Shown here in pieces: positions 1 through 64,000 of a stretch of DNA of 64,000 nt. Under the pieces are notes generated by a model. It was not told the origin of the DNA and did not search any database. It was given only the letters and a program-made list of their open reading frames with translations. A program made the translations under genes and the position numbers. Where the stretch lies: NCBI RefSeq assembly GCF_001484195.1, contig NZ_LLYW01000019.1, positions 1-64,000 of the forward strand, given 5' to 3'. The stretch is from Thermococcus celericrescens (GTDB lineage: Archaea > Methanobacteriota_B > Thermococci > Thermococcales > Thermococcaceae). Every line of letters begins with the position of its first letter. The first letter of the stretch is position 1.

Positions 1-547
1 CTAGGTGGTTCCTGAGCTCGAGGGCCAGGGAATAGAGGAACACCGCGGCGGCGATGCTCCACTCCTCCGCCGTGACTGAGCCGTCGAGGTGGGCCCCGTA
101 GAGGAAGGGCAGGGCTCCAAAGAAGATGCCGTGGGAGAGAACGTCCGCCACCGGCCGCGCCTTGAGCCTCGGCGGGGCGGAATAAACGGTCGCCAGTAAG
201 ATCATCGACGCGTACACCACCAGCTCCCCCGTCCCGAGGTTGCTAGCAAGCATCAGTCCCAGCAGTGCCATAGCGAGGGAAGAGGCAACCCCCGCCCTAA
301 AGCTCAGCTCACCGCTGGCGATGGGGTTTTTCTCCCTCTTTCTCGGGTTTATCGAGTCGGTATCCGCGTCGAAGCAGTTGTTTATCGCGAAGGCATAGGC
401 CACGTAGAGGGCGAGTGAAATCAGGAACACGAGCACACGGGTGACATCGGGGGTGGCCCCCAAACTGAACGCGAGACCCAGGAGCCCCATGCCTATGAAT
501 GCCCTCCCATCGAGGATTCGAGCGTTTCTGATAACCGCGCGGAGCAT
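1..547 (-). CDS. UbiA-family prenyltransferase (3' part beyond the window)
   Basis: The reading frame opens at an ATG at 547 behind a GGAGGT site and stays open to the window edge (182 codons seen), so the C-terminus is missing. The protein is very hydrophobic. About residue 55 it has the Asp-rich motif NNCFDADTD (the NxxxDxxxD signature that binds Mg-prenyl diphosphate), then a YSAPPRLKARP segment, both diagnostic of UbiA membrane prenyltransferases. Family knowledge: these transfer an isoprenoid chain onto an acceptor. In archaea one member makes digeranylgeranylglyceryl phosphate for membrane lipids, while others have unknown acceptors, so the substrate is left open. It starts 33 bases after the aminopropyltransferase and is probably co-transcribed with it. 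Confidence 0.88.
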   Translation of the reverse strand, partial: MLRAVIRNARILDGRAFIGMGLLGLAFSLGATPDVTRVLVFLISLALYVAYAFAINNCFDADTDSINPRKREKNPIASGELSFRAGVASSLAMALLGLMLASNLGTGELVVYASMILLATVYSAPPRLKARPVADVLSHGIFFGALPFLYGAHLDGSVTAEEWSIAAAVFLYSLALELRNHL

Positions 548-579
548 GGCGGTACCTCCAAAAAGTTTTAGAAAAGTCG

Positions 580-1446
580 TCAGGCCCTCTCAAGGAGGTC
601 CCTGACGTATTTGGGCATCTGGAAGAGGGTCCCGTGCCTCTCCGGGTCGTAGTAGTAAAGCTCGAGCCCCCTTCCCCTCTCGACGTCGACCTTCCCGAAA
701 TCGATGTCCCCCTTCACACCGACCAGGAAGCTCCAGGGGGATGCGTAGCCTATAACTGGGAAGCTGAAGTAGTAAACCCTGTCGAAGACCTTCTTCATCG
801 CCCTGTAGGCGTCGAGGAGTTCGTTCGTGAAGAGATAGACGCTTCCCGCCTGGGTGATGTAGAGGCCCCTCTCGTTGAGCTTCTCATAGGCGCTTCTGTA
901 GAACCCCTCGCTGAATAGAAGCTTCGCTGGGCCGACGGGGTCTGTGGAGTCAACTATTATGACGTCGAAACGCTCGTCGGTCTCCTTCAGGTACCTCACC
1001 CCGTCGCCGATGATGAGCTCTCCCCTTGGCTCCTCCTTCTTTATGAGCCTGTCCAGGAGTTCCGAGGCAACGTCAAGGTAGAGGTAGGAGGCCTCGACAA
1101 CGCCCTCGTCTATCTCCACCATCGTGGCCTTTTCAACCGTTTTGTGCCTGAGGACTTCCCTCAACGTGCCGCCGTCGCCTCCCCCTATAACGAGCACTCT
1201 CCTCGGGTTCGGGTGGGCGAGCATGACCGGGTGAACGAGCGCCTCGTGGTAGCTCTCCTCCCCGATCTCGACGAGCTGAACCGTACCGTCGAGGATGAGC
1301 AGCTTGCCGAAACCCTCTGTTTCATAAATTTCGATGCGCTGGTACTCCGTCTGCGTCTCAAAGATGCGCTGCTTGACCTTGAAGCCAACGCCGTAACCGC
1401 GAGGGTACCATTCGATGAAAGCCCTTTCCTTCTCGTTGTATCCCAT
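580..1446 (-). CDS. speE: Agmatine/triamine aminopropyltransferase (spermidine synthase family)
   Basis: A 288-residue spermidine-synthase-fold enzyme. It transfers an aminopropyl group from decarboxylated S-adenosylmethionine to a polyamine acceptor. The glycine-rich site GGGDGG lies at residues 88-93 and the acceptor/catalytic segment DSTDPVGPA at about 166-174. The ATG at 1446 is preferred over the longer frame opening at 1473 because GGTGAG lies just upstream of it. In Thermococcus kodakarensis the orthologue next to the arginine decarboxylase (TK0147) uses agmatine, giving N1-aminopropylagmatine. The same neighbourhood here (arginine decarboxylase 200 bases away) supports agmatine as the substrate, which is inference by context. 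Product feeds spermidine and long-chain polyamine synthesis, important for growth at high temperature. Confidence 0.93.
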
Positions 1447-1517
1447 GAGTCTCACCGCCCTTAGGTAGGGCACGGGGTTTTAAAGCTTAAGGTTCTTCCT
1501 CACCGAAGAAATTGTGG

Positions 1518-1649
1518 ATGAACGTTCACCCTGTCGGCAGAGGTGAGTACATCGACGTCTGGGCAACGAAGGATAGGGTCAGGTACAACATGCTTTTCGA
1601 GAAAATCTCCTCCGGAGAGTACGTCCTCCTGGAAATTGGGAAAGTATGA
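1518..1649 (+). CDS. Possible 43-residue protein or gene remnant
   Basis: A short frame between the convergent-facing ends of two minus-strand genes. It runs from ATG at 1518 (an in-frame TTG lies at 1512) to TGA at 1647 and codes for a sequence starting MNVHPVGRGEYIDVW and ending VLLEIGKV. The composition looks protein-like, with balanced charged and hydrophobic residues, but no good ribosome-binding site precedes it. I do not recognise the family. It could be a genuine small protein or the surviving end of a larger decayed gene. Confidence 0.3.
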   Translation: MNVHPVGRGEYIDVWATKDRVRYNMLFEKISSGEYVLLEIGKV

Positions 1650-1657
1650 AAAATGGC

Positions 1658-2132
1658 TCAGTAGGGGAACATCACCACGACGGCCAGCGCCGCGGCGGGC
1701 TTGTCTTTGACGGTTGCGCTGGCGCTCGCGACCTTGAACTCCGCCAGCTTCCAGCCGCGGACGGCGAAGCCCTCCTCAACCATCTTCCTTACCATCTCTT
1801 CGGCCTCTTCCTTCGTGCAGTAGCCGCTGTACTCGTAGATGAGACCGCCCTCGTTGTTCTCGCTGATGCCGATTCCAAGGGCAGCGCTTATGGTCATCCC
1901 GGGTTCGTCGCTCTCGATGTGGGCGTAGACCGTCGGGAGGAGCATGCCTATTGGCACGTCGTGAACCTCGTCGATCCACTCTATGTGCGCCGGAATGACG
2001 CTGCTCAGCCTGACGAGGTTAACGTTCCCTATGCCCAGCTTGAGGAGTGCGTTGTCAAATGCGTTCAGCTTGGTTCCGCCCTCTGCGGCGGCGGCACCTA
2101 CTAAAAGCCCTCTTGGGGGTTGTCCAGCTCAT
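1658..2132 (-). CDS. pdaD: Pyruvoyl-dependent arginine decarboxylase, with a frameshift near codon 10
   Basis: Proenzyme of about 157 residues that self-cleaves at a serine to make a pyruvoyl cofactor, then decarboxylates arginine to agmatine. The start is the ATG at 2132, eight bases after GGAGG, and gives MSWTTPKRAF. The frame then shifts: removing one base near 2101 (a C on the + strand) joins it to IGAAAAEGGTKLNAFDNALL and the rest. The 475-base span is one base too long for a codon multiple. The processing site is in LVRLSSVIP, with cleavage expected between the two serines at about 43-44. The remainder (GISENNEGG, CTKEEAEEMV) matches the family. In T. kodakarensis the orthologue TK0149 is required for growth without agmatine, so real loss is unlikely and a sequence error is favoured. 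Confidence 0.88.
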
Positions 2133-2298
2133 CTCAGCTTCCTCCTTTCTTCTCTCACTTATATGGTGATTATACGGCAAAGCAACGGTTCACTTACTCG
2201 CTACTCTGCGGGCGGCTTAAAAACGTTTCGCTATATCTGAAAGAACCTCTGATGGCCCGCCTCGTGGCCAGACCTCAGAGGTGAAGCAGGATTGAGCA

Positions 2299-3456
2299 CT
2301 ATGCGGCACTGCTGGACCTCTTTTTCTGATGGTGGTTCACGACCCTTCCGAGGGTTGCGGAGGCGAATATGCCGAGCACGCTGGCGAGGGATGCCATGGC
2401 GTACATGTGCTCGCTTAGAACTCCCGAGACGAAACCTATCTCGCCGATGAGGAGGCCGAGGACACCGAAGCTCGCTATGCCAGCGCCCCTGACGAGGCTC
2501 GTGGAGAGATCTGTCTTTCTCACGGCCAGAACCGACAGCGTTAGCCTCACCGCGTATATCGCGGCGAAGAACTCTATCACTACGAAGGACAGCTCTGTTT
2601 CGAAGTTCAAACCACGCCAGGCGAAGAATATCGGGGCGAAGATTCCGTAGGTGACTCCGCTGACTATCGTGGTCAGCCTGTCGTACTGCTTGGTACCGAC
2701 GAGGTCGCTGTGCATCATCAAACCGGCGAGGAAGCCGCCTATGCTGAAGTGCATTCCTATCTCCTCGCTGATGAATGCGAGGGATGTGGAGAACACCATG
2801 AACAGTCCGAAAACGGCCTCATCGCTCCTGAGCCTGCGGAGGAAGCGTATTATGCGGACCTTCTGCTTTATGCCGAGGAGGTAGTTGATGTAGAGCAGGG
2901 TCCCCACGAAGGCGAGGTCCTTCAGCACGCTCGACAGTATCGGCCCGTAGTCGCCGGGGTTCTCGTTAAACCTTACGACCATGTAAACGAGGAACAGCCC
3001 GAATATCTCGCTTATCACCGCGTAGGAGAGGGCCACGTGGAGAAAGTCGCTCCCGAAGAACCTCTTGAGCCTGAGCACTATCGGGGCCGATGCTATTGAC
3101 AGTATTGCCGCGGTTATGACGTTGTCCGGGCCGACGCGTCCCCCGGTGAATGGAATCGTCGTGAGGAACATCACCCCGTACGTGAGGATATAGAGAGGCA
3201 GGGTTTTCCTCCCCGCGTAGTGAAGCTCCTCGGGGGTCACCTCCAGGCCTGCGGATATCATGAGGAAGAACAGGCCCAGTTCCGCCAGCAGGCCCATCTG
3301 GTCCCTGGGCATGTCTATCAGGATCGCGCTCAGGATCATTCCCGCGGTGATTTCGCCGAGAAACCCCGGGTAGCCCAGCCTCTCGAATCCCTCAGCCAGG
3401 AGTCTTGCGAAGGCTATGATTACGAAGACGTACCCTATGATTTCCATGGCTTCCAT
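2299..3456 (-). CDS. CPA2-type cation:proton antiporter (Kef/NapA-like)
   Basis: A 385-residue membrane protein with about 12 hydrophobic segments in the monovalent cation:proton antiporter-2 layout. Near the N-terminus GYPGFLGEITAGMILS corresponds to the conserved first core helices, and LGLFFLMISAGLEV to the unwound-helix region. The protein ends soon after the last membrane helix, with no TrkA-N nucleotide-binding domain, unlike KefB/KefC. Family knowledge: such proteins exchange Na+ or K+ for H+; the ion here cannot be told from sequence. Start could be 3456 or the second ATG at 3447; neither has a clear Shine-Dalgarno site and an AT-rich TATA-like stretch lies about 25 bases upstream, so the message may be leaderless. 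It is divergent from the ACT-domain gene at 3522. Confidence 0.88.
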   Translation of the reverse strand: MEAMEIIGYVFVIIAFARLLAEGFERLGYPGFLGEITAGMILSAILIDMPRDQMGLLAELGLFFLMISAGLEVTPEELHYAGRKTLPLYILTYGVMFLTTIPFTGGRVGPDNVITAAILSIASAPIVLRLKRFFGSDFLHVALSYAVISEIFGLFLVYMVVRFNENPGDYGPILSSVLKDLAFVGTLLYINYLLGIKQKVRIIRFLRRLRSDEAVFGLFMVFSTSLAFISEEIGMHFSIGGFLAGLMMHSDLVGTKQYDRLTTIVSGVTYGIFAPIFFAWRGLNFETELSFVVIEFFAAIYAVRLTLSVLAVRKTDLSTSLVRGAGIASFGVLGLLIGEIGFVSGVLSEHMYAMASLASVLGIFASATLGRVVNHHQKKRSSSAA

Positions 3457-3521
3457 TACGTCCGGGATGTTAATAATTTTTCTGCCGGCAACCTTTTATT
3501 CCCACGCGGAGAGTTTTAATC

Positions 3522-3929
3522 ATGAGACACTATGAGATAGTCAGGATCAAGGAGAACGGCAAGGTTGAGCTGCCCCGGGATTACGCCTACGAGCTTGGCG
3601 TGGTGGAGGGCGCATATTTCCTCCTTGAGATAGACACCGACCTCAAGGAGGTTCACCTGGAAAGGGTGGCCCTGCCTGGAAAGAAGCTCGTAGAGGTTGA
3701 GCTCGTTGTGGAGGACCGTCCGGGGGTTCTGGCCAGGATCAGCGGTCTCTTCGGCAGGCACGGGGCCAATATACTCTTCAGCGAGTCAGAGGAGTTCGGT
3801 GCCATCGGACTGGCCGGCATCGTCGCGGTCGTGGACGTGAGCGGGATGAGCATAACCCTGGATGGCCTGAAAAATGAGCTCGCCTCCCTGTCCGCGGTGA
3901 AGGAGGTTCATCTAAACCCCCTGGAGTAG
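3522..3929 (+). CDS. ACT-domain protein with an AbrB-like N-terminus
   Basis: A 135-residue protein. Residues 1-50 read like an AbrB/SpoVT swapped-hairpin segment (IKENGKVELPRDYAYELGV). Residues about 57-135 form an ACT domain, including VELVVEDRPGVLARISGLFG and the following beta strand ANILFSESEEFG. ACT domains bind amino acids or other small ligands and usually regulate a partner enzyme or DNA-binding protein. The combination suggests a small ligand-responsive regulator, but its target is not visible. A TATA-like TTTTATT at about 3493 places transcription start close to the ATG. Its 3' end overlaps the convergent mnhD by 18 bases. Confidence 0.72.
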   Translation: MRHYEIVRIKENGKVELPRDYAYELGVVEGAYFLLEIDTDLKEVHLERVALPGKKLVEVELVVEDRPGVLARISGLFGRHGANILFSESEEFGAIGLAGIVAVVDVSGMSITLDGLKNELASLSAVKEVHLNPLE

Positions 3930-5414
3930 AATCATGGCTATGGTCACCATCACGAAAACCGCGGTGAGGATGTTCACATCCCTCCCGATTTCCCTGGGGC
4001 CGGCCCTTGGGCTCCTGTCGAGAACCCCGAGCCACTTCAGGAGTGCAAAGAGGAGGAGCGCGGAGGATAGATACAGGACCTCCCTGGGATTTACGCCTGC
4101 TCCAAGGTAAACGCCGGTTAGGATGGCCGCCAGCGCTAGGCCAAGCGGCGACAGCTTCCATGCCGCGGGCATTCCCGGGGCCTCACCCCGTCTCAGATGG
4201 TGGTTCAGTTTTGCGAAGGAAGTGAGTGTCCCGATGCTTCCCAAGGGGACTGCGAGTTTCCAAAGGCCTGACAGGCTTTCGTAGAGCAGTTCCTTTCCGT
4301 ATGCCCCCACCAGTGGTCCTATTCCTCCTATCGCGAGGCTGAGGGTAAGGACGGAGGCTGCCATAACGGGCGCGTTCCTGTAGCCGAACTCCCCCGAGCT
4401 TTCTGCTCTCCCTCCCGAGCGAACCCACCGCCAGGAACAGGCCTCCCTTGAATATGGAGTGTGCCATCGCGTAGTACGCCGCCCCGACGAAGTTGAGGCT
4501 CCCAACGCCGAGGAGGACGTAGCCCATCTGGGAGACGGTGGAGTACGCCAGGAAGCGCTTTGCGTCCTGCTCGACCAGCATCATGCTAACGCCAAAGAAC
4601 ATTGATGCCACCGCCACCCCCATTACGGCCGCCCTGAAGGTTTCCCCGGAGGGAGGGCGGAGAGGAGGAGTATCATCCCGTAGGCGGGGGCCTTAACAAC
4701 GGCGCCGCTCAGAACCGCGCTCACGGGAGTCGGCGCGCTCGAGTGGGCGTCCGGGAGCCAGGAATGGAGCGGGAAGATGCCTGCCTTGAGGAGAAGCGAG
4801 GTAAACGCCAGTGCCAGGGCGGTGTTTAGCTCCCTGGATGGCCCGGCACTCTCTCTGACGAGATCGACGTTGAGATAGCCGGTCTCCATGTAGATTATCC
4901 CGACCGCAAAGACGAAGAGGTACGATGCCAGCAGGGACATTATGAGGTACCTGAACGCAGCTCTCTTGGAGCCCTTTTCGTCCGAGAAGGCCACGAGCGC
5001 AAAGGCCGATACAGATGCTATCTCGGAATATATGTAGAAATTGAAGAAGTCCCGTGCTATGAACGCTCCCATAAGCCCCGTGTGGAGGAGCAGGAGGAGC
5101 GCGAGAACCTTCGGCGTCTTTTTGTTCCTGAAATCTAAGTAGTACAGGGAGTACAGGGCGACGAAGATGAAGAGCACAAGCTCACCCGCGATAAATGGCA
5201 GGTTCGTCCGCGTTAGCGCGACCTCTATTCCCGCCTCCCGCGCCCAGCCCCCGACGATCTCCGAACCAAGCCCATTTAAGAGAACGACCGGAACCGGCAG
5301 GAGGGCTCCGAGCAGAAAGACTCCCTGGATTAAGCTCCGTTTGGCCTTCAGCACATCGAGGAGCATGAGTATGAAAGCGGCCAGCAGGGGCAGCGCGGCC
5401 AGCAGGGGTATCAT
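3912..5414 (-). CDS. mnhD: Mrp-type antiporter subunit D (proton-pumping complex I ND2/4/5 family), two frameshifts
   Basis: The large ion-translocating subunit of an Mrp/Mnh Na+/H+ antiporter module. The gene reads in three consecutive frames that together give a normal ~500-residue protein with about 14 membrane helices. The first piece carries LLLHTGLMGAF, the ion-channel lysine region and LLLKAGIFPLHSWLPDAHS. The second piece has QMGYVLLGVG and AHSIFKGGLFL. One G is missing in the run at + strand 4644-4647 and one is extra at 4391-4395, so the two indels cancel in length (1503 bases, 501 codons). Both lie in homopolymers, so sequence error is more likely than decay. The ATG overlaps the stop of mnhC by four bases (ATGA coupling). 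Confidence 0.88.
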
Positions 5415-5701
5415 TCGCCGTCACCCCCCATCCGCATTATAACCGCGAGGGCTAGGGAGGTTATCGCGACGTCCACGACGAGGGTGGTGAGCATGAGCGT
5501 TGCCGGGAGCGGGTCAACGGGGTCCGTTGGCATTATCGGCACGTCCTTTTCGGGGGAGTACGCGAGACCTATGAAGAATAGGACAAGCCCGAGGGAGACG
5601 ATGTTTATCGAGAGGACTAGCTTTATCGGCTCCCTTTTGGCCATCAGACCGTAGATTCCAACGAGCATTATCAGGATTCCAGCATGCTCCGGACTAATCA
5701 C
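5411..5701 (-). CDS. mnhC: Mrp-type antiporter subunit C (NuoK-like)
   Basis: A 96-residue protein with three hydrophobic helices, the size and pattern of MnhC/NuoK (MISPEHAGILIMLVGIYGL, then KLVLSINIVSLGLVLFFIG). NuoK-type subunits lie between the membrane arm and the large antiporter subunit and contain buried acidic residues used in ion movement. It overlaps mnhD downstream by four bases and mnhB upstream by eight, so the operon is translationally coupled. Confidence 0.9.
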   Translation of the reverse strand: MISPEHAGILIMLVGIYGLMAKREPIKLVLSINIVSLGLVLFFIGLAYSPEKDVPIMPTDPVDPLPATLMLTTLVVDVAITSLALAVIMRMGGDGE

Positions 5702-6095
5702 TTTCGACCCACCTCAGCAGGATGTAGAAGACGAACGTGAAAGCCGCGCCGACCTCCAGCCCCACGATCACGTTGAAAGGCAGGATTATCCCCCCCTCCG
5801 TCGGCAGGAAGTTTGAATAGAACGCCCCCAGCCCGAGGCCTGCAATTCCGAGGAGCACCAGCAGCGCCCCGGCGGAGCTCTCTATGAGGCCAGCCCAGTT
5901 GAAGTGGAACTTCCTCCGGACTTTGCCGTAGCCGTGTGAGGTGATGAGCAGTATCACTGCCACCGCCAGGATAACCCCTCCCTGGAAGCCGCCGCCGGGA
6001 CTTACGTGGCCGTAGAGCATCAGATAGGCCGCGTAGGTGACGAGGAATGGGCTTACCATCTTGGTCGTCGTCCTCACAACGGTGCTCATCTTCAC
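5694..6095 (-). CDS. mnhB: Mrp-type antiporter subunit B (MbhF-like)
   Basis: A 133-residue protein with four membrane helices. The loop GHVSPGGGFQGGVILA is the signature of the MnhB family, and VGLEVGAAFTFVFYILLRW is its last helix. MnhB contributes to the membrane part of Mrp antiporters and of the Mbh hydrogenase. The start is either the GTG at 6095 or the ATG at 6089. The purine-rich end of the preceding gene (GGGGGGAAG) provides a ribosome-binding site for either. Confidence 0.9.
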   Translation of the reverse strand: MKMSTVVRTTTKMVSPFLVTYAAYLMLYGHVSPGGGFQGGVILAVAVILLITSHGYGKVRRKFHFNWAGLIESSAGALLVLLGIAGLGLGAFYSNFLPTEGGIILPFNVIVGLEVGAAFTFVFYILLRWVESD

Positions 6096-6334
6096 TTTTT
6101 CTTCCCCCCGAGGAGGACGTAAAAGCCGATGACGGCCGTGAAGAGCAGACTCGCCTCGCCAAGGCTGTCATAGGCCCTCCAGCCGGCTAGGATGGCCGAC
6201 ACTAGGTTGGGAACGTTTATCTCCGTCCAGTGGGTGACGTAGTACGCATAGCTCCCTCCGTAGGGCGGCGAGTAGCTCAGCGAGAGGAGCAGAACGCCCA
6301 GTGCGAGCGTCAGGGCGGCGGCAGCGGCCCTCAC
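6092..6334 (-). CDS. MbhE-like membrane subunit of the Mrp module
   Basis: An 80-residue protein with an N-terminal helix, a periplasm-facing loop containing VTHWTEINVPNLVSAILAGWRAYDSLGE, and a second helix. This arrangement, ending GEASLLFTAVIGFYVLL, corresponds to the small subunit called MbhE in Mbh hydrogenases, homologous to the part of MrpA/MrpB next to MnhB. It lies between the DUF4040 subunit and mnhB with four-base overlaps on both sides, the fixed order of the archaeal module. Confidence 0.78.
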   Translation of the reverse strand: MRAAAAALTLALGVLLLSLSYSPPYGGSYAYYVTHWTEINVPNLVSAILAGWRAYDSLGEASLLFTAVIGFYVLLGGKKK

Positions 6335-6561
6335 CGCGTCACCCCCTTTATTGTGAAGAGGAACACCCCTATGACTATTGCCCCCACCACTATTGCGGAG
6401 AGGGCCACGTCGGGGGCGTTCAGCTCGAAGAGTGCCAGGATGAAGAGCAGGCTGAGGAGGGAGTATTTAACGACTGCACTGACCAGGTTCCTCTCCTCAA
6501 CCACCGCAACGGCAAGGATCATCATCGCGAGGAAGACCACATCAAGGATTGTCCCAAGCAT
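6331..6561 (-). CDS. DUF4040 membrane subunit (MbhD-like, MrpA C-terminal piece)
   Basis: A 76-residue subunit starting MLGTILDVVFLAMM. The longer frame back to 6606 runs inside mnhG and is rejected. Three short helices include FELNAPDVALSAIVVGAIV, the conserved acidic stretch of DUF4040, equivalent to the C-terminal part of bacterial MrpA and to MbhD. In the Mbh structure this subunit helps form the sodium path. It overlaps mnhG by 20 bases. Confidence 0.83.
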   Translation of the reverse strand: MLGTILDVVFLAMMILAVAVVEERNLVSAVVKYSLLSLLFILALFELNAPDVALSAIVVGAIVIGVFLFTIKGVTR

Positions 6562-6862
6562 ACATGTCCACCACGACTTTTGGCTTGACCCCGTAGCGAT
6601 AGGCACCCCTCGCGAGGGCGTGGCTCACCATGGGGTTCATCATGGCTATAAGGAAGGCCAGGACGAGGAGTTTGGCCCTCACCAGGGCGGGGGCGTTCAT
6701 GGTGATGATGAGGTAGAGGATTATGCTCATCGCCCCTCCAGTGTCGCATTTTGTGGCCGCGTGGAGTCTGGTGTAAACATCGGGAAATCTGAGTATCCCG
6801 AGGGCCCCGAAGAGCATTACAGCTTCCCCGAAGAGGAGGAGCAGAACCTCAAGCACCGGCAC
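6542..6862 (-). CDS. mnhG: Mrp-type antiporter subunit G
   Basis: A 106-residue MnhG. The helix-loop GALGILRFPDVYTRLHAATKCDTGGA is the family signature, followed by two more membrane helices and a short cytoplasmic tail. It is one of three small subunits (E, F, G) that always accompany the large Mrp subunits. It overlaps mnhF by 14 bases. Confidence 0.92.
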   Translation of the reverse strand: MPVLEVLLLLFGEAVMLFGALGILRFPDVYTRLHAATKCDTGGAMSIILYLIITMNAPALVRAKLLVLAFLIAMMNPMVSHALARGAYRYGVKPKVVVDMYAWDNP

Positions 6863-7121
6863 CCCTCCTTTCCATGTACTTCGCCAGAATCAGTCCCCCG
6901 ACCGAGTTCACCATGAGTAGGACTATCGCGAGGTCTATCAGGTAGTACTCGCCCCTCATGACGGAGACCAGTGCTATTATCACCACCACCTTCGTCGTTA
7001 TGGTGTTCAGGCCCACTATCCTGTCGGGAAGGGTCGGTCCCCTGAGCACGCGGTATGTTATCAGCACCGCCGTGAAGACGAGCAGATAGAATGCGCTCAC
7101 CAGAAGACCTTCTTGAGCCAT
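6849..7121 (-). CDS. mnhF: Mrp-type antiporter subunit F
   Basis: A 90-residue MnhF with three helices. The segment YRVLRGPTLPDRIVGLNTITTKVV holds the conserved GP(S/T)xxDR motif, with the acidic and basic residues typical of this family. It overlaps the end of mnhE by 25 bases, part of the coupled chain running E-F-G-DUF4040-MbhE-B-C-D. Confidence 0.92.
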   Translation of the reverse strand: MAQEGLLVSAFYLLVFTAVLITYRVLRGPTLPDRIVGLNTITTKVVVIIALVSVMRGEYYLIDLAIVLLMVNSVGGLILAKYMERRGAGA

Positions 7122-7702
7122 TCCTCTATGTCCCCCTTTATTTTTTCCCCGGCCTTCTCCCGGTTGAGGGTCTCCAGGTCTATCCAGTGAACGTAGAGGT
7201 AGGTCTCGTCGAGCTTCTTCTTGACGTCCAGTGTAAGGGTGCCGGGCGTCAGGGTTATGGAGTTCGCGAGTATCGTTACGCCCGTGTCGGAGTGCAGATC
7301 GGTCCTTATCTTGACGATGCCCGGGTTGATGTCCATGAATATTACGTTCCTGGCCACCTTCACGTTGCTCTCCAGCAGGCGGAAGGCCATTATCACCAGA
7401 TACTGGGGCAGGTAGATGAGGGCGAAGTAGAGGATTTTCTCAACTATGTGCCCGCTCCGCCGTATGTCGTCCATCAGGAGATCGCGCATGAAGAGCGACA
7501 CAAGAAGGGTGACCACGGCGCCGGTGATGAGGTCCCTCGGCTCCACGCTGGAGGTTATGACGACCCAGAACGCCATCAGGGCGAGCCAGGTCAGGGCCAT
7601 CCTTTCCCAAGGCGGCAGGCCGGACGCCCCGGAGGTTCCGTGGAGAACCCTCTCGTTGAGGGTCTTCAGCCTCTCCTTTAGGTAGAAGGGGACGCGGCTC
7701 AT
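7097..7702 (-). CDS. mnhE: Mrp-type antiporter subunit E
   Basis: First gene of the eight-gene module, 201 residues from the ATG at 7702 (the upstream extension to 7846 reads through promoter-like DNA). Two or three N-terminal helices are followed by a cytoplasmic domain with VKIRTDLHSDTGVTILANSITLTPGTL, the MnhE signature. A TATA-like stretch in the 7725-7745 region precedes it and no strong Shine-Dalgarno site is seen, so the message is probably leaderless or short-leadered. It is divergent from gcvH. Confidence 0.88.
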   Translation of the reverse strand: MSRVPFYLKERLKTLNERVLHGTSGASGLPPWERMALTWLALMAFWVVITSSVEPRDLITGAVVTLLVSLFMRDLLMDDIRRSGHIVEKILYFALIYLPQYLVIMAFRLLESNVKVARNVIFMDINPGIVKIRTDLHSDTGVTILANSITLTPGTLTLDVKKKLDETYLYVHWIDLETLNREKAGEKIKGDIEEWLKKVFW

Positions 7703-7896
7703 GTGGTGGTTTAGGGTACGAGGGGTTATAACACTTTTGCAATTGGCCAAAGGTTGCCCGGATCTGTGAAATTCGTTCGGAGTTCTTCGGGAAACACCGA
7801 AACTTTGTGCAGCCGAAGTGAAAACGGCGAATGCAGAATCCTTCACTCATGGAAAGGTTTAAATCTCTGCTCTTCCTACGAGAACCGGTGATGTTC

Positions 7897-8301
7897 ATGA
7901 TTGAAGTCGGAGAATACAGGGTTAAGGAGGGCCTTTACTACACGAAGGACCACGAGTGGGTCCAGGTTCTTGAGGACGGGACGGTCCTCATCGGAATAAG
8001 CGACTACGCCCAGAAGGAGCTCGGCGACCTGGCCTACGTCGAGCTTCCGGACGTCGGTTCTGAGCTCAGCAAGGGCGACGTTCTCTGCGAGCTTGAGAGC
8101 GTCAAGGCCGTTTCCGAGGTCTATGCCCCGGTCAGCGGTGAGGTCACTGAGGTCAACGCCGAGCTCGAGGACAGCCCGGAGCTTCTCAACGAGGACCCCT
8201 ACGAGAACTGGATAGCCAAGCTCAAGCCGAGCAACCTCGACGAGGAGCTCAAGGAGCTTATGGACGCCGAGGCCTACGCCGAATACCTCGAGAGCCTCTG
8301 A
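7897..8301 (+). CDS. gcvH: Glycine cleavage system H protein
   Basis: A 134-residue lipoyl carrier. It shuttles the aminomethyl intermediate between the P, T and L proteins of glycine cleavage. Conserved stretches are [11 protein letters not shown] at about 14-24, [20 protein letters not shown], and [14 protein letters not shown] with the lipoylated lysine at about residue 70. The ATG at 7897 is chosen over upstream starts because GGTG lies six bases before it and the length matches the family. A TATA box (GGTTTAAA) lies at about 7856. No other gcv gene is nearby, so it is a single-gene unit followed by T-rich stretches. Confidence 0.95.
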
Positions 8302-8565
8302 TTCTGTTCTCTTTTCATTCCATTCCCCGCTAAAAGAGAGTTCTGAAGGGAGTGAGCTCCGCTCTCTTTTATCATCATTTCCATATCGGTTCAGATACCC
8401 TAGAGCTCGTCATCGCTCGTTCTACACTCTCAAGGAGGGAGTTAAAAGGGTAGTGGCTCGGCCAGTATGCCCTTCCTTACCCCCGGCCACTCCGGGGCTC
8501 GTCATCACCGGCTCGTTCTACCCAAATTAGCATTGATAAACCCCTCGAAACCCTTATAACTTCTG
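8302..8565. repeat. Non-coding gap with a pair of imperfect direct repeats
   Basis: This gap holds no convincing gene. T-rich tracts just after gcvH fit archaeal termination. Two related blocks occur: 8405-8425 reads GCTCGTCATC directly followed by GCTCGTTCTAC, and 8497-8521 has the same two pieces separated by ACCG. Between them lies GGCCACTCCGG-like dyad sequence. The repeats are not regularly spaced enough for CRISPR. They may be remnants of a duplicated regulatory or mobile sequence. Confidence 0.4.
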
Positions 8566-8587
8566 CCCCAGTAGTTAACTACTGGGG
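8566..8587. promoter_or_regulatory. Perfect 22-bp palindrome over the start region of the MNS ATPase gene
   Basis: The half-site CCCCAGTAGTT is followed at once by its exact reverse complement. It sits just downstream of a TATA box (TTATAA at 8554-8559) and its right arm merges with the GGGGTGG ribosome-binding site of the ATPase gene. That position would let a dimeric DNA-binding protein block transcription start or translation. The binding protein is unknown; autoregulation by the adjacent gene is one possibility. Confidence 0.7.
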
Positions 8588-8595
8588 TGGTAGTT

Positions 8596-9687
8596 GTGTA
8601 CTTCGACACTCGTCCGAAAAGGAGAAAAGAGGATCTATATGATCGGGAAGATGAGTTGGGCGAGTTCGAGAAGTCCATAAAGTCCAACAACCCGCTAACG
8701 GTCATCACTGGCATAAGGAGGCTTGGAAAGACCTCACTTCTTCTCGTGGGCCTCAACCAGCTTTCCTTCCCCTACGTTCTCGTGGACTTCAGGGGGGTTA
8801 ATCCAAACTCCCGTATGGATGTCTATAAGAGGATAGAGAACGCCGTCAATGCCTTCTTTCGCGAGAACCGAGAAATCTGGGAAGAACTCAGGGAAAGTCT
8901 CAAGAGCATCTCGGGCCTCAGACTACTGGGCTTTGGGGTGAGCTTCTCCTGGAAGGAGGAAAAGACCGACCTGGTGGCCCTTTTCAGGGAGCTGGAGAAA
9001 TACAATGTCGTCTTGGCCTTCGACGAAGTTCAGTACCTCAGGGGGCCAGTCGGTAGTGAGTTCGCGGGCTTGATAGCCCACCTCTATGACTACTCAGAGC
9101 TGAGGATAGTGATGACCGGCTCTGAAGTGGGCCTGCTTCACGACTACCTCGGGGTTGATGACCCCAGCGCCCCGTTATACGGAAGGTACTTCCACGAGGT
9201 GAGCCTGTCCCGATTTATCCCCGAGCAGAGCAGGGATTTCCTGATAAAGGGGTTCGAACAGGTCGGTATAACCCCGCCGGAAAATCTCATAGAAGACGCC
9301 GTTGAAAGACTCGACGGAATAGTAGGTTGGCTTGTCCTCTTCGGGAGGAAGGCCATGGAGAAAGGGCTATCGGAAAGGCTCATAGGCGAGGTCTTTGAGG
9401 ATGCCAGGGCACTCGCCATGAGCGAGTTCGAGAACTTTCTGAAGAAAAGGATCGCGGCTAGGGAGCGATACATTGAGATGATGAGAGCCATAGCGGGTGG
9501 AAAGAGGACGTGGGAAGAAATAAAAGAACACCTTGAGAGAAAAGAAGGTAAGAGCATAGCGGACAGCGTTCTGGCGAGGCTCCTTAAGGGACTTGTGGAT
9601 TCATCGTTCCTTGAGAAAAGAATCGAGAGAAGGAACGTTTACTACATGATTCCGGACCCGATACTGGAGGCCGCATTTAAGAATTAA
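8596..9687 (+). CDS. Archaeal MNS-type P-loop ATPase with C-terminal winged helix
   Basis: A 363-residue member of the archaeal ATPase (ATP_bind/STAND-related) family expanded in Thermococcales. The N-terminus MYFDTRPKRRKEDLYDRE is typical. Walker A is GIRRLGKTS at about 39-47, Walker B is VVLAFDEVQ with the acidic pair at about 143-144, and a sensor region IVMTGSE follows. The C-terminal ~80 residues look like a winged helix ending in YYMIPDPILEAAF. Start GTG at 8596 is chosen because GGGGTGG lies five bases upstream; an in-frame GTG at 8587 is possible. Function of this family is unknown; DNA binding or defence roles have been suggested. It stands alone behind a palindromic operator-like site. 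Confidence 0.85.
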   Translation: MYFDTRPKRRKEDLYDREDELGEFEKSIKSNNPLTVITGIRRLGKTSLLLVGLNQLSFPYVLVDFRGVNPNSRMDVYKRIENAVNAFFRENREIWEELRESLKSISGLRLLGFGVSFSWKEEKTDLVALFRELEKYNVVLAFDEVQYLRGPVGSEFAGLIAHLYDYSELRIVMTGSEVGLLHDYLGVDDPSAPLYGRYFHEVSLSRFIPEQSRDFLIKGFEQVGITPPENLIEDAVERLDGIVGWLVLFGRKAMEKGLSERLIGEVFEDARALAMSEFENFLKKRIAARERYIEMMRAIAGGKRTWEEIKEHLERKEGKSIADSVLARLLKGLVDSSFLEKRIERRNVYYMIPDPILEAAFKN

Positions 9688-9698
9688 AGAAAGGGCAA

Positions 9699-12021
<2,323 letters not shown>

Positions 12022-12064
12022 AATGAACACCTCCGTACACAGGTTCAAACTTGGTCATCTAAAG

Positions 12065-12101
12065 GTTTGCAACCTGTGGTGTTTATAAAGATGTTGTTAA
12101 C
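12065..12101 (-). promoter_or_regulatory. Promoter of the nfn-like operon with two SurR-like half sites
   Basis: A TATA box (TTTATAAA on the minus strand, about 12083-12089) is flanked by GTTTGCAAC at 12065-12073 and GTTGTTAAC at 12093-12101. Both match GTTn3AAC, the recognised core of the redox-responsive regulator SurR of Thermococcales. One site lies where the BRE would be and the other near the start of transcription, an arrangement expected to repress. Confidence 0.5.
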
Positions 12102-12188
12102 CAAAGGTTTGCTGAGCGGAAGGATCCTCGAGCGTGCTGGGAAAAGATTAAAAAACGTTCGCAAAAAGGGCTGTTGGGGGGTAACGCT

Positions 12189-12413
12189 ATGAAGCGTCTC
12201 GTTTATTACATATCAACACTGCTGGCGGCGGTAGCCCTCTTCTGGCCGGTGATCTACGGCAGCGTTCCGGCCCTGAGGGTGCTCCCAGGGAACCCCGTGG
12301 TTCAGGGTATCATGGGGCTCGTGCTCTTTGGAGGACTCGCCTACATGACTTTCGACGAGACCGCAGAAGAGACCGGCGGGATTGGAGAAAAGGGAGAGCT
12401 CACAGCTTCCTGA
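12189..12413 (+). CDS. Small two-helix membrane protein
   Basis: A 74-residue protein of unknown family. Two hydrophobic helices (about residues 5-25 and 38-54) are separated by a short loop with RVLPGNPVVQG, followed by an acidic tail. The ATG at 12189 follows GGGGGGT by a suitable distance. It is divergent from the nfn-like operon, and its 3' end overlaps the convergent trmI by 14 bases. Confidence 0.6.
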   Translation: MKRLVYYISTLLAAVALFWPVIYGSVPALRVLPGNPVVQGIMGLVLFGGLAYMTFDETAEETGGIGEKGELTAS

Positions 12414-13161
12414 TGAATGTTATGTATCCCGTATGGGCCAGCATAGTCGTCTTCGGCCTCATGCACTCCTTCTTTACCTCCTGCTCCCTGACGAGGACCT
12501 CGACGACCCTCGGTTTGTAGAAGTGCTCCTTGTACTCCTGAAACGCCTGGAAGAATCTGTGGACCTGGTTCATGCACGGGGTGTACGCCACGAAGTAGCC
12601 GCCGGGTCTGAGAACCTCAACGGCGTGAGGGAGGACGTTCTCTGGCTGAGGCAGGTCGAGGACTATGTGGTCGGCGTACTCTTCATCTATGCCCTCGTAG
12701 ATGTTCTTGAGCTTTATGGTTACCCTGTCAGAGAATCCAGCCAGCTCGATGTTCTTCTGGGCTATCCTGGCGAAGTCCTCGCGGCGTTCGTAGCTGATAA
12801 CCCTTCCGTTTGGCCCGACGGCGTTGGCGAGGAATATCGTGAGCGCGCCGCTCCCGACGCCCGCCTCTATCACCGTATCGCCGGGGGAAATACCAGCGTA
12901 GGCGAGTATTATGCCGGCGTCCTTGGGGTGGACTATTTGCGGTCCGCGCTTCATCTTGGCTATTATGTCGTTTATGTCGGGTTTGAGGACCCTGAACTCC
13001 TCGTTTCGGTGGCTGACTATCGTCTCGCCGTACTCCTTCCCTATGAGCTCGCCGAGCTTGAGTATTCCCAGATCGGTGTGGAACTCCCTCTCCGATACCG
13101 TCACCAGGTAGCGCTTGCCCCTCCTATCGATGAGCAGAACCTTATCCCCTTCCCTGATCAA
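12400..13161 (-). CDS. trmI: tRNA (adenine-57/58-N1)-methyltransferase
   Basis: A 253-residue class I methyltransferase that makes m1A in the T loop of tRNA, stabilising tRNA at high temperature. An N-terminal beta-barrel domain (about 1-65) is followed by the SAM site VIEAGVGSGALTIFLA and the motif IVLDLPQPENVLP. The TTG at 13161 (giving MIREGDKVLLID) is chosen because GGTGG lies five bases upstream and the resulting length equals that of the characterised Pyrococcus enzyme, which also methylates position 57. An in-frame GTG at 13170 is the alternative. It overlaps the end of the DUF257 gene. Confidence 0.93.
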   Translation of the reverse strand: MIREGDKVLLIDRRGKRYLVTVSEREFHTDLGILKLGELIGKEYGETIVSHRNEEFRVLKPDINDIIAKMKRGPQIVHPKDAGIILAYAGISPGDTVIEAGVGSGALTIFLANAVGPNGRVISYERREDFARIAQKNIELAGFSDRVTIKLKNIYEGIDEEYADHIVLDLPQPENVLPHAVEVLRPGGYFVAYTPCMNQVHRFFQAFQEYKEHFYKPRVVEVLVREQEVKKECMRPKTTMLAHTGYITFIRKL

Positions 13162-13780
13162 TCGCTCCACCTTCCTTTTTTACTTTCAGGCCGTCCCGTG
13201 ATATGTGGAACACCATCGAGGCGATTTCCTCAAGCATCGCTAGGTGTTCACTTCTCAGAACGCCCGCGTTTATAAAGTGTATCCCCACCCAGTCCTCCAG
13301 GGGTATCGTGCTGATGCCGGTTAGTATGGCCTTTATCGCCTCGTCCCCACCGAAGTGTATGTAGTGGCCGAGCCCGAAGGTGATGAAGTACTCCGGCTTT
13401 GTGGGGGAATGGCTTATCCTGCTGACGATGGTGTAGTAGTTCTTCAGGAACGTGTGTGAATCGTAGGCCGGAACCACCTCCCCTATAACGTCGCCGTAGC
13501 TGGTGGAGCCGGGGCCGATCTTCACGACCTTTATTTTTTTAATGAGTTCTATCACTCCCGAGTACTCCTTTCCGGAGACCTTTCGGGTGTAGTTTCTGAA
13601 GAGAATGCCCCCAATGCCAAAGAAATCTGCCACGACGACCCCGTCCCTCTCAACGAGTGCCGGCAGAAGGACGCCCCACGAGAACTCTTCCACTGGATAC
13701 GTGGGGGCGTACTCGAGCAGAATAACGTCTCCCCGGTTGGCCTTGCCGAAGATGTACTTCTCGAAGATGGGGATGTCCAC
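13142..13780 (-). CDS. DUF257-family protein
   Basis: About 212 residues from the GTG at 13780, which follows GGTGA by five bases; a longer frame opens at 13810 inside the likely TATA region. Sequence such as YTIVSRISHSPTKPEYFITFGLGHYIHFG and the overall length fit DUF257, a family found mainly in Thermococcales with a RecA/KaiC-like fold but without a clear Walker A motif. Function unknown. It is head-to-head with the SRP19 gene and translationally coupled to trmI. Confidence 0.7.
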   Translation of the reverse strand: MDIPIFEKYIFGKANRGDVILLEYAPTYPVEEFSWGVLLPALVERDGVVVADFFGIGGILFRNYTRKVSGKEYSGVIELIKKIKVVKIGPGSTSYGDVIGEVVPAYDSHTFLKNYYTIVSRISHSPTKPEYFITFGLGHYIHFGGDEAIKAILTGISTIPLEDWVGIHFINAGVLRSEHLAMLEEIASMVFHISRDGLKVKKEGGAIDQGRG

Positions 13781-13837
13781 GCGACTCACCAAAAGGGTTT
13801 TTAATGGCACTTCTTTTAAATCTTGTCAGGTGGGAAG

Positions 13838-14185
13838 ATGAGAAAGTTCGTGGTGTGGCCCAGCGAGCTCGACGCAAGGCTCAGCAGGCGCTACGGAAGG
13901 GCTGTGAGCAGGGAACTTGCCATCGACGGACCGAAGGTTCAGGAGATAGCCGATGCCGCGCTGGCCCTCGGGATGAAGGTGATCGAGCTCGATGAGGAGA
14001 AACTCAACCCTCGGCTGGCAGGTCTCGACGATGAGTACCGGCTCAGGGGAATGCTCCGAATCGAGAGCAGGCACCCTAAGGGCAAATCCCTGAGGATGCT
14101 TGGGCAGAAGATCAGGGAAATCAGAAAGACCCAGGTCAAGCCCCGGGGCAAGAAGAAACGCAAATCCGGGAAGAAAAAGAGGTGA
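13838..14185 (+). CDS. srp19: Signal recognition particle 19 kDa protein
   Basis: A 115-residue SRP19. It binds the tips of SRP RNA helices 6 and 8 and prepares the site for SRP54. The N-terminus MRKFVVWPSELDARLSRRYGRAV and the block MKVIELDEEKLNPRL are conserved in archaeal SRP19. The C-terminal ~20 residues are almost all Lys and Arg, a longer basic tail than usual. The ATG at 13838 follows AGGTGG; the frame opening at 13823 is less likely. It converges on the RAM-domain gene, the two stops being adjacent. Confidence 0.92.
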   Translation: MRKFVVWPSELDARLSRRYGRAVSRELAIDGPKVQEIADAALALGMKVIELDEEKLNPRLAGLDDEYRLRGMLRIESRHPKGKSLRMLGQKIREIRKTQVKPRGKKKRKSGKKKR

Positions 14186-14431
14186 TCACTCCTCTTCTTC
14201 CATTTCTACGACTATGGCGGTAGTGGTATCGATAACGCCGTCAATGTTGTGTATGTCGTGGAGTATCCTCCTGGTCAGCTCGCCGAGGTCCTTCGCCTCG
14301 ATGTGGACTATAGCATCGTAGGGGCCGGTGACGGCGTCGGCCTTGGTAACGCCCGGAATCTGTTTGAGCGCCTCTATGACGCTCTCAACTTTCCCAATCT
14401 CAACGGTCAGTAAAACGTACGACCTAACCAT
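14186..14431 (-). CDS. Stand-alone Lrp/AsnC ligand-binding (RAM) domain protein
   Basis: An 81-residue protein with a beta-alpha-beta-beta-alpha-beta RAM fold, with strands SYVLLTVEIG and YDAIVHIEAK and the conserved turn GVTKADAVTGPYD. There is no helix-turn-helix. Proteins of this type (for example DM1 of Pyrococcus) assemble with full-length Lrp/FFRP regulators and respond to amino acids. The role here, modulating a regulator encoded elsewhere, is inferred from the family. The C-terminus is strongly acidic. Confidence 0.85.
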   Translation of the reverse strand: MVRSYVLLTVEIGKVESVIEALKQIPGVTKADAVTGPYDAIVHIEAKDLGELTRRILHDIHNIDGVIDTTTAIVVEMEEEE

Positions 14432-14637
14432 TTTTCATCACCGCGGAAAGGCTTTACATCTCTATCTAGCCCTCCAACTCATTTAAGCTTTTCGTAGTTT
14501 TTTCGGATATCTTTGGGGAGTTGCATATTGAGAACGCTGCCTATAAGTAACCAATAGTGCGCTTAAGAGGCTTACACGGCACTAAAAGTGGTATCGAAAG
14601 ATTTATTACCTCATCAATCCTATAGAATATGCCATTA

Positions 14638-14797
14638 ATGTAAAGGTCAAGTGTTCAATAGCCCTGTTAGTGGTTTTTTCTGTTGCAGCCAGCGGCTGTA
14701 TAGGTGGAAGTAGCGGTGAGACAACCACCATTCCGCAGAGCACCACGGAAAGTCCGACGGGTACCCAGACCACGTCAAGTGGTTCCTCAGGGAGTCC
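14638..14797 (+). pseudogene. Remnant of a Thr/Ser-rich lipoprotein gene
   Basis: The frame reads KVKCSIALLVVFSVAASGCIGG, a lipoprotein signal peptide with a lipobox cysteine, then the linker TTTIPQSTTESPTGTQTTSS typical of Thermococcales surface lipoproteins. There is no usable start: the expected ATG AAG is interrupted by TA at 14641-14642, creating ATG TAA. After about 14797 the lipoprotein sequence ends abruptly and becomes the antisense of another gene. A TATA-like GATTTATTA lies near 14600. This is what remains of a secreted binding protein or enzyme gene. Confidence 0.6.
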
Positions 14798-14968
14798 TCT
14801 TCCAGCAGGGCCCCTCGAGGTCTGGCCTCGAGCCGCTGGAGGTTTTCGGCCTTTCTTATCAGCGTTGCACGCCTCTCGGGTTTCTCCACCCTCAGCGAAA
14901 AGTACGCATCCACGCCGTACATCCCCGGTTCTTGTCTCGAAGAGCACGTAGGGAACCCTCAGCCTCAT
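14798..14968 (-). pseudogene. Truncated, frameshifted start of an unrecognised gene
   Basis: From the ATG at 14968, behind GGGGGGAG, the frame gives MRLRVPYVLFETRTG. Removing one base from the CCCC run at 14923-14926 continues it as MYGVDAYFSLRVEKPERRATLIRKAENLQRLEA. After about 14800 the frame runs into the antisense of the lipoprotein remnant and loses coherence, ending at 14647. A divergent TATA region (14999-15010) shared with hel308 could still drive it. The family is not recognised. It reads as the first third of a protein cut off by a deletion. Confidence 0.5.
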
Positions 14969-15040
14969 GCATCTCCCCCCGTTGAGTACGTGGGATAAGC
15001 ATATAAAACCGCTGGAGGAATAGTCCCGGAGCTGAGGGCT

Positions 15041-17221
15041 ATGAGGGTTGATGAGCTTCCAGTGGACGAGAGGATAAAGAGGATAATCCGTGAGAGGGGA
15101 ATAGAGGAACTGTACCCGCCGCAGGCGGAGGCCCTGATGAGCGGCGTCCTGGAGGGAAAAAACCTTGTACTCGCCATTCCCACGGCGAGCGGAAAGACCC
15201 TTGTGAGCGAGATAGTCATGGTCAACAAGCTTCTCCGAGAGGGGGGCAAGGCGGTCTATCTCGTCCCCCTGAAGGCTCTGGCAGAGGAGAAGTACCGCGA
15301 GTTCAAGGAATGGGAGGTTCTGGGTCTCCGCGTGGCCGCAACGACCGGTGACTACGACTCCACCGACGAGTGGCTCGGGCGCTACGATGTAATAATCGCC
15401 ACCGCCGAGAAGTTCGACTCCCTCCTGAGGCACGGCTCCAACTGGATTGAGGACGTCAAACTGGTCGTGGCGGACGAGGTCCACCTCATAGGCTCCTACG
15501 ACAGGGGGGCCACGCTCGAGATGATACTCAGTCACATGCTCGGAAAGGCCCAGATTCTGGCCCTGAGTGCCACCGTTGGAAACGCCGAGGAGCTCGCCGA
15601 GTGGCTCGATGCCGCGCTGGTTATGAGCGACTGGCGCCCGGTTCAGCTCAGGAAGGGGGTATTCCACATCGGGCAGCTCTTCTGGGAGGACGGCGGAATA
15701 GACCGCTACCCCGAGAACTGGGAGAGTCTGGCGATTGACGCGGTCAAGAAGGGCAAGCAGGCGCTGGTGTTCGTCAACACCCGCCGCTCTGCCGAGAAGG
15801 AGGCCCTCTCACTGTCCTCCAAGATAGCCCGCCTTCTCACGAAGCCGGAGACCAGGCAGCTGGACGAGCTGGTTTCCTCTATCGAGGACAACCCTACGAC
15901 GGAGAAGCTCAAGAGGGCGCTGCGGGGTGGTGTCGCCTTCCACCACGCGGGCCTGAGCAGGGCTGAGAGGACCATGATAGAGGACGCATTTCGCTCTAAA
16001 CTGATAAAGGTAATCGTAGCCACCCCCACCTTGGCCGCCGGCGTCAATACACCCGCATTCCGTGTTATAATCCGCGACACCAAGCGCTACGCTGGCTTCG
16101 GCTGGACGGACATACCGGTCCTCGAGATACAGCAGATGATGGGGCGCGCCGGGAGGCCGAAGTACGACAAAGTCGGAGAGGCAATAATCGTCGCAAGGAC
16201 GGAGGAACCGAGAAGGCTGATGGAGAAATACATCCATGGAAAGCCCGAGAAGCTCTTCTCGATGCTCGCCAACGAGCAGGCCTTCAGGAGCCAGATTCTG
16301 GCGCTCGTGACCAACTTCAGAATAGGTAACTTCCGTGAGCTGGTTTCTTTCCTTGAGAGGACTTTCTACGCCCACCAGCGCAGGGATATAGCCTCGCTTG
16401 AATACAAGGCCAAGAACGTCGTCTACTTCCTCATCGAAAACGGGTTCATCGACATGGACATGAACGACCGCTTCATGCCCCTGCCCTTTGGAAAACGCAG
16501 CTCCCAGCTTTACATAGACCCCCTCACGGCGAAGAAATTCAAGGACGCCTTCCCGAAGCTTGAGAACAACCCAAATCCCTTCGGAATCTTCCAGCTGATA
16601 GCCTCGACGCCGGACATGGCCACGCTGAACGCCCGGAGACGGGAGATGGAGGACTACCTCGATCTGGCCTATGAGATGGAGGATAAGCTTTACACGAACA
16701 TCCCCTACTATGAGGACTCGCGCTTCCAGGGCTTTTTGGGCCAGATAAAAACGGCAAAGGTGCTCCTAGACTGGATAAACGAGGTTCCGGAGACGAGGAT
16801 ATACGAGACCTACAACATAGACCCGGGTGATCTCTACAGAATTCTGGAGCTCGCGGACTGGCTCATGTACTCCCTCATCGAGCTGTACCGGCTCTTCGAG
16901 CCGGAGGAAGACGTGCTGAACTATCTGAGAGATCTGCACCTCCGCCTGCGCCATGGCGTTCGCGAGGAGCTCCTCGAGCTGGTTAAGCTCCCCAACATCG
17001 GAAGGAAGAGGGCGAGGGCGCTCTACAACGCCGGCTTCAGGAGCCAGGAGGATATAATGCGCGCCAAGGTGAGGGACCTCCTGGAGGTTGAGGGCATTGG
17101 AATGAAGGTGGTTGAAGGTTTGTTCCGGCACTTTGGCGTGGAGATGCCGAAGGGTGCTAAAAAGGACTCCAAAAAGGCGGAAAAAGCGCGGAAGGGAACC
17201 CTAGATGCTTTCCTGAAGTAG
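15041..17221 (+). CDS. hjm: Hel308/Hjm superfamily 2 DNA helicase
   Basis: A 726-residue ATP-dependent 3'-5' helicase acting on stalled forks and Holliday-like structures. Walker A TASGKT is at about 48-53, the DEVH box at 144-147, SATVGN near 178, and motif VI QMMGRAGRP near 365. A winged helix and ratchet domain follow, then a C-terminal helix-hairpin-helix (LPNIGRKRARALYNAGF), and finally a Lys-rich tail ending GTLDAFLK, which resembles a PCNA-interacting or RPA-contact tail. A TATA box (CATATAAA) at about 14999 precedes the ATG, giving a short leader. Confidence 0.97.
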   Translation: MRVDELPVDERIKRIIRERGIEELYPPQAEALMSGVLEGKNLVLAIPTASGKTLVSEIVMVNKLLREGGKAVYLVPLKALAEEKYREFKEWEVLGLRVAATTGDYDSTDEWLGRYDVIIATAEKFDSLLRHGSNWIEDVKLVVADEVHLIGSYDRGATLEMILSHMLGKAQILALSATVGNAEELAEWLDAALVMSDWRPVQLRKGVFHIGQLFWEDGGIDRYPENWESLAIDAVKKGKQALVFVNTRRSAEKEALSLSSKIARLLTKPETRQLDELVSSIEDNPTTEKLKRALRGGVAFHHAGLSRAERTMIEDAFRSKLIKVIVATPTLAAGVNTPAFRVIIRDTKRYAGFGWTDIPVLEIQQMMGRAGRPKYDKVGEAIIVARTEEPRRLMEKYIHGKPEKLFSMLANEQAFRSQILALVTNFRIGNFRELVSFLERTFYAHQRRDIASLEYKAKNVVYFLIENGFIDMDMNDRFMPLPFGKRSSQLYIDPLTAKKFKDAFPKLENNPNPFGIFQLIASTPDMATLNARRREMEDYLDLAYEMEDKLYTNIPYYEDSRFQGFLGQIKTAKVLLDWINEVPETRIYETYNIDPGDLYRILELADWLMYSLIELYRLFEPEEDVLNYLRDLHLRLRHGVREELLELVKLPNIGRKRARALYNAGFRSQEDIMRAKVRDLLEVEGIGMKVVEGLFRHFGVEMPKGAKKDSKKAEKARKGTLDAFLK

Positions 17222-17266
17222 GGCCAATCTTTTTAAATCCCCCTATTTTACTCGGGCGTGGGCACT

Positions 17267-17869
17267 ATGATAATCATCGTGACTGGAATGCCCGGTTCGG
17301 GAAAGAGCAGGATTGTCAAGGAATTCGAGAGGAGAGGCTTTCCGAGCGTTTCTATGGGAGACGTCGTGAGGGAGGAGACAGTAAAGCGCGGTCTGGAGCT
17401 GACCAAGGAGAACGTTGCCAAGGTGAGCATCCGCCTGAGGCAGGAGCTGGGTCAGAATGCCGTTGCAAAGCTGACGGTCGAGAAGGTGAGGCGCCTCCTT
17501 GAGGGCAGCAGGGTCGTCGTTATAGACGGCGTCCGCTCCCTCGACGAGGTTGGAACCTTTAGGAGCGCTTTTCCGACGGAGGAGATAATAATACTCGCCG
17601 TTCACACGCCGCCACACACGCGCTTCGAGAGGCTCAAAGCCAGGGGCAGACACGACGACCCGAGGACGTGGGAGGACTTCGAGGAGCGCGACTGGAAGGA
17701 GCTGAAGTTCGGCATAGGCAACGTCATCGCGATGGCCGACCACATGATAGTGAACGACTGCAGTAGGGACGAATACGAGGAGAGGGTAAGGGAGCTCGTT
17801 GACTTTCTTTTGTCCAAACTTCGCCCCTCAGGCCGGGGAGGAGGTCAGAGGATTCTAGCCGAGCATTGA
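17267..17869 (+). CDS. UPF0200 P-loop nucleotide kinase-like protein
   Basis: A 200-residue protein with P-loop GMPGSGKS at 7-14, then FPSVSMGDVVREE, the pattern of the UPF0200/AAA_17 family related to adenylate and dephospho-CoA kinases. VVVIDGVRSLDEV is the second acidic strand, and the Arg-rich lid RLKARGRHDDPRT follows. No substrate has been firmly assigned to this family. The ATG at 17267 is chosen over an upstream GTG at 17258. Its 3' end overlaps the convergent ZIP gene by 15 bases. Confidence 0.85.
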   Translation: MIIIVTGMPGSGKSRIVKEFERRGFPSVSMGDVVREETVKRGLELTKENVAKVSIRLRQELGQNAVAKLTVEKVRRLLEGSRVVVIDGVRSLDEVGTFRSAFPTEEIIILAVHTPPHTRFERLKARGRHDDPRTWEDFEERDWKELKFGIGNVIAMADHMIVNDCSRDEYEERVRELVDFLLSKLRPSGRGGGQRILAEH

Positions 17870-18664
17870 GTCGAGGAACAGCATCACGTAGAAGCCCACG
17901 AAAAAGCCGAGGGTTACGAGCGTCTGGTTCTTTTCTCCCCTGTATATCTCCGGTATCATCTCCTTCACCGTGACGTACAGCATCGCGCCGCCCGCCATGC
18001 CTAAGCCGTACGGTAAAAGCCAGCTGAAGAGCGTGAAGAAGTACGCTCCAACAAGAACCATCGCCATCTCCGCGAAGCCGCTCAAGACGCCCATGGCTAT
18101 CGGTGTCAGGCGCTTCTTCTGTATCGCCGCCAGCGGGAGGGAAACAACAGTCCCCTCGGGGAAGTCCTGGATGCCAATCGCTATCGTCGTGACGAGGCCC
18201 ACCTCCAGGTTGTAGACGAGGGACGTCCCGACCGCGAGGCCCTCCGGCAGGTTGTGGATTATCACCGCTATGACAAGAAGCCAGACCTTCCTCAGCTTGT
18301 CCTTCATGGATTTGGGGCCCTCGTAGCCCTTGACGAGGTGTTCATGTGGGAGAAAGCGGTCTATGGCGTAGATGAGCAGCACCCCAAGGGCTATCCCGAT
18401 TCCAGCCGGTGCAAAAGAGCCGGTGCTCTCTATCGCTGGCAGGATGAGACTCGTGAAGGCCGCCACTATCATCACGCCGGCGGCGAAGCTGAGGGCAAAA
18501 TCAACGCCTCCCTCGGGGAGGCTCTTGGCGAATATCGCCACCATAGCTCCGAGAGAAGTCATGAGTGCGACGAAAAGTCCGGCGTAGAAAGCAACCCACA
18601 TGATTTCGCCGTTCGAGATGCTCAGTATCCACTCCGCGAGACTGGCCACGAAGTTCTCTAACAC
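17855..18664 (-). CDS. ZIP-family metal transporter
   Basis: A 269-residue membrane protein with eight helices. Helix IV contains IIHNLPEGLAVGTSLV and helix V IGIQDFPEGTVVSLPLA; the His-Asn-Pro-Glu-Gly and paired Pro-Glu-Gly motifs form the binuclear metal site of ZIP (GufA-type) transporters. Expected to import zinc or a related divalent metal into the cytoplasm. The start is a GTG at 18664, seven bases after GGGTGG. A His/Lys-containing cytoplasmic loop separates helices III and IV. Confidence 0.93.
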   Translation of the reverse strand: MLENFVASLAEWILSISNGEIMWVAFYAGLFVALMTSLGAMVAIFAKSLPEGGVDFALSFAAGVMIVAAFTSLILPAIESTGSFAPAGIGIALGVLLIYAIDRFLPHEHLVKGYEGPKSMKDKLRKVWLLVIAVIIHNLPEGLAVGTSLVYNLEVGLVTTIAIGIQDFPEGTVVSLPLAAIQKKRLTPIAMGVLSGFAEMAMVLVGAYFFTLFSWLLPYGLGMAGGAMLYVTVKEMIPEIYRGEKNQTLVTLGFFVGFYVMLFLDSMLG

Positions 18665-18736
18665 TATTAGGCCACCCTAACTATTTGGGCGGTTGGGTTT
18701 ATAAGCCTTCCCGCGAGCTTCTTCATGGGTGAGAAG

Positions 18737-19150
18737 ATGGAACTCTTTGAGGAAGTTGAGGTTGAGGCTTACGTTTATCCGACCGAGGACATCGAGAAGG
18801 TTAAGAGGGCCATGCTGAACCTGATCCATGACCTGGAGTTCGAGGCGTTCGATAGGGGCGATTACGTCATTCTGACCGGCAAAACGAAGAGCAGAAAGGC
18901 CCTTAGCAGGCTCTACGAGCTCTTCCGCGGACAGGCTATACTTGACACTGCGCGCTCGTTCCTTGAGGAGGGGTACTTCGGCGAGGAAATAATCATCAGA
19001 GTCAACAAACAGGCGGCCTACGCCGGCGTCGTCAACTTCAACGAGGAGTCGCCGCTAGGCCCCATAACGATAATCATCAGAACCAGGGACCCGGGGAAGC
19101 TAATGAAGTGGCTCGCGCCGAGAACCAAGGATGGGGTGCCGATAGAGTAA
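18737..19150 (+). CDS. UPF0201 (RNA-binding-like) protein
   Basis: A 137-residue protein matching archaeal UPF0201, with strands [20 protein letters not shown] at the start and [20 protein letters not shown], then [11 protein letters not shown] near the C-terminus. The fold is distantly like ribosomal protein L5 and the family is annotated as putative RNA-binding, but no function is established. The ATG at 18737 is chosen as GGTGA lies close upstream; an in-frame ATG at 18725 would include that site. Preceded by a TATA-like TTTATAAG near 18698. Confidence 0.8.
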
Positions 19151-19164
19151 AAAAAAAGGAAAGC

Positions 19165-20451
19165 TCATTCGGCCGCTTTTTTCTTCCTCCTGCCCCAGCT
19201 TATCTGGGCCGTTAGGATTCTCTCGGAGGAGAACAGCCTTGCCGTGGCGTAGAGTATACCCACCGCTATGGCGGCCAGGTAGATGGCACTGACCGCTATT
19301 GCCCTGTAGTTCTCCACCAGCACGTATCTGTAGTCGAGTATCGGATGGGTGAAGGGTATCGCTTTAAGGACGTATTGAAAGACCACCGGAAGGTCCCCAA
19401 TGTCGGTGTACATAAGTATGAACGCCGGAAACGCCAGGGGCAGGATTACCGCGCTGACCAGCGTTGTTGCGCTCTGGACGTCTTCGGCGAAGGTTGCCAC
19501 TATCATAGCCAGGCTGAGGGAGATTATTATCGTCAGGAACACCACGAGGGCGAACATCGCCGCGCCCGTCGGCGTTACCATGAGGCCGAGGTCCCCAAGA
19601 CTGACCCCCAGCTCTCCCCCCATGAATGAGCCCATGTACTGCCGCATTCCTATCATGTACGCCACCGCCGCGACCAGGCCCATCATGGCGGTTCCGAATA
19701 TCTTGGCCCCGACTATATGAGTTCTGGGAACCGGAAGTGTCAGCAACGTTTCCAGCGTTTTGTTTTCCTTTTCACTCGCTATGGCTCCAGCGGCCATCTG
19801 GGAGGTTATCATGACCATAAGGAAGATTATCAGGGGTATCGTGAATGCCTGGGACGCTATTACTCCCGAGACAACCCCCGGTGGAACATCGACCACCCTG
19901 TCGTTTATGTAAGACCTGCTCTCCACGGTTATCGGATGCAGAACCGCGTCCGGATTTTCGGCACCCAGTGCGGCCACCTTAAGGCGAGCTATCTCATCGC
20001 TCAGTATCCCTATGACGGCGCTTATCCTGCCCTCACTGACGCTCTCTTTCATTCCCGTCCCCACGCTCAGAAAGATGCCGTATATCTCGACCGTGGCAGT
20101 TTCGTTCGCCGTCAGCTTGGCGGAGAAGTCCCTGGGGATAACCACCAGAACGTTCTGTTTATTCTCCACCGCCCATTGAAGCGCTCCTTCGAGCGTCGTG
20201 GCGTTTACAAGGGTTACGCTGGTGTTGGGGGCCGTCTTGAGCGCATCCACTAGGGCATCTCCGTAACGTCCCTCGTCAAAGTTCACTATCGTCACGTGCG
20301 TCGTCCCGGTTGCCTGCTCCATTCCTACCTGTATGAACTTCCCCATCATGGGGTAGATTATCAGGGGGACTATTATGAGACCGAAGAGCAGCTTTCTGTC
20401 CCTGAAGAGGTTCGTGAGCTCCTTCTTGGCCATCACCCAGAAGTCGCTCAT
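19165..20451 (-). CDS. ABC-2 type exporter permease (NatB-like)
   Basis: A 428-residue permease. One N-terminal helix (LLFGLIIVPLIIYPMMG) is followed by a ~170-residue extracytoplasmic domain and then five or six helices from about residue 210, the NatB/ABC2_membrane_3 arrangement. The cytoplasmic N-terminus KKELTNLFRDRKLL is the usual coupling region. It overlaps the ATPase gene by four bases and forms the export pump with it. Substrate unknown; the relatives NatAB export Na+ in Bacillus, and many archaeal versions are uncharacterised. Confidence 0.88.
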   Translation of the reverse strand: MSDFWVMAKKELTNLFRDRKLLFGLIIVPLIIYPMMGKFIQVGMEQATGTTHVTIVNFDEGRYGDALVDALKTAPNTSVTLVNATTLEGALQWAVENKQNVLVVIPRDFSAKLTANETATVEIYGIFLSVGTGMKESVSEGRISAVIGILSDEIARLKVAALGAENPDAVLHPITVESRSYINDRVVDVPPGVVSGVIASQAFTIPLIIFLMVMITSQMAAGAIASEKENKTLETLLTLPVPRTHIVGAKIFGTAMMGLVAAVAYMIGMRQYMGSFMGGELGVSLGDLGLMVTPTGAAMFALVVFLTIIISLSLAMIVATFAEDVQSATTLVSAVILPLAFPAFILMYTDIGDLPVVFQYVLKAIPFTHPILDYRYVLVENYRAIAVSAIYLAAIAVGILYATARLFSSERILTAQISWGRRKKKAAE

Positions 20452-21206
20452 GCCCCCTCACCCCCGATCGGCTCGTTCGCTTCCGCCCCCACCGCGGTCA
20501 TGAAGACCTCCTCCAGGTTCTCGGCGCCGTACTTGTCCTTCAGCTCCTTGGGGGTTCCCAGTTCAACTATCCTCCCCCCTGCTATCATCGCCACCCTGTC
20601 GCAGAGAAATTCTACCTCGAGCATGTTGTGGCTTGAGAGCAGGAAGGTGACCCCTTCGGTTCTTGCAAAGCGCCTAATCGTCTGCCGTATTTCGTACGCG
20701 TTAACTATGTCCAGCCCGCTCGCCGGCTCGTCCAGTATTGCCAGCTTCGGCTTCACCATGAGCGCCCTCGCTATGAGGAGCTTCCTCGTCATTCCCTTGG
20801 AGTACGTCGACACCTTGTCGTGCAGCCTCTCCCCAAGCCCGCTGAGTTCAACCCCCAGCTCGAGCATCTCCCTTGCCCTCTCATCATCTTTGGAGTAGAG
20901 CCGCGCCATGAACTGGAGGTATTCGTAGCCGGTGAGGTTCTTGTATGCCCCCGCCTCTTCGGGCAGGTAGCTGATGATCTCCCTGACTCTGTCGGCTTCC
21001 CTCACCACGTCGTGGCCGTCTATCTTCGCGCTCCCGCCCGTCGGCTTGAGAAGCGTCGAGAGTATCTTGAGAGTCGTGCTCTTTCCGGCGCCGTTGGGAC
21101 CGATGAGCCCGAATATTTCGCCCTCGCTGATGGAGAAGCTTATTCCCTTGAGGGCCTTCACCTTTCCGTAGTCCTTCTCCAGATTCAAAACTTCAACCAT
21201 GGCCAT
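20448..21206 (-). CDS. ABC transporter ATPase (NatA-like)
   Basis: A 252-residue nucleotide-binding subunit. Walker A is GPNGAGKST, the Q loop lies near YLPEEAGAY, the signature is a degenerate YSKGMTRKL instead of LSGGQ, and Walker B is LAILDEPASGLD. The start at 21206 follows GGAGGGT; the longer frame opening at 21332 crosses the upstream gene. Together with the downstream permease and the upstream XRE regulator and DUF2178 proteins it makes a five- to six-gene regulated operon. Confidence 0.92.
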   Translation of the reverse strand: MAMVEVLNLEKDYGKVKALKGISFSISEGEIFGLIGPNGAGKSTTLKILSTLLKPTGGSAKIDGHDVVREADRVREIISYLPEEAGAYKNLTGYEYLQFMARLYSKDDERAREMLELGVELSGLGERLHDKVSTYSKGMTRKLLIARALMVKPKLAILDEPASGLDIVNAYEIRQTIRRFARTEGVTFLLSSHNMLEVEFLCDRVAMIAGGRIVELGTPKELKDKYGAENLEEVFMTAVGAEANEPIGGEGA

Positions 21207-21561
21207 GCTTGACCCTCCCCACCTTGTAAACGAGCAGTCCAAGGGTGGCGAGCGCAACTCCAAAGAGAAAAACCACCCAGATTCCCGAGTATCCCCCGAT
21301 GAATGCAGTTCCAAGCCCGATGGCGACTCCAAGCCAGCCGTTTAATTCGTGATCGTTTTTAAAGCCGTGGTCGAGCCCCAGGAGCAGCGCCCCAACCACA
21401 ACCAGCCCGAGCTCGATAAGGAGCAGGGGAGTGTTGACCCCAGTGCAGACCCTGCCGCTCGGCACCTCCACGCAGGCCAGCCTTTCGATGGGTGGTCTGA
21501 CCAGGGAGAGCCCTATTCCGAGGAGATAGGCCAGCCCCCCAGCGACCGTTCTAGCCTTCAT
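21193..21561 (-). CDS. Four-helix membrane protein of the XRE/ABC operon
   Basis: A 122-residue hydrophobic protein, unrecognised. Helices lie at about 5-22, 45-63, 75-92 and 95-112, with a short Cys-containing loop ([12 protein letters not shown]) between the first two. The ATG at 21561 follows GGTG by six bases. It overlaps the XRE regulator gene upstream and the ATPase gene downstream, so it belongs to the transporter operon; it may be an accessory membrane subunit. Confidence 0.65.
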
Positions 21562-21760
21562 CCCCATCACCCCCGTGGATGAAAATATCCTCGATTTTAA
21601 CGCCGAAAAAGTGAGCTATCCTGAACGCCAGTCTCAAGGAGGGGTCATATCTTCCCTTCTCAATGGCTATTATCGTCTGTCTTGTAACCCCGAGGGCTTT
21701 CGCCAGCTCCTCCTGCGTCAGCCCCCTTGCCTCCCTCAGCTCACGCAGGCGGTTCTTCAC
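21551..21760 (-). CDS. XRE-family helix-turn-helix regulator
   Basis: A 69-residue Cro/C1-type repressor: [38 protein letters not shown] is a complete five-helix HTH, and [12 protein letters not shown] closes the domain. This short form (YozG/Mth-like) commonly accompanies DUF2178 membrane proteins and ABC exporters in Thermococcales. It most likely binds the tandem dyads in front of the operon (22522-22553), which is inference from position. Confidence 0.93.
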
Positions 21761-22129
21761 TCACATCACCCTTTCGTAGTGGTACTGTGAGATCACGAGG
21801 GCAACCACACCAACCGCGAGCGGAATCAGGAGCTTTGTGGCGGTTTCTGTGTTCCCGTTTGAGTACTCCCACAGGTATTCGGCAAAGAGGACTATGCTGA
21901 CTACAGCGAATGCGTTTCTCGTGCTTTTGGCACTTATCAGCTCGGTTCTCTCGTCCTCTACCCTTTCCACCCTGGAGTTGTAGTACCGGTTCAGGGCGTA
22001 GACCAGGAGAACGCCCAGGAGGAATATCCCCACGGCTAGGGATGCCTTTCCCGACTTGGTTGAGTATGCAAGTCCGATGACCATCACGGCGATTAAACCC
22101 GCGAGCAGGCCTTCGTACTTTAAGTTCAC
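21761..22129 (-). CDS. DUF2178 membrane protein (second copy)
   Basis: A 122-residue protein with two pairs of membrane helices and a cytoplasmic loop RVERVEDERTELISAKSTRNAF, where the conserved DERT motif of DUF2178 is seen. It ends QYHYERVM, closely like the end of its upstream neighbour (KHHYARVM), so the two arose by tandem duplication. DUF2178 has no established function; association with XRE regulators suggests a membrane sensor. Starts immediately after the preceding gene stops and abuts the regulator gene. Confidence 0.75.
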   Translation of the reverse strand: MNLKYEGLLAGLIAVMVIGLAYSTKSGKASLAVGIFLLGVLLVYALNRYYNSRVERVEDERTELISAKSTRNAFAVVSIVLFAEYLWEYSNGNTETATKLLIPLAVGVVALVISQYHYERVM

Positions 22130-22510
22130 TCACATCACCCTCGCGTAGTGATGCTTCAGGTACAGTTTTAGGGCCGAGGTCAGAACCATCAGGCTGAGGG
22201 CCAGGTAATAGGCACTCCTCAGGTTTGGGTCCTTCTCGGAGAGAACAGAAAGCACCACGACCGCAAAGGCCAGGGCCAACACCAGCACCTGGAGGGTTCT
22301 CCGTGAGGCCATCTCCTCGATGCGGAGCGTTCTCTCGTCGCTTATGATTTCACCGCGCCTTTTGAGCCACTCGGCGTAGAGGAACGAAACCGCGATTGCC
22401 GCCGCCAGGACGCCAAAAGCTAGTGCAACGTTTCCCATCCACAGCGCTACGGCCAGTAAAAAGGCCGTTGTTGCAGGAATTGAGTAGCCTATAATTCTCC
22501 ATCTCTCCAT
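22130..22510 (-). CDS. DUF2178 membrane protein (first gene of the operon)
   Basis: A 126-residue protein with four helices and the central loop RRGEIISDERTLRIEEMASRRT containing the DERT motif. First gene of the operon DUF2178-DUF2178-XRE-membrane protein-ATPase-permease. The ATG at 22510 follows GGTGAG. The promoter upstream has a TATA box (CTTATAAGG, about 22556-22564) followed by two tandem dyads. Confidence 0.75.
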   Translation of the reverse strand: MERWRIIGYSIPATTAFLLAVALWMGNVALAFGVLAAAIAVSFLYAEWLKRRGEIISDERTLRIEEMASRRTLQVLVLALAFAVVVLSVLSEKDPNLRSAYYLALSLMVLTSALKLYLKHHYARVM

Positions 22511-22521
22511 GCTCTCACCAT

Positions 22522-22553
22522 GTAAAGTTTCCTTTACGTAAAGCTTCCTTTAC
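22522..22553. promoter_or_regulatory. Tandem operator: two adjacent 16-bp dyads
   Basis: GTAAAGTTTCCTTTAC at 22522-22537 is followed without a gap by GTAAAGCTTCCTTTAC at 22538-22553. Each is an inverted repeat GTAAAG-n4-CTTTAC. They lie between the operon's TATA box and its first ATG, so a bound repressor would cover the start of transcription. The XRE protein encoded three genes downstream is the natural candidate. Confidence 0.75.
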
Positions 22554-22611
22554 ATCCTTATAAGCCTTTTCCCTCAAAGTTTTTAAAGCGCCGGGGAGAA
22601 GTTCAATCCGC

Positions 22612-22699
22612 GCGGGGGTTGCCGAGCCTGGCCAAAGGCGCGGGATTTAGGGTCCCGTCCCGTAGGGGTTCGCGGGTTCAAATCCCGTCCCCCGCACCA
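22612..22699 (+). tRNA. tRNA-Leu (anticodon UAG)
   Basis: A type II tRNA with acceptor arms GCGGGGG and CCCCCGC, discriminator A and an encoded CCA (22697-22699). The anticodon stem CGGGA/TCCCG encloses the loop TTTAGGG, giving anticodon TAG, which reads CUA leucine codons. A long variable arm (about 13 nt) and the T arm GCGGGTTCAAATCCCGT are present. No intron. A TATA-like TTTTTAAAG lies about 30 bases upstream. Confidence 0.97.
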
Positions 22700-23080
22700 C
22701 AGAAACTTTGCCTGCGCGACGTTGAAGCTCTGCTTCAACGCACGGGACGATAGTCCCGTTGAGTTTGATCAAGGTTGGTGATTCTTTTGTGAAGTGCTCT
22801 TTTGAGAGGGTTTGCATTTTTGAGTGGGGGTTTAGTGGGCAATTCCTTTTGAAGTTGCTTTGTTTGAGTGGGTTTACTTCTCCCGCGCTCCTGTGGAGCG
22901 CTTTTGGAGTCAAACCCACGTTTTGATGCTTGTGAAATGCGAATTCCAGCTTAAAATGGCAGTTTGGTAGTGCAAACTCCCTTCAACTGCACTTTAGGGG
23001 GAAGAATCACAAACTTGATGAAAGATGAAACTTTGCTTTGCAAAGTTTCTTTGGTCAAGCTTTGCGCAAGCAAAGCTTGC
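22700..23080. repeat. Gene-free, hairpin-rich segment behind tRNA-Leu
   Basis: No convincing gene is seen. Four strong perfect hairpins occur: 22721-22739 (8-bp stem GTTGAAGC, 3-nt loop), 22742-22759 (7-bp stem ACGGGAC, loop GATA), 23027-23049 (10-bp stem GAAACTTTGC, loop TTT) and 23056-23079 (10-bp stem CAAGCTTTGC, loop GCAA). The last two abut the stop of the minus-strand gene at 23081. Base composition is more AT-rich than the flanking genes. A position just 3' of a tRNA is a common site for integrated elements, so this may be a worn remnant. Confidence 0.55.
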
Positions 23081-23410
23081 TCACGGCAGTTTGAGCTCGA
23101 TTCTTACGTCTTCATCCATCAGGACGAAGAGGATCAGCGCCGAGAGGAGGGTCAGCGTTGCCGCCGGAAGGGACAGTCCCACCATCACCCAGAGGAGTCC
23201 AAAGAGCAGGTCCAGGAGGGCTATGTACGCCGAGAGGTCCACGATTGTCTCGTGTCCCACCCAAACCCCGTAGGCGAAGAGCAGGTGCACGCTCCCAACG
23301 AGGATGTAGCCAAAAAACGTGTACCTCTCCCCGAAACTCATCGCGGCTATGCCGTAGAAGAAAACCGCGAGGAATGTAAAGAAAGAAACGACGAGGGGCT
23401 TAGGCCGCAT
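23081..23410 (-). CDS. Small membrane protein, unknown family
   Basis: A 109-residue protein with four hydrophobic helices (about 7-24, 30-48, 57-74 and 80-97) and a short acidic end (DEDVRIELKLP). Not recognised. It overlaps the end of the MFS transporter gene by 11 bases and is probably its co-transcribed partner. Two 10-bp hairpins lie immediately after its stop. Confidence 0.65.
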   Translation of the reverse strand: MRPKPLVVSFFTFLAVFFYGIAAMSFGERYTFFGYILVGSVHLLFAYGVWVGHETIVDLSAYIALLDLLFGLLWVMVGLSLPAATLTLLSALILFVLMDEDVRIELKLP

Positions 23411-24602
23411 CGCCGAGCTCCTCCACGGGGAGCTTCATCCTTGCCGAGGCAAGGAGCAGAAGGACTCCGAGGATTGCCATGCTGAGGTATATCAGCATCC
23501 CCGTAGTCACGCCGTGGACGAGGACGAACATTACGTTGGGGGCCACTGCGTTGGCGGAGTTGGAGATGAGGCCGAGGGCGAAGCTGGCCTCCGGATAGAT
23601 TTTCTTCGGGTACGTTGCCGGTGCCGTCGTCCAGAAGGCAGGTCCAGTTCCCTGGACTATTCCGGTAATCGCGATTCCTAGGAGTGCCAGTGTGTAGTCG
23701 TTCGCCGAGATTGCCTTCCAGACGATGAAGATTCCCGCAAAGGTCACCGCGTAGGAGAGCGTCATGACGCTTACTATGGCCTTGAAGAGACCTCTGTTGC
23801 TGGTGTTCTTGACTGAGAGGCGGTAGCCGAGGTAGCCCATTATTATGGACCAGAGTGCCATTGAGACCTCGAGCGTCATAACAAGGTTCGCAACCTGGGC
23901 ATCGCTGAATTTGACGTTGTGGAGCGTGAATGAGCCGAGGGTAAAGATTATCCAGAGTGCGGGAAAGAACGTAAAGCCGAAGACCCAAGTGAAGGGCATC
24001 TTCCAGACGTTTGAGCCTGAGGAGTGCTTCCCCTTTGGAATCTCGAAGTCCTCAATGAAGAGCCACCAGAGGGCAAGCACAGCGTACATTACAACGGCCG
24101 AAACGAGGAACGCAACCTTGACGGCTCCCCAATCAGAGTAGTTGTGGGAGGCCCATTTGGCGAGGTTTATGCCATAGATTCCACCCCAGAATATGCCTGA
24201 GAGGATTATGCCCTTGGCAAAGGGCCTCTCGGCGACGAAGAGCCTTCCAATCTGGTTGCTGAAGACAGCTATGAGCGCGACTATGAAACCTTGGAAGAAG
24301 CGGAGCGCCACAACTCCACCCCAGCTCGGCATGAACGGAATCAGCAACTGCGGTATCGCCGCGAAGCTGATTATAAGGGCAACGCTCCTCTTGAAGGAGC
24401 CCTTGAACAGGCTCGTCCCACCGAGGAGGAACGCAACGAACAGACCGACGACGTAAGCGGTCTGCTGGTAGCCCATGGCCGCTTCGGTTATACCGTAGTG
24501 GTCTATCACAATCCCCGCGAACTTTTCAAGCATGTGCATGGTTCCAAAGCCCGCCGCGACGACGAGCGTGTTTAGAAGCACGGTAATCCATCTTTTCTCC
24601 AT
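23400..24602 (-). CDS. Major facilitator superfamily transporter
   Basis: A 400-residue protein with 12 predicted helices, starting MEKRWITVLLNTLVVAAGFGTMH. Conserved MFS-type features include the loop GGTSLFKGSFKRSVAL after helix 2 and the central cytoplasmic loop near residue 200 (IPKGKHSSGSNVWKMP). The ATG at 24602 follows GGAGGG. The substrate cannot be told from the sequence. It is followed by a small membrane protein and preceded by a GDT1-family gene on the same strand. Confidence 0.88.
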   Translation of the reverse strand: MEKRWITVLLNTLVVAAGFGTMHMLEKFAGIVIDHYGITEAAMGYQQTAYVVGLFVAFLLGGTSLFKGSFKRSVALIISFAAIPQLLIPFMPSWGGVVALRFFQGFIVALIAVFSNQIGRLFVAERPFAKGIILSGIFWGGIYGINLAKWASHNYSDWGAVKVAFLVSAVVMYAVLALWWLFIEDFEIPKGKHSSGSNVWKMPFTWVFGFTFFPALWIIFTLGSFTLHNVKFSDAQVANLVMTLEVSMALWSIIMGYLGYRLSVKNTSNRGLFKAIVSVMTLSYAVTFAGIFIVWKAISANDYTLALLGIAITGIVQGTGPAFWTTAPATYPKKIYPEASFALGLISNSANAVAPNVMFVLVHGVTTGMLIYLSMAILGVLLLLASARMKLPVEELGDAA

Positions 24603-24614
24603 GGGTCTCCCTCC

Positions 24615-24878
24615 TTATAGCTTTCCAAACAGCATCAAGATGCCAAATACTATGAAGAGCGCCCCTGCGAACTTGTGGACCAGTTCGAGGGGAATGAAGT
24701 CGCCGAGCTTGTCGCCGAGAACCGCACCGATGAGGTTCACGGCGGCCAGGCCCAGAATGGCCCCCACAAACGCTACCTTCCACCCGTATTTAGCCGCGAA
24801 GGCCATGGTTGCTAGCTGGGTCTTGTCTCCCAGCTCCGCCAGGAAAATGGCAAAGAATATGGCGAGGATGCCGTCCAT
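24615..24878 (-). CDS. GDT1/TMEM165-family (UPF0016) cation transporter, half-size
   Basis: An 87-residue protein with three helices and one copy of the signature ELGDKT (in FLAELGDKTQLATM). Bacterial and eukaryotic UPF0016 proteins carry two such motifs in about 200 residues and transport Mn2+ or Ca2+ in exchange for H+. A single-motif form must act as a dimer, as known for some small prokaryotic members. It lies 12 bases upstream of the MFS gene, both behind good GGAGG sites. Confidence 0.85.
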   Translation of the reverse strand: MDGILAIFFAIFLAELGDKTQLATMAFAAKYGWKVAFVGAILGLAAVNLIGAVLGDKLGDFIPLELVHKFAGALFIVFGILMLFGKL

Positions 24879-24888
24879 CGCGCCTCCC

Positions 24889-26067
24889 TCAAAGCTTTGA
24901 AAGTGCCTCGTTCATTCTCTCCATTGCCTCTGTGAGCTGGCTCTTCTTTGTGGCGTAGCTTATCCTTATCCAGCCCTCTCCGGCCTTGCCGAAGGCTGTT
25001 CCGGGTATGACGACAACGCCGGCGTTCTCGAGGAGCCAGTCTGCGAAGTCCTCGCTGCTCATCCCGAGCTCTGGGTCGATCTTGGCCCAGAGGTAGAAGG
25101 CGCCCTTCGGTCTGAACGGCGTGATGTGGGGCATCTTGCTGAGGTGGTGGAGAACCAGCTTCCTCCTCTCCGCGTAGGTCTGGCGCATTGCATCAAGGGC
25201 CTCCCAGCTGCGCTTGTCGCGGAGGGCGGTGATTCCTGCTATCTGAATGAAGGACGTGACGTTTCCAATGACGTAGGCGTGGAGCTTTATCATGTCCCTG
25301 ATAACCTGGGTGGGTGCTATGGTGAAGCCGAGGCGCCAGCCGGTCATGGCAAAGGTCTTGGAGAAGCTGTTCGCCAGAATCGTGTTGTCCGGGGCGTATT
25401 TGATCATCGGGTAGTGCTTCGCCCCCTCGTACAGGAAGTGCTCGTAGGGCTCGTCGCTCAGGATGTAGAGGTTGTAATCCTCCGCTATGTCCGCTATGGC
25501 CTTCACCGTCTTCTTTTTAAGAACTGCACCGGTGGGGTTGTTTGGATAGTTGATAACGAGCATTCTCGTTCTCTTGGTTATGGCCTCAACAAGCTCATCG
25601 GGGTCGATCTGGAACTCGTTCTCTTCGCGGAGGGGTATCCTCAGGATGCCGGCCTCGGCGATCTTTGCGTCTTCAACATAGCAGACGAAGGCCGGGTCTG
25701 GAATGATAACGTCATCGTCCTGCTCCAGAAGGGTCTGGAACGCGAGGTAGGTGGCCTCGTAGGCACCCGCGGTGACGATTATATCATTGGGGGAGATATC
25801 AACCTTGTAGTGGGTCTTGTAGTACTCAGCTATCGCTTCACGGAACTCGGGGATGCCCGCGTTGGGGGTGTAGTGGGTGTATCCCTCATCTATCGCCCTC
25901 TTCGCGGCCTCCTTTATGACGTCGGGGGTGTCAAAATCTGGCTCTCCTATTCCAAGGGAGATAACGTTTTCCATCTTCTTTGCCTTTTCGAAGAGCTCCC
26001 TAATCTTTGAGCGCTGGATGAGGTTTATTCTGCCCGCAAGGAAGTATTTGCGTTTTTTATATCTCAT
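24889..26067 (-). CDS. Class I/II PLP-dependent aminotransferase
   Basis: A 392-residue fold-type I aminotransferase. GIGEPDFDTP near residue 40, NYPNNPTGA near 175, the Schiff-base lysine in NSFSKTFAMTGWRLG near 235, and the substrate-carboxylate arginine in GWIRISYAT near 370 are all present. Related Thermococcales enzymes act on aspartate, aromatic amino acids or alanine with 2-oxoglutarate. Sequence alone does not settle the substrate. The Lys/Arg-rich N-terminal extension (MRYKKRKYFLAG) follows GGTGATG. Confidence 0.9.
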   Translation of the reverse strand: MRYKKRKYFLAGRINLIQRSKIRELFEKAKKMENVISLGIGEPDFDTPDVIKEAAKRAIDEGYTHYTPNAGIPEFREAIAEYYKTHYKVDISPNDIIVTAGAYEATYLAFQTLLEQDDDVIIPDPAFVCYVEDAKIAEAGILRIPLREENEFQIDPDELVEAITKRTRMLVINYPNNPTGAVLKKKTVKAIADIAEDYNLYILSDEPYEHFLYEGAKHYPMIKYAPDNTILANSFSKTFAMTGWRLGFTIAPTQVIRDMIKLHAYVIGNVTSFIQIAGITALRDKRSWEALDAMRQTYAERRKLVLHHLSKMPHITPFRPKGAFYLWAKIDPELGMSSEDFADWLLENAGVVVIPGTAFGKAGEGWIRISYATKKSQLTEAMERMNEALSKL

Positions 26068-26152
26068 GAGGACATCACCTCAGGCAGTCGGGAATGATGG
26101 AGGGATTTTATAAACCTATCCACCATAAAGCACGTGAATGGCCATTGGCTGC

Positions 26153-26560
26153 CTATAAAACTTCAACGAGAGCCGCCTTTTCAAAAAATCTTTTCGATTT
26201 TTCTGCCCCGCAGTCGGTCATGGGCAGCTCCTCCAGGTTCAGCTCCGCAAGAATCCCCCCTGCCCTATTGCGGCTTCCAAAGACCACCAGGTAATTCTCT
26301 CCATCCCTGACGCCGTGCTTTGCTATTGCATCTTTTATCTGGAGTGTTCCGGCGAGGCGGAGGAGGAGTTCGCCGCCGAGGGTTCTGGCATGGTTGGTGC
26401 CCCTCTCAAATGAACGGAGCGCTAAAAGCGCCGCAAACGCCACTTCTTCCCAGCATTCGCCGTTCACTATCTGAAAGTCACCGCCTATCAAGGGTATGAG
26501 TTCCCCGGCATTTTTTACGAATATTTTCGTGATGTGGAGATTTTCCGTTATTTCTTTCAT
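26153..26560 (-). CDS. cgi121: KEOPS complex subunit Cgi121
   Basis: A 135-residue protein of the Cgi121/TPRKB family. HARTLGGELLLRLAGTLQIKDAIAKHGV and the strand ENYLVVFGSRNRAG match the conserved core. In KEOPS (Kae1-Bud32-Cgi121-Pcc1) it binds Bud32 and the tRNA CCA end and supports t6A modification at position 37. Its ATG follows GGGGTGG. No other KEOPS gene is within the window, as is usual in archaea. Confidence 0.85.
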   Translation of the reverse strand: MKEITENLHITKIFVKNAGELIPLIGGDFQIVNGECWEEVAFAALLALRSFERGTNHARTLGGELLLRLAGTLQIKDAIAKHGVRDGENYLVVFGSRNRAGGILAELNLEELPMTDCGAEKSKRFFEKAALVEVL

Positions 26561-26651
26561 CGGGCCACCCCATCCCCGGTGGATTCTTCGACGTTAAAAC
26601 CCTTTCTGAGCCCTTCCTATGGGGTTATTTATGAATTTTTCGTAAATCCAA

Positions 26652-26695
26652 GATTTTCAAAAAATTTTTTGAAAATCATATTATCATGATAATAT
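26652..26695. promoter_or_regulatory. Two abutting perfect palindromes upstream of the RHH-FtsZ-ParA cluster
   Basis: 26652-26677 is a 26-bp palindrome (half-site GATTTTCAAAAAA). 26678-26695, starting at the next base, is an 18-bp palindrome (half-site ATATTATCA). The combined 44 bases are strongly AT-rich and lie about 75 bases before the RHH gene, upstream of a TATA-like TATTTAA near 26710. They may be operators, a centromere-like site, or an easily melted region. Confidence 0.65.
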
Positions 26696-26769
26696 TAAGT
26701 AAGCGCAAAGTATTTAACTAATTAAATCACTATTTATCCCAGCGGCTTGCTGAACTGGGTGGTGCAGGG

Positions 26770-26961
26770 ATGACCAAAATGCGTATCATCAGTGTACAGC
26801 TCCCTCAGGGACTGATCAACGCCATGGATCAGCTCGTTAGAAAGGGAGTCTATCCCAACAGGAGTGAGATAATCAGAGAGGCCATCCGCGAGCTTTTGAA
26901 GAAGGAGCTTTATCAGCTTGAGACGGGAGAACGCTCAACGCCTGAGTACATCCTAAAATAA
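26770..26961 (+). CDS. Ribbon-helix-helix DNA-binding protein
   Basis: A 63-residue RHH (CopG/Arc/MetJ-type) protein. The N-terminal strand MRIISVQLPQGLI is followed by two helices with YPNRSEIIREAIRELLK. Such proteins dimerise through the strand, which then inserts in the DNA major groove. The ATG at 26770 follows GGTG; a second ATG lies at 26779. It directly precedes ftsZ and follows the double palindrome, so it may bind that site; this is inference. Confidence 0.88.
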   Translation: MTKMRIISVQLPQGLINAMDQLVRKGVYPNRSEIIREAIRELLKKELYQLETGERSTPEYILK

Positions 26962-27026
26962 GCCGCTGAAATCAATGTTAAAATCAAAATCCCGCAATAG
27001 TCAAACCTAAATTGGGGGTTGGGGCA

Positions 27027-28280
27027 ATGGTATTTAAACTCTTAGAACAGGCCGGAATAAAACTCGATCTGGACGATGGGCCGAGAGCAGCGCAGGTTGA
27101 TGGGTTCTCCGACGAGAACCTGGAGGATCTCATAAAGATCGTCATCGTCGGTGTTGGCGGTTCTGGAAACAACACGATAACCAGACTCTACGAGCTTGGC
27201 GTCCAGGGCGCGGAGCTCATAGCCATGAACACTGACGCCCAGCACCTTGCCAGGACGAAAGCTCACAGGAAGCTTCTCCTCGGTAAGGAGATAACGCAGG
27301 GCAAGGGCTCGGGCGGAAATCCGGAGATAGGTTACCGCGCCGCCGAGGCGAGCGCCCATGAGATTGCCGAGACCATCGGTGACGCCGATCTTGTGTTCAT
27401 AACCGCTGGTATGGGTAACGGCACCGGTACGGGCGCTGCTCCCGTTGTTGCCAAGGTCATAAAGGAGCGTGCTAGGCACAACGGTCGCTTTAGGGAACCG
27501 CTCGTCGTCAGCGTTGTAACCTACCCGTTCAAGAACGAGGGTAAGATAAGGATTGAGAAAGCCAAGGCGGGCATAAAGGCCCTCATGTACTACTCCGACA
27601 CCGTCATCATAATCGAGAACGACAAGCTCCTCAAGCTCGTTCCGAAGCTTCCGATAAACGCGGCCTTCCGCTTCGCCGACGAGATAATAGCCAGGATGGT
27701 CAAGGGCATCACCGAGACCATAAAGCTCCCGTCCATGGTCAACATCGACTTCGCCGACGTTTACAGCGTCATGCACAACGGCGGTGCGGCTCTGATAGGA
27801 ATCGGCGAGAGCGACTCCAGCAACAGGGCAGTCGATGCCGTCAAGAACGCCCTTGAGAACAAGATGCTCGAGGTTGAGTACGGCAGCGGTGACAGGGCAC
27901 TGGTTCACTTCACCGTTGGGCCGGACGTAAGCCTCGGCGAGATAAACGACGCAATGAACATTGTCTACGAGAAGCTCGGCGAGAAGAGTGAGATTAAGTG
28001 GGGTGCTAGGATCGATGAAGATATGGGCAAGGTCGTCAGGGCAATGGTCATCATGACCGGCGTTAAAAGCCCGCACATCCTGGGCGGCGAGCACGCCCTC
28101 CAGGTCGGCTCATCGATGAAGGACAACATAATCACCACACAGCCGGTCAAGCCGTTCAAGTCCAAAGAGGGCGATTTCGACAGGATACTCAACATGATAT
28201 CGGGCAGACCTGAGAAGAAGGAGAGGGAGCTTCCGCCCTACGCGAAGAGGGTTCTCGACGACTTCCTGGATATTGCCTGA
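27027..28280 (+). CDS. ftsZ: FtsZ cell-division GTPase
   Basis: A 417-residue tubulin-like GTPase that polymerises into the division ring. The first nucleotide loop is [10 protein letters not shown] near residue 40. The tubulin signature near residue 128 reads [13 protein letters not shown], with Asn where most FtsZ have Gly. The T7 synergy-loop region is [18 protein letters not shown]. The C-terminus ends [15 protein letters not shown], a likely partner-binding tail. Thermococcales carry more than one FtsZ paralogue; this is a true FtsZ rather than CetZ, subgroup not determined. ATG at 27027 follows GGGG-rich sequence. Confidence 0.94.
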
Positions 28281-28315
28281 ATTTCTTCCCTTATCATTTG
28301 GGCACAGGTGGTTCT

Positions 28316-29086
28316 ATGGCAGTGGTTATTAGCGTAGCCAATCAGAAGGGCGGGGTCGGAAAGACCACCCTGACGATGAACCTCGCCTACGCTCTCTCCT
28401 CGATGGGCAGAAGGGTTCTTGTGGTGGACATAGACCCCCAGTTTAACCTCACTTTTGGTCTTATAGGCATGGACGTCCTTCAGCACGGTGACAGCAACGT
28501 GGGGACGCTGATGACGAGGGAGAGCGACATCGACAATACCATAGTGGAAGTCCGGGAGAACCTCCATCTGGTACCCAGCCACCTGAATCTCTCGGCCAAG
28601 GAGATTGAGATCATCAACACCTACAACCGTGAGAGGCGGCTTGAAAAGGCTCTCCTTCCTGTTCTGCCGGACTACGACTACGTTCTCATTGACAACCCGC
28701 CGAGCATGGGCATCTTCCTGGTCAACTCCCTGACGGCCTCAGATTACGTGCTCATACCTCTGGAGCTCAGCTATTTTGGCGTCATAGGAATGCAGCTGAT
28801 GTTCAATTTGATGCGTATGATACGTCAGGAAACCAACGAGAACCTTAAACTCCTCGGCCTGGTTCCCAACAAGTTCACGCGTCAAACGAAGGTTCCAAAG
28901 ATGCGCCTCAAGGAACTCAAGGAGACCTACCCCGATGCCCCGATTCTGACGACCATCCCGAAGGCCATAGCCCTGGAGAAGGCTCAGAGCCAGGGGGTTA
29001 GCATATTCGAGTTCGAGGGTGATGGAAGGGCCGCAAAGGCCTTTTCAAAGCTTGCCCGTGAGGTGGTTGAGCTTGTCGAAGGATAA
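28316..29086 (+). CDS. ParA/Soj-family segregation ATPase
   Basis: A 256-residue P-loop ATPase with deviant Walker A KGGVGKTT near residues 10-17, VLVVDIDPQFNLT as the second conserved strand, and YDYVLIDNPPSMG as Walker B. It dimerises on ATP and binds DNA non-specifically to move or place chromosomes or protein complexes. The ATG at 28316 follows AGGTGG. It lies 35 bases after ftsZ and overlaps the next gene, its probable partner. Confidence 0.92.
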   Translation: MAVVISVANQKGGVGKTTLTMNLAYALSSMGRRVLVVDIDPQFNLTFGLIGMDVLQHGDSNVGTLMTRESDIDNTIVEVRENLHLVPSHLNLSAKEIEIINTYNRERRLEKALLPVLPDYDYVLIDNPPSMGIFLVNSLTASDYVLIPLELSYFGVIGMQLMFNLMRMIRQETNENLKLLGLVPNKFTRQTKVPKMRLKELKETYPDAPILTTIPKAIALEKAQSQGVSIFEFEGDGRAAKAFSKLAREVVELVEG

Positions 29087-29417
29087 AATTCCCAAGCTTT
29101 TCGACGGTTCCGTTAACGAGCTCACGAGGCCTTCCAGGCCGAGGAAGAAGGATGAGAAGGGCGCTGTGAAATCCAAGGACATGAAGAAAGAAAAGATGCA
29201 GAAGACCCTCTACATAAGCAGGGACATGAACCGGAAGCTCATTGAGCTGTACGGCGAGGAGGGGAGGAGGCAGAGCATAATCGTGGAAGATGCGGTGAAC
29301 CTCTACTACTACCTTAGAATGGCACTGGGCGAGAAGAAGTTCGAGGAGCTTCTGAGCGCCGTGAGGAGGGAAGACCCGGAGTTCCTTCGGGATTACATGG
29401 GCAGGTTCAAACTTTGA
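29073..29417 (+). CDS. ParA partner protein with a C-terminal RHH-like domain
   Basis: A 114-residue protein from a TTG at 29073, six bases after GAGGTGG and overlapping the parA stop by 14 bases, the usual arrangement for a ParA partner. The first ~45 residues are Lys-rich and probably disordered. From residue ~48, KMQKTLYISRDMNRKLIELYGEEGRRQSIIVEDAVNLYYYL reads as a ribbon-helix-helix. That would make it a centromere or nucleoid binder that stimulates ParA through its basic N-terminus. No family name is assigned. Confidence 0.75.
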   Translation: MSKDKIPKLFDGSVNELTRPSRPRKKDEKGAVKSKDMKKEKMQKTLYISRDMNRKLIELYGEEGRRQSIIVEDAVNLYYYLRMALGEKKFEELLSAVRREDPEFLRDYMGRFKL

Positions 29418-29550
29418 CGTTAACCCAGATGCCTAGATTCACCCGTTGAATAAGCCCGATCAAATCATGCCCCAACTCCCAGTGGATGGACATCGAGCGG
29501 CAACCATGGAATAATCTGCTCGAATCAGACTCTGGAATAACACCCTGAAA

Positions 29551-30009
29551 TCAGTCACAGTACGCCTCTACTATCCTCTGAATTATTTTGCTCGTCTTCG
29601 CCCTGTCGCTCCTGTAGAGGTAGGGGATCCGTATGACCTCCGCTTCTATTCCATGGTTCCTCAGAGCATCCTTAAGGCGCTCGCAGTTGAAGTCCTGGTC
29701 AGGGCCTATCGCGACGATGTCCGGGTCTATCCTGCGCACCAGCTCGTAATCTATACCTCCAGGGGAGCCGATGTAAACCTCGTCCACCATCTTCAGTGCC
29801 CTTAGAAGTTCCGCCCTGTCCTCCGCCGTGTTCACGGGGTCCCTGCGCTTCCGTTTTCTCACCGTTTCGTCGTGGGCAACTATAACCACCAGTTCGTCCC
29901 CCAGGGCCTTGGCCTGACTTAAAAAGTGAATATGGCCGATGTGCAGGAGATCAAAAACCCCGCCGACGAGGACGCGAATTCTTTTCCTCCCCTCCGTTTC
30001 CCCGTCCAT
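29551..30009 (-). CDS. ribL: FAD synthetase (RibL-type cytidylyltransferase family)
   Basis: A 152-residue nucleotidyltransferase. [19 protein letters not shown] contains the HxGH motif, and the second motif lies in [15 protein letters not shown]. It ends with a cysteine next to the last residue (EAYCD), as in the characterised archaeal RibL, an air-sensitive enzyme that adenylates FMN to FAD. Glycerol-3-phosphate cytidylyltransferase is the alternative within the same fold. One base separates it from the PUA gene upstream. Confidence 0.85.
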
Positions 30010-30010
30010 A

Positions 30011-30534
30011 TCAACCCACCGTCAGTTCCCAGATCCTGTCCTTAGCGTGGTGAATGTTCTTCACTGCCTTCCCCTTGGGTTTTTCCTTCATAGCCCTTCC
30101 GTCCATCAGAGCTATGCCTATTGCGAGGGGCCTTCCGTAGTCCTCCTCGACCACGAAGACGAAATCGCCCTCCCTGATGCTCTCGTCGCGTCCGTTATCC
30201 CCGCGGCCATGACGTCCGCACCCTTGAGGACGAACGGGACGGCGCCGGCATCGACCACGACGCGCCTGGGCCACGCCCTCAGGTCCTCCTCGTTGGATAG
30301 CTCGTAGAGTGCTATAACCAGCGGGAAGATGAGTCCCTTCCTTCTTATGAAGAATGGCTTCCCGTTAACCAGGAGTATCTCCGTCGTCTTATCGAATTCC
30401 GCGACCTCAACCTTGTCCTTCCTGTTCAGCATCTTCCCCGCTATCTCCTCGCCGAAAGTCTCGCTCATCTCCCTGATTATCTCCTTCACTTCCTTCTTGC
30501 TGAGCGGGTGCTTGACCTTCAGCTCCATTCTCAC
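30011..30534 (-). CDS. PUA-domain RNA-binding protein (DUF1947 type), one frameshift
   Basis: About 174 residues after correction. An N-terminal domain ([19 protein letters not shown]) precedes a PUA domain with [23 protein letters not shown] and [20 protein letters not shown]. This fits archaeal DUF1947, related to the MCT-1/eIF2D N-terminus and thought to bind tRNA or ribosomes. The frame breaks at about 30186: one base (G on the + strand) is missing, since inserting it links GITDAD to ESIREGDF. Not a long homopolymer, but the protein is otherwise intact. Its ATG overlaps the pyrF stop. Confidence 0.8.
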
Positions 30535-31178
30535 ACCCCCAACGTCTCCTCGTACAGCATTCTGGCGCTTTCCCTCGGGTTCTCGCTCGCGTAGATTGAG
30601 CGACCGACTATTATGTAGTCCGCCCCTGCCTTTAAAACCTCACCCGCCCTGCCGCCCTGGGCACCGACGCCGGGGGTGAGGATTTTGATTCCCGGCTTCA
30701 GCTTCGAGCGTATGTACGAAACGCGCTCGGGCCTGGTGGCGGGAGCTATGACGCCGAAGGGCTCAAGTTCGTTGGCCAGTTCGATGAGTTTGTCTGTGGC
30801 CGGCTGGATGAACTCCTTCGCGCCCGGATGACTCATCTCGACAACTATTATGGTCTTCCCAAGCTCCATGACGGCCCCAACGCTGTCGCTCCCGGGGAAG
30901 CCGTGGGCTATGATGTAGTCGGCACCGGCCTCGAAAACTTTGCTCGCTATCAGCCGGTTGGTGTTTGGGATGTCGGCCAGTTTGAGGTCCGCTATTATCG
31001 GCAGCCCCGTAACCTGCTTGAGTTCGGTGATGATGCTCAACCCCGAGCCGACTATCAGCGGCCAGTTAACCTTCACCGCCCACAGGTAATCGGCGGTGCA
31101 CTCGGCTATCTCAAGCGCCCTCTCGCGTTCGTACACGTCAAGGGCCAGGATTAGTTTGCGGTCTTCACTCCCGCTCAT
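30531..31178 (-). CDS. pyrF: Orotidine 5'-phosphate decarboxylase
   Basis: A 215-residue TIM-barrel enzyme catalysing the last step of UMP synthesis. The catalytic motif is DLKLADIPNT near residue 70 (the DxKxxD tetrad). ILTPGVGAQGG and ADYIIVGRSIYASENP supply the phosphate-binding loops. The ATG at 31178 follows GAGGTGA. It is the upstream gene of a small operon with the PUA protein and ribL, which connects UMP, translation and flavin genes only loosely. Confidence 0.96.
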   Translation of the reverse strand: MSGSEDRKLILALDVYERERALEIAECTADYLWAVKVNWPLIVGSGLSIITELKQVTGLPIIADLKLADIPNTNRLIASKVFEAGADYIIAHGFPGSDSVGAVMELGKTIIVVEMSHPGAKEFIQPATDKLIELANELEPFGVIAPATRPERVSYIRSKLKPGIKILTPGVGAQGGRAGEVLKAGADYIIVGRSIYASENPRESARMLYEETLGV

Positions 31179-31182
31179 TTCG

Positions 31183-31785
31183 TCACCTCACGAGGGACTT
31201 TATCTCCTCCGGAAGAACCTCCTCCTTCAGGGAGAGTGCCACATGGTAGGCGCTTTTCATGGCGTTCGCTTCCTTCTCCGCCCACGTGATTACCACCAGC
31301 TCGCCGTCCTCCAGCTTGAACGCTTCCTTAACCTTCTCCGCCAGCTCGGGCATGGTCTCGCTCAGCGGTCTTCCGTCCTCCGGAAAGACCGGCTCCCCGT
31401 TCCTCACTACCAGTATCATCGCACCCTTTGCGAAGAACCGTATCGCCTCGTCCCTGAGCTCGATACTCTTGAACTCCCCTGGCTCTCTCACGGTCAGTGC
31501 GAATGCGGGGTAGCCCTCAATCTCCCCTATACGGCGGGCTTCTGAGAAATGCCTCGAAATCCCCTCAAGAAGCCCCATTCCTCTCTTGTTGAGCGAGTGG
31601 CCGCGCTGGGTTGATGCTATGACCTCAAGGTTCCCGAGCTTCTTCAGAAGCGTCCTGACGCTGCCCTCACCCAGCTCAAGAACTTCGGATATGGCCTTCC
31701 TCCCGGTCGGGTTCCGGAGCATGAACAGAACCGCAACGGCATCCTCAAGCGTGAACTCAGGATAGGCTCCCCTCTTCCAGCTCAT
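31183..31785 (-). CDS. DUF4443-family protein with N-terminal winged helix
   Basis: A 200-residue protein. Residues ~12-75 form a winged helix (AISEVLELGEGSVRTLLKKLGNLEVI), and the rest is a DUF4443-type domain with ILVVRNGEPVFPEDGRPL and ELVVITWAEKEANAMKSAYH. Probably a transcription regulator with a ligand domain; the ligand is unknown. It ends four bases before the pyrF start, so pyrF, the PUA gene and ribL may be in the same unit. Confidence 0.75.
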   Translation of the reverse strand: MSWKRGAYPEFTLEDAVAVLFMLRNPTGRKAISEVLELGEGSVRTLLKKLGNLEVIASTQRGHSLNKRGMGLLEGISRHFSEARRIGEIEGYPAFALTVREPGEFKSIELRDEAIRFFAKGAMILVVRNGEPVFPEDGRPLSETMPELAEKVKEAFKLEDGELVVITWAEKEANAMKSAYHVALSLKEEVLPEEIKSLVR

Positions 31786-31852
31786 CTTTTTCCCTCCAAG
31801 AATAATATGGCGAGAGGGGATTAAAAGGTTTGTTAGAGAAAGTTGGAAGGTC

Positions 31853-33001
31853 TCAGAGCCATCTCGGCTCCAGACCCGCCCAGATCCTCATCTTCTCGTG
31901 GGCGATGATGCGCGGTATGTTGCCCTTCTCCTTCGGTCCCGGGTTCTTCATGTAGAAGGCGTTGACCTCGTAAACGGCTCCAAAAGCCTTCTTCTCGACC
32001 GCTATCTTTCCAAGTCTGGCGAGGTCGACGAGGAGACCAGCGAGGGCAGGGCTGTCGTTTATCCTGCCGGTGATGACGAGCTCGTCGTGGGCGCCGTTGA
32101 AGCTGATGTACTCGATGTGCATGGCGATGAACTTCTTGTCGTTGAGGGGCTCAAGGAAGCCGGTCGGCTTGATGTAGTGCGGAGCGTCGTAGCCGAGAAG
32201 CTCCTTGACGACCGAGCTCTTGGTGAACTCCTTGCTCTTGTTCCTCTCCTTGTCGGTGAGAGCTAGGAAGTCGTTGTTTCCACCGATATTGAACTGGGCT
32301 ATGTCAAGAACGTAGCGGTTCCTCTGGGCGAGGTGGCTGAGGACATCGGCGGTGAGCGGGGTGGCTCCGGTGGCTCCGTCGTCGCCGAAGATGACCATGT
32401 TGCTCTCCTTGGCGAGCTCGACGAACGCCGGGTCGTTGGCTATGAGGGTCGGTATGGCGTTGACGAAGGCCGCTCCACCAACCTCCTTGGCGTACTGGGC
32501 TATCGCGTAGGCGTAGACCTGAGTCGCGGTGAGCCTGTCCCTGTTGTCCCCTTCGATGGCCTTCTCAAGCTCCTCCCTGCTTCCGAAGGGCTGGAACGCC
32601 TCGGTGGTGCAGACGTTTATGAAGACCTCTGCCTTGAGTTCCTTCCACTCGTTCACAAGGTGCTCGACGGCCTCCTTGAGGGTCATCTCTTCTTCGAGCC
32701 CGGTGGCCTCGAGCGGAAGGTTCCTGAGGCTTCCGAGGTGTATTCCCTTCCTGACGGTGATGCCCTTGAGGCTCTCCGGCGCCTCCGGATCGTAGGCCTT
32801 GACGACCTCATGGAGGTCCTTTCCGACCTTGTTTGCATCGACGTCGTAGGAACCGACGATCTCAACATCCTTAATCTTGATTGGAAGCTCCTCGGCGAGG
32901 GGGACTCCGTACGGCTCCATCTTTCCGGCCTTTATCTTCTCAAGGCCGCTCGCGAAGATGCTGGCAACGTAGCCCTGTCCGAGTATGACAACCTTCACCA
33001 T
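31853..33001 (-). CDS. ino1: myo-Inositol-1-phosphate synthase
   Basis: A 382-residue NAD-dependent isomerase converting glucose 6-phosphate to inositol 1-phosphate. The NAD loop is ILGQGYVASIFASGL near the N-terminus. FGDDGATGATPLTADVLSH, FNIGGNNDFLAL and the catalytic-lysine region SSVVKELLGY and HYIKPTGFLEPL are conserved. In archaea the product feeds phosphatidylinositol-type lipids and, in Thermococcales, the heat-stress solute di-myo-inositol phosphate. The ATG follows GGAGGTGG. It appears to be a single-gene unit with its own AT-rich promoter. Confidence 0.96.
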   Translation of the reverse strand: MVKVVILGQGYVASIFASGLEKIKAGKMEPYGVPLAEELPIKIKDVEIVGSYDVDANKVGKDLHEVVKAYDPEAPESLKGITVRKGIHLGSLRNLPLEATGLEEEMTLKEAVEHLVNEWKELKAEVFINVCTTEAFQPFGSREELEKAIEGDNRDRLTATQVYAYAIAQYAKEVGGAAFVNAIPTLIANDPAFVELAKESNMVIFGDDGATGATPLTADVLSHLAQRNRYVLDIAQFNIGGNNDFLALTDKERNKSKEFTKSSVVKELLGYDAPHYIKPTGFLEPLNDKKFIAMHIEYISFNGAHDELVITGRINDSPALAGLLVDLARLGKIAVEKKAFGAVYEVNAFYMKNPGPKEKGNIPRIIAHEKMRIWAGLEPRWL

Positions 33002-33078
33002 TTTTCTCCACCTCCTCAGTTGCCCTAAGATATTTTACAACAGTTAAATAGTTTTTGGTTATGAAATTTTTGCAAAAA

Positions 33079-33822
33079 TCAGATGACGATAACCATGCCG
33101 TCGTAAGAGAGAACGGCCCGTTCACTTCTATCCCTGACGTATTTTACCGCTTCCGTGAAGGGCAGGTTGTGATGAGCTATGTGGGTCAGAACAGTTAGCT
33201 CAGCGAACCTCTCACCTAGGGCAATGGCCTCATCGATATTGTTGTGGTTCTCATCGCTTACACCCGGGGAAAAGGTTGCATCCACAAGTGCCACGTGGGG
33301 GCTCTCATTCTTCAGCAACTCTAAGCTTTTGGGTGGCAGACCCTTCGTATCAAAGACCACCGCTAGAGTCCCGCTCCCGCCCTCTATGAGGTATCCAAAG
33401 GTCTGAACGCTGTGGTTGAGGGGGAAAGCCCTTATCCTGATGTCCCCGATTTTTAGTCTTGGAGGCGTCTCGTGGAGAACCACTCGAAGGTTCCTTGGAC
33501 TTTCTACTATCTCCCTGTTGGCACTGCCTGAGGGTGCGTGGAGCTCTATCCTCTCCGACGTCCAGCGAAGCTTAAAGAGTCCAGCTATGTGGTCATGGTG
33601 CCAGTGGGTTAGCAGTATGGCGTCGATCCTTTCCCCCACGTAGGGTGTCACGTCAAAGCCAACGTCCACCAAAATCGTCGTTCCTTCCTCAGAAACAATC
33701 AAAATCGAGGTGGGCTTTCTTCTCGCAAAGGCTAACCTCCTGGCCTCCTGGCAGGCGGGACATCTGCACAGGTAGTTCGGAATGCCCTCAGAGCCTCCGG
33801 TTCCGAGCAGATTGACTATCAC
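33079..33822 (-). CDS. PhnP-like metallo-beta-lactamase-fold hydrolase
   Basis: A 247-residue enzyme. THWHHDHIAGL is the HxHxDH metal motif, with further ligands in NHSVQTFGYL and LTHIAHHNL. The N-terminal LGTGGSEGIPNYLCRCPACQEARR carries the extra cysteine cluster seen in PhnP-type cyclic phosphodiesterases. Likely a phosphodiesterase acting on a cyclic nucleotide or sugar phosphate; the substrate is unknown. Start is a GTG behind GGGGGG, and the gene lies four bases downstream of the toroid membrane protein gene. Confidence 0.85.
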   Translation of the reverse strand: MIVNLLGTGGSEGIPNYLCRCPACQEARRLAFARRKPTSILIVSEEGTTILVDVGFDVTPYVGERIDAILLTHWHHDHIAGLFKLRWTSERIELHAPSGSANREIVESPRNLRVVLHETPPRLKIGDIRIRAFPLNHSVQTFGYLIEGGSGTLAVVFDTKGLPPKSLELLKNESPHVALVDATFSPGVSDENHNNIDEAIALGERFAELTVLTHIAHHNLPFTEAVKYVRDRSERAVLSYDGMVIVI

Positions 33823-33825
33823 AAG

Positions 33826-35520
33826 TTATCCCCCCAGTATTTTGCTGAAGACGGCTGTATCGAGAAGTTTAACGGTGACGTCTATTACTATTGCCAGCAG
33901 GAGCAGAACCTTGAGGAAAGCAAAGGCATCTGGGGACGCTTCAATACCTGACGCCTTCAGGAAGGTTTTGAGGTAGAGGTAGGCCGCAAGCATGGCGAGG
34001 GTGTAGCTCATGACCGCCTCAAGCCTCGATTTTTCGGGCACCACCTTTATCCCTATCCAAACCACGGTTAGCATCAGCGCCACGAGAAATGACAGCAGTC
34101 CCGCGGAAGGGGGGTGTGGGGACAGCATCACCTTAAAGAACGCATCGGAGAAGTCGTTAATGATGACAAGGAGACCCAGGGTAACCCCGATAAGAGTTGT
34201 TAATATGTCCATCTTCACCAGAGTGTCGATGAGACTCACGAAGGATTTCCACTTCGTCTTTGGACCAATCAGGAGGTAGAGAACGTCGCTGGCGTTGCTG
34301 GACTTCTCAAGTATCTCCTTTAACATAAAGCTCGGTGGCATACCTGGAAACCGTCTGAGTTCCTGAACTTCATCGTTCATGCCAAGCTCTTTCATAGCTT
34401 TGCTTGCTTCGAGGAGGGATATACCGACGAGTTCCATGAGGTAGGTATCGGAATCACTTTTGAAAACTCTTCCGATTTCGCCCATTAAACGGTGGAGGTA
34501 CTTTCTTATCAACGCCCTCAACCGCTCCTCTTCGATTCCAAGCAAACGCCTGTACCGAACCAGAAGCGCCAGAAAGCGGAGTACAAAGCTCGTGTCGTAG
34601 AGGGTATCTCTCGTCAAATAGTGAAGTCCCTCAAAGGCATCGAGAATCTTTGAGCGGACTTTCCCCTTCTCCACGGGCAGTCCGCTTTCCCAGGCCCACA
34701 GCAGGGCCCACGAAGCGTAGAACGTTGTGTCTATTTTTGAGACCTCACCTGCGGATTCCGGCCAGCCGGTCGTTTCCTCGAACTCCCTCAAAAGCCATCT
34801 TAACGTCGGCTCCACGGTTTCAAGGGGAACCTCAAGGGGGAATCTCCTGGAGAGCTCCCTCACCTTGAGGATTGCCAAGACGGCAAGGGAAGACGCTCCG
34901 ACTATGCCTCTCCCATTATCCCGTTCGGTTCGGGGCCACCAACCAAGATCCTTGCCTGTCTGGTGGTGCCTCTCTTTTAGATAGGCTAGGGCCCTTTCGA
35001 TAGCTTTGAGTATCTTTTCAGTGGATTGCCCCGCTTCATTCTCAATTGCCATTGCTAGAATCCTCACCGCCCGTCCTGTTGTTCCTACCTCGCCGATGCT
35101 GGACATCTCGTGCGTTGGAAACGAGCCATCCCCTAACTGGTGCTCCAGAAGCCAGCCAATGGCTTTCCGCATGTGGATATCATCTTTCAACGTCTCCCCT
35201 GCCAGAGTGGCAATTTCAACGTAGCGGTAAACGCTCCCCGTCTCAACGTACCTGCTTAGCTCCCCAAGTCTTAGAAAGCCGCCGTTATCGAGTTGTCTCT
35301 CCCGCAGTGCCCATAGAATCATAACTACATGGAAAGGTACCTTCCAGCTTTTCATAGCGTCTATAACTACCCAGAAGTCAGGACTTAATCCAACGCTCCA
35401 CAGATGGCCCCTGCTAACGTCTTCGATGTTATCTACGTACCCCCCAGTCAGGGCGTAGAGCTTCCGCCACACTCCGAGGTTGATCTTGAGGTGGGGAACG
35501 TTGGTCTCTATCCTCCCCAT
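33826..35520 (-). CDS. Large protein with terpene-cyclase-like repeats and a C-terminal membrane domain
   Basis: A 564-residue protein, not matched to a named family. Residues ~20-370 hold helical repeats with QW-like turns: RQLDNGGFLRLGE, HQLGDGSFPTHE, TGKDLGWWPR and TGWPESAGEVSKIDTTFYASWALLWAWE. These resemble the alpha/alpha toroid of prenyltransferases, squalene cyclases and alpha-2-macroglobulin domains. No catalytic DxDD motif is evident. From ~425 four hydrophobic helices follow. It may be a membrane-anchored toroid that binds a lipid or protein. A TTAAAAG box about 24 bases before the ATG suggests a leaderless message. Confidence 0.7.
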   Translation of the reverse strand: MGRIETNVPHLKINLGVWRKLYALTGGYVDNIEDVSRGHLWSVGLSPDFWVVIDAMKSWKVPFHVVMILWALRERQLDNGGFLRLGELSRYVETGSVYRYVEIATLAGETLKDDIHMRKAIGWLLEHQLGDGSFPTHEMSSIGEVGTTGRAVRILAMAIENEAGQSTEKILKAIERALAYLKERHHQTGKDLGWWPRTERDNGRGIVGASSLAVLAILKVRELSRRFPLEVPLETVEPTLRWLLREFEETTGWPESAGEVSKIDTTFYASWALLWAWESGLPVEKGKVRSKILDAFEGLHYLTRDTLYDTSFVLRFLALLVRYRRLLGIEEERLRALIRKYLHRLMGEIGRVFKSDSDTYLMELVGISLLEASKAMKELGMNDEVQELRRFPGMPPSFMLKEILEKSSNASDVLYLLIGPKTKWKSFVSLIDTLVKMDILTTLIGVTLGLLVIINDFSDAFFKVMLSPHPPSAGLLSFLVALMLTVVWIGIKVVPEKSRLEAVMSYTLAMLAAYLYLKTFLKASGIEASPDAFAFLKVLLLLAIVIDVTVKLLDTAVFSKILGG

Positions 35521-35580
35521 ACGGACTAAACTTTTAAGGCAGCTCTTTTATTGCTTTCTATAACCTGAACGGTGGTGAAG

Positions 35581-36255
35581 ATGCGCGTCGCTGTGCTCTA
35601 CTCCGGTGGGAAAGATTCCAACTACGCCCTCCACTGGGCGCTGGAGCAGGGGTTCGAGGTCAAATACCTCGTCTCCATGGTCAGCGAGAGCGACGAGAGC
35701 TACATGTACCACGTGCAGAACATCCACCTCACCGAGCTCCAAGCGAAAGCCATCGGAATTCCCCTTGTTAAGGGCTTTACCAGCGGTGAGAAGGAGAGGG
35801 AAGTCGAGGACATGAAGGTCGTCCTTGAGGGGCTGAGGATAGACGGGGTAGTTGCAGGCGCCTTGGCCAGCGAGTATCAGAAGAAGCGCGTTGACCGGGT
35901 TGCCGAGGAGCTTGGCATAGAGAGCTTCGCCCCGGCCTGGCACCGCGATCCGGTTGACTACATGCGTGAGCTGATAGAGATTTTTGACATCGTCATGGTC
36001 GGCACGGCTGCTTTTGGCCTTGACCAGAGCTGGCTTGGCAGGAGGATAAACGAGAAAGCCCTTGAGGAACTTGTGAAGCTCCATGAGAAGTACAAGATTC
36101 ACGTCGCCGGCGAAGGAGGTGAGTTCGAGACATTCGTTCGCGACGCCCCGTTCTTCAAGGCGAGAGTAGTATTCGACGAGGTCGAGAAGAAGTGGAACGA
36201 GTGCAACTACTCTGGGGTGCTTGAGGTTAAGAGGGCTCACCTGGAACCAAAATAA
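35581..36255 (+). CDS. dph6: Diphthine-ammonia ligase (Dph6-like ATP pyrophosphatase)
   Basis: A 224-residue N-type ATP-PPase. The PP-loop [14 protein letters not shown] is at about 6-19, and the family-specific end [19 protein letters not shown] follows near residue 175. It amidates diphthine on elongation factor 2 in the last step of diphthamide formation. The ATG at 35581 follows GGTGGTGA. A 7-bp hairpin directly follows the stop. Confidence 0.93.
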
Positions 36256-36276
36256 GGGGAGTCAGCTGAACTCCCC
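36256..36276 (+). terminator. Hairpin after dph6
   Basis: GGGGAGT pairs with ACTCCCC around a 7-base CAGCTGA loop, starting at the base after the dph6 stop codon. Archaeal terminators more often rely on T runs, which are weak here, so the hairpin might instead stabilise the 3' end or block read-through into the TnpB element that ends 11 bases later. Confidence 0.45.
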
Positions 36277-36286
36277 GTTCTCCATC

Positions 36287-37700
36287 TGACCTCCTTCCCG
36301 CCGTGAGGGGCGGGGGTTTGCCTAACCCCTCGCTAATGGCGGAGAGGTTTGAGGGGTCTCATTAAAACCCACTAAAAAGCGGGTCTTCGACCCCTCCGGG
36401 ACGGTCTTCCCCCAATTACCCCTCCTCTGAGCGTAAAGCCCACCCAGACTCGGGGTTATGGTTTTCACAACCTTCCTCAAAATGTTGAAAGCACCAACTA
36501 AATCCGCATTGAATACAAGCCCCGTTGCGGGACACTTAAACAATCCCCTAACAAACCTCGCCCCATTGTGGGGCTTCCCGCAGACGGGGCAAAGCTTAGA
36601 CGTGAAAGCCTCATTAACAACCACAACGCTAATACCATACTCCTCAGCCACTTCTTTGAGACGCTGAATCACCGTGTTGAAACGCCACACGTGGGAGAGA
36701 ATGAAATTCTGCCTCTTGCCTTTTTCAGAATTCCTACTAATGCCCTTAGGATAGCCAACGACGATTCTGCCAACACCCAACTGATACAGCCTTTCGAGGG
36801 TCTGTCTTACTGCGGTATTAATGTAGTGTCTCGCTTGGAGTTTAGCCTTCTCGTGCATTCTTCTAAGCTTCCTGCTCCTTTTACAACCAGATTTGTTGAG
36901 TTTTGACTGGTATTCAGCGATGACCTTCCTAAAGTAGAAGTCTATGGCTTTCAATGGTTTCCCATTGACGAGAAAGCTTTCTCCATTCTCGACATAGACG
37001 GCCATTAAATTATTTACCCCCAAGTCTATTCCGGCTGAAAGGTTTCCTAAGGGTTGTCGTGGGACTTTGACCCACTCGTCGTTGATTAACTTCTCCTTGA
37101 CGGTGAGGCTGATGTGAGCATACCACTTCCGCTTAGCGGGGGGGTCATAAGTTATTTCTAATCTTCCTTGCTTGCTTTTTAAGTGTATTCTGCCTTTAAA
37201 TTGGATTTCTAAGTGTTTGAATTTTCCGAGGCCTTTGAGGATTAACTTGTTGCCTTCAATCTTGTATTGGTCTTTCCTGAGGACGATTAAGAGTTTTCTC
37301 TTCCTATCGTCCTTCAAGTAGTTCGGTGGTTTGGGCTTGAGCCACTTGGGGAGTTCGCCATCCCTTTTGTTCCTCAAAAGGGAGAAGAAGCTTCTCCAGC
37401 TTTCGGCGTTTTTCCTGCAAATTTGCTGGACTGTTGCAGAACCGATTTCCTTCTTAAACTCTTCATAAACTATCTTCTCGGTTTTGAGGAAGTCAACGGG
37501 CTTACCCTCGAAGAATTCTTGCCTCCGCAAGTAGTTCACTCGGTTCCAAACTTTAGCCCCAATGTCAGCTAATTCGAAGAGTGTTTTCTCTTGTTCTTTG
37601 CTCGGCTGGAGTTTTATGGTTACTGTTCTCCTCATCTCAAAGTATGGTATTGTTCTTAGGCTTTAAAATGGTTTGCTTTCCTGTTTAAAGGTTGTTGGGT
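36287..37700 (-). mobile_element. IS200/IS605-type element 1 carrying only TnpB
   Basis: The right end is sharp at 36287: read on the minus strand it finishes ...GGCGGGAAGGAGGTCA, like element 2 (54441) and the small element at 52407. The preceding AACCTCTCCGCCATTAGCGAGGGG is also shared. The left end matches element 2 over AGGAAAGCAAACC-TTTTAAAGCCTAAGA and CTTTGAGATGA just before tnpB, but lacks the AGCCTCGTCCTTT tip, so it is either degraded or ends near 37700. There is no tnpA (Y1 transposase) gene. Confidence 0.75.
36322..37635 (-). CDS. tnpB: TnpB-family RNA-guided nuclease (OrfB), element 1
   Basis: A 437-residue TnpB. RuvC-like catalytic residues are present: Asp in AGIDLGVNN (204), Glu in VVNEAFTS (342) and Asp in FNADLVGAFN (378). 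The zinc ribbon has Cys 349, 352 and 368, but the fourth expected Cys (371) is Thr; a His at 356 may compensate. Family knowledge: TnpB is guided by an RNA made from the element's 3' end and cleaves DNA next to a target-adjacent motif, favouring element retention. Its C-terminus (TPQTSPPLARG) is translated from the conserved right-end hairpin. The frame is intact, so it may be active. Confidence 0.92.
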   Translation of the reverse strand: MRRTVTIKLQPSKEQEKTLFELADIGAKVWNRVNYLRRQEFFEGKPVDFLKTEKIVYEEFKKEIGSATVQQICRKNAESWRSFFSLLRNKRDGELPKWLKPKPPNYLKDDRKRKLLIVLRKDQYKIEGNKLILKGLGKFKHLEIQFKGRIHLKSKQGRLEITYDPPAKRKWYAHISLTVKEKLINDEWVKVPRQPLGNLSAGIDLGVNNLMAVYVENGESFLVNGKPLKAIDFYFRKVIAEYQSKLNKSGCKRSRKLRRMHEKAKLQARHYINTAVRQTLERLYQLGVGRIVVGYPKGISRNSEKGKRQNFILSHVWRFNTVIQRLKEVAEEYGISVVVVNEAFTSKLCPVCGKPHNGARFVRGLFKCPATGLVFNADLVGAFNILRKVVKTITPSLGGLYAQRRGNWGKTVPEGSKTRFLVGFNETPQTSPPLARG

Positions 37701-37715
37701 AAAAGAAGGAAAGGC

Positions 37716-40247
37716 TCAGTCGGCATTTATCCTCACCCAGAACCAGGCCTTTGAGCAGCCGCCGGAAACTCCGCAGCTCGGGAATTCAATGCTCCACTCC
37801 TTCTCGGGGATTCCAGAGAAGGAATCCCAGTTGAAGTAATCGTCGTCCAGGAGAATCGTTATCGCCACCTGGCCCATCGGGTCGTCGTCGTTGCCCCACT
37901 TTCCTGCGTCCTCTTCCCAGCCGGCGTACTCAAGGTAGAGGAGGGGAACATTTGCCCTCGCGTGCTCTATAATCAGCATCTCAGGCCTGGCCGTAACCTT
38001 GTTCCCGGAGAGGACTCCAGCCTTCGGATAGCGGTAGGTCACTTCAACCGGAACCATCGCGGTGGTTTCCTCCCTCGTTATGTCGGGCACGTCGGCGTAT
38101 TCCTGGGGCTCGAAATGGGTGAAGGCGCTCGCGTAGAGGTAGTACTCGTCGTCTCCGAGCTCTGTGTCCTTTGTGAACTGTACCGTATCGAGATAGGCTT
38201 TCAGCGTGTCGTAGCGGAGCGTCCTCGGGACCTCAACCTCCTGAACGAGGTAGGTCACCCTCATGTTGCCGTCGGCGGACCAGATCTCAACGAGAACGCC
38301 GTCGCGGTAATTACCTCTCGCGTCTATCGTATAACCGTTGTAGCCGACCGGGTCGGGATCTCCACCGAGGTCTTTGACTATCGTTGATCCCCACCACTCG
38401 CCCGCACCTTGGCCAGTAACGAGCTGGTTGATGAACATAACGCCGTTGTAGCCGTACTTCATCGCGGTTCCTATTTCTCCGGTGGCGAGGCCGATGGCGG
38501 CGTCAATCAGGAGGCCGACGCCGAGGGTGATGTATTCACCGGGGTCGTCCAAGTCCCAGCCGGCGGTTTGGACGTAAACCTTTCTGTATTTTTTGACCTC
38601 ATCGAGGGGCATGACGAAAATCGGGTAGCCGTTGATGAAGGGATAGCTCACGCTTATCGCCCTCTCGTCGTGGTAGAGCAGTCTGCTGTGGTCGTTCGCC
38701 TCGACCCAGCGCTTGGCTGGATAGCCGACTGCATAAATCGGTCCGTATTCCCAGTCGAGGTCGTTCTCGTGCTCCCAGTAAACCGGGAAGGCCCACGAGA
38801 CGAGCTGTATCTCGCCCTCTGCGCTGTCCTTGTTGCCCTTTATGTAAACGTCCTCGACGACGATGATCAGATAGCGCTCAACGTCCTTGTCAAGGCTCAG
38901 TCCGTTGGTCGCGTTCACCCAGATGTTGCTGTGCGATGGGAAGCGGTCAAGGCCAATTGAGGGGGCGAACCAGAGGCGGAAGTAGCGCCAGGGGACGAGG
39001 GAGAAGAAGTTGCTGATATTGAACTCTACTATGAACCTGCCGTCCCCGAGCTGCTCAACCTTCACGTCTCCCGAGCGGAAGACGCTGCCGGAGCGGTCTT
39101 TGAGTTCGTAGCCGTTGGCGGTTATTATGGCTATCCAGTCCGCCTCACCGTTGTCGCTGCTGTCTATGAAGGCCTTGATGGGCATCATCAGGTTGTAGGT
39201 TCTCTCGTCCTTGAAGTAGAGCCTCATGAGGAGGTCGTGGCCCCCCGCCTCCATGTAGAGTTCAACGTTCTCATCAGGAAGGCCGAACCAGGCGGGCGAG
39301 TAGTAGTCAATCCAGCCCCTTCCGGCCTCCACCACGAACTTCCCAACGCTCGGATAGGTGAGGCTGGGGTTGTCATCGTTTATCGTTCTGCCGTAGATTC
39401 TGAGGTAAACCTTCTCCGGAAAGATTTCAGAGAAGTTTTCGACGGTGAAGCTCACGCGCCTCCCGTCGAGCTCCACCTCACCGCTCTGGAGCTCAATTGA
39501 ACCGTTGGAGGTTAGCTCATAGAGGGTGGAGCCCGTCGAGTAGAGGTGGAGCTCCCAGTTTCTCCCAAACTCATCCCCCTCGTCGAACTTTATGACCGTC
39601 GGCTCGTACACGTGCTTCTTGCCAGAGAACATGTCGATGAACGAGGGAATGTGGACGTATGCTGCCGCAAGGCTTTCGTTTTCAAATGTTATAGTGAACT
39701 TCACGTTCTTTCCGGGATTCGTGGACTGCGTAATAATCGAGATCTGCTCTATTTTCTCGCCGTTAGGCTCAAAGACTTCGCTTCCAATCGGTCCGACGTA
39801 GGTGAAGTTCATAGTAAGCATGTAAACGGGCCTTATAACCGGCTGAAGGGTGAAGTTTATGCCCCCTGCCAGGGAGAATCCCGGTCCACTTCCGTTCTCG
39901 TTGGTCTCCCCGGCTTCACAGCCGAGGTCCGGGTCTGCGTCGCCCTCGCATACAACGTTCCCGTCCTCATCGTACTGGAGGCTCTCGTTCTGGACGGGGG
40001 TTTCGGTCGAGGTTTCCGTTTGGGTTTCGGTTTGCGTTGCGGCCTCGGTATGGGTTTCGGTTCCGGTTTCACTCCCAGTTTCCGTCGGCGAGATCTCTAT
40101 CTCAGACGTCTCGCCCCTGTTGCTCGTTGGATTCTCGCTCGTTGTTGGGCTTGTGCCCGTGGATGAGGGGGTGTTGCCAATGCACCCGCTGATGATGACT
40201 AACATGCTCATCAACAGGAAAATCAAAATCCGTGAGGTTTTTTTCAT
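37716..40247 (-). CDS. Large surface lipoprotein of unknown function
   Basis: An 843-residue lipoprotein. The signal peptide MKKTSRILIFLLMSMLVIIS ends in a lipobox with the lipidated cysteine at 22 (GCIGN). A ~90-residue linker rich in Thr, Ser and Glu with repeated TET motifs follows, then an extracellular part with several beta-rich segments and an internal hydrophobic stretch near residue 600 (EYITLGVGLLIDAAIGLATG). No catalytic motif is recognised. Two Cys pairs, one near 105-117 and one close to the C-terminus (SCGVSGGCSKAW), could form disulphides. The ATG at 40247 follows GGAGGTG. Likely held on the S-layer side of the membrane. Confidence 0.8.
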   Translation of the reverse strand: MKKTSRILIFLLMSMLVIISGCIGNTPSSTGTSPTTSENPTSNRGETSEIEISPTETGSETGTETHTEAATQTETQTETSTETPVQNESLQYDEDGNVVCEGDADPDLGCEAGETNENGSGPGFSLAGGINFTLQPVIRPVYMLTMNFTYVGPIGSEVFEPNGEKIEQISIITQSTNPGKNVKFTITFENESLAAAYVHIPSFIDMFSGKKHVYEPTVIKFDEGDEFGRNWELHLYSTGSTLYELTSNGSIELQSGEVELDGRRVSFTVENFSEIFPEKVYLRIYGRTINDDNPSLTYPSVGKFVVEAGRGWIDYYSPAWFGLPDENVELYMEAGGHDLLMRLYFKDERTYNLMMPIKAFIDSSDNGEADWIAIITANGYELKDRSGSVFRSGDVKVEQLGDGRFIVEFNISNFFSLVPWRYFRLWFAPSIGLDRFPSHSNIWVNATNGLSLDKDVERYLIIVVEDVYIKGNKDSAEGEIQLVSWAFPVYWEHENDLDWEYGPIYAVGYPAKRWVEANDHSRLLYHDERAISVSYPFINGYPIFVMPLDEVKKYRKVYVQTAGWDLDDPGEYITLGVGLLIDAAIGLATGEIGTAMKYGYNGVMFINQLVTGQGAGEWWGSTIVKDLGGDPDPVGYNGYTIDARGNYRDGVLVEIWSADGNMRVTYLVQEVEVPRTLRYDTLKAYLDTVQFTKDTELGDDEYYLYASAFTHFEPQEYADVPDITREETTAMVPVEVTYRYPKAGVLSGNKVTARPEMLIIEHARANVPLLYLEYAGWEEDAGKWGNDDDPMGQVAITILLDDDYFNWDSFSGIPEKEWSIEFPSCGVSGGCSKAWFWVRINAD

Positions 40248-40416
40248 ACCGGCACCTCCGGGCCAAACCTCGGGCAAGAAAAGAAATTGAAGCCCATGCA
40301 GGGGTCTGGATTTTATCCAATTATGTCCCTCATTTTATTTAAGAGTTTCTTCGATGAAGAGTCATTCAGGGGACAAAATTTATTAAGCGCGGATTATTCT
40401 CACATCTGGTGGTAGA

Positions 40417-41178
40417 ATGATCGAGGTTGAGAACCTCACCAAGAGCTTCGGCCCGACGAGGGCAGTCAATGGAATAACGTTCACCGTTGGTGATGGCGAG
40501 ATATACGGCCTTCTTGGGCCGAACGGAAGTGGAAAGAGCACGACGATGAAGATTCTGGCCGGGATATTGGGACCCACCTCGGGGCGCGTTGTTGTGGGCG
40601 GGGTTGACGTCTCGCAAGACCCCCGTAGAGTCAAAGAGATAACCGGCTACGTGCCGGAGACGCCCGTCCTCTACGAGAGCCTCACTCCAGTCGAGTTCTT
40701 CAATTTCGTGGGGAGTGTGAGGGGGATTCCCAGAGAAGAACTCCAGGAGAGGGTTGAGACCCTGGTCAGGGCGTTTGGCATAGGGAGCTACCTCGGGGAG
40801 ATGATAGGCTCGCTCAGCTTCGGAACCAGGCAGAAGGTGTCGCTCATAGCGGCAATGCTCCATGACCCGAGGGTTCTCATCCTCGATGAGGCGATGAACG
40901 GCCTCGATCCCAAGAGCGCCCGCATTCTCAGGGAACTTCTCCTCCAGTTCAGGGAGGAGGGCAGGAGCATAGTCTTCTCCACCCACGTCCTGGCTCTGGC
41001 GGAGACTATATGCGACCGCGTTGGGGTCATCTACAACGGTGAGATAATATCTGAGGGAACGGTGGAGCAGCTCAAGGAGTTCGCCCACGAGGAGAGCCTG
41101 GAGGACGTTTTCCTGAAGCTCACCGAGAGCCAGGACGAGGTGTCCAGCATAGTCCGGGCTCTTAAGAATGCCCTTTAG
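40417..41178 (+). CDS. ABC transporter ATPase
   Basis: A 253-residue ATPase with Walker A GPNGSGKST near 35-43, a signature LSFGTRQKV in place of LSGGQ, Walker B VLILDEAMNGLD, and the switch His in VFSTHVLALAE. The relaxed signature is common in ABC-2 exporters. Ten bases separate its stop from the permease start. The pair is divergent from the large lipoprotein gene, with a TATA-like AAATTTATTAAG near 40375-40385. Confidence 0.93.
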   Translation: MIEVENLTKSFGPTRAVNGITFTVGDGEIYGLLGPNGSGKSTTMKILAGILGPTSGRVVVGGVDVSQDPRRVKEITGYVPETPVLYESLTPVEFFNFVGSVRGIPREELQERVETLVRAFGIGSYLGEMIGSLSFGTRQKVSLIAAMLHDPRVLILDEAMNGLDPKSARILRELLLQFREEGRSIVFSTHVLALAETICDRVGVIYNGEIISEGTVEQLKEFAHEESLEDVFLKLTESQDEVSSIVRALKNAL

Positions 41179-41187
41179 GGTGGGAGC

Positions 41188-42651
41188 ATGTTCGAGATAG
41201 TCAGAATCCTCTATAAGGAACTCCACTACAGACGTTTGAAGAGCAACCCTCAGATAGCGGCCGATCCTGAGAAGTTCAGGAAGCAGCTCAAGAACGCGGG
41301 CGACATAAAGAGGGGGATGGCCCTTCAGGCAGTTGCCTTTCTGTTCTTTGGCGTCATGATGGCGGGGGCTATTGTCGGAGCCGAAGATGAAACCCGGGCG
41401 GCGGTGATATTCGCCACCTATGCCCTGCTCCCCTTCATAATGGCGCTCTACACGACGACCGTCAATGCTTCCTACGCGACCTCCATGGGAATCTTCGAGC
41501 CGCTCAAACCCCTGCCGATAAGGACCGGCTCAAAGTATCTCAGCCTTCTCCTGGCGATAGACAACGTTCCCGCGGTCATTGCGCTCCTTCCTGCGGCCAT
41601 CATGATGATGGTGAAGTACGGAACCTCCGGCCTGCTCGGCCTTCTCTGGATCCTTACAGGGGCCTTCCTCGGCCACACACTTGGACTGATAGTGTTCACC
41701 TTCTTCGGCTCTTCCAGCGTCGGCGGCAGGTTCTCGAAGCTCAGAACACTCGCCAGAACCCTGGGGGTTATCCTCTTCATCGGCATCTTCTACGCCCTCA
41801 ACTACTTCCAGGGGTACGTCAATGAGCACTACGAGGACCTTCTGCCCTTCTTCTCGAAGTACTCCCTGGCCTATCCATTCTCCGTCGCCTCGATAACGGA
41901 TCCATCCCACTCCTCCCTCATTCTCCTCGGCTATCTCGTCATCCTAGTTCCGCTCTACCTGTTCATTCTCGGACGGCTCTGGGGCCGGCTCGAGGAGGGG
42001 GCGAAGGTTTCCCGCTCCAGAATCGTTCGCTTCAAGGCCGAAACCCACCACCCAACCGTGGCGATCGCCCTGAAGGACCTGAGGATAGTCTTCAGAAAGA
42101 GTGCCCTCCTCGTCGGTCTCGTCTTTCCTCTCTTCATAATCCTGCCGAGTGCCGTTGGCATTCTCACGTCCGGAAAGGTTGAGGACTGGGCGCTCGCATC
42201 GGTCCTCCTCATGATAGCCTGGATGAGCTCCGTGGGAATCGACACGGTTCTCAAAATAGATGGTAGGGAGTTCGAGTTCCTGAGGAGTCTGCCCATAACG
42301 GTCGGTCAGTTCGTTCGGGCGAAGCTCCTGGTAATGAACGCCGTTCCGGTTACTGCCGGCGTCGGCCTCGTCCTAGCGGTTTCGTACCTCGACGTTAAAA
42401 CCCTCGCCCTGCTCCCCGCCGCGGTTATTCTTCCGCTCCTGACGTCATCCCTGGCGCTGGCCTTCTTCTACCACGGCGAAAGCGAGCTATCCGTGCCGGA
42501 GACGAACTTCGGCCACGTCCTGGTGCTGATGATAATCAACGGGGTTACCCTCGGAGCAATCGCCGGCCTCTGGTACTTCCTCGGCTACCCCTACGCGCTG
42601 GCTCTAGCTACCGTCGGCTTCGCGGCGGTTCAGGCCTTCCTCAGCAGGTGA
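41188..42651 (+). CDS. ABC exporter permease, large form
   Basis: A 487-residue membrane protein with about 12 hydrophobic segments in two halves separated by a cytoplasmic loop (RSRIVRFKAETHHPTVAIALKDLRIVFRKS, near 280-310). The N-terminus MFEIVRILYKELHYRRLKSNP is a coupling-helix region. It resembles the archaeal long ABC-2 permeases in which one polypeptide replaces two. Works with the ATPase upstream. Substrate unknown. Its end overlaps the convergent Mth938-like gene by 11 bases. Confidence 0.82.
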   Translation: MFEIVRILYKELHYRRLKSNPQIAADPEKFRKQLKNAGDIKRGMALQAVAFLFFGVMMAGAIVGAEDETRAAVIFATYALLPFIMALYTTTVNASYATSMGIFEPLKPLPIRTGSKYLSLLLAIDNVPAVIALLPAAIMMMVKYGTSGLLGLLWILTGAFLGHTLGLIVFTFFGSSSVGGRFSKLRTLARTLGVILFIGIFYALNYFQGYVNEHYEDLLPFFSKYSLAYPFSVASITDPSHSSLILLGYLVILVPLYLFILGRLWGRLEEGAKVSRSRIVRFKAETHHPTVAIALKDLRIVFRKSALLVGLVFPLFIILPSAVGILTSGKVEDWALASVLLMIAWMSSVGIDTVLKIDGREFEFLRSLPITVGQFVRAKLLVMNAVPVTAGVGLVLAVSYLDVKTLALLPAAVILPLLTSSLALAFFYHGESELSVPETNFGHVLVLMIINGVTLGAIAGLWYFLGYPYALALATVGFAAVQAFLSR

Positions 42652-42997
42652 CGTGGAATATCGCAAGGACTTTCCTTTTTCCCCAGAGCCCGTTGAAGAG
42701 CTCCACCGCCTCGCCGGTCGGCTTTTCGATGACCTCTTTGTTCGCCACCAGCTCCCTGCTTTCCGGTAGAAGGGAGAGCTTTCCCCAGGCACCGGTGCCG
42801 ACGAGCAGAACGTCGAAGTCCTCCGTGAGGTACTCCCTCAGCTCATCCGGGTCGAGCTTATGGCTCGTGCCGTGCTTGTTCTTGCTGAGCCATTTCTTGC
42901 GCTCCTCGATTTTTCCGCTCGGATATATCACGATGTCGCCTTCGTAAACCTTCCCGTCCACGACTATCCTGCCGAATTCCGGAAACTCGACCCTCAT
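42641..42997 (-). CDS. Mth938-like domain protein (DUF498/NDUFAF3 family)
   Basis: A 118-residue protein with FGRIVVDGKVYEGDIVIYPSGKIEERK at the start and DVLLVGTGAWGKLSLLPESRELVANKEV, the conserved Gly-rich turn of Mth938-type proteins. The family includes human NDUFAF3 (complex I assembly) and bacterial proteins near secretion genes; the archaeal role is unknown. It lies four bases downstream of the NUDIX gene. Confidence 0.85.
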   Translation of the reverse strand: MRVEFPEFGRIVVDGKVYEGDIVIYPSGKIEERKKWLSKNKHGTSHKLDPDELREYLTEDFDVLLVGTGAWGKLSLLPESRELVANKEVIEKPTGEAVELFNGLWGKRKVLAIFHVTC

Positions 42998-43001
42998 GAC
43001 A

Positions 43002-43511
43002 TCACCTCAGGCTCAGGGCGTCCCTCAGAATCTTCGCGTGGTCGAACGCCAGCGGCAGCTTCAGCGCTTCATCCACGGGTACAACGTGGACTTCCTTGGC
43101 ATCGTCCCCGGCCTTCAGTTTTCCGGTTCCAATCGCCAGAAATGCCGTCGTTACGGTGTGTCCTCTCGGGTCGCGGTTCGGGTCGGAGTAAACTCCAACG
43201 AGCTTGATGAGCCTCACGTCGAGACCAGTCTCCTCCCTCGCCTCACGAAGGGCCGCCTCCTCGACGGTTTCCCCGTACTCGACGAAGCCCCCCGGTAACG
43301 CAAAGCTGTCCTTGAACGGCTCGTGCTTCCTTTTGATGAGTACGACGCCGTCCCCGTACAGTATGACTATGTCGGCGGTGAGGCCTATGCATCTGTGCGC
43401 CTCGACCTTGAGTTCGGGATGGGTTCTGGAGAGAAACTCTCTGAGCTCCTCCCGTACGGGGGTTATATCGTAGCCCCTCGGGGCCTTAACGAGCAGAACG
43501 TATCGGTCCAT
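43002..43511 (-). CDS. NUDIX hydrolase
   Basis: A 169-residue protein. The NUDIX box (GFVEYGETVEEAALREAREE followed by TGL) lies near residues 72-95 with all catalytic Glu and Arg residues. An N-terminal extension (VREELREFLSRTHPELKVEAH) precedes it. A segment SDPNRDPRGHTVTTAFLA follows the box, a pattern seen in ADP-ribose pyrophosphatases. Probably cleaves ADP-ribose or a related nucleotide sugar. Its ATG follows GGTGATGG. Confidence 0.9.
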   Translation of the reverse strand: MDRYVLLVKAPRGYDITPVREELREFLSRTHPELKVEAHRCIGLTADIVILYGDGVVLIKRKHEPFKDSFALPGGFVEYGETVEEAALREAREETGLDVRLIKLVGVYSDPNRDPRGHTVTTAFLAIGTGKLKAGDDAKEVHVVPVDEALKLPLAFDHAKILRDALSLR

Positions 43512-43588
43512 ACCATCACCTCAGGATGTCTCTCATCCTCTTTAGCATGCTGACGTTTCCTTACCCGTGATGTGGTGGGTGCGGGCCC

Positions 43589-44432
43589 TTATATTCCTTG
43601 GGATTTAACTGGGCGAACCGTCACCCTTCTCGCCAGCTCGTTCACTTCGTCCATCGGGAAGTCGAGGATTCTGCGCTGGAGAAAAAGGGCGGTGAACGCG
43701 CTGGCCCTCTTGAGTGCCTGGATGAAGGGACACTCGCGGTAGAAGTACGAAAAGCTCGCGAGAAAAACGTCGCCCGCGCCGGTGGATTCCTCCACCGCAA
43801 CCCTGGCCGGGGTATAGGTGTACTTTCGTCCCCGGAGGTATGCCTGCCCAACGTCGGCACCCCGGGAGACCAGCAGCACCTCTATTTTGTCCGGATTAAG
43901 GTTTCTTACGAGCTGGGCCTCGGAGACGTCGGCGTGGAGAACCTTCAGTCCGTTAAAGATGCTGCCGTCTACCCCTGTCAGCTTCAGTCTTCCAGGGTGG
44001 GGGGGACCTGATGAACCCCTGGACGTCTGCAGCAACGAAGTCGCCCCTCTTTTTGGCGAGTGCAACGGTTTCGGGTGTAATCTCACCTGCGACGGGGTTG
44101 AGGATGATTATATCGTAGCTCCCATGTGGCATGTCGGTTATTCTCTCCGCGGTGGAGAGGAGGCTGAGTTCTCTTGTGTTCCCGTCGAGATAACGGAGAC
44201 GGTAGGAAGTGCTGTTTTCCGCGGGTATCGTATGGAGCACTATGCCCGCTTCCTCAAGTCCCTTGAGCCAGCTTTCGGGAAAATCCTCCCCAACGCTGGT
44301 CAGAATCTCGACCCTGCAGAATCTGGACAGGGCCATCGCAGAATAGTACGCCCCGCCCCCGATGCGGTATTCGATTCCGGAATCCTTGACAATGATATCC
44401 CTCACGAGATGGCCGACGATGAGGCACCTCAT
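43589..44432 (-). CDS. PfkB-family sugar/nucleoside kinase, one frameshift
   Basis: About 280 residues after correction. GIEYRIGGGAYYSAMALSRF is the N-terminal substrate motif, and VEESTGAGDVFLASFSYFY carries the catalytic Asp in the GAGD motif. A 7-base C/G run at 43999-44005 has one base too many; dropping it links GFIRSP to HPGRLKLTGVDG. Family members phosphorylate ribose, nucleosides, fructose or inositol. In Thermococcales a related PfkB kinase phosphorylates myo-inositol and others act on nucleosides; the substrate here is not determined. The start at 44432 (MRCLIVGHLV) is chosen from the TATA spacing. Confidence 0.83.
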
Positions 44433-44554
44433 TTTGCTCGCCCAATCTTTATTGTTAGCCACGCTTTCCATAAAAACCTTTTGGAAATTTTCCGAAAAGT
44501 TTATAAGGGCAAAAACGAAAAGCTTAAAAGGAGATGTCCTTTTGGGGTGGGGCT

Positions 44555-44875
44555 ATGAAGCGCCTGGGTAAAGTTTCTCACTATGCAAAGCAGGGGTTCC
44601 TGGTTCTCAGGACTGACTGGGTTCCTTCACTCAACGACCCGGTGGTTGACAAAAAGCTCACCGTGGTCGGGGTAGTAAAGGATGTTTTCGGGCCGGTTAA
44701 GAGGCCCTACGTGGCCGTCAAGCCACGAGTCAAGAATCCCGAGAGTTACATCGGTGCACTGCTGTACGTTGATTCCTCGAGGAAGAAATCCGGGCCTGGC
44801 AGAAAAGCTCGGTCCGGGAAGAAGCGTTCCAAGGGCGGAAAGGCAAGACGCCCTGCCCCCAGAAAGAGGGGGTGA
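44555..44875 (+). CDS. gar1: H/ACA ribonucleoprotein subunit Gar1
   Basis: A 106-residue Gar1. It binds the Cbf5 catalytic domain in H/ACA particles that guide pseudouridine formation, and aids substrate turnover. The beta-barrel core MKRLGKVSHYAKQGFLVLRTDW and VGVVKDVFGPVKRPYVAVKP is well conserved. A Lys/Arg-rich tail follows. The ATG at 44555 follows GGGGTGGG. It is seven bases upstream of the TFB gene, a common Thermococcus arrangement. Confidence 0.94.
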   Translation: MKRLGKVSHYAKQGFLVLRTDWVPSLNDPVVDKKLTVVGVVKDVFGPVKRPYVAVKPRVKNPESYIGALLYVDSSRKKSGPGRKARSGKKRSKGGKARRPAPRKRG

Positions 44876-44881
44876 GAGCTT

Positions 44882-45793
44882 TTGGCTGATAAGAATGTTT
44901 GTCCGATTTGCGGCTCCGATAAGCTGTTTTACGACCCGAGGAGAGGCGAAATTGTCTGTTCTGTCTGTGGTTACGTTGTTCAGCAGAATGTCGTCGATGA
45001 GGGTCCTGAGTGGCGCGCCTTCGACCCCGATCAGAGGGCCAAGCGTGCCAGGACCGGTGCGCCCATGACGCTGATGATCCATGATAAGGGCCTCTCCACC
45101 GACATAGACTGGCGCGACAAGGACATACACGGGAACCAGATAACCGGCATGTACCGGACTAAGATGCGCCGCCTGAGGATGTGGCAGCGCAGGATGCGCA
45201 TAAACGACGCCGCCGAGCGTAACCTCGCCTTCGCCCTGAGCGAGCTGGACAGAATGGCTGCCCAGATGCGTCTCCCGAGGCGCGTCAAGGAGGTTGCGGC
45301 CTCGCTCTACAGAAAGGCAGTCATGAAGAAGCTCATCCGCGGGCGCTCGATTGAGGGAATGGTCTCCGCGGCACTCTACGCGGCGTGCAGGATGGAGAGC
45401 ATTCCAAGGACTCTCGATGAGATAGCGGCCGTTTCAAAGGTCACGAAGAAGGAGATAGGAAGGAGCTACCGCTTCCTTGCCCGCGGTCTCAGCCTCAACC
45501 TCCGCCCGACCAGCCCGATTGAGTACGTTGACCGCTTCGGCGACGCTCTAAACGTGAGTGTCCGGACGAAGAAGAGGGCCAAGGAGATACTCCGGGAGGC
45601 CATAAAGCGCGGCATAACCAGCGGCAAGGGTCCTACTGGACTTGCGGCGGCTGCCCTGTACGTTGCCTCTCTCCTCGAGGGTGAGAAAAAGACCCAGCGC
45701 GAGGTGGCGGAGGTAGCGCACGTAACCGAGGTCACCGTGAGGAACCGCTACAAGGAGCTGGTGGAGAAGCTCAACATAAACGTCCCGATATGA
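44882..45793 (+). CDS. tfb: Transcription initiation factor B (TFB/TFIIB)
   Basis: A 303-residue general transcription factor. The zinc ribbon uses Cys 7, 10, 26 and 29; the B-reader is [20 protein letters not shown]; two cyclin-like repeats follow with the BRE-binding helix-turn-helix near the end ([23 protein letters not shown]). The start is a TTG at 44882 behind GGGGGTGA. Thermococcales encode two TFBs, and this one sits in the gar1 operon. It bridges TBP on the TATA box and RNA polymerase. Confidence 0.96.
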
Positions 45794-45796
45794 GGG

Positions 45797-46297
45797 ATGG
45801 CCGTGCTTATAGCGGTGACGAGCGACACCCATTACGGCGATAAGACCCGAAACCCCCTCTCCCTTCTTTTCCAGCACCTTGAGGAGAGAACGCCGGATTT
45901 GATACTCCACGCGGGCGACGTTACATCCCATGAGCTTCTGGAGGAGCTTGAGAGGTTCGCACCGGTCATAGCCGTTCGGGGAAACGCTGATTACCTCAAC
46001 CTCCCTGAGGAGAGGGTCGTCGATGCCGCGGATATTGGAATCGGCCTTCTCCACGGGCACCGGTTCTTCTCGCTCAACGCCCAGTTTCTGACGCTCAAAG
46101 CCCTCGACATGGGGGTCGATGTTCTCATATTCGGTCACACGCACCGTTTCTACCACGATACCTACTCAATCCACGGGAAAAGGGTGGTTCTCCTCAACCC
46201 TGGCTCGCCGACGTTCCCTAGGATGGATTCGGCAGGCTTTGCGTTTTTGGAGGTTACCGGAGAAAGCGTCCGGGTCAAAAGGGTGCGCTTCTGGTAA
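45797..46297 (+). CDS. YfcE/MJ0936-type metallophosphoesterase
   Basis: A 166-residue calcineurin-like phosphoesterase. Metal ligands appear in SDTHYGD (8-14), HAGDVT, VRGNADYLNL, LLHGH and FGHTHRFYHD; PGSPTFPR near residue 138 is typical of the YfcE group. Relatives hydrolyse phosphodiesters such as cyclic nucleotides in vitro. The physiological substrate is unknown. It follows tfb by three bases, so the unit is gar1-tfb-phosphodiesterase. Confidence 0.92.
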   Translation: MAVLIAVTSDTHYGDKTRNPLSLLFQHLEERTPDLILHAGDVTSHELLEELERFAPVIAVRGNADYLNLPEERVVDAADIGIGLLHGHRFFSLNAQFLTLKALDMGVDVLIFGHTHRFYHDTYSIHGKRVVLLNPGSPTFPRMDSAGFAFLEVTGESVRVKRVRFW

Positions 46298-46341
46298 AGC
46301 TCCAAACTTTCAGAAAAGCTAAGGAAGGAAAAGAAAGGCCA

Positions 46342-46545
46342 TCAGCTCTTGATGGCGAGCTTGATGTCCTCGGCCTTGACGGTCTTCCTGCCGGCGTGGT
46401 GGGCAAGGTCGACCGCCTTCCTGGCGATCTCCATGGCCTTCTCCTCGAGGTGCTCGGCCAGGAGCTTGGCGGCGTCCTCGCTGACGCGGGCGGCGCCGGC
46501 CTTCCTTATCAGCCTGTCAACCGGGGCAATCGGCAACTCAGCCAT
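46342..46545 (-). CDS. Archaeal histone
   Basis: A 67-residue histone of the HMf type: [34 protein letters not shown] and [18 protein letters not shown] form the histone fold without tails. It dimerises and wraps DNA in extensible nucleosome-like particles. The ATG follows GGAGGTTGGG. The gene ends convergently against the phosphodiesterase gene. Thermococcus species carry two such histones. Confidence 0.97.
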
Positions 46546-46936
46546 TTTCCCAACCTCCTAAACGTTGTTTTGCAGGTATCTGCGTTCTATTCTAGGAAGG
46601 AAGGCCTATATAAACTTTTCGGAAACAGGGGCTTCTGGGGGCGATAATCGGCTGTTTTTAGGTGGGGTGTTTAGAAATTCGGCATCCTTCGCCTGCCACC
46701 TTATGAACAGCCCAATACAAACCCGAGGGCAAAGTTTTGAAAAGGTCTATCCGCACTTGAAACCCCGTTTGCCGGTGGGACACAGCTTTGATTTTTAAAA
46801 GCGGGGCGGAAGTTTGGGGCGTTGACGCAGTAAAAGTGTCCCCGATACTCATATGGGGGCAGGAGTGTCCCAATAATGAACCATAGCATTTTTATAGGTG
46901 GCCGTATAATCTCCAAGTTACTCAGGAGGTGAAAGC
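46546..46936. promoter_or_regulatory. Non-coding region with the histone and RuBisCO promoters
   Basis: No gene is supported in these 391 bases. On the right, a TATA box (TTTTTATA, about 46889-46896) and GGAGGTG at 46925-46931 serve the RuBisCO gene. AGTGTCCC occurs twice, at about 46834 and 46864, around a CCCC/GGGG dyad; these could be binding sites. On the left, a minus-strand TTTATATAGG at about 46605-46614 is the likely histone TATA box. Short frames in the middle lack ribosome-binding sites. Confidence 0.5.
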
Positions 46937-48271
46937 ATGGTAGAGAAGTTTGACAAGATATACGACTACTACGTGGACAAGGCCTATGAGCCCAATAAAA
47001 AGAGGGACATCATAGCCGTGTTCCGCGTAACCCCTGCCGAGGGGTACACCATCGAGGCGGCCGCCGGTGCAGTCGCCGCCGAGAGCTCGACCGGAACCTG
47101 GACCACCCTCTACGAGTGGTATGAGAAGGAGAGATGGGCGGACCTTTCCGCCAAGGCCTACGACTTCCACGACATGGGCGACGGCAGCTGGATAGTCAAG
47201 ATAGCCTACCCGTTCCACGCCTTTGAGGAGGCAAACCTTCCCGGACTCTTGGCGAGCATAGCGGGCAACGTCTTCGGGATGAAGCGCGTTAAGGGGCTGC
47301 GTCTTGAGGACATGTACTTCCCCGAGAAGCTCATCAGGGAGTTCAACGGTCCGGCCTTTGGTATCGAGGGCGTCAGAAAGATGCTCGATATCAAGGACAG
47401 GCCGCTCTACGGTGTCGTTCCAAAGCCCAAGGTGGGTTATTCCCCTGAGGAGTTCGAAAAGCTCGCGTACGACCTGCTCTCAAACGGCGCCGATTACATG
47501 AAGGACGACGAGAACCTCACGAGCCCCTGGTACAACCGCTTTGATGAGCGCGCCGAGATAATGGCCAGGGTGATAGAGAGGGTTGAGAACGAGACCGGTG
47601 AGAAGAAGACCTGGTTCGCCAACATAACTGCCCCGCTCCTTGAGATGGAGCGCAGGCTTGAGGTTCTGGCCGATCTCGGCCTCAAGCACGCGATGGTCGA
47701 TGTCGTCATAACCGGCTGGGGCGCACTCGAGTACATAACCGAGCTGGCGGCGGACTACGGTCTAGCCGTCCACGGTCACAGGGCCATGCACGCCGCGTTC
47801 ACCAGGAACCCACACCACGGCATCTCGATGTTCGTCCTGGCGAAGCTCTACAGGCTCGTCGGTATCGACCAGCTCCACGTTGGAACGGCCGGAGCCGGCA
47901 AGCTCGAGGGAGGAAAGTGGGACGTCATTCAGAACGCCAGGATCCTCAGGGAGAAGCACTACAAGCCGGACGAGAACGATGTCTTCCACATGGAGCAGAA
48001 GTTCTACGGCATAAAGGCCGCGTTCCCGACGAGCTCGGGTGGCCTCCACCCCGGCAACATCCAGCCCGTTGTTGACGCCCTCGGAACTGACATCGTCTTC
48101 CAGCTCGGTGGAGGAACCCTCGGACACCCCGATGGGCCTGCTGCGGGTGCAAGAGCTGCCAGGCAGGCGATAGATGCCATCATGCAGGGAATCCCCCTCG
48201 ACGAATACGCCAAGAGCCACAGGGAGCTTGCCCGCGCCCTGGAGAAGTGGGGCCACGTCACTCCGGTCTGA
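46937..48271 (+). CDS. rbcL: Form III ribulose-bisphosphate carboxylase
   Basis: A 444-residue archaeal RuBisCO. The active-site segment YMKDDENLTSPWYNRF holds the carbamylated Lys at 189 with Asp 191 and Glu 192, loop 6 is in FPTSSGGLHPG, and the phosphate-binding GGGTLGHPDGPAAGARA is complete. In T. kodakarensis the orthologue (TK2290) works in the AMP-salvage pathway, fixing CO2 onto ribulose bisphosphate derived from nucleosides. The other pathway genes (AMP phosphorylase, R15P isomerase) are not in this window. Strong GGAGGTG site and TATA box. Confidence 0.97.
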   Translation: MVEKFDKIYDYYVDKAYEPNKKRDIIAVFRVTPAEGYTIEAAAGAVAAESSTGTWTTLYEWYEKERWADLSAKAYDFHDMGDGSWIVKIAYPFHAFEEANLPGLLASIAGNVFGMKRVKGLRLEDMYFPEKLIREFNGPAFGIEGVRKMLDIKDRPLYGVVPKPKVGYSPEEFEKLAYDLLSNGADYMKDDENLTSPWYNRFDERAEIMARVIERVENETGEKKTWFANITAPLLEMERRLEVLADLGLKHAMVDVVITGWGALEYITELAADYGLAVHGHRAMHAAFTRNPHHGISMFVLAKLYRLVGIDQLHVGTAGAGKLEGGKWDVIQNARILREKHYKPDENDVFHMEQKFYGIKAAFPTSSGGLHPGNIQPVVDALGTDIVFQLGGGTLGHPDGPAAGARAARQAIDAIMQGIPLDEYAKSHRELARALEKWGHVTPV

Positions 48272-48368
48272 CCGGTTTGACGGCTTTTCTCCCCCATTTT
48301 CGTCTTTCGTTCAACTTTTCACCCGGAGGAGATTTAACGGGTGGGAATGTTCTTCCCCCGGTGGTGTT

Positions 48369-48950
48369 ATGGTTCACCCTGGTGGATTCTTGGAGGTCAT
48401 AACGGGGCCGATGTTCGCGGGCAAAACCACCGAGCTTATAAAGAGGATAGAGCGGCAGACTTTTGCCAAGAGAAAGGCCGCCCTCTTCAAGCCCAGCATC
48501 GACAACAGATATTCCGAGGATGACGTGGTTGCCCACAACGGTCTCAGGTATGAGGCCTTCGTCGTCCCCACGAATGAGGAGGGCGTTGAACTCATTGAGA
48601 GAATTACCCTGGATGAGGGCTTCGAGGTAATCGGGGTGGACGAGGTTCAGTTCTTTCCGCAGGGAATAGTTGAGACTCTGAACCGCCTCGCCGACGAGGG
48701 AATCTACGTGATTGCGAGCGGCCTCAACCTCGACTTCAAGGGGGACCCCTTCCCGGTGACCAGGGACCTCCTTGTCCGTGCGGATAACATCGTCTACCTC
48801 ACCGCCGTCTGCACGGTCTGCGGGAAACCCGCGACCAGGAGTCAGCGTCTTATTGATGGGAAGCCGGCCCCGAGGGACTCCCCGATAATCCTCGTCGGGA
48901 GCAGCGAGAGCTATGAGGCACGCTGCAGGGAGCACCACGTTGTTCCATAA
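48369..48950 (+). CDS. tdk: Thymidine kinase (type II)
   Basis: A 193-residue type II kinase that phosphorylates thymidine in the salvage of dTMP. The P-loop GPMFAGKT lies at 13-20, VIGVDEVQFFP carries the DExQ motif, and GLNLDFKGDPFP is the lasso start. Zinc ligands are in TAVCTVCGKPATRSQR and YEARCREHH. The ATG at 48369 follows GGTGGTG; the longer frame is inside rbcL. Its position after RuBisCO fits a nucleoside-salvage theme. Confidence 0.95.
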   Translation: MVHPGGFLEVITGPMFAGKTTELIKRIERQTFAKRKAALFKPSIDNRYSEDDVVAHNGLRYEAFVVPTNEEGVELIERITLDEGFEVIGVDEVQFFPQGIVETLNRLADEGIYVIASGLNLDFKGDPFPVTRDLLVRADNIVYLTAVCTVCGKPATRSQRLIDGKPAPRDSPIILVGSSESYEARCREHHVVP

Positions 48951-49033
48951 TCCTCCAATTTTTCTCCCGGATCCACCGAAAAGCTTAAAGTAATCTTTTC
49001 TTACATCAGGTTAGGGAAAGGGGGTGAGAGGCC

Positions 49034-49630
49034 ATGGAGTCAAATAAGAACATGGGAAGGCTGCTTGACATACTGGGAAACGAGACCCGCAGGAGGATAC
49101 TCATCCTGCTCACCAAGAGACCTTACTTTGTGAGCGAGCTGAGCCAGGAGCTGGGGGTCGGTCAGAAGGCGGTCCTTGAGCATCTGAGGATACTCGAGAG
49201 CGCTGGGCTCATAGAGGGAAGGACTGAGAAGATACCGCGTGGCAGGCCCAGGAAGTACTACACGATAAAGAGAGGCTTCAGAATGGAGGTACTGCTCACT
49301 CCGTACACCTTCGGCACTGAGATGTACGAACCGAAGGCCCCCAGGCGAACCAGGGAGTACAACCAGGCCAGGGCGCTCATAAAATCCACTGAGCCCGCGG
49401 ACGCCAAGATAGACGAGCTCCTGACGTTTCTAACGGAGATACAGGAGAGGATAAATGAGATAATCCGGACAAAGCAGGAGCTGGAGGAAGTCCGCCTGCT
49501 GACGGAGACGTACATAGAGAATTTCTTCAGAAGGGTGGCTCAGGAAAACGAACGGGAGTTCGAGAGGCTCCTGAAGGAGTTCGCCCCCAGGCTGCCGAGA
49601 AAGATACTTGAGGACCTGGAAAGCTTTTAA
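49034..49630 (+). CDS. phr: Phr-type ArsR-family heat-shock regulator
   Basis: A 198-residue winged-helix regulator. LLDILGNETRRRILILLTKRPYFVSELSQELGVGQKAVLEHLRILESAGLI is an ArsR-like HTH, and PRGRPRKYYTIKRGFRMEVLLTPYTFGTEMYEP matches what I recall of Phr from Pyrococcus. A long coiled-coil C-terminus (about 105-198) serves dimerisation. Phr represses small heat-shock protein, AAA ATPase and its own gene at normal temperature. A rough dyad (TTTTCTTAC...GGTTAGGGAAA) near the promoter could be its own site. The ATG follows GGGGTGAG with a few bases between. Confidence 0.85.
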   Translation: MESNKNMGRLLDILGNETRRRILILLTKRPYFVSELSQELGVGQKAVLEHLRILESAGLIEGRTEKIPRGRPRKYYTIKRGFRMEVLLTPYTFGTEMYEPKAPRRTREYNQARALIKSTEPADAKIDELLTFLTEIQERINEIIRTKQELEEVRLLTETYIENFFRRVAQENEREFERLLKEFAPRLPRKILEDLESF

Positions 49631-49689
49631 GAATCCTTTTAAGAATCGGCTGGAAGGGTCCGAAGAGAATAAATCCTAGAAAAGGGGCA

Positions 49690-49893
49690 TCAAAGCATCT
49701 TGCCCTCTTCCTTCATCCTCACGAGCTTGGTCATGTAACCGGCTATCCTGTTCCTGATGGTCTTGCTGGTGACGTTGGTGAGCTCATCGACCTTCTTCTT
49801 GTTGTGCTCGAAGTCCCTGGTGAACTCGTTCGGGTAGCGGTCAAACAGCTCGCGGGCGATTCTCTTGATGAAAGTCTGCTTGATGTTTCCCAT
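49690..49893 (-). CDS. rps17e: 30S ribosomal protein S17e
   Basis: A 67-residue archaeal S17e: [57 protein letters not shown] covers the whole family domain. The ATG at 49893 is chosen to match the usual length; the frame running back to 49941 has no better site. A small-subunit protein shared by archaea and eukaryotes. Confidence 0.97.
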
Positions 49894-49986
49894 CATCAAT
49901 CCCCCCATTATCTTGACTCTGACAACCGTAACCCAAATCATGAAAGCCCTTTTAAAGGTTTTCCCACGTGGTGGGAAGAAAAGGAC

Positions 49987-50130
49987 TCATCCTTCCCTCC
50001 TCAGTCTCTCGGTGATGTTCGCGTTTGTCCGCTTGGGATAGACGATTCCGAGGGAGTTAATCCTAATCACCGCGAATCCCGCGTGAACCCTGATGATACC
50101 CCTCAGGAGGTTCCTCCACGAACGCCTCAT
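49987..50130 (-). CDS. Small basic protein (47 residues), unrecognised
   Basis: ATG at 50130, four bases after GGTGGGTG, gives MRRSWRNLLRGIIRVHAG, continuing to NANITERLRREG and a TGA at 49987-49989. It contains about 12 Arg/Lys against 2 acidic residues, a central hydrophobic stretch (GFAVIRINSLGIVY), and no Cys. TATA-like motifs lie upstream on the minus strand (CTTATAGG, CATATAG). The strong ribosome-binding site and codon pattern favour a real gene, perhaps nucleic-acid or ribosome binding, but this is inference. Confidence 0.5.
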   Translation of the reverse strand: MRRSWRNLLRGIIRVHAGFAVIRINSLGIVYPKRTNANITERLRREG

Positions 50131-50224
50131 CTGGCACCCACCCCATTGCATCTATATGGCATGAACGTGAATTCACCTATAAGTGTTTCGGGACGTTTAT
50201 AAGGCCCCGCGAAAACCCTTGATC

Positions 50225-50644
50225 ATGATGAGGGAAATCATCCGCTGCAGGGGACACGAGAACGTCAGGGCAACCCACAAATCGACGCTTGAGTTCACGA
50301 AGGAAAACTACCTCACCCCAAGGGGGGACTGCATACTGTGCATCGAAGCGGACAGGGGCATAAACGACCTGAGCGAGGATTTTAAACGTGCCCTCCGGGC
50401 TGGAAAGAAGCTCTTGATCCGCATCAGGGTGGGCGACCTCACTGACGAGGTCCTGGCCGAGGGGAGCCCGGAGCTGATTCTCGAGCACGAGTACTCGATG
50501 GTCATCAGGAAGAGCACCTACGTGGACGCCAGAACCCTCGCGATAAGGGCCAACAAGGCCGCCAGGGACATAGACCGGCGCATTGTGGAGCTTCTGAAGA
50601 ACCCCGAGACGATTGCCGAGATTGAGCTGGTGGTGTTCGACTGA
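50225..50644 (+). CDS. DUF371-family protein
   Basis: A 139-residue protein: MMREIIRCRGHENVRATHKSTLEFTKE and GDCILCIEADRGINDLSEDFKRAL are characteristic of archaeal DUF371, with a conserved middle (IRVGDLTDEVLAEGSPELIL). Function unknown; the fold is predicted to be alpha/beta. A TATA box (GTTTATAAGG) about 27 bases before the first ATG indicates a leaderless message starting at 50225 or 50228. Confidence 0.82.
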   Translation: MMREIIRCRGHENVRATHKSTLEFTKENYLTPRGDCILCIEADRGINDLSEDFKRALRAGKKLLIRIRVGDLTDEVLAEGSPELILEHEYSMVIRKSTYVDARTLAIRANKAARDIDRRIVELLKNPETIAEIELVVFD

Positions 50645-50673
50645 TTTTTAAGCTTCGCAAACTATCTTTTCAC

Positions 50674-51996
50674 ATGACACCTAAAGAAACGGCACTCGCC
50701 CTGATGGATGCGGCGTTGAAAGCCGCTGACCCGTACCTCGCGGTGAAAAGGAACCTTGGGATTGAGGGGAACCACTTGGTCGTTTCTGGTGAGAGGTTCC
50801 CGGTTCGGGGGAAAATCTATCTTCTGGCCTTCGGCAAGGCCGCCTGCTCCATGGCAAGGGCGGTCGTTGACCTCCTCGGGGAGAGAGTCGAAGAGGGGGT
50901 AATCATCACCAAGTACGGGTACGCCGAAAACTGTCCGAGAACGGAACGGCTGAAAGCTATCGAAGCTGGACACCCTGTTCCAGACGAAAACTCCCTCCTG
51001 GCTGGAAAACTCGGCCTCGAGCTGGCCGAGAAGGTTGGGGAGAACGACATTCTCATCGTCCTGATCTCCGGTGGCGGAAGCGCCCTCTTCCTCCTTCCCG
51101 AGAGGGGAATAACCCTGGAGGACAAAATCCGGACAAACGAGCTCCTCCTGAAAAGCGGGGCAAAGATATACGAGATAAACACAGTGAGAAAGCACATCTC
51201 GGCCGTCAAGGGCGGCAAGCTGGCGAAGCGCGTGAGGGGGACGGTTGTAAGCCTGATCCTCTCGGACGTCGTCGGCGACCCGCTCGAGGCCATAGCATCG
51301 GGCCCAACTGTAAAGGACCCCACCACCTTCGAGGATGCCTTCAGAATCTTGAAGCTCTACGGCGTCTGGGAGAAGCTGCCCGAGAGCGTTAAGAGGCACA
51401 TCGAGCTGGGACTTGAGGGAAAAGCCGAGGAAACCCTCAAGGAAGACCTCCCAAACGTCCACAACTTCATAGTCGGAAGCAACACCCTCGCCTGTGAATC
51501 TGCCCTGGCGAAGGCGGAGGAACTCGGCTACAATGCCCTGTTGCTCACCACGACCCTCGAAGGTGAGGCAAGGGAGATAGCCCTGGCAATAGGCTCGATA
51601 GTCCAGGAGATCGCCAAATACGACCGCCCGGTTCCAAAGCCGGCGGTTCTAATAGCCGGCGGCGAGTGGACGGTGACTATTGAGGGAAAAGCCGGCCTCG
51701 GCGGACCGAATCAGGAGTTCGCGCTAAGTGTGGCCAGAAAGATAGCTGGTCTAAACGCAGTCGTCTTAGCGGTCGATACCGATGGAACGGACGGGCCGAC
51801 GGATGCGGCCGGCGGGATAGTGGACGGGAAAACGCTTGGACTTCTCGGGGAAGCTGGAGTGGACATCGGGGAAGTCCTCAGGAGGCACGACGCCTACGGT
51901 GCGCTGGAAAGAGTGGGTGCGCTCCTCAAGATGGGGCCGACGGGAACCAACGTGAACTCGATGGTGATAGCGGTCATCCCGAAGGGACGCCAATAA
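50674..51996 (+). CDS. gck: Glycerate 2-kinase (MOFRL family)
   Basis: A 440-residue kinase making 2-phosphoglycerate from glycerate. The N-terminal domain has LAFGKAACSMARAV and LISGGGSALFLLPERGI. The C-terminal MOFRL domain has LIAGGEWTVTIEGKAGLGGPNQEFALSVARK and DTDGTDGPTDAAGGIVDG. Characterised in Pyrococcus and Thermotoga. In Thermococcales it links glycerate to the modified glycolytic pathway. TTTTTAAGC just upstream gives a leaderless or short-leadered message. T-runs after the stop (51998-52010) act as terminator and precede the small mobile element. Confidence 0.95.
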   Translation: MTPKETALALMDAALKAADPYLAVKRNLGIEGNHLVVSGERFPVRGKIYLLAFGKAACSMARAVVDLLGERVEEGVIITKYGYAENCPRTERLKAIEAGHPVPDENSLLAGKLGLELAEKVGENDILIVLISGGGSALFLLPERGITLEDKIRTNELLLKSGAKIYEINTVRKHISAVKGGKLAKRVRGTVVSLILSDVVGDPLEAIASGPTVKDPTTFEDAFRILKLYGVWEKLPESVKRHIELGLEGKAEETLKEDLPNVHNFIVGSNTLACESALAKAEELGYNALLLTTTLEGEAREIALAIGSIVQEIAKYDRPVPKPAVLIAGGEWTVTIEGKAGLGGPNQEFALSVARKIAGLNAVVLAVDTDGTDGPTDAAGGIVDGKTLGLLGEAGVDIGEVLRRHDAYGALERVGALLKMGPTGTNVNSMVIAVIPKGRQ

Positions 51997-52018
51997 ATTT
52001 TACTTTTTTTCTCTTGAA

Positions 52019-52407
52019 AGCCTCGTCCTTTAGAGCTGGGATGCAGTAATCGGTAATCCGGCCTTCCAACAGTCGAAACCCTTTTAAACTTTGGGGTGTA
52101 GTAAGGCCTCGGAGGGGCCACTCAAAGACAACCCGATGGGACGAGGGGTTTCAGCGTGTCCTCCCGCCATTGGGAGGAAGACGCCGTAAGGCGTCCTTTC
52201 AAAAACCGCCTTTAAGCGGTTCGAAACCTGATGAGTGGCCTTAAGCGATAACCCCAATCCGCTTTGGCGGTAGGGGTAACGGGTTCAAGGCCGAGCCCTC
52301 GGGCCGAGCTGAAACCGGCGACGGGAGTAGGTGGATGAGAGCCCGAAAACCTCTCCGCAAGTGGCGAGGGGATTAAGCCGAACCTCGGCCAGGCGGAGAG
52401 GAGGTCA
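52019..52407 (+). mobile_element. Non-autonomous IS605-like element with a structured non-coding RNA core
   Basis: 389 bases without a convincing gene. The left tip AGCCTCGTCCTTTAGAGC matches the left tip of TnpB element 2 (AGCCTCGTCCTTTGGGGC). The right end AACCTCTCCGC...GGCGAGGGG...GGAGAGGAGGTCA matches both TnpB elements. The interior is unlike tnpB and full of compensating helices: 52116-52124 with 52232-52240 (GGCCACTCA closing stem), 52147-52152 with 52223-52228, hairpins at 52160-52177, 52180-52195 (GTAA tetraloop), 52204-52221, and a nested stem 52251-52277. 52350-52358 pairs perfectly with 52393-52401. Best read as a MITE-like derivative expressing or encoding a folded RNA, mobilised in trans. 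Confidence 0.7.
52116..52240 (+). ncRNA. Predicted multi-helix RNA domain inside the small element
   Basis: A 9-bp stem (GGCCACTCA / TGAGTGGCC) closes a junction of four elements: an inner GGTTTC/GAAACC stem, CCTCCC-GCCATT-GGGAGG, GACGCC-GTAA-GGCGTC with a GNRA loop, and AACCGC-CTTTAA-GCGGTT. All stems are perfect in sequence. This does not match archaeal RNase P RNA or SRP RNA as I know them. Transcription is not shown; a TTTTAAACTT stretch near 52082 could be the TATA box on this strand. Confidence 0.5.
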
Positions 52408-52994
52408 GAGCTCCACGAACTCCCAGCCCTCGCGGTGGGTCTCTATCCCCTCCGCCTTTACTCCCAGTGACCTTATCTCCTTCTTCAGCCCCCACAGAAA
52501 CTCTTCAAAGGCCTCATCATCGGTCAGAACCTCGTAGCTTTCCGGATACTCATCGCGGAGGAGTTCCTGGAATTCCCTTCCCGATGCACGGAGGTTGAGC
52601 ACTTCAAAGAAGTAGTAGTCCGCAAAGTCCCTCGTATCCTCGACTATGGCGGAAACGTCCGTTATCTCCGGAATTATTGGGCTGACGAAAACGTATGTTT
52701 TCAAGCCCGCCTCGTGGAGCTCTTTGAGGGCGTTAACCCTCGCCTCGTGAACCGGCGTCAGCGGTTCAAAAAGCCTCTTCTCCCTTCCGGTGAAGCCGTT
52801 TATCGTGAGGCCAACCTCTATCGTCCGGAACTCTTTGAAAAGGTCGATGTCGCGAGCTACCAGCGGCGATTTGGTGAGCACCGAAAGTTCGTTCCTCTTG
52901 TCCATGTACCTCAAAACCTTTCTCGTGAGCTTTAACTCGGCCTCTATAGGCTGGTATGGGTCGCTCACTGTTGACATGACATTTTTCTTTTGCA
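52405..52994 (-). pseudogene. Radical-SAM protein, C-terminal part (gene split by TnpB element 2)
   Basis: About 195 residues reading NVMSTVSDPYQPIEAELKLTRKVLRYMDKRNELSVLTKSP and so on to GWEFVEL. This is the C-terminal two thirds of a spore-photoproduct-lyase-like (SplB/Rv2578c-type) radical-SAM protein. It has no own cysteine motif and no start signals; the first residues come from the mobile element flank. The stop codon TGA lies inside the right tip of the small element (52405-52407), so the original C-terminus may also have been lost. The other part is at 54442-54616. Confidence 0.85.
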
Positions 52995-54441
52995 AGCCTC
53001 GTCCTTTGGGGCAGGGTACGAACCCAGCTAGCCCTTAAGCGGGAAAGCAATGCCCTTTTAAAGCCTAAGAGTCATACCATGCTTTGAGATGAAGCGCTCG
53101 GTAACGGTCAAACTCCAGCCGAGCAAGGAGCAGGAGAAAGCACTCTTCGAGTTAGCTCACGCTTCGGCAGTAATCTGGAACAAGCTGAACTACCAGCGTT
53201 TAAAACAATTCAAAGAATTCGGCAGGATTGATTTTAACGGAACTGAAAAGGAAGCTTACCACGAGTTCAAAAACTGGATTGGCGGCTCAACAGTCCAGCA
53301 ATTGGCCAGAAAGAACGCCGAAAGCTGGCGCTCATTCTTCGCACTCAACAGGAAGAAAAAGAATGGAGAATTGCCGGAGTGGTTCAGGCCGAAACCGCCC
53401 GGCTTTGTCAGGGGGGAGAACGGCAGGAAAGTCTTCCTCATCCCACTCCGGAACGACCAGTACAGGATTGACGGGAACGTCGTCGAGTTGAGGCGCCTTG
53501 GAAAATTTGGAAGATTGAGGATTCAATTCAAGGGGAAAATTTACCTCAGGGGCAAGCAGGGAAGGTTAGAGATAACTTACGACGAGGTAAAGCGAAAATG
53601 GTATGCTCACATCAGTATCACAGTGAAAGAAAAACTAATCAACGACGAGTGGGTGAAAGTCCCAAAACAACCCTTGGGCGACCTTTCAGCGGGAATTGAC
53701 TTGGGAGTGAACAATTTAATGGCGGTCTACGTTGAGAATGGTAAAAGCTTCCTCGTGAACGGGAGACCATTAAAGAGTATCGCCTTTTACTGGCGGAGGA
53801 GAATAGCCGATTATCAGTCCAAACTCAACAAGAGTGGTGCAAAGAAGAGTAAGAAGCTCAAAAGAATGCACGAGAAGGCTAAACTTCAGGCAAAGCATTA
53901 CATTAACACTGTTGTAAGGCAGACTGTCGAGAGGCTTTATCAGTTAGGCGTTTCTACCATTGTTGTCGGTTACCCGAAGGGTATCAGTAGGAATTCCGAT
54001 AAGGGTGCGAGGCAGAATTTCCTCCTCTCCCACGTGTGGAGGTTTAATACTGTCATTAAACGCTTGAAGGAAGTGGCTGAGGAGTATGGTATTCTGGTTG
54101 TGCTTGTTGATGAGGTTTTCACTTCCCAGCTTTGCCCTCTCTGCGGCCAGCGCCATTCTAATGGTAGAATCTTTAGAGGTTTGTTTAAGTGCCGTGGAGA
54201 GGGCGTTGTCATGAATGCGGATTTAGTTGGTGCTTTCAACATTTTGAGGAAGGTTGTGGAAAAGATAACCCCGAGCCTGCCGGGTTTGTCGGCGGGTAGG
54301 GGTAATTGGGGGAAGACCCTCCCGGAGGGGTTCTCCGAACCCCCTTCAAAGAGGGTGATGAGGATTACCCCTCAAACCTCCCCGCCTTTAGCGAGGGGTT
54401 TCCCCGACGGAAACCCCACCCTTTAGGGCGAGAGGAGGTCA
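52995..54441 (+). mobile_element. IS200/IS605-type element 2 carrying only TnpB
   Basis: Left tip AGCCTCGTCCTTTGGGGC at 52995 and right tip ...GGGCGAGAGGAGGTCA ending at 54441. Exact removal of these 1447 bases rejoins the two radical-SAM pieces in one frame (...GSWVE-M-QKKNVMSTV...), which supports both borders. No target duplication is seen, as expected for the family. No tnpA is present, so movement needs a transposase supplied elsewhere. Right-end hairpins (CCCCGCCTTTAGCGAGGGG; GGGGTTTCC...GGAAACCCC) lie over the tnpB 3' end. Confidence 0.85.
53089..54426 (+). CDS. tnpB: TnpB-family RNA-guided nuclease (OrfB), element 2
   Basis: A 445-residue TnpB, collinear with the element-1 copy: catalytic Asp 204 (AGIDLGVNN), Glu 342 (LVDEVFTS) and Asp 378 (MNADLVGAFN). 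Zinc ribbon Cys 349, 352 and 368 are present; residue 371, normally Cys, is Glu, and His 356 is kept. An extra C-terminal stretch (RGFPDGNPTL) is translated from the right-end hairpin, so the likely guide-RNA scaffold overlaps the coding 3' end. ATG behind a conserved CTTTGAG. The frame is intact although the host gene is broken. Confidence 0.92.
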   Translation: MKRSVTVKLQPSKEQEKALFELAHASAVIWNKLNYQRLKQFKEFGRIDFNGTEKEAYHEFKNWIGGSTVQQLARKNAESWRSFFALNRKKKNGELPEWFRPKPPGFVRGENGRKVFLIPLRNDQYRIDGNVVELRRLGKFGRLRIQFKGKIYLRGKQGRLEITYDEVKRKWYAHISITVKEKLINDEWVKVPKQPLGDLSAGIDLGVNNLMAVYVENGKSFLVNGRPLKSIAFYWRRRIADYQSKLNKSGAKKSKKLKRMHEKAKLQAKHYINTVVRQTVERLYQLGVSTIVVGYPKGISRNSDKGARQNFLLSHVWRFNTVIKRLKEVAEEYGILVVLVDEVFTSQLCPLCGQRHSNGRIFRGLFKCRGEGVVMNADLVGAFNILRKVVEKITPSLPGLSAGRGNWGKTLPEGFSEPPSKRVMRITPQTSPPLARGFPDGNPTL

Positions 54442-54616
54442 TCTCGACCCAGCTTCCCCATCTCCCGTAGTCCTTCCACCTCATCAGAAACTTGGCGTAG
54501 CAGTACTCGCATGCGAAGGCACAGCCGACGTACTGGTTGACCGCCCACTCCACGCCCGGAATCTTCGATTTTGTGTAGATGCTCTTGGCGCGCCTCTCTA
54601 TAACCCGAACCTTCAT
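54442..54616 (-). pseudogene. Radical-SAM protein, N-terminal part (gene split by TnpB element 2)
   Basis: ATG at 54616 gives MKVRVIERRAKSIYTKSKIPGVEWAVNQYVGCAFACEYCYAKF, with the CxxxCxxC cluster motif (CAFACEYC) for the [4Fe-4S] and SAM. After RWGSWVE the frame enters the right end of element 2. Together with 52405-52994 this would be a ~254-residue SplB-like protein of unknown substrate. The truncated frame continues 25 residues into the element before stopping at 54365. Divergent from the metalloprotease-like gene. Confidence 0.88.
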
Positions 54617-54654
54617 AAGGACTTTTTGTCCATTCTCCTTAAAAGGTGAGCGGC

Positions 54655-55305
54655 ATGAGGTTGAGGGTCCGCCGTCGGCCGGTTAAGTATGCAAGGCTTG
54701 AGGTAAGGCCGGACGGAACGGTTCTGGTCACTGCCCCGGATGGCTTCGACGTTGATAACCTGATCGAGAGGCACCGGGGCTGGCTTGAGGGCAAGCTGGC
54801 CAAGATAGGTGAGCTCAGAGAGATTGCGGAGTCCGGTTTCCCCATCAACGGCGAGTTCTACCAGGTCATTCACGGAAGAAAGCCCAAAGTTCACGAGCAG
54901 TTCAAGACCGTCGTCCTCTCCCCCAACCCCAATGACGTGGTTGACTGCCTGAAGAGGATTCTCAGGAAGGAGCTCCTACCCCTTGTGGATTCCTACGCCT
55001 GGGGGATGGGTGTCGAGCCCGGGAAGGTCTACATCAGGCATCAGAAGAGCCGATGGGGAAGCTGTTCCCCCAAGGGAAACCTGAACTTCAACGTTCGCCT
55101 CATAGCCCTTCCCCGGGAGCTGAGGGAATACGTTGTAATCCATGAGCTCGTCCATCTGAAACACATGAACCATTCGAAGGCCTTTTGGGAGCTCGTCGGG
55201 GAGTTTTACCCTGACTACAAAACCGCCAGAAGGGAGCTCAAGAAGTGGTGGACGATAGTCGAGCTGAACCCCCACTGGAAGTGGCTGGCGCGGGGTGGAG
55301 TCTAG
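54655..55305 (+). CDS. YgjP-like zinc metallopeptidase-fold protein (DUF45)
   Basis: A 216-residue protein. VYIRHQKSRWGSCSPKGNLNFNVRLIALPRELREYVVIHELVHLKHMNHSKAFW contains the HELVH zinc motif and the second His of the WLM/SprT-like DUF45 domain. Bacterial homologues sit with type I restriction systems; no protease activity is firmly known. The ATG at 54655 follows GGTGAG. The gene is next to an NfeD-like protein, three bases apart. Confidence 0.87.
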   Translation: MRLRVRRRPVKYARLEVRPDGTVLVTAPDGFDVDNLIERHRGWLEGKLAKIGELREIAESGFPINGEFYQVIHGRKPKVHEQFKTVVLSPNPNDVVDCLKRILRKELLPLVDSYAWGMGVEPGKVYIRHQKSRWGSCSPKGNLNFNVRLIALPRELREYVVIHELVHLKHMNHSKAFWELVGEFYPDYKTARRELKKWWTIVELNPHWKWLARGGV

Positions 55306-55307
55306 AG

Positions 55308-55703
55308 ATGTGGCGTATAAAAGCAGGGAATCTACTCAAGCTCCTCGCACTGATGGCCGATGAAATCATCGTTGGCGTTTTCATCTTCCTGATACTCCCT
55401 GAAATAGGTGTGGAAATTCCCCTCTGGGCGGGCTTGCTTGTGATGTCTCTTCTTTTGGCCAAGGATTTCCTCATAGCGCCCTTCGTTCTCGGAGTGGGAG
55501 CGGACAAAAAGCCCCTTGCAGGCCCAGAGGGACTGATAGGGAGAACCGCCCTCGTTGTGGAAGACCTCTCCCCTGAGGGGGTTGTTAAACTCGATGGCGA
55601 GCTCTGGAAGGCAGAATGCCTGAACGGAGTCGCCGAAAGGGGTGATAGGGTTAGAATAATATCAGTCCGGGGCACTAAGGTTCTCGTGGAACGCCGAGAG
55701 TAG
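55308..55703 (+). CDS. NfeD-like membrane protein with C-terminal OB domain
   Basis: A 131-residue protein with two helices (about 17-33 and 37-60) followed by a soluble ~70-residue domain: GLIGRTALVVEDLSPEGVVKLDGELWKAECLNGVAERGDRVRIISVRGTKVLVERRE, the OB fold of NfeD/YuaF proteins. These act with stomatin-type membrane proteins; no stomatin gene is adjacent. Its 3' end overlaps the convergent PH-domain gene by 29 bases. Confidence 0.85.
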   Translation: MWRIKAGNLLKLLALMADEIIVGVFIFLILPEIGVEIPLWAGLLVMSLLLAKDFLIAPFVLGVGADKKPLAGPEGLIGRTALVVEDLSPEGVVKLDGELWKAECLNGVAERGDRVRIISVRGTKVLVERRE

Positions 55704-56112
55704 CCAGAACCCTCGCAACCTCCTCCGGGTTGTTGGTCGTGAACGAAACCGTCCAGCCCTTCCTCTGATGTATCGTGACGCAGCCCTTGGCCGGCAGGTT
55801 GAAGTGTATCGTCCCGTAGCAGGAGGTCCAGCCTTCTCCGACCCGGAAGCTCGCCATATTCTCGATGGGTACCGTCTTCCTGACTATAAGCCCAAGGATG
55901 CCCCTTATCCTCAGCTCGCGCTCGTCTATCTCGATTCTGATTGCCATGACGTCGAGGAGCAGGATTGCAACCCCCACCGTGGTCGCGAGCATTATTTCAA
56001 AGCCTTCTCCAGCCTGATACGTTGCATAAAGGCCTGCGAGCATTGAGATTATAGGAACAAGCAGAACGACCTGCAGAATCCTGCTCGTCAGGGTCTCCTC
56101 GTAGAGCGCCAT
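55675..56112 (-). CDS. Membrane protein with PH-like domain
   Basis: A 145-residue protein. Two N-terminal helices (about 14-32 and 38-56) are followed by IRIEIDERELRIRGILGLIVRKTVPIENMASFRVGEG, the start of a bacterial PH-like (DUF304/YdbT-type) domain, and YGTIHFNLPAKGCVTIHQRKGWTVSFT. Function unknown. ATG at 56112 follows a GGTGAG site. Confidence 0.7.
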   Translation of the reverse strand: MALYEETLTSRILQVVLLVPIISMLAGLYATYQAGEGFEIMLATTVGVAILLLDVMAIRIEIDERELRIRGILGLIVRKTVPIENMASFRVGEGWTSCYGTIHFNLPAKGCVTIHQRKGWTVSFTTNNPEEVARVLATLGVPREP

Positions 56113-56179
56113 GTTCTCACCGAAGGAACTTCTCGGTTAGAGCTTTAAAGGTTGGCTCCCAAACCCCTCCGGTGATAGC

Positions 56180-56608
56180 ATGGTCAGGATAATGCCCGTT
56201 GACAGGTTGAGCGACGAGGAGGTTACAGGGATTCTGACGAAGTACAGAAAGATCGCCCTTGTGGGTGCTTCACCGAAGCCCGAGCGCGACGCGAACGATG
56301 TGATGCGCTACCTCCTCGAACACGGCTACGAAGTCTATCCAGTCAACCCCCGCTATTCCGAAGTCCTCGGAAGGAAGTGCTATCCGAGCGTTCTCGATAT
56401 TCCCGATGACGTCGAGATAGTCGACCTCTTCGTAAGGCCCGAGTTCACGATGGACTACGTCGAGCAGGCGATAAAGAAGGGCGCAAAGGTCGTCTGGTTC
56501 CAGTTCAACACGTACAACCGGGAAGCGTTCAAAAAGGCCAAGGAAGCGGGCCTAACTGCAGTTGCCCACCGCTGCATAAAGCAGGAGCATGCGAGGTTGA
56601 TTGGTTAG
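56180..56608 (+). CDS. CoA-binding domain protein (YccU-like)
   Basis: A 142-residue Rossmann-fold protein: ALVGASPKPERDANDVMRYLLEHGYEVYPVNPRY and VEIVDLFVRPEFTMDYVEQAIKKGAKVVWFQFNTYN are typical of the CoA_binding_2 family. Binds CoA in some members; a role in protein CoAlation or acyl-CoA metabolism is unproven. The ATG follows GGTGATAGC. It overlaps the convergent methyltransferase gene by four bases. Confidence 0.88.
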   Translation: MVRIMPVDRLSDEEVTGILTKYRKIALVGASPKPERDANDVMRYLLEHGYEVYPVNPRYSEVLGRKCYPSVLDIPDDVEIVDLFVRPEFTMDYVEQAIKKGAKVVWFQFNTYNREAFKKAKEAGLTAVAHRCIKQEHARLIG

Positions 56609-57705
56609 CTCCGATACCTCAGCACGTGGATGTCCCTGACGAGTTTGTGCCTCTCCTCGTAGTCGGTGTACCTTCCAACGACCTCGAAGCCGAGCTTGCC
56701 CAGCCACTTCCTTTCCTTTCTGTATATTCCCCCGCCGCTCAGCCTGTAGGCCGGGAAGACGAAGACAACCCGTCCGTTCCTTTTGAGAACGTCGCCAAAG
56801 CTCTCAAAGACGGGATAATAAAGCCTGTCCAGCTCGTTGGCAAGCTTTATCGCCTCTCCCCTGCTCGGGTTCCTCCTGAGAGGCTTTCCGAGGTAGGGTT
56901 CTGTAACTACCGCGTCGAACCTCTGGCGGAAGCAGCGCTTCAGCTTTCTCGCGTCGCAGACCTCAAGGTGTGCCGAGTTCTTCAGGCGGAACTCCTTTCT
57001 GAGCCATGCGAGGTTCTTCTTGGCGTCCCGTATTCTCTCCGGGTCGCGGTCGCCCCCATAAGCGCTGAGCCCCTGGAGGACGAACTCCTGAACTATCGTC
57101 CCTATTCCGCAGAAGGGGTCGAGGAAGGAGCCCTTCCTCACCTCTGTCAGGTTCACCATTATCCTCGCGAGCCTTGGCGGAATTGAGAGTATCGGCCTCT
57201 GAACCGGCCTCTCCACATCGAGCTTCTTCAGCTCGAACGGGTCGGTAACCTTCACCGTCTCGCCGACCCAGAAGCTCCCGTCCTCGCGGAAGAGGAAGAC
57301 GAAGTCCTTGACCTCCGGAAAGCCCTTGAGGATTAGTTCGGCGGGCATGGCGTAAACTTTGGCGGGCTTGAAGAACTTTGAGGGGCCCTCCGCCTTGAAT
57401 TCCCTCTTTACCGCGCTCCCCAGCTTCCGCCAGAGCTTCCAGTCGCCCTCACCGTAGAGGCTGACGGTGAAGAGCCTCGCGTATTCGAGGTCGCCTATGG
57501 CATCCTCGCCCTCGCCGACTATCCTGACCAGTTTGAGTGAACCCCCCAGCCAGCGGAAGTACCTCTCCACCGTGGGTGATGACTCAAATATCAGCCAGTC
57601 TCGCGCGGACTCGATAACTCTAACTTTAAGGTCGAACCTTCTGGTGAATGCATAAAATTCTGCCTCGCTGAGGCGTGGATTTTTGCCAAATATCACCGCG
57701 TACAT
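56605..57705 (-). CDS. THUMP-type RNA methyltransferase (Trm11/Trm-G10-like)
   Basis: A 366-residue protein. An N-terminal ~150-residue region is followed by SAM motif I FLDPFCGIGTIVQEFVL, GGDRDPERIRDAKKNL, and the catalytic TEPYLGKPLRRNP. The catalytic motif is EPYLG, where Trm-G10 has DPPY, so the base methylated may differ; guanine-N2 of tRNA is the family norm. The ATG at 57705 (MYAVIFGKNPRLSEAE) is chosen; the frame from 57804 crosses the promoter region. Confidence 0.82.
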   Translation of the reverse strand: MYAVIFGKNPRLSEAEFYAFTRRFDLKVRVIESARDWLIFESSPTVERYFRWLGGSLKLVRIVGEGEDAIGDLEYARLFTVSLYGEGDWKLWRKLGSAVKREFKAEGPSKFFKPAKVYAMPAELILKGFPEVKDFVFLFREDGSFWVGETVKVTDPFELKKLDVERPVQRPILSIPPRLARIMVNLTEVRKGSFLDPFCGIGTIVQEFVLQGLSAYGGDRDPERIRDAKKNLAWLRKEFRLKNSAHLEVCDARKLKRCFRQRFDAVVTEPYLGKPLRRNPSRGEAIKLANELDRLYYPVFESFGDVLKRNGRVVFVFPAYRLSGGGIYRKERKWLGKLGFEVVGRYTDYEERHKLVRDIHVLRYRS

Positions 57706-57824
57706 GGTCGCATCCTTCGAGGGAGCCCTTAAAAACGTTCCGAGGGTTAGGTTAATAAGATGCGAGGTGCAATAAAGAACAAGAACGGTGTGTAAAATCC
57801 ACAACCGTACGGGGGATAGGCGGC

Positions 57825-59108
57825 ATGATTGTCAAGGAAATTCTCGCCTCAGTTGAGGCGATTCCAGACCCCTATATAAAATCGGTAACGTATGCTAAAA
57901 TAGGTGAGAGGCTTGCCAAGGCCAGAGAGGGCGGTTATAAAACCGCGTTTCTGAAGGCTCTCGAAACGGCGAAGGAAATAGAGGATCCCGTGAAGATGTT
58001 CCGGGCCCTTTTGTCGGTTGGATATTCCCTCGGCAGGGCGGGTCTTAAGTCGTCCAAAAGGATATATCAGGGTGTTCTTGAGGACTCCCGCGTCCTTCCC
58101 GCACCCCAAAGGGATGTCATAATGAGGACTGCCGCTGCCTACATGCTCGCCCTGGGGGAGGTGGCCGAGGCAATCCTCTACGCGCTGGAGGTGAAGAACC
58201 GCACCCTCCGGAACGAGATCCTTCTTGAGGTTATCAGGGCCAACGCAAAGATGATCGGAAGGGAGCAGCTAAAGGCCGCCTCCCGCATCAGAAAGAGCAA
58301 GCTTGCCCTTGAGTACATCGACGGTGAGCCCTACCGCTCCAAGGCCCTCCTCGAGCTGATCAAGGCCTACCTCGCCCTCGGGAGCTACGAAAACGGAATA
58401 TCGATGATACTGGAGATAGAGGTGAAGGAGTGGGCGAGGCATGCCTTCAAGGAGGTGGCTTTCTACCTGAAGGATAGGGAGGTACTCGGTCACTACATAG
58501 ATTCCCTTGAGGCCGTCGCCAACGGGCTGATTGAGAAGTTCGGTGAGGAGTTCACTGAGGAGCTTGCCCTCGCATTCGCCTTGAGTGGTGAGGGGGTTTC
58601 CGCCGCTGAACTCATAAGACGCCTGAAGAACAGCGAGGAGGTGTTTGTTAAAATCGCCCTCGACCTCCTTGAAAGGGACCACAACGTTCTCCCGGCTTTC
58701 ATCTCTCCCCTTGAGGATGATGAAGCTGAACTCGTCGGGAGGGCCGTGATGAATCGCATTCTGGAAAGGCCCGAACTCGGGGGATGGGAGATAATCAGGG
58801 CCATAGGTAAGAGCACGTCCAGCGAGGAGGTATGGGCCAAGATTGCCCGCTACTACGTCATCACGGGTGAGCTGGAGGGCGCTATGAAGGTTGGAGGCCT
58901 GCTGAGGGACGAGAGGCTTCGCTCGATAGTCATGGCCGACATTGCCCACCATCTGGTCAAGAAGGGGGATGTTGAGCGTGCCATCGATGCCGCCCTCGAG
59001 GTTCGCGATCCCAAATTCTCGTCGATCCTGGTCTCTGAAATCCTGATAAAAGCTCTCGAACATGAGCTTCCGGGGAGGGTTAAGCAGTGGAACGGCTCAA
59101 AGCACTGA
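57825..59108 (+). CDS. Alpha-helical repeat protein
   Basis: A 427-residue, all-helical protein made of repeating ~35-residue units such as RSKALLELIKAYLALGSYENGISMILEIE and RSIVMADIAHHLVKKGDVERAIDAALEV, which look like TPR/HEAT-type repeats. No enzymatic motif. Probably a scaffold for protein contacts. ATG at 57825 behind GGCGG. It overlaps the next small gene by 22 bases and is probably co-translated with it. No family name assigned. Confidence 0.75.
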   Translation: MIVKEILASVEAIPDPYIKSVTYAKIGERLAKAREGGYKTAFLKALETAKEIEDPVKMFRALLSVGYSLGRAGLKSSKRIYQGVLEDSRVLPAPQRDVIMRTAAAYMLALGEVAEAILYALEVKNRTLRNEILLEVIRANAKMIGREQLKAASRIRKSKLALEYIDGEPYRSKALLELIKAYLALGSYENGISMILEIEVKEWARHAFKEVAFYLKDREVLGHYIDSLEAVANGLIEKFGEEFTEELALAFALSGEGVSAAELIRRLKNSEEVFVKIALDLLERDHNVLPAFISPLEDDEAELVGRAVMNRILERPELGGWEIIRAIGKSTSSEEVWAKIARYYVITGELEGAMKVGGLLRDERLRSIVMADIAHHLVKKGDVERAIDAALEVRDPKFSSILVSEILIKALEHELPGRVKQWNGSKH

Positions 59109-59374
59109 GGAAGACGAGGAGCAATCGGGTGGGATTTATAGCCGATATGATCTCCCTGCTCCTGGCAGATAAGGAGCTGTACTCCGACGAGGTTCTTTTC
59201 AGGGATGCGGTTGAGGAGATATACTCCACCCTGCGCTCGGAGGTCACGGAGAACGGCAGAAAAGACCTCGTCGAGGCCTACGAGCTGGCGGTTCTCCTCA
59301 AGGCGGTCGTGTCTGGCAGGGTTAAGGGTACCGAGGAGCTGCTGGTGGAGATCAGAAAGAACCTGCCCGGGTGA
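59087..59374 (+). CDS. Small helical protein, unrecognised
   Basis: A 95-residue protein from a GTG at 59087, five bases after GGAGGGTT inside the preceding gene. It is helical and charged (FIADMISLLLADKELYSDEVLFRDAVEEIYSTLRSEV). Its overlap with the repeat protein suggests the two form a complex. No family recognised. Confidence 0.65.
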   Translation: MERLKALRKTRSNRVGFIADMISLLLADKELYSDEVLFRDAVEEIYSTLRSEVTENGRKDLVEAYELAVLLKAVVSGRVKGTEELLVEIRKNLPG

Positions 59375-59378
59375 TGGC

Positions 59379-59783
59379 ATGCTCTTTGAGATCGAGGTTT
59401 CCACGAGGGAGAAGTTCCAGATAGTTGATATAACCTCCGAGGTCCAGACGCTCGTCTATCGCTCCGGAGTCAAGCATGGCATCGTCATCGTTTTTGTCAG
59501 ACACACAACCACTGGCCTCCTGATAAACGAAGCTGAAAGCGGGCTTCTTCAAGATATCAGGGCCCAGATGAAAGAGCTGGTCCCGAAGGGTGCCGGCTAC
59601 GCCCACGATCTCATAGACAGCAACGCCCACGCACACCTGCGGGCGACCCTCTTCCTGAACCCCGAGGTTGTCGTCCCCATAGACAGGGCCGAGCTCCAGC
59701 TCGGGACCTGGCAGAGAATCCTATTCATCGAGCTGGACGGCCCGAGGCGCAGAAAGGTCCTGGTGAAGATCTGCAGGTGCTAG
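59379..59783 (+). CDS. YjbQ/UPF0047 family protein
   Basis: A 134-residue protein: VFVRHTTTGLLINEAESGLLQDI, HDLIDSNAHAHLRATLFLNPEVVVPIDRAELQLGTWQRILFIELDGPRRRKV cover the YjbQ fold, with conserved His and Asn. Some members show weak thiamin phosphate synthase activity in vitro, but their role is unknown. ATG at 59379 follows GGGTGATGG. Converges with and overlaps by four bases the GTPase gene. Confidence 0.93.
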   Translation: MLFEIEVSTREKFQIVDITSEVQTLVYRSGVKHGIVIVFVRHTTTGLLINEAESGLLQDIRAQMKELVPKGAGYAHDLIDSNAHAHLRATLFLNPEVVVPIDRAELQLGTWQRILFIELDGPRRRKVLVKICRC

Positions 59784-60337
59784 ACGTACTGGGCGTAGTA
59801 CGCCAGCCTCTCGAGCAGCTCGTTGAATCCCTCGTAGGTGACCAGGGACAGCGGTATCGCCTCCTGCTCAAGGCGCTTTTTTATCGTTTCCCTGACTTCC
59901 TCGACCCGCTCCCTCGGCACGAGGTCTATCTTGTTGATGACGACGATTATCGGCTTCTCGTAGCGGAACTTGAGCATGTGGTGGAGCTTCTCCATGCCCC
60001 TATGCAGGCCGACGGTGGCATCGACCATGTGAATTACTATGTCCGCGGAGACTATCTCGTCGATTATCTCTCGGAACTTCTCCTCGCTCAGGACCTTGCC
60101 CCTCAGCTCCCTCTGGGGGTCGAAGAGGCCAGCGGTGTCTATGAGCACGAACTCATCGGCTCCTCCGAGGGGGTTCTTCATGCTCTTCGGTATCTTGAGC
60201 TTTCCGAAGCGCCGTCTTATCGTCCCCTTGGTTGTTCCTGGGAGGTTCTCTACCTCCGATATTTTGCCGCCTATGAGGGCGTTCATGAGCGTTGACTTGC
60301 CGGCGTTCTCGGCACCGATAATCGCAACCTTTATCAT
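59780..60337 (-). CDS. Era/Der-like small GTPase
   Basis: A 185-residue GTPase with G1 GAENAGKST, switch region LPGTTKGTIRRRFG, G3 DTAG near 76, and G4 NKID near 140. The central part is like Era/MnmE-type GTPases but no extra domain follows. Such archaeal Era-like GTPases likely act on ribosome or RNA assembly; unproven. The ATG at 60337 follows GGGGTGAG; the frame from 60403 is upstream of the ribosome-binding site. Confidence 0.88.
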   Translation of the reverse strand: MIKVAIIGAENAGKSTLMNALIGGKISEVENLPGTTKGTIRRRFGKLKIPKSMKNPLGGADEFVLIDTAGLFDPQRELRGKVLSEEKFREIIDEIVSADIVIHMVDATVGLHRGMEKLHHMLKFRYEKPIIVVINKIDLVPRERVEEVRETIKKRLEQEAIPLSLVTYEGFNELLERLAYYAQYV

Positions 60338-60386
60338 ACCCTCACCCCACAGATATCTGCAAGATTGGTCTATAAAGGTGATGAGC

Positions 60387-60701
60387 ATGCCCAAGCGGGT
60401 CAAACTCGGTCATCATTACTATTACATCGTTACGGTTGATGAGCTGAATTCCGGCGGTTTTCGCGGTAAGAACGTCGTAATCGAGGGCACCATAGAGGAC
60501 AAGCCCCTTGTGGAGTTCCTTCCCATGGAGTTACCTGGTTACAGGACGACCTTTAAAGTTTCCGGCCTCAGAGTGGAGTTCTCGGGAAGTCCGTGCCTCG
60601 GAAAGGGCGAATGGGTGAAGGTCTATGGCAGATTCCTGGGAGACTGCATAATGGCGAGCGCCATTGAAACCGAAAGGGCGGTTTTCACAACGGAGGAATG
60701 A
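60387..60701 (+). CDS. Small OB-fold-like protein
   Basis: A 104-residue protein: YYYIVTVDELNSGGFRGKNVVIEGTIEDKPLVEFLPMELPGYRTTFKVSGLRVEF... with beta strands, Gly turns and VKVYGRFLGD in an OB-like order. Possibly single-strand nucleic-acid binding; not assigned to a family. ATG at 60387 follows GGTG. It overlaps the HD gene region, which starts at the next ATG. Confidence 0.65.
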   Translation: MPKRVKLGHHYYYIVTVDELNSGGFRGKNVVIEGTIEDKPLVEFLPMELPGYRTTFKVSGLRVEFSGSPCLGKGEWVKVYGRFLGDCIMASAIETERAVFTTEE

Positions 60702-60703
60702 AA

Positions 60704-61261
60704 ATGTCCCTCATCGACCTTTTTATCGAGGCTGGGAACCTGAAAAAACTTCCCAGAACCGGCTGGCTCCTCCGGGGCGTTTCAAACCCAGAGAGCATAG
60801 CCGACCACAGCTACCGTGTTGCCCTGATAACCCTATTCCTGGCAGATGAACTGAGGGCGAAGGGCGTTGAGATAGACGTTGAGCGGGCCCTCAAGATAGC
60901 GGTTCTCCACGACCTCGCCGAGGCGAGGGTCACCGACATACCCCTGACGGCGCAGTACTACCTCGACAAGGGCAAGGCCGAGAAGAAGGCCGCGATGGAG
61001 CTTTTCATCAAAACACCAAACCCGAGGGAGTACTTCCGGCTCTGGCGCGAGTACGAGGAGGGCCTCAGCCTCGAGGGCAGGCTCGTAAAGTTCGCCGACA
61101 AGCTGGAGATGCTGGTTCAGGCACTCGAATACGAAAAGGCCGGCTTCAAAGACCTCGACGAGTTCTGGAGCGCGCTGGATTCCCTCCGGGAGAGCGAGTT
61201 CTACGAGCACTTTCGGGAGATTGTGGAGGAACTCGCCGGGTTGAGAAAACAAAACCGTTAA
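60704..61261 (+). CDS. HD-domain phosphohydrolase (YfbR/HDDC2-like)
   Basis: A 185-residue HD protein: the metal ligands are in SIADHSYRVALITLFLADEL, VLHDLAEARVTDIPL and FADKLEMLVQALEY. This fits 5'-deoxynucleotidase YfbR/HDDC2 enzymes that dephosphorylate deoxynucleoside monophosphates. Start 60704 is seven bases after GGAGG; an ATG at 60698 overlaps the previous stop. It sits downstream of an OB-fold gene. Confidence 0.9.
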   Translation: MSLIDLFIEAGNLKKLPRTGWLLRGVSNPESIADHSYRVALITLFLADELRAKGVEIDVERALKIAVLHDLAEARVTDIPLTAQYYLDKGKAEKKAAMELFIKTPNPREYFRLWREYEEGLSLEGRLVKFADKLEMLVQALEYEKAGFKDLDEFWSALDSLRESEFYEHFREIVEELAGLRKQNR

Positions 61262-61267
61262 CGTTAA

Positions 61268-62365
<1,098 letters not shown>

Positions 62366-62403
62366 GATTTTTATTTCCTCTTTCCAACTCTATGGGGATC
62401 GCC

Positions 62404-63156
62404 ATGGGGACGAGGCACGACTACACGCTCTACTTCTTTGCAGCCCTGGGGAGCTTCCTCGTGGTTTACATAGCCCTGCCCCTGCTGGTCATACTGGCGA
62501 AGCAGGCCTCGGACTTCGACATGCTGCTCCGGGCCCTTCACGACGCCTACGTTATCGAGGCCCTCAGGAACTCCCTCCTGACCGCAACGGCGACAGCTTT
62601 GATCGCCCTCCTCTTCGGCGTTCCCCTCGGCTACGTTCTCGCGAGGAAAGAATTTCCCGGGAAAAGTCTTGTCCAGGCCCTGGTTGATGTTCCCATCGTT
62701 ATCCCCCACTCAGTCGTCGGAATAATGCTCCTCGTTACCTTTTCGAACGCAATTCTCGACAGCTATACGGGGATAATAGCCGCGATGCTCTTCGTCTCCG
62801 CACCGTTCGCGATAAACGCCGCGCGCGATGGCTTTCTGGCGGTTGACGAGGGGCTGGAGCACGTTGCCAGAACCCTCGGTGCCTCCCGCCTGAGAGCGTT
62901 CTTCTCTGTGGCACTCCCGATGGCGTTTCCGGCCATAGCGAGCGGGGCCATAATGACGTGGGCGAGGGCCATAAGCGAGGTGGGTGCGATACTCATCGTT
63001 GCGTACTACCCAAAGACAGCTCAGGTTCTCGTCATGGAATACTTCAACAACTACGGCCTGAGATCCTCGAGACCGATTTCCGTTATCCTCATCGTGATGA
63101 GCCTCACAGTTTTCGTTATCCTGCGCTGGCTCGTGGGGAGGAAGGCCAATGCTTGA
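62404..63156 (+). CDS. wtpB: Tungstate ABC transporter permease
   Basis: A 250-residue permease with six helices, and the EAA loop in [30 protein letters not shown] that couples to the ATPase. The ATG at 62404 follows GGGG and gives [17 protein letters not shown], the family N-terminus; an ATG at 62392 is possible. Encoded just after wtpA and overlapping wtpC by eight bases. Confidence 0.95.
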
Positions 63157-64000
63157 GGTAAAATCCGTTTCCAAGGACTGGAAGGAGTTCCGGCTGAGGG
63201 AGATAAGCTTTGACGTGAGCGAGGGGGAGCACTTCATAATCCTCGGCCCGAGCGGAGCAGGGAAGACGGTGCTCCTTGAGATAATAGCGGGCATAATCGA
63301 ACCCGACGCCGGGAGGATCCTTCTCAACGGTGAGGACATAACCCACTGGCCACCGGAGAGGCGCGGTCTTACATACATCCCCCAGAACTACGCCCTCTTC
63401 CCCCATATGAGCGTCTTCGATAACATAGCCTTCGGGCTCAGGCTCCGGAGGGTTCCGAGGGCGGAAATCGAGAGGAAAGTTAAGGAAATAGCCGAGGTTC
63501 TGGGCATAGCCCACCTTCTCCACAGAAAGCCAAAAACCCTGAGCGGCGGAGAGAGCCAGCGCGTGGCCATAGCCAGGGCCCTCGTTGTGGAACCCGAGCT
63601 TCTGCTCATGGACGAGCCCTTCGCGAACCTCGACGTCCAGACCCGCTCGAAGCTTCTGGGCGAGATGAAGCGCTGGAGACGGGAGCTCGGCTTCACCGCG
63701 TTGCACGTTACCCACTCCTTTGAGGAAGCGGTGAGCCTGGGCGACAGGGTGGGCGTTATGCTCGATGGGAGACTCGTCCAGACCGGCTCCGTCCGGGACG
63801 TCTTTTCGAGACCGGCGAGCGAGGAGGTGGCCCGCTTTTTGGGCTTCGAGAACATCATAGAGGGCACCGCGGAAGGAAGGGTTCTGAGGAGCAACGGCGT
63901 CGAGATAGAGCTTCCGGCGGAGGTGAGGGGAAGGGTTCGCGTTGGTCTAAGGCCGGAAGACATAATCCTCTCCCTGGGACCCATTAGAACATCCGCGAGG
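63149..64000 (+). CDS. wtpC: Tungstate ABC transporter ATPase (3' end beyond the window)
   Basis: 284 codons are visible, frame open to the window edge. Walker [10 protein letters not shown], signature LSGGESQRV, Walker [14 protein letters not shown], switch His in [16 protein letters not shown]. From about residue 240 a TOBE-type regulatory domain begins ([28 protein letters not shown]), which in ModC/WtpC proteins binds oxyanion and feeds back on transport. The start codon overlaps the wtpB stop. Confidence 0.95.

Follow-up and report, generated by a model that had tools for sequence, protein, structure and literature searches.

How is one to explain a short element that has the ends of a TnpB-carrying transposon, lacks a transposase gene and appears to encode a folded RNA? 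This question is raised by a locus in a 64,000-nucleotide stretch of Thermococcus celericrescens DNA (hereafter the window), which an earlier note had read, among other possibilities, as a trans-mobilised element that supplies a guide-RNA scaffold. The element has IS605-type ends, a precise insertion 3' of TTAC, a BRE/TATA-like promoter, a covarying 5' domain and a TnpB-type scaffold. The earlier proposal fits these data, namely the ends of a tnpA-tnpB IS, the scaffold, the covariation and the approximately 200 copies, and we regard it as probable that IS605-type transposons have in this element an RNA-only satellite, one that produces a TnpB guide RNA of its own.

The limits of the sequence shared by 64 intact copies place the window element at 52004-52408. 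The element recognized earlier at 52019-52407 is real, but its left border has to be moved outwards by 15 bp, to the position immediately 3' of the TTAC, and its right border was one base short, the G at 52408 belonging to the element according to 64 copies and the empty sites.

52000..52003, + strand: TTAC target site (left cleavage site and expected TAM), from 64 intact copies and the empty sites of relatives
52004..52408, + strand: whole non-autonomous element, 405 bp, with borders from 64 copies and empty sites
52409..52428, + strand: expected guide segment (flanking DNA, equal to the TTAC-adjacent empty site), predicted from TnpB biology and empty sites

The 64 intact copies were pulled out by a pattern that accepts any base but A as the second of the left-end motif (TTAC in 54, TGAC in 6, TCAC in 4), and hence the informative part is the preference for TTAC; bases outside the motif are random. 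The right end closes with TCAG in 63 of the 64 copies, and the flanks beyond it look random. One copy (L012) lies inside a reading frame that is restored when its flanks are joined, and its site is uninterrupted in four related genomes, which place the junction at (T/C)TAC; the relatives G044, G033 and G014 likewise have no insertion at the window site. These sites show insertion 3' of TTAC without target duplication, and IS608-type transposition likewise inserts 3' of such a target without duplicating it. From the layout and the empty sites, the DNA right after the scaffold is the empty-site sequence adjoining the TAM-like motif. The window insertion falls in the stop codon of a minus-strand radical-SAM gene, for which the right end of the element provides a replacement stop (TCA, that is, TGA).

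The ends are shared with both autonomous and TnpB-only elements:

52004..52040, + strand: left end, a T-rich leader and subterminal hairpin (52021-52028/52033-52040), common to the window TnpB element and L149
52337..52408, + strand: right end, including a subterminal hairpin and the TCAG right cleavage site, homologous to TnpB right ends
52981..54442, + strand: neighbouring TnpB element sharing these ends, its tnpB CDS at 53089-54426 and tnpA absent; TGAC at 52977-52980, TCAT at the right end

The left end is 85.7% identical to that of the window TnpB element over 35 nt, and the match of the tips noticed earlier is confirmed, with 13/13 positions identical at the left and 12/13 at the right. 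Paired bases of the left subterminal hairpin vary in step across copies, and in a whole-genome search element positions 314-389 match alone at TnpB right ends. In L149, a complete 1898-bp IS from another genome, tnpA and tnpB lie between these same two ends, and this autonomous IS605 element shares the subterminal hairpins at both ends. Inside the copies there are no TnpA or TnpB matches, except for the scaffold-coding 3' end in the hybrid L160. The TnpB domain PF07282 has 52 matches in the host genome, where fragments of tnpA occur three times, at contig ends. Autonomous IS605 elements of the IS608/ISDra2 type resemble the element in their TTAC-type target, subterminal hairpins and TCAN-like right cleavage site; unlike them, it has neither tnpA nor tnpB.

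A second left-end type, TTAC followed by CTCGTGAA and without the T-rich leader, occurs in L030, L039, L060, L086, L089 and L090, mainly in one genus (g4), which suggests subfamilies of ends. At 17801-17850 the window also contains a remnant consisting of ends alone (about 47 bp, TTGAC followed by TTTCTTTTG...CGCCCCTCAGGCCGGGGAGGAGGTCAG), which resembles a minimal PATE (palindrome-associated transposable element) belonging to this family.

The 3' portion of the element provides the connection to TnpB function:

52248..52408, + strand: TnpB reRNA (omega RNA) scaffold, then right end, colinear with tnpB 3' ends and covarying
52251-52255/52273-52277, 52281-52286/52293-52298 and 52300-52303/52342-52345, + strand: scaffold helices H1, H2 and H3

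The approximately 160 nt from ATAACCCC (52248) to the right end are colinear with the tnpB 3' coding region and right end at eleven TnpB loci. The contention that the interior is unrelated to tnpB consequently holds for about 52050-52245 and fails for 52248-52408, and to speak of a scaffold "mimic" is too strong, given that the element and TnpB have homologous scaffolds. The three scaffold helices are kept in elements and TnpBs: paired cells make up 98%, and double changes number 45 versus 19 in shuffles (0/500 shuffles as high); one pair is C-G (once U-A) in the elements and A-U in the TnpBs. In two hybrids, L160 (1501-1820) and L091, a TnpB-type scaffold follows the element promoter and 5' domain, the join falling exactly at ATAACCCC, which makes the scaffold a module that satellites and TnpB elements can exchange. 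AmaTnpB works with a TCAC motif and trims its RNA on the 5' side (PMC10278001), which is consistent with the TNAC motif seen here and with the module boundary at ATAACCCC. The element resembles the TnpB reRNA or omega RNA of IS200/IS605 in its scaffold helices, right-end position, expected flank guide and TAM-type motif, but differs in having its own promoter and 5' domain, in the absence of a tnpB mRNA and in needing TnpB in trans.

The shared scaffold, combined with an extra 5' domain missing from TnpB reRNAs, could also serve an RNA parasite or decoy, which would bind TnpB and block or titrate it instead of guiding it, and a portion of a tnpB mRNA is reported to inhibit TnpB cleavage (PMC10278001). 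Such a role is unlikely, in that the element preserves the scaffold and guide junction (TCAG, then flank) of TnpB elements, with a flank identical to the empty site, a layout superfluous to a decoy, although the requirement for transposition ends could by itself also explain it.

Copies with the same borders are found in the host genome and in other Thermococcaceae genomes. The former holds about 20 copies; a whole-genome search recovered 18 that are near full-length and 74-100% identical, and the 96.6% identity of two copies at different sites implies fairly recent movement. Of 94 Thermococcaceae genomes, 62 contain matches to the element sequence, in some cases to right or left ends alone. 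The covariance-model search proposed in the earlier note was run with a model of the 5' RNA domain (R1) and returned 205 matches, distributed over 52 of the 94 genomes, with zero matches in 21 further genomes of the phylum. Covarying homologues and copies with these borders elsewhere, whose absence that note had counted against its reading, are accordingly present. An exact-pattern search of genome contigs gave 3 matches only, in Thermococcus/Thermococcales MAGs, because the copies are divergent, and the plasmid and phage collections searched contained no match to the element. Copy number correlates with tnpB number (rho 0.68, p 5e-14) and is raised in tnpA-bearing genomes, and the element is present in 22 of 25 genomes with tnpA versus 30 of 69 others (p 1e-4), both figures being uncorrected for phylogeny and genome completeness. 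As tnpB is detected in 91 of the 94 genomes, and is thus almost ubiquitous, co-occurrence with it is weak evidence, and the 30 carriers without a detected tnpA imply that many copies may be immobile.

This distribution bears on a further reading, whereby the element would be a regulatory RNA that was domesticated by the host and spread by transposition, either a kink-turn RNA of the sRk48/52 type, bound by L7Ae, or a guide that controls transcription. L7Ae-binding ncRNAs related to orfB, with promoters of their own, are known from P. abyssi, and a kink-loop-like hairpin is present in many copies of the element (33/47, by a loose pattern). Against this, copy number follows transposon load, while the insertion sites, and hence the guides, differ between copies, with few positions shared between genomes, making domestication improbable.

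The 5' half of the element comprises a promoter and a structured domain:

52074..52088, + strand: BRE/TATA promoter (CGAAA ccc TTTTAAA)
52105..52111, + strand: predicted transcription start zone, 17-23 nt 3' of the TATA box, at a conserved AAGGCC
52105..52245, + strand: 5' RNA domain with a closing stem (52114-52122/52234-52242) around four hairpins, from covariation in 47 copies and model R1
52130-52150 (kink-loop-like), 52159-52177, 52180-52195 (GNNA loop) and 52205-52220, + strand: hairpins of the 5' domain
52105..52119, + strand: alternative local hairpin GGCCUC/GAGGCC, which cannot form together with the closing stem (copy L051)

In CGAAAcccTTTTAAA, upstream of the 5' RNA domain, all 64 copies share the AAA in the BRE and one T in the TATA box, most other positions are conserved at 81-94%, and the spacing is compatible with the BRE/TATA rules of T. 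kodakarensis (PMC4247193). Some of the sequence preceding 52105 looks like promoter rather than RNA. A pairing GUCGAAACCC/GGGUUUC suggested by RNAalifold was rejected, as it lies on the promoter and has almost no covariation.

The RNA fold itself is upheld, the predicted structure being more stable than shuffles (z -3.6). The closing stem postulated at 52116-52124/52232-52240 is in the right register and, like three of the four enclosed hairpins, including the one with the GTAA loop, exhibits compensatory changes over the 47 aligned copies, whose mean pairwise identity is about 68% over the core. In the consensus, 92.2% of cells are paired versus 38-55% in slid controls, and there are 104 double-change cells versus 38 in shuffles (0/500 as high). 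G-U cells exceed A-C cells (115:57 and 119:14), which favours the + strand as the RNA. In L051 all three strands have changed together (GGUCUC-GAGACC-GGUCUC), and largely on account of this row the local hairpin and the closing stem may constitute a folding switch. The 5' domain has no homology to tnpB or tnpA and is absent from the parent IS, and Rfam contains no family for it or for the element at gathering and relaxed thresholds. By sequence comparison, then, the 5' half, a multi-hairpin domain of about 140 nt, is the new part, unrelated to tnpB.

PATEs are known to arise by core deletion in Haloquadratum (PMC3119063), and the element might be such a dead derivative, its structure being a leftover without RNA function. 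This is very unlikely, given that the 5' domain is missing from the parent IS, that double changes of the above extent over divergent copies contradict it and that the promoter is invariant at key bases. Least credible of all is a self-splicing, IStron-like intron element, since despite the IS605 ends, the compact RNA and the occurrence of some copies in reading frames, Rfam yields no group I/II intron match, an internal promoter ill suits an intron, and insertions avoid genes, a joined frame of at least 150 aa being found at 16/61 (26%) versus 82% of random window positions.

Returning to an RNA-only satellite as the preferred explanation, its life cycle could be envisaged as follows. TnpA of full IS605 copies would move the element in trans, and its promoter would produce an RNA of about 300 nt whose last 16-20 nt, read from the flanking DNA, would serve as guide. 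Other copies would supply the TnpB that loads this RNA and cuts TTAC plus guide, which is the empty site left by excision, and repair of the cut site from the sister copy would retain the element. That the 5' domain helps the RNA to fold, survive high temperature and reach TnpB outside any tnpB mRNA is a tentative suggestion, to which we accord less than even confidence. Just short of even stands the broader proposal of a class of RNA-only satellites, spread across the whole family, that would give rise to nothing but a guide RNA transcribed from their own promoter, with a dedicated 5' domain capturing TnpB (perhaps L7Ae) in trans and directing it to the defence of the satellites' own insertion sites. 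If true, the homing trick of TnpB would have been taken over by a purely RNA-coding element, a guide-RNA satellite within the enzyme lineage that gave rise to Cas12, and there would be on offer a trans guide RNA that is thermostable, driven by a promoter and equipped with an additional structured domain.

The TnpB of the window (445 aa, 53089-54426) has a G at the canonical RuvC-II glutamate position (VVGYPKG), DLG in RuvC-I and an E six residues before the zinc-finger CxxC (EVFTSQLC). An alternative glutamate position, as in Fanzor-like TnpBs, has been described (PMC10711439), and by virtue of this alternative E the window TnpB may be active. The TnpB element at 52981-54442 interrupts a radical-SAM gene (52405-54616, minus strand), and some of the gene sequence that should lie between the two fragments is apparently missing, which suggests a deletion next to the TnpB insertion.

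By every feature tested the element is of the PATE class of non-autonomous IS605-type elements. Like the PATEs of Haloquadratum (PMC3119063) and Halanaerobium (PMC7290912), it is too short for a transposase and has subterminal palindromes, IS605-related ends and no target duplication; HqIRS71 (PMC3119063) and the Halanaerobium PATE (PMC7290912) also retain part of the tnpB 3' coding region. It differs from them in adding a promoter and a family-wide 5' RNA domain before a full reRNA scaffold, with compensatory changes over 52 genomes. A promoter-driven conserved 5' domain plus full scaffold across an archaeal family was not found in the literature consulted, though an earlier description is possible.

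The P. abyssi RNAs sRkB/sRkC and sRk48/sRk52 are repeated intergenic ncRNAs related to orfB 3' ends, with BRE/TATA promoters and kink-turns, and are transcribed (PMC3124441). The element is similarly repeated, promoter-bearing and related to tnpB/orfB 3' ends, and their transcription makes its own plausible. Identity with them was rejected, as blastn detects no sequence similarity between the four RNAs and the element, and the R1 matches in P. abyssi lie at other loci. The element suggests a possible reading for part of the transposase-related ncRNAs known in Thermococcales since 2011. As for sRk48 and sRk52 (L184, L185), published as related to IS607 orfB 3' ends and having their own promoters, they may represent TnpB guide RNAs that stand on their own and belong to a different family.

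HgcC (RF00062) RNAs of Thermococcales are transcribed from within transposase genes in T. kodakarensis (PMC4247193) and, unlike the element, are without the 5' domain. The HgcC model gives weak matches to TnpB right ends and to the right ends of several copies, the copies scoring about 25-36 bits; with the Rfam gathering cut-off at 50 bits, no copy reaches gathering, and identification of the element as HgcC was rejected. The host genome (G000) contains 53 HgcC-like (RF00062) matches, several of them at TnpB right ends, and what Rfam lists as HgcC may simply be the guide RNA that TnpB uses in Thermococcales and their relatives.
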